From contig NZ_CP092473.1 of assembly GCF_014287515.2 (NCBI RefSeq), positions 3,925,001-3,959,994 of the forward strand: DNA of 34,994 nt, in the 5' to 3' direction. Made by a program: the position numbers and the translations under genes. Below are positions 1 to 34,994 of the stretch, in pieces. The stretch comes from Roseburia rectibacter (GTDB lineage Bacteria; Bacillota; Clostridia; Lachnospirales; Lachnospiraceae). Under the pieces are notes generated by a model. It saw only the letters and a list, made by a program, of their open reading frames with translations, ran no database searches and was not told the origin of the DNA. Every line of letters starts with the position of its first letter. The stretch's first letter is position 1.

Positions 1-365
1 CTTTGTGCCATAATCTCTCCTGCCACATTCCCTGTCTTATCAAAAATATCATTTACTACCGAGTCTGGCAGCATAATTCCAAACTGTGACAGTTCCTGAT
101 TATCCAGACTATTTTCACTCTGAACGGATTTCTGTTTTTCCTCTACTGATTTTTTTATCTGTTCACTGCACTGTTTCTCAATCTGTTCGTATAACGTTGT
201 GTATTCCATCAGATATGTATTAATGTACGGAGTTGTAACAGTAACAAAAGTAAGTACTATGACCCACGATACCAGAGAATATACAATTCGCAAAAATCCT
301 TTTCTGTAGCCTCTTATAATATTATACCCCAGTATCAGTAATACCAGTAACAAAACCCAGTTCAT
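1..365 (-). CDS. CvpA-like membrane protein, 3' end outside window
   Basis: The reverse strand reads from ATG at 365 without a stop to the window edge, giving about 121 residues (MNWVLLLVLLILGYN...). A hydrophobic N-terminal helix is followed by a short basic loop (RGYRKGF) and a second hydrophobic segment, then a hydrophilic coiled stretch rich in Glu, Lys and Gln. A first helix followed by a G-x-x-[KR]-G-[FL] loop is typical of the CvpA/colicin V production family, integral membrane proteins of poorly defined role. An AAGGAG ribosome binding site lies 7-8 bases before the ATG. It starts 11 bases after the DUF5711 gene and is probably co-transcribed with it. The family call rests on only the first part of the protein, so it is moderate. 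Confidence 0.6.
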   Translation of the reverse strand, partial: MNWVLLLVLLILGYNIIRGYRKGFLRIVYSLVSWVIVLTFVTVTTPYINTYLMEYTTLYEQIEKQCSEQIKKSVEEKQKSVQSENSLDNQELSQFGIMLPDSVVNDIFDKTGNVAGEIMAQ

Positions 366-376
366 ATGTATGCTCC

Positions 377-1573
377 TTATTTCAGTCTTATTTTTTCCGT
401 TGTATCTTCCAGTATAAATGTATAATTCAGTGCACCACCCCCTGAAATGACCTTATAAAGTGTTTGTTCGAACTCATGGTGGAACTTATATATGCCATGT
501 ATGGTATATATATCACATGCATTTTCATTTATAATACAGATTTCATTATCTGCAAGAAATTCTACGCCGGTGTACTCCATTGTAAAATCTTTTTCCAGAA
601 CACTTTTTCCTTCCAGATCATAGACACTTATATGATGTGTCACTGCCTCATCATCATTGCCGGTCACACAGCCAATATAATTATCATTATAAAAAATGCT
701 CTTCACTTCTTTTTCAAAAGGAATCGTACCGGACTGTTTTGGTTTCTGCGATCCTTCAAACAGGATAACCCCGGTATCTGAAAACGCAGCAAGTCTGTTA
801 TCTGCCAGATAGACAATTTCCGGTATCACTGTATCCGGAAATGTCTGTGCTCCAACCACATGATCGATCTCGCTTTCTCCCGCTGTTCCAAAATTGTAAA
901 AGGCAATGGTGCTTTTTATACTTCCATCATTAATATCTAACATGGCAACGGCAAGCCTTAAAGCATCTGAAGATAATGCAATTGCGATCGGATAGCCTTT
1001 CTTGGCACCGTGAATCTCTCCTTCTGTCAGTTTCTCACCTGTCTTATCGTACATTGCAAGATAACCGGCGGCATCTTTTTTCATCAGCACTGCCACCGTT
1101 CCCTGCGCTGCCACACGTACCTGCTGGATTGGCATCGTCGTTTCAATTCCGCCTAAGATTCCCTCCTTTGTCATGATATAGATCATCGTTCCTTTTCTGT
1201 CATAGATAGTCAGGTAATCTTCACAAATATCAATCTGTGGATCCGCCATCTCATAAGTCTGATTCCAGATCAGTTCATTTGCTGTATCCGTATAAAATGC
1301 TCCGTCATTGCTGTATTTTAAAATATTCCCCCCAAAATCTGCAAACTTTGTTGCTTCCGTATCAGCCCTGTCAACAGATGATGTCACATCAAAGTTCTCA
1401 TAATGGCGCAGTGCCATAAACACCCAGAGTCCTGCAGAAACTGCCAGCACAGTAATGATCAGAATAACCGTCCTTCTGACCACCTTTATGCGATGCTCAC
1501 GCAGTTTGCGTTCATATTCTTCCATATCCGGTTCTTCTACCGTATGAAATCCCCTCTTGTTTTTTTCCGCCAT
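377..1573 (-). CDS. DUF5711-type membrane-anchored beta-propeller-like protein
   Basis: A 398-residue protein with a basic, charged N-terminus (about residues 1-32), one transmembrane helix (about 33-53, VVRRTVILIITVLAVSAGL) and a long extracellular region of repeated short beta-strand units (for example YDRKGTMIYIM, MYDKTGEKL, VYDLEGKSV) with the rhythm of a WD/PQQ-like beta-propeller. This architecture matches the DUF5711 family of Firmicutes, whose function is unknown. The ATG at 1573 follows a GAGGAAAGTGAG stretch that can serve as ribosome binding site. It lies between the LysM gene (85 bases upstream) and the CvpA-like gene (11 bases downstream), which suggests a shared cell-envelope role. 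No enzymatic motif is visible. Confidence 0.72.
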   Translation of the reverse strand: MAEKNKRGFHTVEEPDMEEYERKLREHRIKVVRRTVILIITVLAVSAGLWVFMALRHYENFDVTSSVDRADTEATKFADFGGNILKYSNDGAFYTDTANELIWNQTYEMADPQIDICEDYLTIYDRKGTMIYIMTKEGILGGIETTMPIQQVRVAAQGTVAVLMKKDAAGYLAMYDKTGEKLTEGEIHGAKKGYPIAIALSSDALRLAVAMLDINDGSIKSTIAFYNFGTAGESEIDHVVGAQTFPDTVIPEIVYLADNRLAAFSDTGVILFEGSQKPKQSGTIPFEKEVKSIFYNDNYIGCVTGNDDEAVTHHISVYDLEGKSVLEKDFTMEYTGVEFLADNEICIINENACDIYTIHGIYKFHHEFEQTLYKVISGGGALNYTFILEDTTEKIRLK

Positions 1574-1658
1574 ACTAATCTCACTTTCCTCTTAATCTTT
1601 CGATATTATAGCATTATTCCCCGGATGTTTCATCTTATTTTTAGAGCTGGCAGCTTCA

Positions 1659-3176
1659 TCAATTTGGAAGCTTCAGGTATTGCCCTGCATATATTGCATC
1701 AGGATCATCGATTCCGTTTGCCTGGCACACCTTGTCCATCATAGCTGTTGTCTTATATACTTTTCGGCAGATTGCCGCCAGATTATCCCCCTTTTGTACC
1801 ACATAATATCCCTGTTTTAAATATGTCTGTGCCTCATCTGCCTGTGCTGCTGTTTCTTTAACGTCTTCCTTATTTTTATTCGTTTCATCCGGTGTGCCTG
1901 CCTGCGCTCCCGTTGTTTCTGGCATTTCTGTTTTAGCCTGCGCCTCTGTCGTTTCTGGCATTTCTGTTTTAGCCCGTGCCTCTGTCGTCTCTGACATTTC
2001 TGTTTTAGCCTGCGCCTCTGTCGTCTCTGACATTTCTGTTTTAGTCTGTACCTCTGCTGTTTCTGTGTCTGCCTTTTTCTCTGCACCTGCCTGTGTCTCT
2101 GCTGTTTCTGGCATTTTTGTTTCTGCCTGCATATCCGATGTTTCCGTCGTCGCAGACGCCTCCGTTTTTTCTACTTCTCCCGCAATATTTTCCACTACGA
2201 TCCCGGTATCAGCTTTTTTTTCTGTTTCCTGCATCTCTGTCACAATATGCACCTGGTTCATCTGTGCCAGAGTATTTTCCATTTCATTCATTTTCTTATG
2301 ATTCTGATAGGCGGTAAATCCAAGTGTAAGCACCACAACAGCCAGCACAAGCGAAGAATATACCGGAATCTTTGCTTCTTCTGTTTTTTCTGCTTCTTCA
2401 AGCTGTTTCCGATACCGTCCCTTACTTTTTAATTCCGTCTGTGGAACCGGTTCCGGTTCATCCTGCTGCATACTCTCCTCCAGATACAGTTCTTCTTCCA
2501 GAATATCATTCAGGTTCTCTTTTTCTTTCATTGCAGGTACAGGCTCGTCCTGCTTCGCAAACACGATTTCATCGGTCTTGGGCAAATTAACTTCTTCCTT
2601 TTTTTCCTCCTGAAGTTCCACCTTTTTTGATCTGGTCAGGGCATGCTTGTCATAATAAATGTAAAATCCTTCTCTCCGGTACAGATGTCCGTTCCGGATG
2701 CTAAAAAATGTTTCCTCCTTTTCCAGACTATCCATCAGAAATAATGTCTGATGGATGCCTCCAAAATGAGTCTGATGAAATTGTTCAATCTGTTTTGTCA
2801 TATTCGGAAGGCACCCTCTGTGATCCAATGCCCATCCAACAATGACCATACTGTCATATTCATTCTTTAATCGTTTATATATATACGCCCATTCACGGTC
2901 GCTCCATCTTGGAATTTCACCATCAAATTCTAAATATTCCAGTTGTATTGCTGCCTCAACAAATGTGCACTGTCTTCCGCTGTAATTTTCAAATCTTCCA
3001 AGTAAAACATATACAAGTTTTTCACAGTCGCTTTCATATGGGTGCAGATACTTATATACCTCATCCTCTATGTATATTCTCTCCCCAACATCCGGTCTCC
3101 CAATCTGTCTGATATCTTTTGGCAGTTTTTTTTCTTTCGTATCATCCCAATTTTCTTCCCGGATAATCTCTATCAT
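1659..3176 (-). CDS. Membrane-anchored LysM protein with unusual cytoplasmic N-terminal domain
   Basis: 505 residues from ATG 3176, which has a GGAGG site 7 bases upstream; an ATG at 3215 lacks one. Parts in order: a folded N-terminal domain (about 20-195), a charged Glu/Lys linker, one transmembrane helix (about 268-290, SSLVLAVVVLTLGF), a low-complexity Thr/Glu/Ala/Lys stalk containing four 12-residue repeats, and a C-terminal LysM domain (last 50 residues, YYVVQKGDNLAAICRKVY) that should bind peptidoglycan. The orientation implied is N-terminus inside and LysM outside. The N-terminal domain has a VGWALDHRGC segment followed by FLMDSLEKEETFF, which resembles the core of an MPN/JAB fold, but the metal-binding H-x-H is incomplete, so any peptidase activity would be lost. 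That resemblance is inference only. The recurrent CACAGGAATGGAGG leader precedes the start. Confidence 0.75.
   Translation of the reverse strand: MIEIIREENWDDTKEKKLPKDIRQIGRPDVGERIYIEDEVYKYLHPYESDCEKLVYVLLGRFENYSGRQCTFVEAAIQLEYLEFDGEIPRWSDREWAYIYKRLKNEYDSMVIVGWALDHRGCLPNMTKQIEQFHQTHFGGIHQTLFLMDSLEKEETFFSIRNGHLYRREGFYIYYDKHALTRSKKVELQEEKKEEVNLPKTDEIVFAKQDEPVPAMKEKENLNDILEEELYLEESMQQDEPEPVPQTELKSKGRYRKQLEEAEKTEEAKIPVYSSLVLAVVVLTLGFTAYQNHKKMNEMENTLAQMNQVHIVTEMQETEKKADTGIVVENIAGEVEKTEASATTETSDMQAETKMPETAETQAGAEKKADTETAEVQTKTEMSETTEAQAKTEMSETTEARAKTEMPETTEAQAKTEMPETTGAQAGTPDETNKNKEDVKETAAQADEAQTYLKQGYYVVQKGDNLAAICRKVYKTTAMMDKVCQANGIDDPDAIYAGQYLKLPN
1912..2055 (-). repeat. Four tandem 36-bp units inside the LysM gene
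   Basis: Four in-frame 36-base units (boundaries 1912, 1948, 1984, 2020) differ at only a few positions and encode the 12-residue stalk repeat AQAKTEM[PS]ETTE. Degenerate copies continue to about 2130. In-frame tandem arrays like this expand and contract by slippage, so the stalk length probably differs between strains. Confidence 0.85.
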
Positions 3177-3350
3177 TCCAATCCTCCATTCCTGTGCGCA
3201 AAAATTTGTTTTCACGCGATCTTACAGCGCAAAGACGCCGGTGTTTACATTCAAAATCACTTTTTATTTTGCAATCGTATCACAGCATGTCCGATTTTTT
3301 TGTGGTTTTATGGGCAGTTTTCCAAAAACTTTTCGACAGAAAAAGACGCA

Positions 3351-3389
3351 AAAAAACTGCTGCATACGTTTTACCGTAATAACAGCAGT
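3351..3389 (-). terminator. Rho-independent terminator after the split transketolase
   Basis: On the minus strand ACTGCTG (3383-3389) pairs with CAGCAGT (3356-3362), with partial pairing inside the loop, followed at once by a run of T. It lies just after the stop codon at 3404 and ends the recR-transketolase unit. Confidence 0.8.
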
Positions 3390-3403
3390 CTTTTTATGTC
3401 TGA

Positions 3404-4345
3404 TTATTTTACAAATGCTTTTACTTTTTTGTAGATGCCTTCTGCATCGAGCTCATATTTATGAAGCAGTTCTAATGCCGGTCCGGATTCACCGAATACG
3501 TCATTAACGCCGATCTTTAATACTTTAGTAGGAGCCTCCTCGCAAAGCACATCACATACTGCACTTCCAAGTCCTCCGATCACGGAATGTTCCTCAACTG
3601 TAACAACTTTTCCGGTCTTTAATGCTGATTTTACAACCAGTTCACGGTCGATCGGTTTGATAGTATGGATATTGATGATCTCTGCATCAATGCCATCTTT
3701 TGCAAGCAGCTTTTCTGCCTCTACCGTCTCATTTACACAAAGTCCGGTTGCAAAAATTGTCACATCTTTTCCTTCTTTTAAAACAATTCCTTTGCCGATC
3801 TCAAATTTGTAAGTTGCCTCATCATTGAATACCGGAACTGCAAGACGTCCAAAACGAAGGTAAACCGGTCCTACATGATCGTATGCAGCGTGTACTGCTG
3901 CTCTTGCCTCAACATCATCTGCCGGATTGATCACTACCATGCCTGGTATCGTACGCATTAAAGCGATATCTTCTAAGCACTGATGAGTCGCACCATCTTC
4001 ACCAACAGAGATACCTGCGTGTGTTGCGCCGATCTTGACATTCAGATGCGGATATCCGATGGAGTTGCGCACCTGCTCAAAGTTTCTGCCTGCTGCAAAC
4101 ATTGCAAAAGAGCTGATAAACGGTACTTTTCCACAAGTTGCAAGTCCTGCTGCGATACCTGTCATGTTTGCTTCTGCGATACCAACATCCCAATGGCGTT
4201 CCGGAAATGCTTTCTTAAAAATTCCGGTCTTGGTCGCACCTGCAAGGTCTGCATCTAATACGATCAGATCTTCATGCTCTTTTCCCACTTCTACCAGAGC
4301 ATTTCCATAACTTTCCCTTGTTGCGATTTTCTTTATTTCTGACAT
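3404..4345 (-). CDS. Transketolase, C-terminal (pyrimidine-binding) subunit
   Basis: 313 residues carrying the second half of a transketolase: a pyrimidine-binding domain (about 5-165, with VGIAEANMTGIAAGLA and the SSFAMFAAGRNFEQVRNSI region that completes the active site) and a C-terminal domain (about 185-305, with FATGLCVNETVEAEKLL and VVTVEEHSVIGGLG). Together with the product of the upstream gene it should form the thiamine-diphosphate enzyme that moves two-carbon units between sugar phosphates in the non-oxidative pentose phosphate pathway. The ATG at 4345 overlaps the end of the N-terminal subunit gene by 13 bases, so the two are translationally coupled. Split transketolases are common in Firmicutes and archaea. 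A terminator follows. Confidence 0.93.
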   Translation of the reverse strand: MSEIKKIATRESYGNALVEVGKEHEDLIVLDADLAGATKTGIFKKAFPERHWDVGIAEANMTGIAAGLATCGKVPFISSFAMFAAGRNFEQVRNSIGYPHLNVKIGATHAGISVGEDGATHQCLEDIALMRTIPGMVVINPADDVEARAAVHAAYDHVGPVYLRFGRLAVPVFNDEATYKFEIGKGIVLKEGKDVTIFATGLCVNETVEAEKLLAKDGIDAEIINIHTIKPIDRELVVKSALKTGKVVTVEEHSVIGGLGSAVCDVLCEEAPTKVLKIGVNDVFGESGPALELLHKYELDAEGIYKKVKAFVK

Positions 4346-5169
4346 AATGCTTCCCCCACTTTCTCCAGGTCTTTCATTGCGATCTCATACTGCTCGTCGT
4401 TCGGAGCTTTTCCATGCCAGTCTACGGCATTCTCCATAAAGGATACACCTTTTCCTTTTAATGTCTTTGCAATGATCGCAGTCGGCATTCCTTTTGTTTC
4501 GCGTGCCTCTTTGAATGCTGCACGGATCTCATCAAAATCATTTCCATTGATGTTGATCGTATGGAAATTGAATGCCTCAAACTTTTTGTCGATCGGATAA
4601 GGAGAACATACTTCATCAATAGTTCCGTCAATCTGAAGATTATTATTATCAACGATCACGACCAGATTATCCAGCTTGCGGAATCCTGCCCACATAGCAG
4701 CTTCCCAGATCTGTCCTTCCTGAATCTCGCCGTCTCCGCAAAGTGCATAAACACGGTAATCTTTTTTGTCAAACTTTCCTGCTGCTGCCATTCCTGCCGC
4801 CGCGGAGAGTCCCTGTCCCAAAGAACCGGATGACATATCAATACCAGGAATATGCTTCATATCCGGATGTCCCTGCAGATAAGATCCTGTATGACGCAGT
4901 GTAACAAGATCCTCCTTCGGGAAAAATCCACGTTCTGCCAGAACTGCATAAAGTCCCGGAGCCGTATGACCTTTAGAAAGTACAAAACGGTCGCGGTCTG
5001 CCATCTTAGGATTTTTCGGGTCAATATTTAACTCCTCAAAGTACAGATAAGTAAAAATATCTGCTGCGGAGAGTGATCCGCCCGGATGTCCGGCTTTTGC
5101 GCTGTGTACTGCAGTTACAATACTTTTGCGGACTTCGTTCGCTGTTTTTTCGAGTTCCAGATTTGTCAT
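4333..5169 (-). CDS. Transketolase, N-terminal (TPP-binding) subunit
   Basis: 278 residues matching the N-terminal half of transketolase. HSAKAGHPGGSLSAADI is the conserved sugar-phosphate and cofactor loop, and LCGDGEIQEGQIWEA through VDNNNLQIDG is the GDG-(x)n-N motif that holds Mg2+ and thiamine diphosphate. GKAPNDEQY near the C-terminus matches the family end of this domain. It needs the downstream C-terminal subunit to be active. The ATG at 5169 has an AAAGGA site about 13 bases upstream, rather far away. It starts 31 bases after recR and is probably in the same transcript. Confidence 0.93.
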   Translation of the reverse strand: MTNLELEKTANEVRKSIVTAVHSAKAGHPGGSLSAADIFTYLYFEELNIDPKNPKMADRDRFVLSKGHTAPGLYAVLAERGFFPKEDLVTLRHTGSYLQGHPDMKHIPGIDMSSGSLGQGLSAAAGMAAAGKFDKKDYRVYALCGDGEIQEGQIWEAAMWAGFRKLDNLVVIVDNNNLQIDGTIDEVCSPYPIDKKFEAFNFHTININGNDFDEIRAAFKEARETKGMPTAIIAKTLKGKGVSFMENAVDWHGKAPNDEQYEIAMKDLEKVGEALCQK

Positions 5170-5200
5170 AGTCTAGTCATGTTCCTTTCTGTTTCTTTTA

Positions 5201-5797
5201 TTAAATCTCCGTTCTGCCTTCTAAGGCACGGAGCAGTGTTACCTCATCAATATACTCTAAATCTCCGCCGACCGGAACACCGCTTGCGATCCTTGTCACT
5301 TTAATCCCGGTAGGTTTGATCAGTTTGCTGATATACATTGCAGTCGTTTCCCCCTCAAGACTTGAGTTCGTCGCAATAATGACCTCGTCAACATCCTTTT
5401 GCAGACGCTGCATCAGCTCTTTTAACTTAATATCTGCGGGTCCAATTCCAAGCATCGGTGAAATTGCACCATGAAGAACATGATAAACACCATCGTATTT
5501 ACCTGTTTTTTCATACGCTGCAAGGTCTCTGGTATCCTCCACAACCATGATCGTCTTATGATTACGCCCGGCATCTTTACAGATCGGACATAATTCATCA
5601 TCCGTCAGTGTAAAACATTCCTTGCAGTAACGGACGTTTTTTCTGGCATCCACGATCGCAGCCGAAAGTTCTTCGACCTGCTCTACCGGCATATTTAAAA
5701 TATGAAATGCCAGACGCTGTGCAGATTTTGCACCGATTCCCGGAAGGGACGATAATTCCTGTATTAACTTGCTGATCTGACTGCTGTAGTAATCCAT
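5201..5797 (-). CDS. recR: Recombination mediator protein RecR
   Basis: 198 residues, the normal RecR length. Domains in order: N-terminal helix-hairpin-helix ([19 protein letters not shown]), a C4 zinc finger ([16 protein letters not shown]), a Toprim domain ([13 protein letters not shown]...[20 protein letters not shown]) and a C-terminal Walker-like [15 protein letters not shown] segment. RecR works with RecO and RecF to load RecA on single-stranded gaps. In many Firmicutes recR follows dnaX and ybaB; here the upstream neighbour is instead an unrelated short gene on the other strand, so recR has its own promoter. A weak variant of the recurrent leader (AGAATGGAAACACC) precedes the ATG. Confidence 0.96.
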
Positions 5798-6029
5798 GGT
5801 GTTTCCATTCTTTCATTTATAATATATAAATTACTTCTTATACAATGACATCTGATCTTCTTTGTCATATGCCTCCTTTATATTAAAGGATAACGGCAAT
5901 TTTTACAAGAAGTGTTTTTCACTGCATATTTTTCTGATTTTTTGTACATGATAAACTGGTAACCACATAAAAACAACAGACAGCATATTTCGCAGGCAAA
6001 TCTGTTAACAGTAATAAAAGGAGAACTCT

Positions 6030-6185
6030 ATGGCATCTTATGTATCACCCATGATCAAAGACAAATTTGAAACACTTTCAACAGATCTGAAGAACCTGAT
6101 CTTAGAGCGTAATGTACAGCTTAATAACATGCAGGATCTTATCCGCGTATTAGAGCAGATCGTAGAAGAAGGAGAAGCCGGTTGA
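6030..6185 (+). CDS. Small 51-residue helical protein, function unknown
   Basis: A plus-strand frame from ATG 6030 to TGA 6183-6185 with a strong AAAAGGAG ribosome binding site 6 bases before the start. The 51-residue product (MASYVSPMIKDKFETLSTDL...) is acidic and should be almost entirely helical, with heptad spacing of Leu, Ile and Met from residue 14 to 45 that suggests a coiled coil or small helical bundle. There is no signal peptide or Cys. A rho-independent terminator begins inside its last codons, which supports a real, independently transcribed gene. It lies alone between recR and copA, both on the other strand. The family is not recognised with confidence. Confidence 0.75.
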   Translation: MASYVSPMIKDKFETLSTDLKNLILERNVQLNNMQDLIRVLEQIVEEGEAG

Positions 6186-6205
6186 TCACGGTTTCCCCTT
6201 CTTTT
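6166..6205 (+). terminator. Rho-independent terminator overlapping the small gene's 3' end
   Basis: Positions 6166-6180 pair with 6189-6203 around an 8-base loop: a 15-base-pair stem with one A-C mismatch and one G-T pair, followed by a T-rich tract (TTCATTCTTTTCATTTTT). The left arm is the end of the small reading frame itself. There is no T-run on the other side, so it serves plus-strand transcription only. Confidence 0.85.
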
Positions 6206-6259
6206 CATTCTTTTCATTTTTAATCAGCAAAATATAACTGCTGCACCCGCAACTATTCC

Positions 6260-8890
6260 TTACTGAATATCGGTTACTTCATAGCCGGCATCTACAACGG
6301 CATTTTTTAATGTATCTGCATTGACTGATTCATCTGCGGTAACAACTGCATTTTTGTCCTCTAAACTTACCACTACCTCAGACACACCCTGTACTCCTTT
6401 TAAAGCCTTCTCGACAGTTGCCTGGCAGTGTCCGCACATCATTCCTTCAATACTTAATGTTGTTTTCATTGTTTTTTCCTCGCTTTCTGTTACATCACTC
6501 TTTATTTCAGAAGTGACCGTTCTGTTTTCACAGACCGCACTCTCCTGTTCCATATTATCTGTTCCATTTTCGGATGAAGATTTTTTTCCAAGTTTTACCC
6601 ATCTTAAACGCAGCGCGTTACTTACCACACAGACACTGCTTAAACTCATGGCTGCCGCACCAAACATCGGGTTTAATTTTAATCCCCAGATCGGATATAA
6701 AAGTCCTGCGGCAAGCGGTATACCAATGCTGTTATAGAAAAATGCCCAGAACAGGTTTTCCTTGATATTGTGGATAACCGCCTTGCTTAAACGGATTGCT
6801 CCGACTGCATCAAGCAGGTCATTTTTCATCAGCACAATATCCGCACTCTCAATTGCGACATCCGTACCTGCACCGATGGCAATTCCAACGTCTGCGGATG
6901 CAAGTGCCGGAGCATCATTGATACCGTCTCCGATCATTGCAACTTTGTGTCCGCTGTTCTTTAAGGCAGATATCTTTTCTTCCTTCTGCGTCGGAAGCAC
7001 CCCGGCAATGACTTCATCGATACCCACCTGATCTTTGATCGCCTGTGCCGTCACTTCATTATCACCGGTAAGCATAATGACATGGATTCCGTATTCTTTA
7101 AATTGTCTGACTGCCTCACGGCTGGTCGGTTTTACCACATCTGCAACGGCGATCATTCCTATGATCTGTGTCTCATCTGCAAACAGTAAAGGAGTTTTCC
7201 CCTGTTTTGCAAACTGTTCTATCTCTTTTTTTATTTCTGAAGATATAGCAATGTGTGCCTCATCCATCAGTTTTTCATTTCCGGCATAGTAAAGTTTTCC
7301 AGAAGATAACCTGCCTTTAATTCCTTTTCCAAACAGCGCCTCAAAATCGTTTACTTTTTCCGGAATGATATTCTTTTTCTCACAATCTGAAACGATTGCT
7401 TCTGCCAATGGGTGCTCACTGCCCTTTTCCAGGCTGCCGGCAGCTTTTAACAGGTCATTTTCTGAAATTCCCGCATATGTCCGTATATCCGTCACAACCG
7501 GTTTTCCAGAAGTGATCGTTCCTGTCTTGTCCATCACAACAGTATCAACAATATGCGCTGTCTCTAATGCTTCTCCCGACTTGATCAGAATACCGTTTTC
7601 TGCACCTTTTCCGGTTCCAACCATAATCGCCACCGGCGTTGCCAGTCCAAGCGCACACGGACAGGAAATAACAAGAACTGCGATTCCACAGGACATTGCA
7701 AACTCGAAATCTGCTCCGCTTGCCAGCCAGACAATGAATGTGACGATTGCGATCCCGATCACTGTCGGGACAAAAACACCTGCGATCTTATCGGCGAGAC
7801 GTGCGATCGGTGCCTTACTTGAAGATGCTTCCTCCACAAGACTTATGATCTGTGCGATCGTTGTATCTTTGCCGACACGTGTTGCCCGCGCATGGATCAG
7901 TCCGGCTTTATTGATAGATGCTGATATGACCTTGTCCCCTTCCTGTTTTAACACAGGAATACTCTCTCCGGTGATCGCTGATTCATCAAAGGAAGATTTC
8001 CCTTCTACGATCACACCATCCACTGCAACCGATTCTCCGGGTTTGATCACAAAAATATCACCCTGTACCACGTCAGCAGCATCGATGACCTGCTCTTTTC
8101 CATCGCGCACTACCGTCACTGTCTTTGGTGCTAAGTTCATCAGTTTTGTGATTGCCTCGCTCGTCTTTCCTTTTGACTTTGTCTCAAGGTACTTTCCAAC
8201 TGTGATCAGTGTAAGAATTGTTCCGGCCGATTCAAAATAAAGATCATGACTATACTGGTGTACAAGCTCCATGTTTCCGGTAGAAAATCCCCAGCCGATC
8301 CGGTAAATTGCAAAAATACCGTATACCGTCGCCGCTGTTGCTCCCATCGCGATCAGGCTGTCCATATTCGGGCTCCTGCGTGCTAATGTTGCAAATCCGT
8401 TCCGGAAGTATTTCTGATTTGCAAACAGGATCGGAAGTAACAGTAAAAACTGCGTAAATGCGTAAATAACCGCATTTTCACTTCCATGAAAAAACTTCAT
8501 GGTAACCGGCGGCATAGGAACACCAAGCGCATTGTAGATCATATGCCCCATTGATACATACATTAACGGTATCAGAAATATCACAGATACGATCAGTCTG
8601 ATCTTCATATTTTTGATATTTTTCTGCTGGATGGAAACCGCATCCTCCGTCTCTCCTGTCTTTGCTGCCGCCTTTGCTTCATTTTTTACCGAGGCACCAT
8701 ATCCGGCATGCTCTACCGCTTCTATAATGTTTTCTGTGCCCAGTTTTGTCTCATCATACTCGACCTGCATACTGTTCGTCAGCAGATTCACGCTGACTGC
8801 ATGTACGCCCTCTAATTTGGAAACACTTTTTTCCACATGGGAGGAACATGCCGAACAGCTCATGCCTGTTACGTCAAACTTTTCCTTCAT
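6260..8890 (-). CDS. copA: Copper-exporting P1B-type ATPase with N- and C-terminal HMA domains
   Basis: 876 residues. In order: an N-terminal metal-binding HMA domain (TGMSCSACSSHVE, C12 and C15); eight predicted membrane helices; the actuator motif (AITGESIPV); the transmembrane metal site CPCALGLATPVA, diagnostic for Cu+/Ag+ pumps; the phosphorylation site DKTGTIT; the SEHPLAEA nucleotide-binding motif; GDGINDAPALASADVG; and the NSIGIPLAAGLLYP tail helices. After a polar linker rich in Glu and Ser comes a second, C-terminal HMA domain (IEGMMCGHCQATVEKAL, last 69 residues) that looks like a CopZ chaperone fused to the pump. It should export monovalent copper across the cell membrane. An ATG with a good ribosome binding site starts exactly at this last domain. 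It follows csoR by 31 bases in one operon under the copper-responsive promoter at 9310-9359. Confidence 0.95.
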   Translation of the reverse strand: MKEKFDVTGMSCSACSSHVEKSVSKLEGVHAVSVNLLTNSMQVEYDETKLGTENIIEAVEHAGYGASVKNEAKAAAKTGETEDAVSIQQKNIKNMKIRLIVSVIFLIPLMYVSMGHMIYNALGVPMPPVTMKFFHGSENAVIYAFTQFLLLLPILFANQKYFRNGFATLARRSPNMDSLIAMGATAATVYGIFAIYRIGWGFSTGNMELVHQYSHDLYFESAGTILTLITVGKYLETKSKGKTSEAITKLMNLAPKTVTVVRDGKEQVIDAADVVQGDIFVIKPGESVAVDGVIVEGKSSFDESAITGESIPVLKQEGDKVISASINKAGLIHARATRVGKDTTIAQIISLVEEASSSKAPIARLADKIAGVFVPTVIGIAIVTFIVWLASGADFEFAMSCGIAVLVISCPCALGLATPVAIMVGTGKGAENGILIKSGEALETAHIVDTVVMDKTGTITSGKPVVTDIRTYAGISENDLLKAAGSLEKGSEHPLAEAIVSDCEKKNIIPEKVNDFEALFGKGIKGRLSSGKLYYAGNEKLMDEAHIAISSEIKKEIEQFAKQGKTPLLFADETQIIGMIAVADVVKPTSREAVRQFKEYGIHVIMLTGDNEVTAQAIKDQVGIDEVIAGVLPTQKEEKISALKNSGHKVAMIGDGINDAPALASADVGIAIGAGTDVAIESADIVLMKNDLLDAVGAIRLSKAVIHNIKENLFWAFFYNSIGIPLAAGLLYPIWGLKLNPMFGAAAMSLSSVCVVSNALRLRWVKLGKKSSSENGTDNMEQESAVCENRTVTSEIKSDVTESEEKTMKTTLSIEGMMCGHCQATVEKALKGVQGVSEVVVSLEDKNAVVTADESVNADTLKNAVVDAGYEVTDIQ

Positions 8891-8921
8891 GTCAATCTCC
8901 TATTGTATAAAATGCAAACCG

Positions 8922-9236
8922 TTATTTCATCAGCTTCTTTAACAGTTCACAGAGTTCGTCGACAGCCTGCTCATTACCCTCTTTGATATCTTCGGAAACA
9001 CAGGTCTTGATATGGCGTGCTAAAAGTTCTTTGTTAAATCCGTTTAATGCCGCCTGAATAGAAGATACCTGTGTGACGATATCTACACAATATCTGTCAT
9101 CCTCCACCATGGCACGCACCCCCCGCACCTGTCCTTCTATCCGGGAAAGTCTCGTTAACAGCGCTTTCTTTTCTGCACTCTCACGCTGCTTATGCTTCAC
9201 ATTATCTCCATTCGCACTGCACTTTTCACATGCCAT
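8922..9236 (-). CDS. csoR: CsoR-type copper-sensing repressor
   Basis: 104 residues from the ATG at 9236, chosen over 9296 because GGAGGT stands 6 bases upstream. The all-helical CsoR/RcnR fold is evident (LLTRLSRIEGQVRGVRAMVEDDRYCVDIVTQ...). The Cu(I)-binding triad is complete: C50, H75 and C79, with the spacing seen in copper-binding members. An N-terminal extension adds an extra CEKC pair. Apo-protein should bind the operator at 9310-9326 and release it when copper binds, freeing transcription of itself and copA. The position first in the operon and the matching operator make this assignment firm. Confidence 0.93.
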   Translation of the reverse strand: MACEKCSANGDNVKHKQRESAEKKALLTRLSRIEGQVRGVRAMVEDDRYCVDIVTQVSSIQAALNGFNKELLARHIKTCVSEDIKEGNEQAVDELCELLKKLMK

Positions 9237-9309
9237 CTGTCTACCTCCGGTCTGTATAGTCTGTGCTGTTTTTGATTTTTTATCACGGTTTTTCATCGGT
9301 ATATACCAT

Positions 9310-9359
9310 ATACCCCTATTGGGTATCTTGAATTTACATCATGATATACACTTTGTCAA
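9310..9359 (-). promoter_or_regulatory. csoR-copA promoter with CsoR operator
   Basis: Minus strand: -35 TTGACA (9354-9359), 17-base spacer, -10 TAAATT (9331-9336), then the interrupted palindrome ATACCCCTATTGGGTAT (9310-9326, plus-strand reading), which has ATACCC and GGGTAT arms around 5 bases. G/C-tract palindromes of this kind are the known operators of copper-sensing CsoR proteins. The site covers the expected transcription start, so a bound repressor would block initiation. Confidence 0.88.
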
Positions 9360-9373
9360 GAGATTTTCAGTTA

Positions 9374-10675
9374 TCAGGAATTTTTATCAACAAACCGGAT
9401 CATCCATAAGCCTTTTATCGTAATCAGCATTGTCACAAATTCTGCTGCCGGAAATGCCAGCCAGACTCCATTTAACCCAAACAATGTTGACAGTAAAAAT
9501 GCAAAGAAAATAATTACAACAAATCCACGGGAAATTGACGCAGCAAATGCATATCCCGTAGATTCAACCGCACTTAATATGGATGTTCCTACAATATTGA
9601 TCCCGGCAAATAAAAAACCTATAAAGTAAAGCCGCAGTCCGTTTTCCGCATAATCTGCAAGCATCTGATTATGTTCTCCATTAAATACAGCCGTCACCAC
9701 TGGTGCGAACAGATAAATAAAAATAAGCAAAAGGACAGAAACCCCTATCGCAGTCGTAACTGCCATTTTCAAATACGTTTTCACATCTTTATGAATATCC
9801 TTACCATATGCCTCGCTGATCAGCGGTTGGGAGCCCTGCGCCACCCCATTAAATAAAGCGACTGCAACAAGTGACGCATTTGCGACCACTCCATAAGCAG
9901 CCACTCCGGTATTTCCGGCAAGTCCAAGGATGATCATGTTAAAAACAATTGTGATCACTCCGGATGAAATTTCACCTACAAAGGATGAGACACCATACTT
10001 ACAGCAAAAAAATATTTTTCGCACAGACGGCAGCACGGGTTTTAATTTTATAGTACATTTTTCCGACCGGAAATGAATACAGCAGATCAGAATACCCACA
10101 ACCGGGGAAAGTGCTGTCGCAAGCGCAGCTCCCTCCATGGAAAGTCCCAGCGGAAACATCAGTACATAGTCAAATACGATGTTAAACAGACTGCTGAATA
10201 AAGTCGCTGCCATTGCAATCGACGGATTTCCATCGTTACGCACAAATGCATTGCAGATATAATTCCACATAAAAAGCGGCGCAAAACTCATAAAAATGCG
10301 CGTATAATTTTTTCCGACCGCAACGATCTTTGCATCTCCGCCAAGCAGGGCAATCAGTTTATCCGGCAGGAATATGCCGACAAACATAAACAGCAGGCTA
10401 ACGATAAATGCCCACAACAGTGCATGAAAAAAATATCCGTCTGCATCCGGATTTTTCTGGTTCCGTTCGATCACCAACCGGATTGCGGAACCGACTCCCA
10501 TCATTGCGCCGATGGCAAAAATTAAATTATACACCGGCAATACCAGATTGAGTGCCGTGATACCATCTGTCCCCACCGCAACAGAAATAAAGTAGGTATC
10601 TGCCAGAATATAAACCGACATACCTACCATGCCAAGCATGTTCTGAGAAACATATTTTGCAAATTTTTTTAACAT
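9374..10675 (-). CDS. MATE family multidrug/cation antiporter
   Basis: 433 residues with twelve predicted membrane helices in two repeats of six and the MATE hallmarks: YVSQNMLGMVGMSVYILADTYFI at the N-terminus and matching positions in the second half (GVVANASLVAVALFNGVAQGSQPLISEAYG). Members exchange Na+ or H+ for cationic drugs or metabolites; the substrate cannot be read from sequence. ATG 10675 is preferred to 10687 because the upstream ATG is the one embedded in the recurrent leader CACAGGAATGGGG, which then acts as ribosome binding site. The gene ends only 15 bases before the -35 box of csoR, so readthrough into csoR-copA is possible, as no terminator is seen between them. Confidence 0.88.
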   Translation of the reverse strand: MLKKFAKYVSQNMLGMVGMSVYILADTYFISVAVGTDGITALNLVLPVYNLIFAIGAMMGVGSAIRLVIERNQKNPDADGYFFHALLWAFIVSLLFMFVGIFLPDKLIALLGGDAKIVAVGKNYTRIFMSFAPLFMWNYICNAFVRNDGNPSIAMAATLFSSLFNIVFDYVLMFPLGLSMEGAALATALSPVVGILICCIHFRSEKCTIKLKPVLPSVRKIFFCCKYGVSSFVGEISSGVITIVFNMIILGLAGNTGVAAYGVVANASLVAVALFNGVAQGSQPLISEAYGKDIHKDVKTYLKMAVTTAIGVSVLLLIFIYLFAPVVTAVFNGEHNQMLADYAENGLRLYFIGFLFAGINIVGTSILSAVESTGYAFAASISRGFVVIIFFAFLLSTLFGLNGVWLAFPAAEFVTMLITIKGLWMIRFVDKNS

Positions 10676-10764
10676 CTTAATCCCCATTCCTGTGCTTATC
10701 TTTGCTCATTCCAGTTTTTTAACAAACTTGTGTTTGAAAAATATTATTGTTTATCAACTACTGG

Positions 10765-10773
10765 ATTATATCA
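10765..10773 (-). promoter_or_regulatory. Extended -10 element, likely MATE promoter
   Basis: On the minus strand TGATATAAT, a perfect extended -10 (TGN-TATAAT), stands about 90 bases upstream of the MATE start. No good -35 is found at 16-18 bases, as is common with extended -10 promoters. An AT-rich inverted repeat (AATAGAAT...ATTCTATT, 10802-10831) lies just upstream. Confidence 0.5.
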
Positions 10774-10850
10774 TTTTTCCATAAAATATCATAGGGCAAA
10801 TAATAGAATGTCCATAACGTAATATTCTATTATTATGAATTACACGCAAA

Positions 10851-10876
10851 CAGGCAGGTCTTTTATGACCTGCCTG
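10851..10876 (-). terminator. Hairpin terminator downstream of flavodoxin
   Basis: A perfect 10-base-pair stem, CAGGCAGGTC (10851-10860) with GACCTGCCTG (10867-10876), around a 6-base loop. It follows the flavodoxin stop codon by about 40 bases and precedes the MATE promoter. The following T-tract is weak on the minus strand and somewhat better on the plus strand, so it may work as a bidirectional block or a transcript-end stabiliser. Confidence 0.6.
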
Positions 10877-10914
10877 ACTCAATCTTTTTATTCATTTAAA
10901 TCTTACTGTTTTTT

Positions 10915-11340
10915 TTATACGAGTGCTTTACCAAGACTTCTGCAAGCCTCTAATGCATCATCATCCGGTGCTTCATGTGCAATCACACCTTCACCGTTTA
11001 CAACAACTGCTCCGGCTGCATTCATGCGTTCTTCCCAGTCACGCATCCACTGTCCATCGCCCCATCCATAAGAGCCAAATAACGCGATTTTTTTGCCTGC
11101 TGCAAAGCCTTCTACCTCTTCTACAAACGGCTCCATCTCGCTCTCCTCTAATACCTCAGCTCCCATTGCCGGGCAGCCTAATGCAAATGAGGATGCAGCT
11201 TTTAATTCATCTACGGATACTGCAGATACCGGAACAACATCTGCTTCTCCTCCTGCTGCTTTGATTCCCTCTCCGACTGCATTTGCCATTGCCTCAGTAT
11301 TTCCCGTCTGGGACCAGTATGCCACGATAATCTTACTCAT
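10915..11340 (-). CDS. Short-chain flavodoxin
   Basis: 141 residues, the usual size of a short-chain flavodoxin. The FMN phosphate loop is YWSQTGNTEAMANAV near the N-terminus, the isoalloxazine loops follow (ALGCPAMGAEVLEE and FGSYGWGDGQWM), and the alternating strand/helix pattern is complete. It carries electrons in place of ferredoxin, typically when iron is short. ATG 11340 is preferred to the frame start at 11373 because it follows the recurrent leader CACAGGAATGGAGG at ribosome-binding distance. It lies 129 bases after the DUF3793 gene; this pairing and the palindromes upstream of DUF3793 suggest joint control by metal or redox state (inference). Confidence 0.93.
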   Translation of the reverse strand: MSKIIVAYWSQTGNTEAMANAVGEGIKAAGGEADVVPVSAVSVDELKAASSFALGCPAMGAEVLEESEMEPFVEEVEGFAAGKKIALFGSYGWGDGQWMRDWEERMNAAGAVVVNGEGVIAHEAPDDDALEACRSLGKALV

Positions 11341-11469
11341 ATTTCCTCCATTCCTGTGCTTATTTTTACACATTCATTTTATACAAGCGGATCGCCGATT
11401 CAGTTCCAACGCCTTTGCCAGAGCTGACCGGATGGTATCCGTTTTTTACACATCTGACTTTTAATCCAT

Positions 11470-12075
11470 TTATGCTGATTCCAGCATTTTGCCATAAAGC
11501 AAAAGTTCATGGATTTCCATTCCGGATGATATCAGACGGATTGCATCTTCTTTTGCCTGATTGTAGCGGTCAAATGTTATTCTTGCCGCATTCACATCTC
11601 CGTATACTTTCCAGTAGCCGCAATACAGGTAATTGCGTCCTTCGTTTCGGATAAACCCCAATACATCTTCTACAGGATAACCCAAGAGCAGTCCAAGCTC
11701 ATGTGGAAAAGACAGATGATCCTTCATATATTTTTGATAGCGGGCACACAGTTTTTCAAAAATGTCGATAAGGCGTAATGTCTGATACCCAAACAATCTC
11801 ATCGTTTCCTTCACATCTTCTTCGTTCAGATAAGCGAGTAGTTGTTTTTCACGAAAAAGCAGGAATATCGTACGATGTTTTGTCTGGTAGAGTGTATGTA
11901 CAGTAATTTCTGTATTACGGAACAAATCTCTCACATCTTCTTCGTTGCTTTTTGTCACCGTAAGAAGATTTGACAGTTTGATTCCCGTAAGAAGCGGGGC
12001 ACATTGCAGTGCCAGTTGAGTCTTTAATTCTTTTTTATCCATCTTCTCCAGAATCTCTAACACTTCCCTGCTCAT
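11470..12075 (-). CDS. DUF3793 family protein
   Basis: 201 residues from ATG 12075 (GGGAG 6 bases upstream; ATGs at 12081 and 12117 are possible but less well placed). The sequence LALQCAPLLTGIKLSNLL near the start and HELGLLLGYPVEDVLGFI with NYLYCGYWKVYGD near the end match DUF3793, a family of unknown function found in anaerobic Firmicutes and often next to flavodoxin or iron-uptake genes. It is soluble and mostly helical, with no known catalytic motif. Two identical 18-base palindromes lie upstream, one over the promoter. A role in iron or flavin homeostasis is suggested by context only. Confidence 0.8.
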   Translation of the reverse strand: MSREVLEILEKMDKKELKTQLALQCAPLLTGIKLSNLLTVTKSNEEDVRDLFRNTEITVHTLYQTKHRTIFLLFREKQLLAYLNEEDVKETMRLFGYQTLRLIDIFEKLCARYQKYMKDHLSFPHELGLLLGYPVEDVLGFIRNEGRNYLYCGYWKVYGDVNAARITFDRYNQAKEDAIRLISSGMEIHELLLYGKMLESA

Positions 12076-12126
12076 GGTCATCTCCCATAGATCGATGAAT
12101 TTATGATCCATCGTCATAACATGTAT

Positions 12127-12144
12127 AGTTAGTTTTTCCTAACT
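12127..12144. promoter_or_regulatory. Palindrome copy 1, AGTTAG-N6-CTAACT
   Basis: A perfect 6+6+6 palindrome between the DUF3793 promoter and its start codon. It has the same arms and spacing as the copy at 12192, exactly 65 bases away. Likely a binding site for a dimeric repressor. The TTAG/CTAA arms recall DtxR-family metal regulators, but the spacing differs from the classical box. Confidence 0.6.
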
Positions 12145-12191
12145 CCTGTTTAAAAAAGAAAGAGTTGCGAGAACTCATTTCCTTTTCTGAT

Positions 12192-12224
12192 AGTTAGATT
12201 ACACTAACTTTTGTTATTTGTCAA
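12192..12224 (-). promoter_or_regulatory. DUF3793 promoter overlapped by palindrome copy 2
   Basis: Minus strand: -35 TTGACA (12219-12224), 17-base spacer, and a weak -10 TAATCT (12196-12201). The palindrome AGTTAG-ATTACA-CTAACT (12192-12209) covers the -10 element. A protein bound here would exclude RNA polymerase, so repression is the simplest reading. Confidence 0.65.
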
Positions 12225-12261
12225 TAACTTTTTTTATTTTTTTAGAGAGCGTTATTTCGGA

Positions 12262-12747
12262 TCATTCTATATTGATCAGATTTGATACAACTGCACTGAT
12301 CCGTTTTGAACCTAGTACTTCCCCTATCAACTCTGTAAGTTCTTCCTCTGAAGAAATCAAGAACTCACTTTCCTCCATTCCAAGCTCATCCGCTATTGAC
12401 TTTTCCAGCGATACTTCTACTGGATAAATAGCAGCAACTCTATATGCAAGAAACATAATCCTGTATTTATATTTTGGTACTGCTTTTGCTGTTATATAAA
12501 ATTCATAAATAAATTTGCTCTGTTGATCACCCAAAACATTTTGCACGTCAAAACTCATATTTTGTATAAATGCGTGCTCTGCTAGTTCATCTAATTTATA
12601 ACGACTCTTGTAATCACCGTCATAAGGTGCGATCCTTGCAATCACTGTTCCATTTGTCATTTCAGACAAATATTCACATTGCTCACTTATAATATCGTGC
12701 GGTGTACGAATCTTCTCTTCTGTTTGTACTCTCCATAAATTCTGCAT
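12262..12747 (-). CDS. Unknown 161-residue protein coupled to an EEP-family enzyme
   Basis: Not recognised. A soluble acidic protein (MQNLWRVQTEEKIRTPHDII...) with a central mixed region (KFIYEFYITAKAVPKYKYRI, then MFLAYRVAAIYPVEV) and a helical C-terminus (EEELTELIGEVLGSKRISAVVSNL). There is no signal peptide, membrane helix or Cys cluster. The ATG at 12747 overlaps the stop codon of the upstream EEP gene by one base (TAATG), and AAGGAGG stands just before it, so the pair is made together and the proteins probably act together. The region is more AT-rich than its neighbours and ends without a clear terminator, which suggests an acquired module. A regulator, inhibitor or partner of the nuclease-like protein are all open possibilities. 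Confidence 0.7.
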   Translation of the reverse strand: MQNLWRVQTEEKIRTPHDIISEQCEYLSEMTNGTVIARIAPYDGDYKSRYKLDELAEHAFIQNMSFDVQNVLGDQQSKFIYEFYITAKAVPKYKYRIMFLAYRVAAIYPVEVSLEKSIADELGMEESEFLISSEEELTELIGEVLGSKRISAVVSNLINIE

Positions 12748-13592
12748 TATGCATCCTCCTTAATGCCAAATACGATCGGCAGATGATCACTATATTCTTT
12801 CCTGTTCGGTATCCCTTTACTATCTGCTAAAGCGCCCCTGCTGGTTTCTGTCACAATCTTTAGATTGTCTTTATCAAAATATTTTACCATATCAGCACTG
12901 ACAATAACCTGATCAAAAATATGTTTATAAAAATTGACTGCACCTCCCGAATCATAACAGCATGTACTGTGTGGCGTCTTTAAATCACCAAAAAAATTCC
13001 ACATCGGGTTATAAAACATCTGATAATTTTTTCCAAAAACTTTTCTCTGCCGCTTATTTTCAACAATATCAGCATATGGCAAAGCATGAAAATAATTCGC
13101 TTTTAACATTACCTCTTCAAACGGATCAGCATTAAAATCCCCTGCTATGATAACCTTTTTATGTCCCGCTTCACTTTGTGCCTCACACAATGCATCCATA
13201 AACTGTTCTGCCACAATTTCCCTGTCTCTGTTTTCAGCATATCGCTTACTTGGAAAATGTAACCCCGCAATTAAAAAGTCTGTTAATGCATTGTTTATGG
13301 AACATATAAAATAATATTTTGAATCCCTGATCAACTCTACATTAAACTTCATACTTACAAGCATTTTTGCCCTGCTGTCTTCTGGAACAGGTGCAGTTTT
13401 AAAATCCTTTCCATTCACTGAAAGCATATCGCACATAAGCTTCATATCAAAAGTATATTCAGCCAAAATCACAATGTCTATGTTATTTTCTAATATCAAT
13501 TCTATTATTTTTTGCCTGACATTTTCTCCCCGTATACTGTTCCTGTCTTCCTCTGATCGTATTCCCGCATTCCAATACAAAATATTTATCAT
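12747..13592 (-). CDS. Endonuclease/exonuclease/phosphatase (EEP) family protein
   Basis: 281 residues from ATG 13592, with a GGAG site upstream. The full EEP active-site set is present: the first-strand Asn (ILYWNAGIR), the metal-binding Glu (VILAEYTF), the catalytic Asp/Asn pair (IAGDFNADPFEE) and the C-terminal Asp-His (YSDHLPIVFG). EEP enzymes cut phosphodiester or phosphoester bonds in DNA, RNA, inositol phosphates or lipids using Mg2+; the substrate here is unknown. No signal peptide is seen, so it should act in the cytoplasm. It follows the alarmone synthetase by 95 bases and is coupled to the unknown 161-residue gene. A good leader motif 40 bases upstream would start a different, overlapping frame (13632-13483). 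Confidence 0.85.
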   Translation of the reverse strand: MINILYWNAGIRSEEDRNSIRGENVRQKIIELILENNIDIVILAEYTFDMKLMCDMLSVNGKDFKTAPVPEDSRAKMLVSMKFNVELIRDSKYYFICSINNALTDFLIAGLHFPSKRYAENRDREIVAEQFMDALCEAQSEAGHKKVIIAGDFNADPFEEVMLKANYFHALPYADIVENKRQRKVFGKNYQMFYNPMWNFFGDLKTPHSTCCYDSGGAVNFYKHIFDQVIVSADMVKYFDKDNLKIVTETSRGALADSKGIPNRKEYSDHLPIVFGIKEDA

Positions 13593-13650
13593 CCACAGCT
13601 CCATTATTTTTTATCACAAAGATTTTGGTCATAAAAATCTCCATTCTTGC

Positions 13651-13674
13651 GTGTGAAAAATGTATTTTTCACAC
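13651..13674. repeat. AT-rich hairpin next to the recurrent leader, copy 1
   Basis: Perfect 11-base arms (GTGTGAAAAAT and ATTTTTCACAC) around a 2-base centre. A nearly identical sequence lies at 29421-29446. Both lie directly after the stop codon of the upstream minus-strand gene and before a GAATGGAG leader, so hairpin and leader look like parts of one dispersed intergenic element. Confidence 0.65.
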
Positions 13675-13687
13675 TATAAACCCCGTC

Positions 13688-14551
13688 TTACTCCTCCAAC
13701 GCCGCATTCATGACTTCCATCTTCTCCTCCGCCTCATAGATCAGGCGGCTGCATTCTTTTAACTCATCCGAAAAATCCATCGTGACATCCTGATAAAGCG
13801 ATTTGTACTTGATGTCATGCTCCAAGCTCGCCCAGAGATCCATGGCAAGCGTACGGATCTGCAGTTCGACCGGCACCATCTGCTTTTTGTTCATAAAGTA
13901 GACCGGCACGCGGATAATGATGTGCAGGCTTCTATAACCATTGCCCTTCGGCTGTTCAATATAATCCTTAACTTCCATGATATGTATGTCGTCCTGTGCC
14001 ATCAGACGATCCCGGATCAGATAGACATCCTTGATATAGGAACAGACCACACGCACTCCGGCGATATCATAAATATTATTGCAGGCTGCACTAAGCGTCA
14101 GATCAAGATCTTTCTTCTGGAGTTTTCCCAAAATGCTTTTCGCTGATTTTAACCTGGTATCAATATGATGGATCGGGCAGCGCAGTTTGCGGTATTTAAA
14201 CTCGTCCTCTATGATCTCAAGGCGTGCGGTCGTCGCACACATCGCTGCGTTGTACATGCGCAGGATCGGATCAATCGTCTGGGAAAACTGCTCTTTCATG
14301 TCTGCAATATGCTCCATATCATCATCCACCATACCACGCACCAGCATCAGGCTGTTTTCCTGCGCTGCATCCATCATCCTGTCTTCCTCTGTGTCTTCCA
14401 CCTTCACAGAAGCCGAATACTGTTCCTGCTCCACGTTATCCTCCTGTACAACTGTCTGTTTTTGCCTCATATTATCATTTATAATTGCCTGTTTCTGTAT
14501 CATAATAAAAAACCCCGTTTCTAAATTGTTTTCACCTTCATTGCCACACAT
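13688..14551 (-). CDS. Small alarmone synthetase (RelA/SpoT synthetase domain only)
   Basis: About 287 residues with a single (p)ppGpp synthetase domain and no hydrolase or regulatory domain. Visible motifs are the ATP-binding helix (TRLKSAKSILGKLQKK), YDIAGVRVVC with the catalytic region, KGNGYRSLHI for the GTP site, and VELQIRTLAMDLWASLEHDI. It transfers pyrophosphate from ATP to GTP or GDP, making stringent-response alarmones in the cytoplasm, as YjbM and YwaC do in Bacillus. The start is uncertain: ATG 14551 is given, GTG 14560 and ATG 14503 are also possible, and none has a strong ribosome binding site. The first 40 or so residues are Gln/Glu-rich and poorly conserved. An extended -10-like TGTTATACT lies upstream near 14609. 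Confidence 0.88.
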   Translation of the reverse strand: MCGNEGENNLETGFFIMIQKQAIINDNMRQKQTVVQEDNVEQEQYSASVKVEDTEEDRMMDAAQENSLMLVRGMVDDDMEHIADMKEQFSQTIDPILRMYNAAMCATTARLEIIEDEFKYRKLRCPIHHIDTRLKSAKSILGKLQKKDLDLTLSAACNNIYDIAGVRVVCSYIKDVYLIRDRLMAQDDIHIMEVKDYIEQPKGNGYRSLHIIIRVPVYFMNKKQMVPVELQIRTLAMDLWASLEHDIKYKSLYQDVTMDFSDELKECSRLIYEAEEKMEVMNAALEE

Positions 14552-14692
14552 TCTTTTCACACAACAAATCTTAGGTGTAACTATCCCATACTATGAATAT
14601 CAGTATAACAGATACCGCCCAAAACGGCATAAAGTCTGTATGAAATATTTATAAACAATTTAAAAACAGGGGTTTATTTTCCAGCTATTTTC

Positions 14693-15901
14693 CTATAATT
14701 CGATACCGCAGCCTTTCATCAGCTCTCTTGCGGAATCTAAGGAATCCACACCATGAAGGTTTTTGATCGGTGCAAACTCTTTTTCACGCACTACCTCATA
14801 AGGGATACAATCATCCATCATGTGTACCATATCAAGTACTAATGTCTCAAATTTGTAACCGTTTGGCTGCTCCGGTTTCACAAATGTACCGTCCACATCC
14901 ATGTATGGGATTTTTTTCTCTACCACATGAATCGGCATTCTTGCATCTGCGATCTGCTCCAGTTTCTTTTCGGAAAACAGATAATTTAAGATAACACCAA
15001 AACCATATTTTAAATCACCGTTTTCCTTGCGTGCTGTTGCCATCTCTTCTGTCATCTCATAGTATTCTGCGATAGAAGGTTTGCCATCTTCAGTGCAAAG
15101 TACGCCGACACGTTCATCCGGTGCTGCTTTTCGTACCACTTTTGCTCCGCTTTCACAGCCATAAGCGATCGTGGCACCAACAAACTTCGGATCTGCGATG
15201 CGCTGTAAGCAGTTATCTACTGCAAATACATTGATCCACTCGATACCTCTTGTTTTAATATCAGCGAGCAGTCCCGCATTTACCATGGATGAGAACCAGC
15301 CTCCATTGCCATTTGGTGACATAGCAACTTCGGTCTGGGATTCCATATAAATTCTTCCCTCATAATCACATGCCGGCACCATTTCCTGTACAAAAAACTT
15401 CACATAGTCTTTCGGATAACCGAAATAATCATGTTCCTTGAAAAATGCAGTTGTATCTGCATGATTGATGTTACTTGTCATAATATAAAGAGGAACATAT
15501 ACTCCCGCCTCATCCGTAACGTCCATCAGATTGCGCAGTAACTGCTCAAACAAATATAATTCACGGTCAATTCCAATATTTAACGTACCCTTCGGTCTGT
15601 CAAGTCCGAGACGGGTTCCCTGTCCACCTGCTAAAAGTACGGCTCCGACTTTTCCCTCACGGATCGCCTTTAAGCCGGTTTCTTTAAATTCTTCTCCCCT
15701 TGCCTCGATCTCGCCAACTTCCACGGCATCTAACGGCGCAAATACCCCCCGCTCATTGACCGTTTCTTTTCTTTCAATATGCTCTAACACAGAAAAATCG
15801 ATTTTCTCTAAACGCTTTGTCAGCTCCCCATTCTGCTCCGTGGTATTTTTCTCCATCATCGCTTTGATGTATTTCTGGTTATCATCTTCCCAAATTTTCA
15901 T
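14693..15901 (-). CDS. UDP-sugar pyrophosphorylase (UDPGP family)
   Basis: 402 residues from ATG 15901, chosen over 15967 because the recurrent leader CAGAATGGAG ends 7 bases before it. The nucleotide-binding loop LLAGGQGTRLGLDRPKG defines the UDPGP superfamily (UDP-GlcNAc or UDP-Glc pyrophosphorylase of eukaryotic type, unlike bacterial GalU). Further family segments are PLYIMTSNINHADTTAFF, SPNGNGGWFSSM and the EYYEMTEEM-to-FGVILNYLF region. It should make UDP-activated hexose or N-acetylhexosamine from the sugar 1-phosphate and UTP for cell-surface polymers. Which sugar it prefers cannot be read here. A clear promoter and a palindrome lie upstream. Confidence 0.9.
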   Translation of the reverse strand: MKIWEDDNQKYIKAMMEKNTTEQNGELTKRLEKIDFSVLEHIERKETVNERGVFAPLDAVEVGEIEARGEEFKETGLKAIREGKVGAVLLAGGQGTRLGLDRPKGTLNIGIDRELYLFEQLLRNLMDVTDEAGVYVPLYIMTSNINHADTTAFFKEHDYFGYPKDYVKFFVQEMVPACDYEGRIYMESQTEVAMSPNGNGGWFSSMVNAGLLADIKTRGIEWINVFAVDNCLQRIADPKFVGATIAYGCESGAKVVRKAAPDERVGVLCTEDGKPSIAEYYEMTEEMATARKENGDLKYGFGVILNYLFSEKKLEQIADARMPIHVVEKKIPYMDVDGTFVKPEQPNGYKFETLVLDMVHMMDDCIPYEVVREKEFAPIKNLHGVDSLDSARELMKGCGIEL

Positions 15902-15978
15902 TCTCTTCTCCATTCTGTATTTTAAAATAATTGCAATACCGATTTGTATACATACGATTTCAGCCACTTACATTTCCT

Positions 15979-16031
15979 GATTGTATACAATCTGCTCTCC
16001 CTATTATATAATAGACAGTTCTTTCATGCAA
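15979..16031 (-). promoter_or_regulatory. UDPGP promoter with palindrome at the start site
   Basis: Minus strand: -35 TTGCAT (16026-16031), 17-base spacer, perfect -10 TATAAT (16003-16008). The perfect palindrome GATTGTATACAATC (15979-15992) sits a few bases after the expected start site, where a repressor would block elongation. TTGTATACAA cores are typical of GntR-family operators (general knowledge), but no such regulator is in the window. Confidence 0.72.
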
Positions 16032-16038
16032 CCAAACC

Positions 16039-16905
16039 TTAGTTGAAACCACGGAATCCCTTTCCGATGATCTCGCTGCTGTTTGTGATCGCAATGAATG
16101 CAGACGGCTGATTCAACCGGATAAAATTACGGAGTTCCACCGCCTGGCTTCGCTTCATGACTGTCAGTATGACTGTTTTCTGATTGTGCTGGTAGGCACC
16201 TTCTGCCTGATAAACCGTTGCACTGCGGTTCAGTTTCTTCGTGATAAAATCACAGATCGGCTCCGGATCATTGCAGACGATCGTAAAATATTTACACAGG
16301 TTAATACTCTCGATCACATTATCGACTACCAGTGATTTTGCCAGAAGTCCGCACAGGGAACAGAGACCTGTCTGTGCATCAAACACGAGGCATGATGCAA
16401 TGACGATTCCAAGATCAACCAAAAACAATGCCGCACCTATATTTAACTTTGTGTATTTCTTTAAGATCATCGCCACGATATCTGTTCCACCGCCGGATGC
16501 TCCGATATTAAACAGGATTGCTGACGAAAATGCCGGTAATACGATCGCATAGATAAGCTCTAATACAGGCTGTCCGGTCAATGGTCCATCCATTGGAAAT
16601 ACTCTTTCAGCAAAACTTAATCCCACAGATGTCAGTACGCTTACATAAACGGTTTTAACTCCAAATCCTTTTCCAAGGAAGATAAATCCAAGTACCAGTA
16701 ACAGCATATTGATGATAAAAGTAAGATTTCCCGGTGATGTTGGGAGTATGGCACCTAATACGACCGCCATACCTGTTACTCCTCCAAAAGAAAAATTATT
16801 TGGAAATTTAAACACATATACTCCTACAACAAGAATCAGTGTTGCAACGGTCAGTACCATATACTCTTCCACTGTACGTTTGATCTTTCCAAGATTCTTC
16901 TGCAT
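16039..16905 (-). CDS. YitT family membrane protein (DUF161/DUF2179)
   Basis: 288 residues. About five to six membrane helices occupy residues 1-175 (VLTVATLILVVGVYVFKFP, LTFIINMLLLVLGFIFLG, GASGGGTDIVAMILKKYTKLNIG), followed by a soluble DUF2179 domain (about 200-288, with GAYQHNQKTVILTVMKRSQ and AFIAITNSSEIIGKGF). This is the standard YitT/YpjC layout; the function is unknown, though the DUF2179 fold resembles small-ligand-binding domains. The ATG at 16905 follows an AGGA site. It is a single gene between the UDP-sugar enzyme and the sensor kinase. Confidence 0.9.
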   Translation of the reverse strand: MQKNLGKIKRTVEEYMVLTVATLILVVGVYVFKFPNNFSFGGVTGMAVVLGAILPTSPGNLTFIINMLLLVLGFIFLGKGFGVKTVYVSVLTSVGLSFAERVFPMDGPLTGQPVLELIYAIVLPAFSSAILFNIGASGGGTDIVAMILKKYTKLNIGAALFLVDLGIVIASCLVFDAQTGLCSLCGLLAKSLVVDNVIESINLCKYFTIVCNDPEPICDFITKKLNRSATVYQAEGAYQHNQKTVILTVMKRSQAVELRNFIRLNQPSAFIAITNSSEIIGKGFRGFN

Positions 16906-17015
16906 TTCTTTTGTCCTCGCTCTTTATACACTTCTATTGAATGAAACATTCCATAGATTATTCCAGTTCAATGCAGAAGAAGTATACTACATCTTTTTCC
17001 GATAATAAAGTACTT

Positions 17016-19568
17016 TTATGTAATATGATTTTTCCGTTTTCTGCATATATCAGAGATCACCTGTATGAACTGTTCCGCATCTAATGGTTTTGATATATGT
17101 GCATCCATACCGGCTGATAAACTTCTTTCTTCATCATCCGCAAATGCATTTGCTGTCATTGCAATGATCGGAATTGTTTTTGCATCTTCTCTTGACATCA
17201 TCCGGATGCGCTGTGATGCCTCTAAGCCTCCCATGACAGGCATCATCAGATCCATCAGGATCACATCATATTCGCCCGGTTCTGATGCTGCAAATATATC
17301 GACAGCTTCTTTTCCATTCCAGGCTTCTTTTACCTTTGCCCCCTCATTTTCCAGAACAAATTTAGCGATTTCCATGTTTATCTCATAATCTTCCACCAGA
17401 AGAATCTTATCATTTTTTATTCCCTTTTTCTCATCCGTACCCTGTTCATCCTCTGTTTCCTTTTCCATGGTACGATCCACAAGAAATGGTATCACAATCG
17501 TAAACTGTGTTCCTTCTCCGGGTTTACTCACAAAACGAATCGTGCCTTCCATCTGTTCTACCAGCTTTTTTACAATCGCAAGCCCAAGTCCGGTCCCGGC
17601 ATAGGAAGTACGCGCTGAAGTCTTTTCCTGCGCAAACGGTTCAAATGCATGTTTCTGAAATTCCGGACTCATTCCAATCCCTGTGTCAGTACATACAAAT
17701 TCAAACACCGCTTTTTCATTTTCCGACGGCAGTTCCCTGCACTCTAAAACAACTTTTCCATTTGTTTTATTATATTTCACTGCGTTTGATGCAATATTCT
17801 GTAATATCTGCCGGATATGAAGGGAACTGCCAAGCAGATTTTCGTGGATGATTTCTCCCATTTTTACGGTAAGTGTGATTCCATGCTCTGTTGCAGCCAT
17901 TCCGACTACCGTTTCCACTTCTTTTAATATTTCGTGGATTGAAAATGGCTTTTCCTCAAGTCTGATCTGACCGGATTCCAATTTATTCATATCAAGTACA
18001 TCATTGACCAGTTCCATCAGGAATGTCGACGAAAGCATGATCTTGTCCAAACATTCTTCCTGTTTTTTCTGATTTCCGATATTATACCGGCAAATATCCA
18101 CCATTCCGCGTATGCCATTGATCGGTGTACGTATATCATGGCTCATTCTTCGCAGGAAATCTGTTTTTGCAACATTTGCCTGCTCTGCCTGTTCTACGGA
18201 CTTTTCCAGTTTTTTCTGATAATCCAGCTCACGCATCTTTTCGTCTGTGATATTTCTGCTCAGAAAAAGTGCTGCTTCCACATTTCCCTGTGAATCATAA
18301 TGCTGGGGCACCAGCATGACTGTAAACCATTCACCTTTCGCGCTTTCCGTTTTGCAGTTAACATAGTCTTTTCCCACCAGCCTGTCTGAAATAGTATCAG
18401 GATTCACAAAATCAAGGAATTTCTGCCACTCCTGTTGCGCAACCGCATTTTTACAAAAGTACTTCATCATTTTTGCAGTACTCTTTTCATTGCCAATTAT
18501 TTCCTTTATACGATCAGATGCTTTGATAATTTCCCATGTATCTTTTTTGAGATCAAACAGCATACACACGGAAAATACACTGCTGACGGAACGGATGATA
18601 TGATATTGCTTTTCTGTCTGACGCATATTTAACTCTGCCACATATCCACGGATCAGCATAAACGTCATCCAGCACAGTATGTAGATTACAGCCACACAGA
18701 TTACAGCTTTTGTGCGCAGTGCAAATACAGATTTTGTTGGAAAAAAAACATATAACGTGTAGTCCCCCATCTGCTTGCTTTCTCCGTACCAGCATCCTCC
18801 CGTGCTTTTTAAATGAATCATTTTTTTCTCATCCCCGGTATCGATATCCGGGATAAAAATATCCTGATATTCTTCTGATTTTACTGCGAGCAGTTCCTCC
18901 GAATTGGAACTTAAAATCTGTTTTCCATCTGTCACCGCAACAATTCCATTTTTCTCAAATGTAAGTCCTGTAAACAACGAATAGAAGGATATGTCACCAT
19001 TGTCCTCCATGCAATTATCTTTTTTGATATAGGCAGCAATCAGTCCTTTTTTATTTCCTTGGGAAACCACCGCAAAATCATAGACTTCGCCCTCTTTATC
19101 CAGCCGTGTGATATATGCTTTTTGCGGATAATCCAGCGTATCTTCTACCACTGGTTTCTTCATCTCATCCTGCCAGAAGTTTTTTTCTTCCCACGCATCC
19201 CCAATCTGGCACACACAATTTAACTTGTCATCTAATACCAGTACTCCATCCAATCTCTGATCTTTCATATAGCGGATGATCATTGTTTCCTGATCCGTAT
19301 TTTCCTCTTCCAGCCGCTGACTAAGCTCCAGTGTCTTATCTGCCAGACGGTAAAGACTCTTTACTTTATCGTTATTTTTGTAATTATCATATTGTTTCAC
19401 GCGGCTCTGCATGAAATCGAGCGTCCCGTCTGCGATTTTTCCGACCCGTGTCCTGTCATATCCGGTAAAAACGCCAAAACATATCATTACTATAAAAATA
19501 CCTGCCACAAACGGCATCCATATATATTTATGTGAGATAAACCCAGTCCAATTTTTTTTATTCAGCAT
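17016..19568 (-). CDS. Hybrid histidine kinase with receiver domain
   Basis: 850 residues from ATG 19568 (GGGGGT 6 bases upstream; the longer start at 19595 is less likely). Order: membrane helix (about 9-30), extracytoplasmic sensor region of about 250 residues resembling a double-Cache domain, second membrane helix (about 285-308), PAS-like segment (about 330-450), HisKA with phosphoacceptor H477 (MSHDIRTPINGI), HATPase (NIASNAVKYNKTNG, DTGIGM, GTGLGLAIVKKL) and a C-terminal receiver with phosphoacceptor D773 (ILMDLMMPVMGG). There is no DNA-binding domain, so the phosphate must pass to another protein or the receiver must tune the kinase. The start overlaps the end of the solute-binding protein gene by 11 bases, which suggests that protein delivers the signal. 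Confidence 0.92.
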   Translation of the reverse strand: MLNKKNWTGFISHKYIWMPFVAGIFIVMICFGVFTGYDRTRVGKIADGTLDFMQSRVKQYDNYKNNDKVKSLYRLADKTLELSQRLEEENTDQETMIIRYMKDQRLDGVLVLDDKLNCVCQIGDAWEEKNFWQDEMKKPVVEDTLDYPQKAYITRLDKEGEVYDFAVVSQGNKKGLIAAYIKKDNCMEDNGDISFYSLFTGLTFEKNGIVAVTDGKQILSSNSEELLAVKSEEYQDIFIPDIDTGDEKKMIHLKSTGGCWYGESKQMGDYTLYVFFPTKSVFALRTKAVICVAVIYILCWMTFMLIRGYVAELNMRQTEKQYHIIRSVSSVFSVCMLFDLKKDTWEIIKASDRIKEIIGNEKSTAKMMKYFCKNAVAQQEWQKFLDFVNPDTISDRLVGKDYVNCKTESAKGEWFTVMLVPQHYDSQGNVEAALFLSRNITDEKMRELDYQKKLEKSVEQAEQANVAKTDFLRRMSHDIRTPINGIRGMVDICRYNIGNQKKQEECLDKIMLSSTFLMELVNDVLDMNKLESGQIRLEEKPFSIHEILKEVETVVGMAATEHGITLTVKMGEIIHENLLGSSLHIRQILQNIASNAVKYNKTNGKVVLECRELPSENEKAVFEFVCTDTGIGMSPEFQKHAFEPFAQEKTSARTSYAGTGLGLAIVKKLVEQMEGTIRFVSKPGEGTQFTIVIPFLVDRTMEKETEDEQGTDEKKGIKNDKILLVEDYEINMEIAKFVLENEGAKVKEAWNGKEAVDIFAASEPGEYDVILMDLMMPVMGGLEASQRIRMMSREDAKTIPIIAMTANAFADDEERSLSAGMDAHISKPLDAEQFIQVISDICRKRKNHIT

Positions 19569-20361
19569 TTGTGACCCCCAATGCTTTTTGGACATCCAGA
19601 CCGTATTTTTCTACAATACCGCCAAGTGTTCCATCCTCCTGCATCTGCTCTAATATCTGTGTCATCTTCTGTGCCAGTTCCTGATGGGTATCCTTTTTAA
19701 AAGCAACCCCAAGCTCTGAAATATACAGACTCTCATCCAGCATACAATATGTATCCGGTGCACTCTGCACAAATCTCTCTAATGCACTCTCATGTCCGGC
19801 AATCGCATCCACATACCCTTTTCTGAGACTTGCGTAGATCTCATCCATACCGGACATACTGTATACCCTTTCTACTTCCGGGATTCCCGGAAAACTCCCT
19901 TTGAGCAAAATCTCCTCCGGTTTCGTTGTCGCCTGAACTGCAATTCGTTTTCCTTCCAGATCAGATATTTTTGTAATCCCGCTGTTTTTCTGCACTGCAA
20001 CGACCTGTCTGCTGTAAAGATATGGTCCAGCCCACTGATACTGATTTTCTCTGTCATTCATGGTAAAGGATCCCCACAGACAGTCCACCTCACCATTGTC
20101 TAAATATTCATCCTTTTTATCCCATGTAATACGCAAAAACACCGGCGTATAACCCAGCTTGTCACACACCGCTTCTGCCAGTTCCACATCGATTCCGGCA
20201 GGATTACCGTCATCATCGAGATAATTGTACGGCTCATAATTATCACTTCCTATAATAAGCTGTGGAAGTTCCTCTCTCTCTTTCCCGGAATCCGGTTTCT
20301 GACCGCATGCCATTCCAAGCATCGTAACACATACAAATATCACCGCAATGTACTTTTTCAA
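19558..20361 (-). CDS. Amino-acid-type solute-binding lipoprotein, probable co-sensor of the kinase
   Basis: 267 residues read from TTG 20361, which has AAGGA 8 bases upstream and gives a lipoprotein signal (KKYIAVIFVCVTMLGMAC, lipid Cys about residue 19). An ATG at 20406 lies on the expected transcription start and has no ribosome binding site. The mature protein is a family 3 binding fold (PF00497): IIGSDNYEPYNYLDDDGNPAG and DVELAEAVCDKLGY form the entry, DCLWGSFTMNDRE the hinge, and GKRIAVQATTKPEE with YVDAIAGHESALE the second lobe. No permease or ATPase gene is near, and the gene overlaps the hybrid kinase by 11 bases, so a role in ligand sensing rather than uptake is likely (inference). 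The ligand is probably an amino acid or related compound. Confidence 0.85.
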   Translation of the reverse strand: MKKYIAVIFVCVTMLGMACGQKPDSGKEREELPQLIIGSDNYEPYNYLDDDGNPAGIDVELAEAVCDKLGYTPVFLRITWDKKDEYLDNGEVDCLWGSFTMNDRENQYQWAGPYLYSRQVVAVQKNSGITKISDLEGKRIAVQATTKPEEILLKGSFPGIPEVERVYSMSGMDEIYASLRKGYVDAIAGHESALERFVQSAPDTYCMLDESLYISELGVAFKKDTHQELAQKMTQILEQMQEDGTLGGIVEKYGLDVQKALGVTNAE

Positions 20362-20410
20362 ATTATCATTCCTTTTTATACTGTTCTTCTTTGTCTGATC
20401 TGCCATTTTT

Positions 20411-20439
20411 ATTTTAGTAGTTTATAAAATGTGTGTCAA
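20411..20439 (-). promoter_or_regulatory. Promoter of the binding protein-kinase operon
   Basis: Minus strand: -35 TTGACA (20434-20439), 17-base spacer, -10 TAAAAT (20411-20416). The expected start near 20404 coincides with the ATG at 20406, which is the main argument for using the TTG at 20361. Confidence 0.8.
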
Positions 20440-20490
20440 TTACAAGTGTATAAATTTAACGGTTTGACGACTTTATCCTGCTTTTTTTGA

Positions 20491-20524
20491 CAAAAAATGC
20501 GGATAATGAATTTTCACTATCCGC
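20491..20524 (-). terminator. Rho-independent terminator after the GH2 gene
   Basis: Minus strand: GCGGATA (20518-20524) pairs with TATCCGC (20499-20505) and the pairing continues inward through G-T and A-T pairs, followed by ATTTTTTG. It ends transcription of the sugar module and insulates the next promoter. Confidence 0.85.
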
Positions 20525-20605
20525 CAGAGCTCATATGTATTCTTTTATTTTACAGTTCATCCGCTACCGCATGAATGCTCCGCTAGTTACATTGCCATCA
20601 TTTTT

Positions 20606-23086
20606 TTAATTTACCGGAATCGTAATCTTCTGTTTCTGTTCTTCCTTCCCTTCCATCCAGACTGTCACAGAAACCGCTCCCTTTTTGTCGCCTGCACGGA
20701 CTGCTGCAAGCGCATACCCGTCATAGGTTTCCCAGCATGACGCATCATAGCTTTCGATGGACTGCGGATCGGCATTTCCAAATGCAGCAAGGATTCCTTC
20801 CCCTTCTATTTCTATATGGATGCGTCTCTTTTCATACAGATTTGCAGTTCCTTTTGCATCGCAAAGATTCATGGTAAGGAAACAAAGATCCTCTCCATTT
20901 GCCTGCAGTTCTTTTTTATCTGCTTCTACATGAATCTGTACATCCTCATCTGCTGTATCAAGCTGGCATCTGCCGGTTTCCATGCCATTTTGATAGCTGG
21001 CTGCCTCCAATATGCCAGGCTCATAATTAAGTTCAAACGTTGCCGTAAATCCATGTTCTGCCCCGGCAGGTTTTCGTCCGAGTGACCGCCCATTTAAGAA
21101 AAGTTCTACCTCCGGTGCATTCGAATACACATCCACAACCGCAGGTTTCCCCTCATATCCACGCCACGTCCAGCTTGCAATATTATCTTTGAACATCCAC
21201 GGTGTCTTTGAACATTTTTTCCCATATTTATCAACGCGTTCCACCGCAATATAAGGCTCTGTCCGCAGACCATATACGATCTCCCGGAAAAAACTGACCG
21301 GTCTGCGATAACCTGCAAGATCGATATCACCGATATAGGCTGTTCTGTCCGGGTAGTGACTTCCAAAATTGCTCTTTCCATCATAATAAAAGATTCCGCA
21401 TCCTGCCTCTCCCAGATAGTCGTAACCAGTCCAGGTAAAATCACCCAGCACGCGGTTAGAAGAATTGACCACTTTCCATAACCTTGCAATATCCGCCGGG
21501 AATGTCTCTGTCCCAAGCACGCATTTATTTGGATGAAGTTCTCCCTCTAACAAATGTCTGCCTGTCAGATAATTTAAACCGATGATATCCATGGACTCGC
21601 TGCTCTCCTCTAACACTTCCGTGATGATCGGATGCGCTGCAAATGCGTCTCCCGCTTCGCCTTCCATCAGCTTCATAAAACTGTTGATTGCATTACTTCC
21701 GGAGTTATCATTTGTCCCGACTTTTTCGGCATCTTTGCGGATCAGCGGTGCAAGTTCCTGCATGATCGGATATACTTTTGCCCCTGCTGCATTTAAGGCA
21801 TTCATGCCGTTTGTGGTAAATCTTGTCGAATCCAGTTCTTTAAAAGCGTTACAGAGCATGCGGTTGAGCTCAGCTCCCCGCTCCGTGCCGATTTCCTGAA
21901 TCTCATTTCCAACCGAATACAAAATAACACAGGCATGGTTATAATCTTTCTCCACCATATTTTTTATCATATTCTGGTATTCATCCAGAAATGAAAAAGC
22001 AAAATCGTGGTTATTTTTATGTACCGTCCACATATCTGTCAGTTCATCCATCACAAGCAGTCCCACCTTATCACAGGCATCTAAAAATGCCTTGCCTGCC
22101 GGATGATGTGCACTTCTGATACTGTTAAACCCGGCTTCTTTGATCAGCCTGCATTTTCGGAGTTCAGCATCTTCATATGCTGCTGCACCAAGGATTCCGT
22201 GGTCATGATGTACACAGGTTCCGCGCAGCTTCACCGGCTCACCGTTGATCCTTAACCCACGCAGGGCATCCAGCGTGATCTTGCGGATTCCATAGGAAAT
22301 CGTCTGCTCATCCAACAGCTTATCTCCTGCATAAATCTGGACTGTACACTGATACAGATGCGGCGTATCACAATTCCAAAGCATCGGATGTTCTATCGCG
22401 ATCTGCTGATGCACAGTATTCTCAGATTCCGCAAAACCAGTCAGATGGACTCTGTCCTCATATACCCGGTGTTTTTCATCCTCCAGTTTTGCTATAATAG
22501 TCAGTTTTTCTTTTTTTCTGGAACGGTTTAAAACTTTCGTTGAAATTTCGACAACCGCAACATCTTTATCTGCTTCTTCTGTTGTAATACGTACTCCATT
22601 TAATGGAATCTGCACCGGCTCTCCGACATACAGGCTGACTCCCCGGTAAATGCCGCTTCCGGAGTACCATCTGCTGTTTTCTTCTGCGGAATTGTCTGCG
22701 ACAACTTTGATCTCATTTTCTTCCCCAAAGTTTAAATATCTCGCAATATCCACATAGAAATTTGTGTATCCATTTCTGTTGGTCTTTGCCAGCGCACCAT
22801 TGATGTAGACCATGGCTGTCTCATACACACCTTCAAATTCCAGTAAGACTGTTTTTTCTTCCCAGTCTTCCGGTACGGAAAATGTTTTGAAATAGGTATA
22901 CATACCGCCCGGATAAAATCCGGTAGCGCCTCCGTTTTTTGTATTTTCATCCCGCGTCTCATGTATCATGGCATCATGTGGAAGTGTAACTTCCTGTGCC
23001 TTTTTTCCATATATCTGAAGCACTTTTAAGGACGGCACATATCCTTTTACAAACTGCCATTTTGCATTAAAATCTGCCTTTATCAT
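20606..23086 (-). CDS. Glycoside hydrolase family 2 enzyme, beta-galactosidase-like
   Basis: 826 residues with the GH2 layout: sugar-binding jelly roll (about 10-165, including WYSGSGIYRGVSLYV), immunoglobulin-like domain (about 170-270), TIM barrel (about 275-560) and C-terminal DUF4982 and Ig-like domains (YSNAPEVELFLNGRSLG). The general acid/base is E395 in LYSVGNEIQE and the likely nucleophile is E527 in LGTETFP. It should release a terminal beta-linked sugar, most likely galactose. The NxK motif of beta-glucuronidases is not seen. No signal peptide is present, so it acts in the cytoplasm on sugars brought in by the adjacent GPH symporter, whose gene ends 2 bases upstream. Exact substrate unproven. 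Confidence 0.9.
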   Translation of the reverse strand: MIKADFNAKWQFVKGYVPSLKVLQIYGKKAQEVTLPHDAMIHETRDENTKNGGATGFYPGGMYTYFKTFSVPEDWEEKTVLLEFEGVYETAMVYINGALAKTNRNGYTNFYVDIARYLNFGEENEIKVVADNSAEENSRWYSGSGIYRGVSLYVGEPVQIPLNGVRITTEEADKDVAVVEISTKVLNRSRKKEKLTIIAKLEDEKHRVYEDRVHLTGFAESENTVHQQIAIEHPMLWNCDTPHLYQCTVQIYAGDKLLDEQTISYGIRKITLDALRGLRINGEPVKLRGTCVHHDHGILGAAAYEDAELRKCRLIKEAGFNSIRSAHHPAGKAFLDACDKVGLLVMDELTDMWTVHKNNHDFAFSFLDEYQNMIKNMVEKDYNHACVILYSVGNEIQEIGTERGAELNRMLCNAFKELDSTRFTTNGMNALNAAGAKVYPIMQELAPLIRKDAEKVGTNDNSGSNAINSFMKLMEGEAGDAFAAHPIITEVLEESSESMDIIGLNYLTGRHLLEGELHPNKCVLGTETFPADIARLWKVVNSSNRVLGDFTWTGYDYLGEAGCGIFYYDGKSNFGSHYPDRTAYIGDIDLAGYRRPVSFFREIVYGLRTEPYIAVERVDKYGKKCSKTPWMFKDNIASWTWRGYEGKPAVVDVYSNAPEVELFLNGRSLGRKPAGAEHGFTATFELNYEPGILEAASYQNGMETGRCQLDTADEDVQIHVEADKKELQANGEDLCFLTMNLCDAKGTANLYEKRRIHIEIEGEGILAAFGNADPQSIESYDASCWETYDGYALAAVRAGDKKGAVSVTVWMEGKEEQKQKITIPVN

Positions 23087-23088
23087 TC

Positions 23089-24462
23089 CTATACTTCCTT
23101 TGCGTGTTCTTCATCCCATTTTTTGTTTGCTTTCTCCACATTTAACAGTCCAAGAATCACTGTGATCGCAACACTGAGGATTACCGGAATCACGATATAC
23201 ATGGCAAAGATCATATTGATCGCACCTTCTGTCTGCTCTGCTGCAGTTCCGATATAACCGCCTAAGTCTAACAGCCAGCCCACTGCTGCAGTTCCGATTC
23301 CACCGCCGATCTTGATACCTAAAGAAGAACAGCTGAACATTGTTCCATCCATCCGCACGCCCTTCGTACGATAAGTATAACCACTGATTTCCGCAATCAG
23401 CGCATTTAAAGTTCCGCTTAAAGTTCCTGCAAAAATACCTTTGATAAACATAAATAACAGCATCAATTTGACATTTCTCTGGTATGCAAAATAGATAAAA
23501 AATACACTGAGTACACAGTTGATCGCATATCCCCAGAAATTCACTTTCTGCATGCTTCCAGTCTTTTTCACAAGCATTGGCGTAAAGATCAGTGCGATGA
23601 TTACCGGGAACATTTTCATCATCTGGAACATGCCAAGTAACGATGCATCTCCAAGTACATATTTTGTAAAATAAACACCACTGCCTGTTGTAATATTACT
23701 CATTATGTAATATACAATATACAAAACAAGAATCAAAACATAATATTTATTGGTAAATAAAAATTTCATGCTTTCCCAAAAACCAAGTTTATCATCCTGC
23801 GGTTTTGACTCGTCTGTCTTTCTTACCGACTCATCCGGTTCTACCTCTTTTACTGCAAGACAGCTGATCGTGTTGACCACCAGACCGATCAGTGCACAGA
23901 TGATCGCTACCGCTCTCCATCCGGCTGCACCGCCACCAAAAGCCTCCACACCGCCTGTTACAGCAAATCCCATAACAATATTGGTTACGACTGCAAACAT
24001 AAAGCGGATAGAACCAAGCTGTACTCTCTCCTGCGGATTATTGGTAATCAGTGCTGATAATGTGGAATATGCAACGCCGTTTGCCGTGTAAAAAATTGCA
24101 TTCAGGCAGGTATAAAATGCAAAGAAATATGCATACTGTGCAGTTTGTCCCATATTCGGGATTGAAAACAGCAATACCAGACATAACGACACACCGATCT
24201 GTGCATACAGCATCCACGGTCTTGCTTTTCCGAGTCTGCTTTTTGTCCTGTCAATCATATTACCAAAGAAAACATCCGTTACTCCGTCAAAAATCTTTGA
24301 CACCAGCATTAATGTTCCGATGATGCTGGTCTTTAATCCCATGATATCTGAAAGATACAAAAGCAGGAAACTTGAAACCAGTCCATAGCTGCAGTTTGAT
24401 GCCAGATCCCCCGAACCATATGCAAGTTTCTGATACCATTTTAAATATTTTTTATCATTCAT
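23089..24462 (-). CDS. GPH family sugar:cation symporter
   Basis: 457 residues from ATG 24462, which follows a GGAAGAGGAAAAA site; the frame extends further upstream without one. Twelve membrane helices. Hallmarks of the glycoside-pentoside-hexuronide family are YGSGDLASNCSYGLVSSFLLLYL at the start, MLVSKIFDGVTDVFFGNMIDRTKSRLGKARPWML in the loop after helices 2-3, and the central hydrophilic loop (EVEPDESVRKTDESKPQDD). It should import a beta-glycoside or oligosaccharide with Na+ or H+ for hydrolysis by the GH2 enzyme encoded 2 bases downstream. The promoter overlaps that of the divergent AraC regulator. Confidence 0.93.
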   Translation of the reverse strand: MNDKKYLKWYQKLAYGSGDLASNCSYGLVSSFLLLYLSDIMGLKTSIIGTLMLVSKIFDGVTDVFFGNMIDRTKSRLGKARPWMLYAQIGVSLCLVLLFSIPNMGQTAQYAYFFAFYTCLNAIFYTANGVAYSTLSALITNNPQERVQLGSIRFMFAVVTNIVMGFAVTGGVEAFGGGAAGWRAVAIICALIGLVVNTISCLAVKEVEPDESVRKTDESKPQDDKLGFWESMKFLFTNKYYVLILVLYIVYYIMSNITTGSGVYFTKYVLGDASLLGMFQMMKMFPVIIALIFTPMLVKKTGSMQKVNFWGYAINCVLSVFFIYFAYQRNVKLMLLFMFIKGIFAGTLSGTLNALIAEISGYTYRTKGVRMDGTMFSCSSLGIKIGGGIGTAAVGWLLDLGGYIGTAAEQTEGAINMIFAMYIVIPVILSVAITVILGLLNVEKANKKWDEEHAKEV

Positions 24463-24553
24463 TTTTTCCTCTTCCTTCTCGTCTTTTTTGCTGCCTGTCC
24501 ACACATAATGTGCGATCAGAATCACTTTTTTACATTCGAATGTTGTTGCATTT

Positions 24554-24592
24554 ATTCTATCACTTTGCTTTTTTTCCCTTCAATGCTATAAT
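24554..24592. promoter_or_regulatory. Overlapping divergent promoters of sugar module and AraC regulator
   Basis: Minus strand: -35 TTGAAG (24578-24583), 18-base spacer, -10 TAGAAT (24554-24559) for the symporter-GH2 operon. Plus strand: -35 TTGCTT (24565-24570), 16-base spacer, extended -10 TGC-TATAAT (24584-24592) for araC. The two polymerase sites share the same 40 bases, so the regulator gene and its target operon should compete. Confidence 0.72.
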
Positions 24593-24660
24593 TAGACACA
24601 ACATCCATCATTTAGTAACATATTCGCGACTATCACAAAAAGTTCCAACGGGAGAATCCA

Positions 24661-25722
24661 ATGATCCAGTCATCCATTGATACTTTAAAAAACAATTTTT
24701 TTGAGATCCAGAATGTAAACAGCAGTTTTAACCAGTACTATCACCTGACTTCCCCTTATAATGCCGTCATTGAAACCTACCGCTGTGATCTGGATATGCC
24801 TTATTTTAAAATTTCAAGTTTTTCCCCAGAGCACACCAGCCATTCTCTGATCGATGCCACGGAACTTTTGGAAAAAATGAAAAACCGCCCTCTGCACCAG
24901 CACGATTTTTTTGAAATCATGTTTGTTCTGCAGGGAGAAGCGATCGTTAAAATTGAAAATACAAAACGGGTTTACCCATCCGGAACCGGATGTATTGTGA
25001 ACTGTAATTTAAGACATGTGGAACTTCTCTCACATGATTTTCGGATTTTCTTTCTGAATTTATCCAAAGATTACCTGTTGTCCCTGTTTCAGTCGGACAA
25101 TCTGTTCCATCTGATGCCAGAGACAAATATGGAGCAGAGTGATGCGTTTCACTTTTTATATAAAAATGCTGCTGATGAGGATAATACCAAAAAAGAATAT
25201 CTTGACTTTTTCCCCTCATACCACAACCCGGCAGCCTTTGAGAAACTTTACCAGATTGCAGAAGAAATCATAAAAATCACACTGTCTCCGCAGATTGGTT
25301 CTTCCTTTTTTATCAACGGACTGATCTGCCGCTTTTTAGATACGCTTTCCAATCCGGACTTTTTTCATCTGGCAAGTATTCAGATTGATTACGGAAATGA
25401 TTTTCTGATCTTTACAAACCTGACACATCTATTAGAAAACAGTGACGGGCGGCTCAGCCGGCATGAACTGTCGGATCTGCTCAGTTACAGCGGCGACTAT
25501 TTAAACCGGATCACAAAAAAATATACCGGAATGACCTTATTCGAATATGGAACTACGTTTTCTCTCCGTAAAGCAGAATATTATCTTTTAAAAACGGATC
25601 TTTCCATATCCGAAATTATTGCACAGCTGAAATTTACAAACAAATCTCATTTTTATAAGCTTTTTTATGCAAAACACCATCTGTCACCAAAAGAATTCCG
25701 AGGCAAATACCGTAAAGATTAG
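24661..25722 (+). CDS. AraC family transcriptional regulator of the sugar module
   Basis: 353 residues. An N-terminal cupin-like sensing domain (LHQHDFFEIMFVLQGEAIVKI, with the cupin HxHxxxE pattern as HQHDFFE) is followed by a helical linker and a C-terminal double helix-turn-helix (LSDLLSYSGDYLNRITKKYTG, then ISEIIAQLKFTNKSHFYKLF and HLSPKEFRGKYR). The second HTH ends with the typical SPKEFR/K-Y signature. It is transcribed away from the GPH-GH2 operon with overlapping promoters, so it most likely activates that operon when the sugar is present. The ATG follows CGGGAG at 7 bases. Confidence 0.93.
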   Translation: MIQSSIDTLKNNFFEIQNVNSSFNQYYHLTSPYNAVIETYRCDLDMPYFKISSFSPEHTSHSLIDATELLEKMKNRPLHQHDFFEIMFVLQGEAIVKIENTKRVYPSGTGCIVNCNLRHVELLSHDFRIFFLNLSKDYLLSLFQSDNLFHLMPETNMEQSDAFHFLYKNAADEDNTKKEYLDFFPSYHNPAAFEKLYQIAEEIIKITLSPQIGSSFFINGLICRFLDTLSNPDFFHLASIQIDYGNDFLIFTNLTHLLENSDGRLSRHELSDLLSYSGDYLNRITKKYTGMTLFEYGTTFSLRKAEYYLLKTDLSISEIIAQLKFTNKSHFYKLFYAKHHLSPKEFRGKYRKD

Positions 25723-25745
25723 ATGGAGCAGACGGGACTGGCAAC

Positions 25746-26024
25746 TCATCTGACATGAAACCCATATTCACGTTCTTCCACCGGTATCTGTTTTGCCACG
25801 ATCCGGTCAATGTTTACATAGGTTCCCTGATTTACCAGAGCAAGCACTTTATCGATCTGTTCTTCTGTTCCCTGCATCTCTAATAATACAGAGCCGTCCG
25901 GCTCATTTCTTACCCAGCCGGTCACGCCGAGCATGTTTGCGGCATGCTCCGCCCTGTACCGAAACCCTACGCCCTGGACTGAACCATAAACAGATATCTT
26001 TTTCCGGATCATATTGTTGCCCAT
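25746..26024 (-). CDS. Acylphosphatase
   Basis: 92 residues in the form given (ATG 26024; ATG 26036 adds four residues but sits too close to the AAAGGA site). The acylphosphatase signature is clear: YGSVQGVGFRYRAEHAA with the phosphate-cradle Arg, and GWVRNEPDGSVLLEMQG with the catalytic Asn in the WVRN segment. It hydrolyses carboxyl-phosphate bonds such as those in acetyl or carbamoyl phosphate. It is convergent with araC (23 bases apart) and stands as a single gene. Confidence 0.93.
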   Translation of the reverse strand: MGNNMIRKKISVYGSVQGVGFRYRAEHAANMLGVTGWVRNEPDGSVLLEMQGTEEQIDKVLALVNQGTYVNIDRIVAKQIPVEEREYGFHVR

Positions 26025-26114
26025 AATATAAAACATTTCCTTTCATCGCCAACGCTGACATATTGGGTTCAACCAGATTCTTTGCTATTTGATTCCACGC
26101 GATCGAATCAACCT

Positions 26115-26288
26115 CTACCCAATCAGTTCGTACTGCATCAGCTCGTATTTTAACTTACTGCCTTCCATAATCTCTGCAGGAAGCAGCGCACGTGCCACAA
26201 GTTTCAGATCATCCGATGTGATATCTGTTCTGCGCAGATTAGCATAATCTCCATCGATAGAAACAACTTCATAAAACCAGGTTTCCAT
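26115..26288 (-). CDS. 57-residue DUF3006-like protein
   Basis: From ATG 26288 the frame gives METWFYEVVSIDGDYANLRR and ends at 26115. The pattern of a beta-rich segment with DGDYANL followed by ARALLPAEIMEGSKL resembles the DUF3006 family (small beta-barrel-like proteins of unknown function). The start overlaps the upstream stop by one base (TAATG), so translation is coupled. The longer frame starting at 26387 is a shadow of the upstream gene. Confidence 0.65.
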   Translation of the reverse strand: METWFYEVVSIDGDYANLRRTDITSDDLKLVARALLPAEIMEGSKLKYELMQYELIG

Positions 26289-26494
26289 TACTGTAAATCC
26301 TCCTCTGTATAATAAGTACCTGACATTTCTGCATTGATCTCGGCAATTTCTTTTTTTCCGTTGATATAATCTGCGTAAATGTCCCACAGATCCATATCTC
26401 CACTGTCACCAAGTCCGTCCTCGTCAGGAATCCACTGTCTGATCAGCGCAATACGCTGTTCTTTGGTTGTATTTGCAATACTGTAATCTTTCAT
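26288..26494 (-). CDS. 68-residue acidic protein, unknown function
   Basis: MKDYSIANTTKEQRIALIRQ and on, with AAGGAG 9 bases before the ATG. It is acidic and helical. The end (DIYADYINGKKEIAEI) is faintly reminiscent of the VbhA-type antitoxin motif, but no Fic toxin is nearby and the middle does not match. It follows the exonuclease gene by 37 bases and is coupled to the DUF3006-like gene by a TAATG overlap, so all three are probably one transcript. Confidence 0.68.
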   Translation of the reverse strand: MKDYSIANTTKEQRIALIRQWIPDEDGLGDSGDMDLWDIYADYINGKKEIAEINAEMSGTYYTEEDLQ

Positions 26495-26531
26495 TTTGCC
26501 TGCTCCTTTTTCTGTTTGTAACCATTATTTT

Positions 26532-27212
26532 TTATATATTTTCCGTATATCTGCAGTCCGGGAAACCTGTGCATCCCCAGAATTCACCAAATCTTCCGTT
26601 TCTTTTTTTCAGGGTGCACCCGCACCGTGGACAGATTTTCATCTCTGTCTGTTTGTTTACGGTTCCTTTTAATTCCTCTGCCATAAGTTCAAATACCTGC
26701 TGATTCATCCGGCAGTCAGCGAGGGCACGGTGTGCCCCATTCGTAGAAATGCCATAATGTTCCGCCAGATCACCAAGCCGTCTGTGTTTCCACTCCGGGA
26801 AGCATTGCTTCGCAATCGCAAGAGTATCTATGTAATCATTCGTGAGTGTCTGTCCAAAATATTTTTCGCAGTCCCTGTACAAGAATTTCATATCAAAACT
26901 TGCAATATTGTGGCCTGCCAACACATCATCCCCAACAAATGCCAAAAATTCCGGTAAAACTTTTTCAAAGGTAAGCGCCTTTTCTACCATTTTATCGGAA
27001 ATATTATTTACTTTGCTTGCCGCATATGGGATATGTCTGCCTGGATTCACAAGTTCACTGAACTCGTCCACGATTTTTCCATTTCTGACTTTTACTGCGG
27101 AAATCTCTATAACCTCATCATAAAGGCTCGATATCCCCGTCGTTTCAAGATCATACAGCACATAATCCGGTACATATTCGTTCCGCTGCTTTCCCTTTTT
27201 CTTTCCTAACAT
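26532..27212 (-). CDS. DEDDh 3'-5' exonuclease with topoisomerase-type zinc finger
   Basis: 226 residues from ATG 27212; the recurrent leader CAGAATGGAG is 7 bases upstream. The DnaQ-like exonuclease domain (about 14-175) has ExoI LYDLETTGIS, ExoII AGHNIASFDMKFL and ExoIII GAHRALADC with the DEDDh histidine. A C-terminal C4 zinc finger (about 192-226: CPRCGCTLKKRNGRFGEFWG, then CTGFPDCRY) is of the kind found at the end of bacterial topoisomerase I and should bind single-stranded DNA. The fusion suggests a proofreading or repair exonuclease guided to single-stranded DNA. It is first in a small operon with two tiny genes. Confidence 0.9.
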   Translation of the reverse strand: MLGKKKGKQRNEYVPDYVLYDLETTGISSLYDEVIEISAVKVRNGKIVDEFSELVNPGRHIPYAASKVNNISDKMVEKALTFEKVLPEFLAFVGDDVLAGHNIASFDMKFLYRDCEKYFGQTLTNDYIDTLAIAKQCFPEWKHRRLGDLAEHYGISTNGAHRALADCRMNQQVFELMAEELKGTVNKQTEMKICPRCGCTLKKRNGRFGEFWGCTGFPDCRYTENI

Positions 27213-27309
27213 CAAAGTTCTCCATTCTGATGATATATATTTCTGCTGTCGTTTTTATCATCTAAAATAATATAAGTTAACCAACAAATGATGGTTTGTT
27301 TATGAAATA

Positions 27310-27596
27310 AATCGCCCGTCCAAATGGTGAGTCGCAGGTTTGTGAATGGCATCTTGCGCAAAGCCGGAGTTAATTTTGGTTCCGTTGTACGAAAAATAAG
27401 AAAAGTCTAGGTATGCCTGATTTAGGTTTTCTCAGAGTGACGTGACCGGCAACAACGAGTCATCCGTGGCAGAACATCACTGTGTGTAGACAGGCATACC
27501 AAGATTTTCTAATTTTCTCCCAAAGTCACAAAATTAGCTTCGGCTTTGCGCAAGATGCCAGCCTCCAGGTTATGAACACCATTGGGGCGGGCGGTT
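27310..27596 (-). repeat. Large inverted-repeat element A (probable structured RNA or hairpin element)
   Basis: The two ends pair over almost the whole length. The outer arms include CGCCCGTCC and AATGGTG with their complements. The inner arm GGCATCTTGCGCAAAGCCG (27348-27366) pairs perfectly with 27541-27559. The apical helix GTATGCCTG (27411-27419) pairs with 27491-27499. Between these helices lies an internal loop with conserved strands CTCCCAAAGTCAC and GTTCCGTTGTAC. Read on the minus strand it matches element B in order and in conserved loop sequence. No reading frame or transposase is present. It could be a non-coding RNA or a miniature mobile element. Confidence 0.75.
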
Positions 27597-27930
27597 CATC
27601 TCAGAATTGGGGGCGCGGGTGTGGATTATTGATATTCACACGAATAAAAATATGCTTAAATTTCTAATGTGCTGTATCATTAATATTTAGCCTGATGACT
27701 TTCCAAAATTTTCAGCTGCTGCATTGTATTACATGAAATTTTTCGTAAATTGCCAGACTAATAACGCAGAATATTTTTTCAAATGTGTATGGCAATAAAT
27801 ATGGGCATAACGGGATACGTTGAGGTTTTTCCAGTATTATCAAACCAATAATAATCTATTAAACATAGTTATTTGGAAATATTTTTTTAAACAGATTCAG
27901 ACACAAAACACTAAAAATTTACGCCCCAAA
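27597..27930. other. AT-rich spacer between the two hairpin elements
   Basis: 334 bases with no credible gene on either strand. A short AT-rich hairpin (GTGTG...CACAC, 27619-27641) lies at its left. As elements A and B face away from each other in conserved-strand orientation, this spacer may hold their divergent promoters, but no convincing -35/-10 pair was identified. Confidence 0.5.
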
Positions 27931-28271
27931 GGTTGTAAAATGAGTTCCCCGGCGAAGGGTGTTTCACAACTTAGTGGCTGGCAAATCGCATCAAGCCAGG
28001 ACTCGTTTTGTGACTTTGGGAGAAAATTAGAAAGTCTTTGTATGCCTGTTCACAATACAGTGTTGTGCTGCCATGGACGGCAGCACAAGTCTTAATGTGC
28101 CCGGATGGCACATTTAAGACGCACACGTCACTCCACCACAATATAAATCAGGCATACTTAGACTTTCTTATTTTCGGACAACGGAACAAAACAGTCCCGG
28201 CTTGATGCAATTTGCCAATCGTAACCCCCCAGAACCACCCTACACAGGGAAACTCGTATCACCCACAAACC
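27931..28271 (+). repeat. Large inverted-repeat element B (probable structured RNA or hairpin element)
   Basis: Same design as element A in the opposite direction. The inner arm at 27980-27997 pairs with 28199-28216 (GGCAAATCGCATCAAGCC with its complement, one G-T), using a sequence different from that in A. The apical helix GTATGCCTG (28040-28048) pairs with 28150-28158. The internal loop strands GTGACTTTGGGA and GGACAACGGAAC are as in A. The tip branches into two perfect or near-perfect hairpins, TTGTGCTGCC/GGCAGCACAA and GTCTTAATGTGCC/GGCACATTTAAGAC, enclosed by an AGTG/CACT stem. Long matches to A flank the apical helix on both sides. Confidence 0.78.
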
Positions 28272-28310
28272 AGTATTTGCCGATCTATTCATAGTATGTA
28301 GATATCCAAA

Positions 28311-28805
28311 TTAGCGTACATAATGTACTCTGTTTTCCTCATAGCGGTCTTCCTGCGGTCGCTCCTCCGCCGGATAGCCACATGGAACAAGCGCAAACGG
28401 ATTTAATCCGGAAGGTATACCAAGCACTTTTCTGACCGCCTCCATACGTCCTGCATCCGGTGAAATTCCCATCCATACAGCGCCAAGTCCCTGTGCATCT
28501 GCCTCTAACAACAGATTTTCAACTGCTGCACTTAAGTCAATGTTAAAATATTCTGGTGCGATTCCCTCCGACCGGAAGCATGGAACAAAGATAACCGGTG
28601 CCTCCGCTGCACATTTTGCATATGGTGATGCCTCTGAAAGTGCTTTTATGACATCCTGATTCGTTACCACATAAAACTCCCACGGCTGCTGATTGCATGC
28701 GGACGGTGCTGCCATCGCTGCCCTTAATAGTTTTTCGATCTTTTCCTGCTCTACATCCTTTGCCTGATATTTTCTCACACTGATTCTGTGAAATATACTG
28801 TTCAT
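28311..28805 (-). CDS. Nitroreductase family flavoprotein
   Basis: 164 residues from ATG 28805 (GGGAGG 7 bases upstream). The FMN-binding signature SVRKYQAKDVEQEKIEKLL and AAMAAPSACNQQPWEFYVV is present, and the second FMN-contact region is QGLGAVWMGISPD with GYPAEERPQ near the end. These enzymes reduce nitroaromatics, quinones or related compounds with NAD(P)H; the natural substrate is unknown. It starts 18 bases after the histidine phosphatase and is likely co-transcribed. The hairpin element B ends 40 bases beyond its stop codon. Confidence 0.92.
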   Translation of the reverse strand: MNSIFHRISVRKYQAKDVEQEKIEKLLRAAMAAPSACNQQPWEFYVVTNQDVIKALSEASPYAKCAAEAPVIFVPCFRSEGIAPEYFNIDLSAAVENLLLEADAQGLGAVWMGISPDAGRMEAVRKVLGIPSGLNPFALVPCGYPAEERPQEDRYEENRVHYVR

Positions 28806-28823
28806 TCTTATTCCTCCCATCCT

Positions 28824-29357
28824 TTAAAAATCATATCTGACCACTGCACAGTTTTCCACACCAAATGCAGCATACTCTTCATTTGTCATTTCATAAAAAT
28901 AGGACTGCACCACCCGCGCAATTCCATTATGTGCCACGAGGATATAAGTCTTGTCGGAAGCAGTCACCTCATCTAACAGATTATAGATACGCTGTGCCAG
29001 ATGAAGCATCGACTCACCACCCGCGTAACGGTTTATAAACTGTTTTTTAGCCTCTTTAAATTCTTTTCCATCTCTCGGTGTGGACTCATATCTGCCAAAA
29101 TTCTGCTCTTTCAGCCGCGCTTCCTCCCTTGCAGGAATCCCGGTAATTTCCGAAATGTGAAGTGCTGTATCTTTCGCCCTGATAAGCGGGGAATACAGGA
29201 TTTCGTCTGCCATGATCCCCTGTTCTAAAATCTTTTTTCCTGTCTCGATCGCCTGTTTATGTCCAAGATCCGTGAGTGCAATATCCGTTGCTCCACAGAT
29301 CTTATTTTCCACATTCCATATTGTCTGTCCATGGCGGACAAAATAAACCTGTCCCAT
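28824..29357 (-). CDS. Histidine phosphatase (phosphoglycerate mutase-like)
   Basis: 177 residues from ATG 29357, placed by the recurrent leader GCGCAGGAATGGAG. The catalytic RHG motif is at the N-terminus (VYFVRHGQTIWN), followed by LTDLGHKQA, the second Arg and Glu (SPLIRAKDTA, LKEQNFGRYE) and the second catalytic His (YILVAHNGIARVV). Substrates in this family range from sugar phosphates to nucleotides; no cofactor-dependent mutase signature can be claimed. It lies upstream of the nitroreductase in one unit. Confidence 0.92.
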   Translation of the reverse strand: MGQVYFVRHGQTIWNVENKICGATDIALTDLGHKQAIETGKKILEQGIMADEILYSPLIRAKDTALHISEITGIPAREEARLKEQNFGRYESTPRDGKEFKEAKKQFINRYAGGESMLHLAQRIYNLLDEVTASDKTYILVAHNGIARVVQSYFYEMTNEEYAAFGVENCAVVRYDF

Positions 29358-29420
29358 TTTTATCTCCATTCCTGCGCTGTCCTCCAGCGCATCTTACGTT
29401 TGTGCGTAAGCACAAATCTT

Positions 29421-29446
29421 GTGTATGAAAATGTATTTTTCACATT
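29421..29446. repeat. AT-rich hairpin, copy 2
   Basis: An imperfect palindrome (ATGAAAAT-GT-ATTTTTCA core) nearly the same as the one at 13651-13674. It stands between the zinc-ribbon stop codon and the leader of the histidine phosphatase gene; further small hairpins (TTTGTGC/GCACAAA at 29399-29416, GCGCT/AGCGC at 29373-29393) fill the gap. Confidence 0.6.
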
Positions 29447-29714
29447 ATATCCATGCATAGTCGCCGCCTGTCACAGCAAGTGAAAGAAGTGTATCCATCC
29501 GTTCAACCTCTTCGGCTCCTTTTACAACCTGGATCAATTTCGCACTTTCTGCTGCCACCGGCATTTCCTCATCCGGTCCGACCTCCATATCCGGTTCCTC
29601 CCCGCAATAAGGACATACAAGCTGTGGTCCTATCTGTAATGACAAAAACCGGTTTCCGCATTCTTTACATTCATAATATCCGCACATCTGCGTGCCATCC
29701 GGTACATAATACAT
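29445..29714 (-). CDS. Zinc-ribbon protein of unknown function
   Basis: 89 residues from ATG 29714 (GGAGG 8 bases upstream; ATG 29729 is possible). A zinc ribbon with four Cys in two pairs (ECKECGNRF and LVCPYCGEE) is followed by an acidic linker and a helical tail (IQVVKGAEEVERMDTLLSLA). Such proteins usually bind nucleic acid or protein. It starts 21 bases after the stop of the Rpn nuclease gene, with its ribosome binding site between them, so the two are an operon. Confidence 0.7.
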   Translation of the reverse strand: MYYVPDGTQMCGYYECKECGNRFLSLQIGPQLVCPYCGEEPDMEVGPDEEMPVAAESAKLIQVVKGAEEVERMDTLLSLAVTGGDYAWI

Positions 29715-29735
29715 TGTCTGATCCTCCATATCTGC

Positions 29736-30665
29736 CTACATCTCTTTCGTGGCTTTTTGTATTTCTTCCTCTGTAGCTTTCAAAAGTTTTCTTGCCTGTT
29801 CAACGGTTCCTCCGTTTTTAAGATAGTCTTTAATAATTCCAAGACGCCCCTCCGACTGTCCTTCTTTTCTACCCTCTTTGATGCCTTCTTCCAATCCTTC
29901 TTCCCTTGCTTCTTCCTTCCAGACCTTTACAGCTTCATCCATATTAAATTCTGTTGCAAACATACCCACTACCTCCGATCCCAAATAAGTTAACTGATCT
30001 GTAAGAACTCCTTCTTTGATGCATTCCCGCACTGCGATATCTATCGCCTCTTTCAATTCACTTCCATTTTTACATAAGTGCTTAATTTTATCAACAAAAT
30101 AACTGTATCCACTTAATAATTTTGTCTGCTGCAATAATTTAGAGTTCTTTCCGTAGTTAATATTATAGACTTTTACTTTCAGATCAATATTAACTTCCAC
30201 GCCTTCCGGGAACGCATCTGACAAGTGCATTTCCCAGTATTCTTTCTGATTACGGTCTCCATTGTAAAATACCACAAACTCCGGTGCATCCAGTTCTATC
30301 CGGCGTTCTTTGTATACGGCATTTGTTGTCATCATCTGATTGTATGTCCTACCCAGATACATCAGAAAACGCAGCGGCATATTTTCATTCAGTGTAGACT
30401 GATGTTCCGTCAAAACAATCACACGTTTTTTTCTGACGCGAAATGCCAGATCATTTTTCATCTGTCTTGTAAATACATCTTCAATGGTACAGTCTTCTAT
30501 CTCGCTTTCATCTGTCAGACAATCATCAAATAATGCATTATACAACTCCAGCATACCCGCTTTTTCTTTGAACAGATACCGGAAAAAAGTATCCTTATAC
30601 TTTGTATTGGCATACGTTTTGTCTGCAGCGTTACCTGCAGACACCCCATTCATATTTTCACTCAT
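29736..30665 (-). CDS. Rpn family PD-(D/E)XK nuclease / putative transposase
   Basis: 309 residues. The N-terminal domain (about 15-210) fits the Rpn/YhgA-like family: DTFFRYLFKEKAGMLELYNAL, then the nuclease core with NDLAFRVRKKRVIVLTEHQS (Asp and Glu-x-Gln positions) and MPLRFLMYLGRTYNQM. The C-terminal region is a charged helix with repeated EGxxEG units (EEGLEEGIKEGRKEGQSEG) ending in a short helical module. Rpn proteins in E. coli promote RecA-independent recombination through endonuclease activity; many copies in gut Firmicutes vary between strains. The ATG follows CAGGAG. Likely operon with the downstream zinc-ribbon gene. Confidence 0.87.
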   Translation of the reverse strand: MSENMNGVSAGNAADKTYANTKYKDTFFRYLFKEKAGMLELYNALFDDCLTDESEIEDCTIEDVFTRQMKNDLAFRVRKKRVIVLTEHQSTLNENMPLRFLMYLGRTYNQMMTTNAVYKERRIELDAPEFVVFYNGDRNQKEYWEMHLSDAFPEGVEVNIDLKVKVYNINYGKNSKLLQQTKLLSGYSYFVDKIKHLCKNGSELKEAIDIAVRECIKEGVLTDQLTYLGSEVVGMFATEFNMDEAVKVWKEEAREEGLEEGIKEGRKEGQSEGRLGIIKDYLKNGGTVEQARKLLKATEEEIQKATKEM

Positions 30666-30866
30666 ATATTCTTCTCCTGATTGTACGCTAAAATAACCCT
30701 ATTTACAAATTTAAAATCATGATTCAACATACACCTACCGAAAAATGTAAGTGCAGTTTAACATCATATTTTACATTTGGCAAACAAAAACGTCATTTTG
30801 TACAAAAATTTTGAAGTTAAAGTATACAGTGTGCACAAAAATGTGTCATTCAAACTATACAGTATA

Positions 30867-30908
30867 CAAAAATGGGCGATAACACACACCGTTCTGTGTA
30901 TTTCGCCC
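30867..30908 (-). terminator. Rho-independent terminator after fliB
   Basis: Minus strand: GGGCGA (30903-30908 side) pairs with TCGCCC (30874-30879), with a further ACACA/TGTGT helix inside, followed by ATTTTTG. It closes the flagellin-fliB region. The adjacent stretch 30780-30873 is AT-rich with two imperfect copies of a TATACAGT...CAAAAATG motif. Confidence 0.8.
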
Positions 30909-30927
30909 GTTACACTCCTTCTTCCGT

Positions 30928-32103
30928 TTATCCCCATAAATTACACAGGTAAATCAGAAATGTCGGAGACAAAACCCCCTCGTCCATTCCAAGCTGCATA
31001 ATCTTCATAATTTCCTCATTTCCATGTAAAAACCTCCGAACCACAAATGCTATCATCGCATTTCTTGTTTCCAAATCCACATCATACTTTATAGAATATA
31101 AAATCAGCAAGTGGGATGATACCAGATTGCACAATACGCATGCAAGATAATTTTTCAGTAATTTTCTTTCCTTCTGCGGTGCAAAAGCAGTCCGCATCCA
31201 ATTATAGACAAGCATGTTTTCCCACTGCTGTTCATCTTCCTGTGCCGTCCATTTTTCTCTGGCACAATTCCATTCCTCAAACGTACATTCCCGGTTCAAA
31301 TGCAATAACTGCCATATCTTATCACAAGTGCCAAATTTATCTGCAAACATTGTTCCAAGGATAATTTTTTCATAGGCATTCACTGTTCCACACAATGACT
31401 GAAACTGCTGCTCGCGGTTGACCTCCATATCCTTTATTCCCTCATACATTGCCTGATAAAATGACGGATTAAAAAAGTGCGTTATCTGCGCTTCCACCGC
31501 TTTAAAATCCTGCTGTCCTATCTGTGAACTCATTTTTTCTATCGTATAAGCCCCATAAAATTCACGGAACCATAATGGCAGCTCTGTATTCTGTATAAAA
31601 TCTGTAACTGCTTCCCTTACTGCAAGATTAATTTTCATTACATCATTATATATTGGAATATTTTCCATATTAAGATCAGGATCACTCTCTGATATAAAAG
31701 TTAACTTGTCCTTTACTTCAAACAATAACTGCACTGCTTTCGGGCAGCCGAGAAATATATATTTTTCATCCGTATCATATGAACGGACTGTTTCTCTTGG
31801 AAATACCACACAGGTACGACATAATTTTTCTGCTCCCTTATCCAATACAATTTTGCACAACTGGTCTTCATCCAGCATCGGGCACATACCATCCGTCTCC
31901 CGCAAATTTACTACACTGCCTTGCAGATTTTGATCATATTTTACACATTTTTTTGCAAATCTCCCAATCTCGCCGCCCATCATCCTGTAATCTTTTAATG
32001 TTTTCTCATCTATTACGATTGACCATCCCCCACAGCAGGTCAGTGGACACTCTGCTCCCATACAGGAAAACTCATCGTAAAACGTTGCCTTTAACAGGTT
32101 CAT
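30928..32103 (-). CDS. fliB: Flagellin lysine-N-methylase FliB
   Basis: 391 residues. The N-terminus has the FliB cysteine signature (FSCMGAECPLTCCGGWSI: C14, C19, C23, C24), continued by GMCPMLDEDQLCKI and LCRTCVVFPR, a set of Cys residues proposed to bind an iron-sulfur cluster. The rest is helical and less conserved. In Salmonella FliB methylates surface lysines of flagellin. The position directly downstream of the flagellin gene supports the same role. AAAGGAG stands at good distance from ATG 32103, only about 20 bases after the flagellin terminator, so expression depends on readthrough or an unseen promoter. Confidence 0.92.
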   Translation of the reverse strand: MNLLKATFYDEFSCMGAECPLTCCGGWSIVIDEKTLKDYRMMGGEIGRFAKKCVKYDQNLQGSVVNLRETDGMCPMLDEDQLCKIVLDKGAEKLCRTCVVFPRETVRSYDTDEKYIFLGCPKAVQLLFEVKDKLTFISESDPDLNMENIPIYNDVMKINLAVREAVTDFIQNTELPLWFREFYGAYTIEKMSSQIGQQDFKAVEAQITHFFNPSFYQAMYEGIKDMEVNREQQFQSLCGTVNAYEKIILGTMFADKFGTCDKIWQLLHLNRECTFEEWNCAREKWTAQEDEQQWENMLVYNWMRTAFAPQKERKLLKNYLACVLCNLVSSHLLILYSIKYDVDLETRNAMIAFVVRRFLHGNEEIMKIMQLGMDEGVLSPTFLIYLCNLWG

Positions 32104-32122
32104 TTTTAACTCCTTTTCTACG

Positions 32123-32151
32123 AAAAATGCCCCGGAGCGTAACGCCCCAGG
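32123..32151 (-). terminator. Rho-independent terminator after flagellin
   Basis: Minus strand: CCTGGGGCG (32143-32151) pairs with CGCTCCGGG (32131-32139) around a 3-base loop, using two G-T pairs, then GCATTTTTCG. It lies between flagellin and fliB and should give far more flagellin than fliB message. Confidence 0.85.
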
Positions 32152-32193
32152 ACATCTTTACATTGCATATAATAATTACCGTTTTTCCAGAGA

Positions 32194-33816
32194 TTACTGT
32201 AATAAGGAGAGTACACCCTGTGTAGACTGGTTCGCCTGTGCGAGCATAGACTGACCTGCCTGTGCAAGAATGTTGTTCTTGGAGTACTCAACCATCTCTT
32301 CTGCCATATCTGTATCGCGGATACGGGACTCTGCAGTCTGGGTATTCTCTGCTGCTGTATCCAGGTTGCTGATGGTGTGCTCCAGACGGTTCTGGATCGC
32401 ACCCATTTTACCACGCTGTGCAGAAACTTTCTTGATTGCTGCATCAATCGTGGTAGTAGCTTTCTGGGCACCGGACTGTGTGCTTAAGTCTACTTTGTTG
32501 CCATCTACGCCAAGTGCTCTTGCACTCATGTCATCGATAGAGAAACTCATGGTCTGACCTTCATTTGCACCAATCTGCAAGGTAATGCCAGCACCAGAAG
32601 ATACACTGTCATAACCAGCCTGCCCCCACATAGCATCTGTACTTCCAAGACCAGCTCCGGCGGTATCACCCATTGTAATATCGCTCACCGATGATGCGCC
32701 ACTGGTTGCAAATAAAGTATTTGGCTCATCTGGTGTATTTCCACTTAATTTAACATCAAAGTCGAATCCTGCCGTTTTAAGAATATCCTCTAAATCTTCT
32801 GCCGTATATTCTTTGCCTGCTGCAAGATGAATTGTATACTGACCTTCTGTTACCGTATTGGTTCCACTGATTTCAATTGCTGTATTTGTCTCTACTTCTT
32901 CTTTGCCTGCCGCCTTATCGAATGCGAATTTAAACACAGTATTATTGAACTCTGTTCCATACTTATTTGCCGTAAATGAAATTGTATCTGCTCCAACAAA
33001 TCCCGTTACAGTTCCATCATCAGATACTGCCTTCACACCACCGACTGTTGCAGTTCCGGCAGTTGTGTCTGCATCTGCATTAAAAATACCATTCTTTAAA
33101 GATACTTTCACTTCAGCCGGTGCGCCAGTTGCGGTACTGTCTTCCTGTTTTGCATTTGCGATCAAGTCATCAATTTCGTCCTGTGTATATACCTTATTTT
33201 TCGAAAGATTTAAAGTTAATGTCTTTCCATCAGCAGCCCAGATAGCAGTCTCCTGACCTGCCTTTGTTGTTGTGGAAGCTGCTGTTGCTACTTTAATACC
33301 TTTCACGTTAGATGTTACAAGTGCACCGTCTAATGTTGCATCTACAACACCAAACTTCGGACCTGACCCGGTTGAAGATGTACTTCCACTCTGGGAACCA
33401 TCCAACAGCTTCATCGTATTGAACTCTGTTGTCTCAGAAATTCTTGTCAGTTCTTCCTGTAACTGGGAAATCTCGTTCTGTACTGCCTCGCGGTCGTCAT
33501 CTGTCTCTGTACCGTTGGAAGCCTGTACGGATAACTCTCTCATTCTCTGTAAGATGGAGTGTGATTCGTTTAATGCGCCCTCAGCGGTCTGGATCAGAGA
33601 GATACCATCCTGTGCGTTGTCAGATGCTTTGTTTAAGCCACGGATCTGGCTTCTCATTTTCTCAGAAATAGAAAGTCCTGCTGCGTCATCTGCTGCACGG
33701 TTGATCTTGTAACCGGAAGATAACTTCTCAGATGATTTTGCCTGCATTCCTGTTGTAACGCCTAAATTTCTGTTCGCATTCATTGCGGACATGTTGTGCT
33801 GTACTACCATTGCCAT
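32194..33816 (-). CDS. Flagellin
   Basis: 540 residues from ATG 33816 (GGAGG 8 bases upstream). The N-terminal D0/D1 region (about 1-165) is highly conserved: [36 protein letters not shown] and [16 protein letters not shown] variable surface region (about 166-430) is rich in Thr, Ala, Asp and Gly. The C-terminal D1/D0 region (about 445-540) ends [16 protein letters not shown] and [14 protein letters not shown]90-V97 (QRMRELSV) corresponds to the segment of D1 read by TLR5. It polymerises into the flagellar filament after export and may be methylated by the downstream FliB. The leader carries CsrA-type sites. The long variable domain may also explain antigenic differences between strains. Confidence 0.97.
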
Positions 33817-33821
33817 AATAT

Positions 33822-33880
33822 TTACCTCCGTGTGATAAAAATGTGTTCTGCCGTTACCCGGCATCCGGGAATCCTTTCCC
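33822..33880 (-). promoter_or_regulatory. CsrA-type target sites in the flagellin leader
   Basis: Minus strand: GGGAAAGGATTCCC (33867-33880) forms a five-base-pair hairpin that shows AGGA in its loop, the classical high-affinity CsrA site. About 40 bases later ACACGGAGGT (33825-33834 region) fits the CsrA consensus and contains the ribosome binding site. Two sites, one far and one on the Shine-Dalgarno, is the arrangement by which CsrA blocks hag translation in Bacillus. A CsrA-like gene is next door. Confidence 0.7.
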
Positions 33881-33892
33881 TTTTTTTCCGTG

Positions 33893-33919
33893 ATATGCGG
33901 AAATTTTTCTTGATTTTTA
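33893..33919 (-). promoter_or_regulatory. Possible sigma-28 promoter of flagellin
   Basis: Minus strand: TAAA (33916-33919), 15 bases, CCGCATAT (33893-33900), compared with the flagellar consensus TAAA-N15-GCCGATAA. The -10 differs by what looks like one extra base. It would start the transcript near 33886, just before the CsrA hairpin. Confidence 0.4.
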
Positions 33920-33937
33920 AGACATACGTCTTAAAAA
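33914..33937. repeat. Inverted repeat between csrA-like gene and flagellin
   Basis: Perfect 10-base arms TTTTTAAGAC and GTCTTAAAAA around 4 bases. It overlaps the possible -35 of the flagellin promoter. It may be a weak terminator for the csrA-like gene or an operator; the sequence alone does not decide. Confidence 0.55.
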
Positions 33938-33977
33938 GATTTATAATAAGCCCGACCCCTAGGTTAGCCTGACCTTA

Positions 33978-34238
33978 TTACCTTGCTTCTTCTGATCTGC
34001 TGTGGCGCTCCCTCATCAGAATTGCAGCAATCTCTTTCTGTGCCTGTTCCGAAATGCCCTGTTCCTTATAGTAGTGAGTGCGGTTGCTTTTTCTTTCTGC
34101 AGAACTACGCGCAATATTCATCTCTCTCGGCGCATCCACCAGAAGATGAATGTTATTTGCAGAACCGCCGGAAAAAACGACCCTGATGTTTTCACCGATG
34201 TCAATATAGTCACCGGGCTTTAACGTTAACTTGAGCAT
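33978..34238 (-). CDS. csrA: Divergent CsrA-like RNA-binding regulator with C-terminal extension
   Basis: 86 residues. The first 50 follow CsrA closely (MLKLTLKPGDYIDIGENIRV then VDAPREMNIARSSAERK), including the Arg in the APxExxxxR segment that contacts RNA. The normally basic R6 position is Leu here, and the C-terminus carries an extra 30-residue basic helix (EQAQKEIAAILMRERHSRSEEAR) beyond the usual end. It should bind GGA motifs, most likely those in the flagellin leader beginning 100 bases downstream. GGAGG stands 12 bases before the ATG, a long gap. FliW, the usual CsrA antagonist, is not in this window. Confidence 0.78.
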   Translation of the reverse strand: MLKLTLKPGDYIDIGENIRVVFSGGSANNIHLLVDAPREMNIARSSAERKSNRTHYYKEQGISEQAQKEIAAILMRERHSRSEEAR

Positions 34239-34279
34239 AAAATCTGTTTTCCTCCCTGATTATCTGTTTCTCCCTGAAT

Positions 34280-34303
34280 GCAACATTCCATATAAAATGT
34301 TGC
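34280..34303. repeat. Inverted repeat upstream of the recombinase
   Basis: GCAACATT (34280-34287) and AATGTTGC (34296-34303) form a perfect 8-base inverted repeat around 8 bases, followed by a smaller GCGG/CCGC hairpin (34316-34329). Both stand between the divergent csrA-like and recombinase genes. They could be a regulator site or a recombination site. Confidence 0.5.
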
Positions 34304-34343
34304 GTTTACAGGCTTGCGGTATTTTCCGCAGAAAGGAGTCATT

Positions 34344-34922
34344 ATGGGTACAACACAACCGATCCGTGACAAGGACGAACTAAAAAATTTCATTGCATAT
34401 TACGAGGCTGCACATCCGAATATCCGCAACTATACGATGATCATTCTTGGGCTCTACACCGCATTGCGCATCAGTGATGTATTGAATTTAAAATGGAAAG
34501 ATGTGTATTATTTTGAGAAAGACTGTTTCTTAGATCATCTTCTGATCCATGAACAGAAAACAGGAAAGGTCAATGAGATTGCCTTAAATTCACATGTTAT
34601 CAAGGCACTGGACTGTTACCGGAAAACAAGAAAACCTGACGCAGAGGATTATATTTTTTCAAAACAGACTAATCCCACGCAGCCACTCTGCCGCTCCCAG
34701 GCATATCGTATTGTACGCAGAGCAGCGGACGAAACCTTATGCGAAACGCATATCAGCTGTCATTCGCTCCGCAAGACGTTCGGTTATCATGCATGGAAAC
34801 AGGGAATTTCGCCGGTTCTTCTGATGGATCTGTATAATCATTCTTCGTTTTATATCACAAAGCGTTATCTGGGAATTTCTCAGGACGAGCGGGACAGTAT
34901 TTTTCATACCATTAATTTCTGA
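34344..34922 (+). CDS. Short tyrosine recombinase (catalytic domain only)
   Basis: 192 residues from ATG 34344 (AAAGGAG 6 bases upstream). The tyrosine recombinase active site is visible: first Arg in TALRISDVLNLKWKD, Lys in EQKTGKVNEIAL, HxxR in ISCHSLRKTFGYHAW, and His with the nucleophile Tyr in YNHSSFYITKRYLGI. The N-terminal core-binding domain of phage integrases is absent. This size and layout resemble FimB/FimE-type DNA invertases. It lies beside the flagellar genes and is divergent from the csrA-like gene. Whether it switches a nearby segment is unknown; it may also be an orphan recombinase common in this family. Confidence 0.88.
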   Translation: MGTTQPIRDKDELKNFIAYYEAAHPNIRNYTMIILGLYTALRISDVLNLKWKDVYYFEKDCFLDHLLIHEQKTGKVNEIALNSHVIKALDCYRKTRKPDAEDYIFSKQTNPTQPLCRSQAYRIVRRAADETLCETHISCHSLRKTFGYHAWKQGISPVLLMDLYNHSSFYITKRYLGISQDERDSIFHTINF

Positions 34923-34994
34923 ACAGATTTAAAAAAATTTAGATTTTGGGGTTAAGTTTCTTTTTGTTATGCCGAAATAATAATTGTAAATAAA

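Follow-up and report, generated by a model that had tools for sequence, protein, structure and literature searches.

TwoAYGGAY as a dispersed, pair-forming palindromic repeat of Clostridia with CsrB-type loops

Two large palindromes in a 34,994-nt stretch of Roseburia rectibacter DNA (contig NZ_CP092473.1; hereafter the window) are members of the known RNA family TwoAYGGAY, which in Lachnospiraceae and other Clostridia takes the form of a non-autonomous palindrome, about 300 nt long, dispersed through intergenic DNA; a composite of two such copies spans roughly 650-1000 bp. Copies are scattered through genomes, occupy different sites in sister species, lie at some common sites in opposite orientations, recur as head-to-head pairs, and combine outer arms private to each copy with a core that changes more slowly. 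The reading we favour, to which we give a little less than an even chance, is that the palindrome is a mobile repeat and that its conserved strand would be a CsrB-like RNA able to titrate CsrA. Under such a scheme the conserved strand would be transcribed, the arms would hold the RNA as a rod, and the rod would present one or two GGA-loop hairpins able to titrate CsrA in the manner of CsrB and RsmZ, with effects on targets such as a flagellin leader.

Results

The elements had been picked out in a first-pass annotation, made from sequence alone, as a pair of structured hairpins of an unrecognised, perhaps undescribed family. A search of Rfam 15 overturned the last part of this description, since both elements match RF01731 (TwoAYGGAY), with 63.6 and 132 bits respectively against a gathering cut-off of 43 bits, an outcome that the annotation had itself named as refuting. 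In element A (27310-27596, minus strand) the RF01731 core lies at 27384-27524 on the minus strand and the second hairpin is absent; in element B (27931-28271, plus strand) the core lies at 28015-28182 on the plus strand and covers model positions 1-168. A covariance search of the whole window returned B with E = 4.7e-24 and A with E = 1.6e-8. One other match in the window, to MIR2646, scored 43.9 bits against its own cut-off of 245 and was taken as chance.

The remainder of the description held up. Sequence, folding and inverted-repeat analysis agree on the positions and strands of the two elements, each a TwoAYGGAY copy with outer palindromic arms, and a mechanical search recovered the block common to both as an inverted repeat of 92 nt (27485-27576 and 27963-28054; 78% complementary). 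As had been noted, the outer helices have different sequences in A and B yet pair with themselves: an inverted-repeat search found the two arms of A (27347-27378 and 27529-27560) to be 94% complementary, and those of B (27979-28008 and 28188-28217) to be 87% complementary. B ends in two extra hairpins on the plus strand. The first (28063-28088) has the loop ATGGAC at 28073-28078, which fits the AYGGAY motif, whereas the second (28089-28120) carries CCGGAT, with GGA at 28103-28105, and deviates from the motif in its opening base. The tip of A is shorter and has lost the second hairpin, leaving ACGGAT (27462-27467, minus strand; located by sequence and Rfam alignment) as its single AYGGAY motif. 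From end to end the palindromes measure 287 nt (A) and 341 nt (B).

A and B stand head-to-head, separated by an AT-rich spacer of 334 nt (27597-27930; 31% GC). A is flanked by an exonuclease gene (26532-27215) and B by a nitroreductase gene (28311-28820); both are on the minus strand, so that transcription running through the intergenic DNA would read A in the sense and B in the antisense direction. No match to phage sequences was found, and only two of the 37 genomes in the genus of Eubacterium sp. MSJ-21 (G001), which we used for comparison, contain any match to the window DNA, in each case short. Elsewhere in the window, a gene for a YhgA-like protein (29736-30665, minus; PF04754, slightly under the cut-off) has repetitive C-terminal stretches.

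Rfam places TwoAYGGAY in clan CL00106, the clan that also holds CsrB (as seen in a scan of the E. coli csrB region), and gives RF01731 the type label 'Cis-reg'. In the available text of Weinberg et al. 2010 (PMC2864571) TwoAYGGAY is reported from the human gut, gamma-Proteobacteria and Clostridiales, and is judged probably to be an RNA and probably not cis-regulatory. The available portions of later papers propose that it binds CsrA (PMC4333381) or use it as a structural example (PMC7657543, PMC11661157, PMC11701678). To the extent that the text of the literature searched was available, it held no description of TwoAYGGAY as a repeat that is mobile or dispersed, and none of private arms or head-to-head pairing. 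Judged against that body of text, A and B are an ordinary pair of members of a known family, and what appears to be fresh is the view of the family as a turning-over, pair-forming palindromic repeat with CsrB-type loops.

Covariance searches of relatives revealed how widely the repeat is dispersed. In G001 there are 35 TwoAYGGAY matches, 32 of them above the cut-off; across its genus 20 of 37 genomes are carriers, with 1 to 35 matches each. Two other genomes, G407 and G423, hold 27 and 25 copies. Within a sample of the family, 65 of 397 genomes carry the repeat (63 above the cut-off), as do 36 of 391 in a sample of the class (27 above the cut-off); since no more than 6 or 7 candidates per genome were scored in these two samples, copy numbers there are lower bounds. 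The repeat has also reached a plasmid, the 243-kb replicon of Roseburia sp. 831b, which bears four copies above the cut-off and was the sole record matched when plasmids were searched with B (75% identity over 60%). One of the plasmid copies stands between a cobalamin riboswitch and the next downstream open reading frame, and a plasmid copy inside an operon lies between the gene for histidinol-phosphate transaminase and cbiB. Over the 57 copies of G001 and G423 the whole palindrome has a median length of 316 nt, about twice that of the Rfam model. Nine loci found by way of the exonuclease gene had no Rfam match above the cut-off.

G001 and G423 are sister species whose aligned flanks are mostly more than 85% identical. 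A full match is present in both genomes at 12 sites. Three weak G001 matches under the cut-off (L057-L059), which were excluded from the arm tests described below, fall at the sites of the G423 copies 2580611, 1332770 and 2022178; if they are counted, the common sites number 15. At 3 of the 12 sites the orientation relative to the flanking genes is opposite in the two species (L020/g552459, L050/g2406112 and L049/g146315). For L020 a segment of 301 nt (94.7% identical) and for L050 one of 275 nt (97.5%) align in reverse, and the outer flanks give no alignment that way round, which makes both cases inversions; L049 could be an independent insertion. At L025/g1130744 and L053/g850107 the flanks differ by 9.1% and 9.8% and the arms by 30.5% and 37.0%, so that the copy has probably been replaced; treating these as true orthologues with compensatory evolution was rejected, since arm divergence lies far above flank divergence.

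We examined by eye 11 sites at which G001 and G423 differ. Six of these are filled in the other genome by a second kind of hairpin repeat and one by a different simple hairpin; three have no comparable hairpin there, and in one a nested insert splits the core. No clean direct target duplication was noticed in these site comparisons. Dispersed copies, differences in occupancy and opposite orientations at some common sites in relatives all lend support to the first-pass suggestion of something like a miniature mobile element.

The second hairpin repeat, with ends of the form GCAGACC...GCGTCTGC, fills sites at which the sister species carries TwoAYGGAY. It was recognised by eye at L170 (approximately 10700-10830) and also at L166, L158, L169, L174 and L176; the L170 example, when tested, gave one Rfam match, far under the cut-off. 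At L058 (G001 contig C5, near 154130) the TwoAYGGAY core is broken by another palindromic insert in the hairpin region.

Neighbouring copies adopt a consistent arrangement. Among the matches listed (153 in 20 genomes), all 12 pairs of neighbours no more than 1.2 kb apart stand head-to-head (minus-plus). Inspection of the family and class samples by eye added five minus-plus pairs within 1.2 kb (two in G017 and one each in G374, G394 and G613) and a single plus-plus pair, in G656, 301 bp apart with both matches under the cut-off. Moreover, composite units recur within G421, within G416, and between G421 and G419, as 655-753 aligned bp of 80-88% identity; A and B in the window share their head-to-head arrangement, with a longer spacer. 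At four composites (L138, L140, L142 and L145) the ends bear, by eye, an extra palindrome of about 20 bp, resembling ...GGAAGTT / AACTTCC and differing by site.

Several candidates for a mover were considered. Open reading frames in the wide gaps between paired copies at L151 and L186 are unlike a transposase gene, as judged by eye from their translations. The Y1 transposase domain (PF01797) occurs in 8 of the 37 genus genomes and gave no match in G423 or G407, in spite of their 25 and 27 copies, and full-length IS110 (PF01548) gave no match in G423. Of these two families, the only ones searched, neither can be a required mover.

To ask how private the arms are, we scored local complementarity over the 110 nt that flank the Rfam core on either side, comparing a copy's own two arms with arms from different copies. 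For six copies (A, B and four from Roseburia) the own-arm score averaged 56.5 against 20.2 between copies, with the own partner ranking first for 5 of the 6 (A scored 61 and B 49; no score between copies exceeded 49). The same pattern was found in G001 (mean 60.3 against 17.9; own partner best for 30 of 32) and in G423 (57.5 against 18.2; 23 of 25). In the subfamily made up of the window and Roseburia copies, two-sided changes are seen at 43 of the 66 base pairs that lie beyond the Rfam model, with 81.2% of cells paired, the outermost 30 pairs being the weaker ones; the count comes from five sequences (Ros2 was left out) and a structure predicted from the same alignment. Such changes look like selection on the predicted pairing.

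Comparison of the sister species gave a different picture. For a test of rates we used six cleanly shared sites (L015, L033, L041, L043, L046 and L048p), excluding L025 and L053 as probable replacements, L020 and L050 because their orientation is opposite in the two species, and L031 because its left arm is not common to both. In the arms at these sites 11 of 41 single changes keep the pair; this is 27%, where G-C and A-U pairs would lead one to expect 33% (p = 0.51). Compensated double changes are absent, small as these numbers are. When the five excluded sites are counted in (11 sites in all), 620 of 795 pairs are unchanged, 45 have single changes that keep the pair and 94 changes that break it; of the double changes 23 are compensated, 18 of them in L025 and L053, and 13 are uncompensated. 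Over the six sites, the part of the core that lies outside the two hairpins has changed at a lower rate than the arms (11/672 against 37/777 positions, p = 0.001), and so has the hairpin block (7/327 against 37/777, p = 0.04). A slow core together with arms that show no preference for pairing indicates that the core is constrained, whereas the arms appear to acquire their pairing at the origin of a copy. The arms thus seem to come with the copy, and the claim that changed but still paired arms are a sign of selection finds no support on the time scale that these few changes can test.

How, then, might each copy acquire its arms? One possibility, which we consider unlikely, is that TwoAYGGAY is a mobile RNA element that binds CsrA and makes its outer stem afresh, from inverted flanking DNA, at each new site. 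Flanking DNA would be copied in inverted form upon insertion, or later by fold-back DNA synthesis, and each copy would in this way gain private self-complementary arms without any selection on base pairs. Arms that pair with themselves but are unrelated from copy to copy, and the lack of any preference for pairing among the changes at the six sites, point this way. The paralogues L020 and L027 have inner arms that are 96% alike, and in their outermost 16 bp four positions have changed on the two arms at once, apart from a single stray mismatch in L020. In G001 the near-empty site 2822785 has, by eye, only one of the two arms seen in G423; this too would fit target-derived arms, although deletion of one arm could mimic it. 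That the arms are wholly copied from host flank can be rejected: a weak end motif like AATTGCGAAAC recurs across copies (by eye) and inner arms are common within subgroups, so that much of the arm is inherited and only its outermost stretch is open to an origin in the flank.

A possible protein partner for the loops is encoded in the window itself, by a csrA gene at 33978-34238 on the minus strand (PF02599, E 1e-15). It adjoins a flagellin gene (32194-33816, minus; the start at 33816 was judged from the leader, the mechanical open reading frame beginning at 33864). The flagellin leader (33780-33985, minus) contains CACGGA and, just ahead of its start codon, CACACGGAGG; these are GGA motifs of the kind expected of a candidate CsrA target. 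CsrA has been reported at flagellar loci of Roseburia and Eubacterium, according to the available text of PMC3720852. On the other side, csrA is adjoined divergently by a gene for a tyrosine recombinase of the phage integrase family (PF00589; 34314-34922, plus).

GGA-loop hairpins were found to be a property of one strand. Among 58 loci (up to two per genome, with two from G423; 16 of 74 loci, being shorter than 3000 bases, were left out), the conserved strand has such hairpins in 54, with two or more in 32, and the other strand in 6, while simple shuffles give them in 13.6%. This asymmetry, together with the clan shared with CsrB, supports the first-pass reading of a structured non-coding RNA. 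At least one GGA hairpin is present in 28 of 32 G001 copies and 20 of 25 G423 copies, and two in only 3 and 1 respectively. By the rule used in our script, B in the window has two GGA-loop hairpins and A none.

The presence of csrA follows that of the repeat at a broad scale. Leaving descent uncorrected, 62 of 65 genomes with the repeat have csrA in the family sample, against 148 of 332 that lack the repeat (Fisher p 4e-16), and it is likewise found in 25 of 30 carriers and 11 of 50 non-carriers in the class sample (p 1e-7). These last 80 genomes are those lying outside the family sample and may include members of the same family, and the 50 non-carriers were hand-picked (47 roughly evenly spaced, plus 3 listed ones). 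Within the genus no association was seen (18 of 20 carriers, 15 of 17 non-carriers). Flagellin is associated with the repeat no less closely than csrA (27 of 30 carriers against 15 of 49 non-carriers, descent again uncorrected), so that what truly covaries with the repeat may be motility, lineage or the completeness of assemblies. Nor is the family confined to genomes with csrA: G423, a single contig of 2.9 Mb with 25 copies, gave no match to csrA and none to flagellin, and of the 3.1 kb around the csrA of its sister genome only two short repeat-like matches are found there.

Discussion

The orientation of copies relative to their neighbours bears on whether the RNA might act in cis on adjacent genes, as its Rfam type would imply. 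Copies such as the one between the histidinol-phosphate transaminase gene and cbiB do lie inside operons, and at co-directional sites G001 has 16 copies in the sense and 3 in the antisense direction, as G423 has 14 and 5. Among the 58 loci, however, most of them from other genomes, the balance is 12 sense to 25 antisense, on the Roseburia plasmid one copy is sense and three are antisense to the adjacent genes, A and B face opposite ways, and orientation is reversed at 3 of 12 sites in the sister species. With no orientation kept relative to neighbouring genes, a role in cis is disfavoured, in keeping with the judgement in the available text of Weinberg et al. (PMC2864571), and we regard it as highly improbable. 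It is also improbable, if less so, that A and B are simply a divergent pair of genes for trans-acting sRNAs of the CsrB/RsmZ type, with promoters in the spacer and other copies being old duplicates. The exclusively head-to-head arrangement of close pairs among the matches listed (12/12), the AT-rich spacer and the GGA hairpins are what this would predict, but the composites are dispersed as well, and signals for transcription did not stand out. Between 27100 and 28500 there are 5 promoter-like sites against 3.5 in shuffles (sd 1.5), not above chance, and no terminator-like site was found; in relatives a promoter-like site lies upstream of 29 of 56 loci, compared with 25 when the reverse strand is read and 20 at the 3' side, without clear enrichment. 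On these counts we rejected an upstream promoter signature.

A more serious contender, which we nevertheless hold to be rather doubtful, is a palindrome that is mobile purely at the level of DNA, like a MITE. Its fold would then matter while the DNA is single-stranded during transfer, transcripts would be incidental, and the link to csrA would do no more than mark motile lineages. The differences in occupancy and orientation between sister species and the variable orientation to neighbouring genes (16:3, 14:5 and 12:25) would be natural for such an element, as would the 25 copies kept by G423 without a csrA match and the equal tracking of flagellin. It sits less well with the preservation of loop motifs on one strand only, with stems changed on both sides at 43 of 66 pairs (from five sequences and a structure drawn from the same alignment), and with the lack of a transposase family tied to TwoAYGGAY in the searches for Y1 and IS110. 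We retain, tentatively, the reading in which a mobile repeat yields a CsrA-titrating RNA.

Since 2010 TwoAYGGAY has been a catalogue entry without a function. Regarding it as a dispersed repeat that turns over, rather than as a fixed gene or leader, changes which experiments are sensible. The correlation with csrA and its sharp exception in G423 make the CsrA-sponge proposal, attributed to Gardner and colleagues, directly testable in gut commensals, with G423 (25 copies, no csrA or flagellin match) as a natural test case. The arms also carry a caution: well-paired arms of diverse sequence, the usual sign of selection on RNA, can come with the copy, without selection to preserve base pairs.

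Among known systems, RF01731 itself is the closest, as A and B share its core sequence and fold above the gathering score; the Rfam model, however, has only 168 positions, and the palindromes extend to 287 and 341 nt. CsrB and RsmZ (RF00018, CL00106) are alike in their GGA-loop hairpins, and csrA is usually present in genomes that carry TwoAYGGAY. CsrB gathers many CsrA sites within one gene, whereas TwoAYGGAY has one or two sites per copy and up to 35 dispersed matches, and one genome, G423, has copies without a csrA match. REP/BIME palindromes are likewise dispersed, intergenic and often in inverted pairs, and are mobilised by RAYT (Y1) transposases; TwoAYGGAY is much longer, has a branched core, and occurs in G423 and G407 with no Y1 match. 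Finally, NEMIS/Correia and ERIC are MITE-like bacterial repeats that, in common with TwoAYGGAY, are non-coding, dispersed, palindromic and variable in occupancy. TwoAYGGAY differs from them in that no clean target duplication was noticed by eye and in that its terminal arms, in place of a fixed common sequence, are private to each copy.
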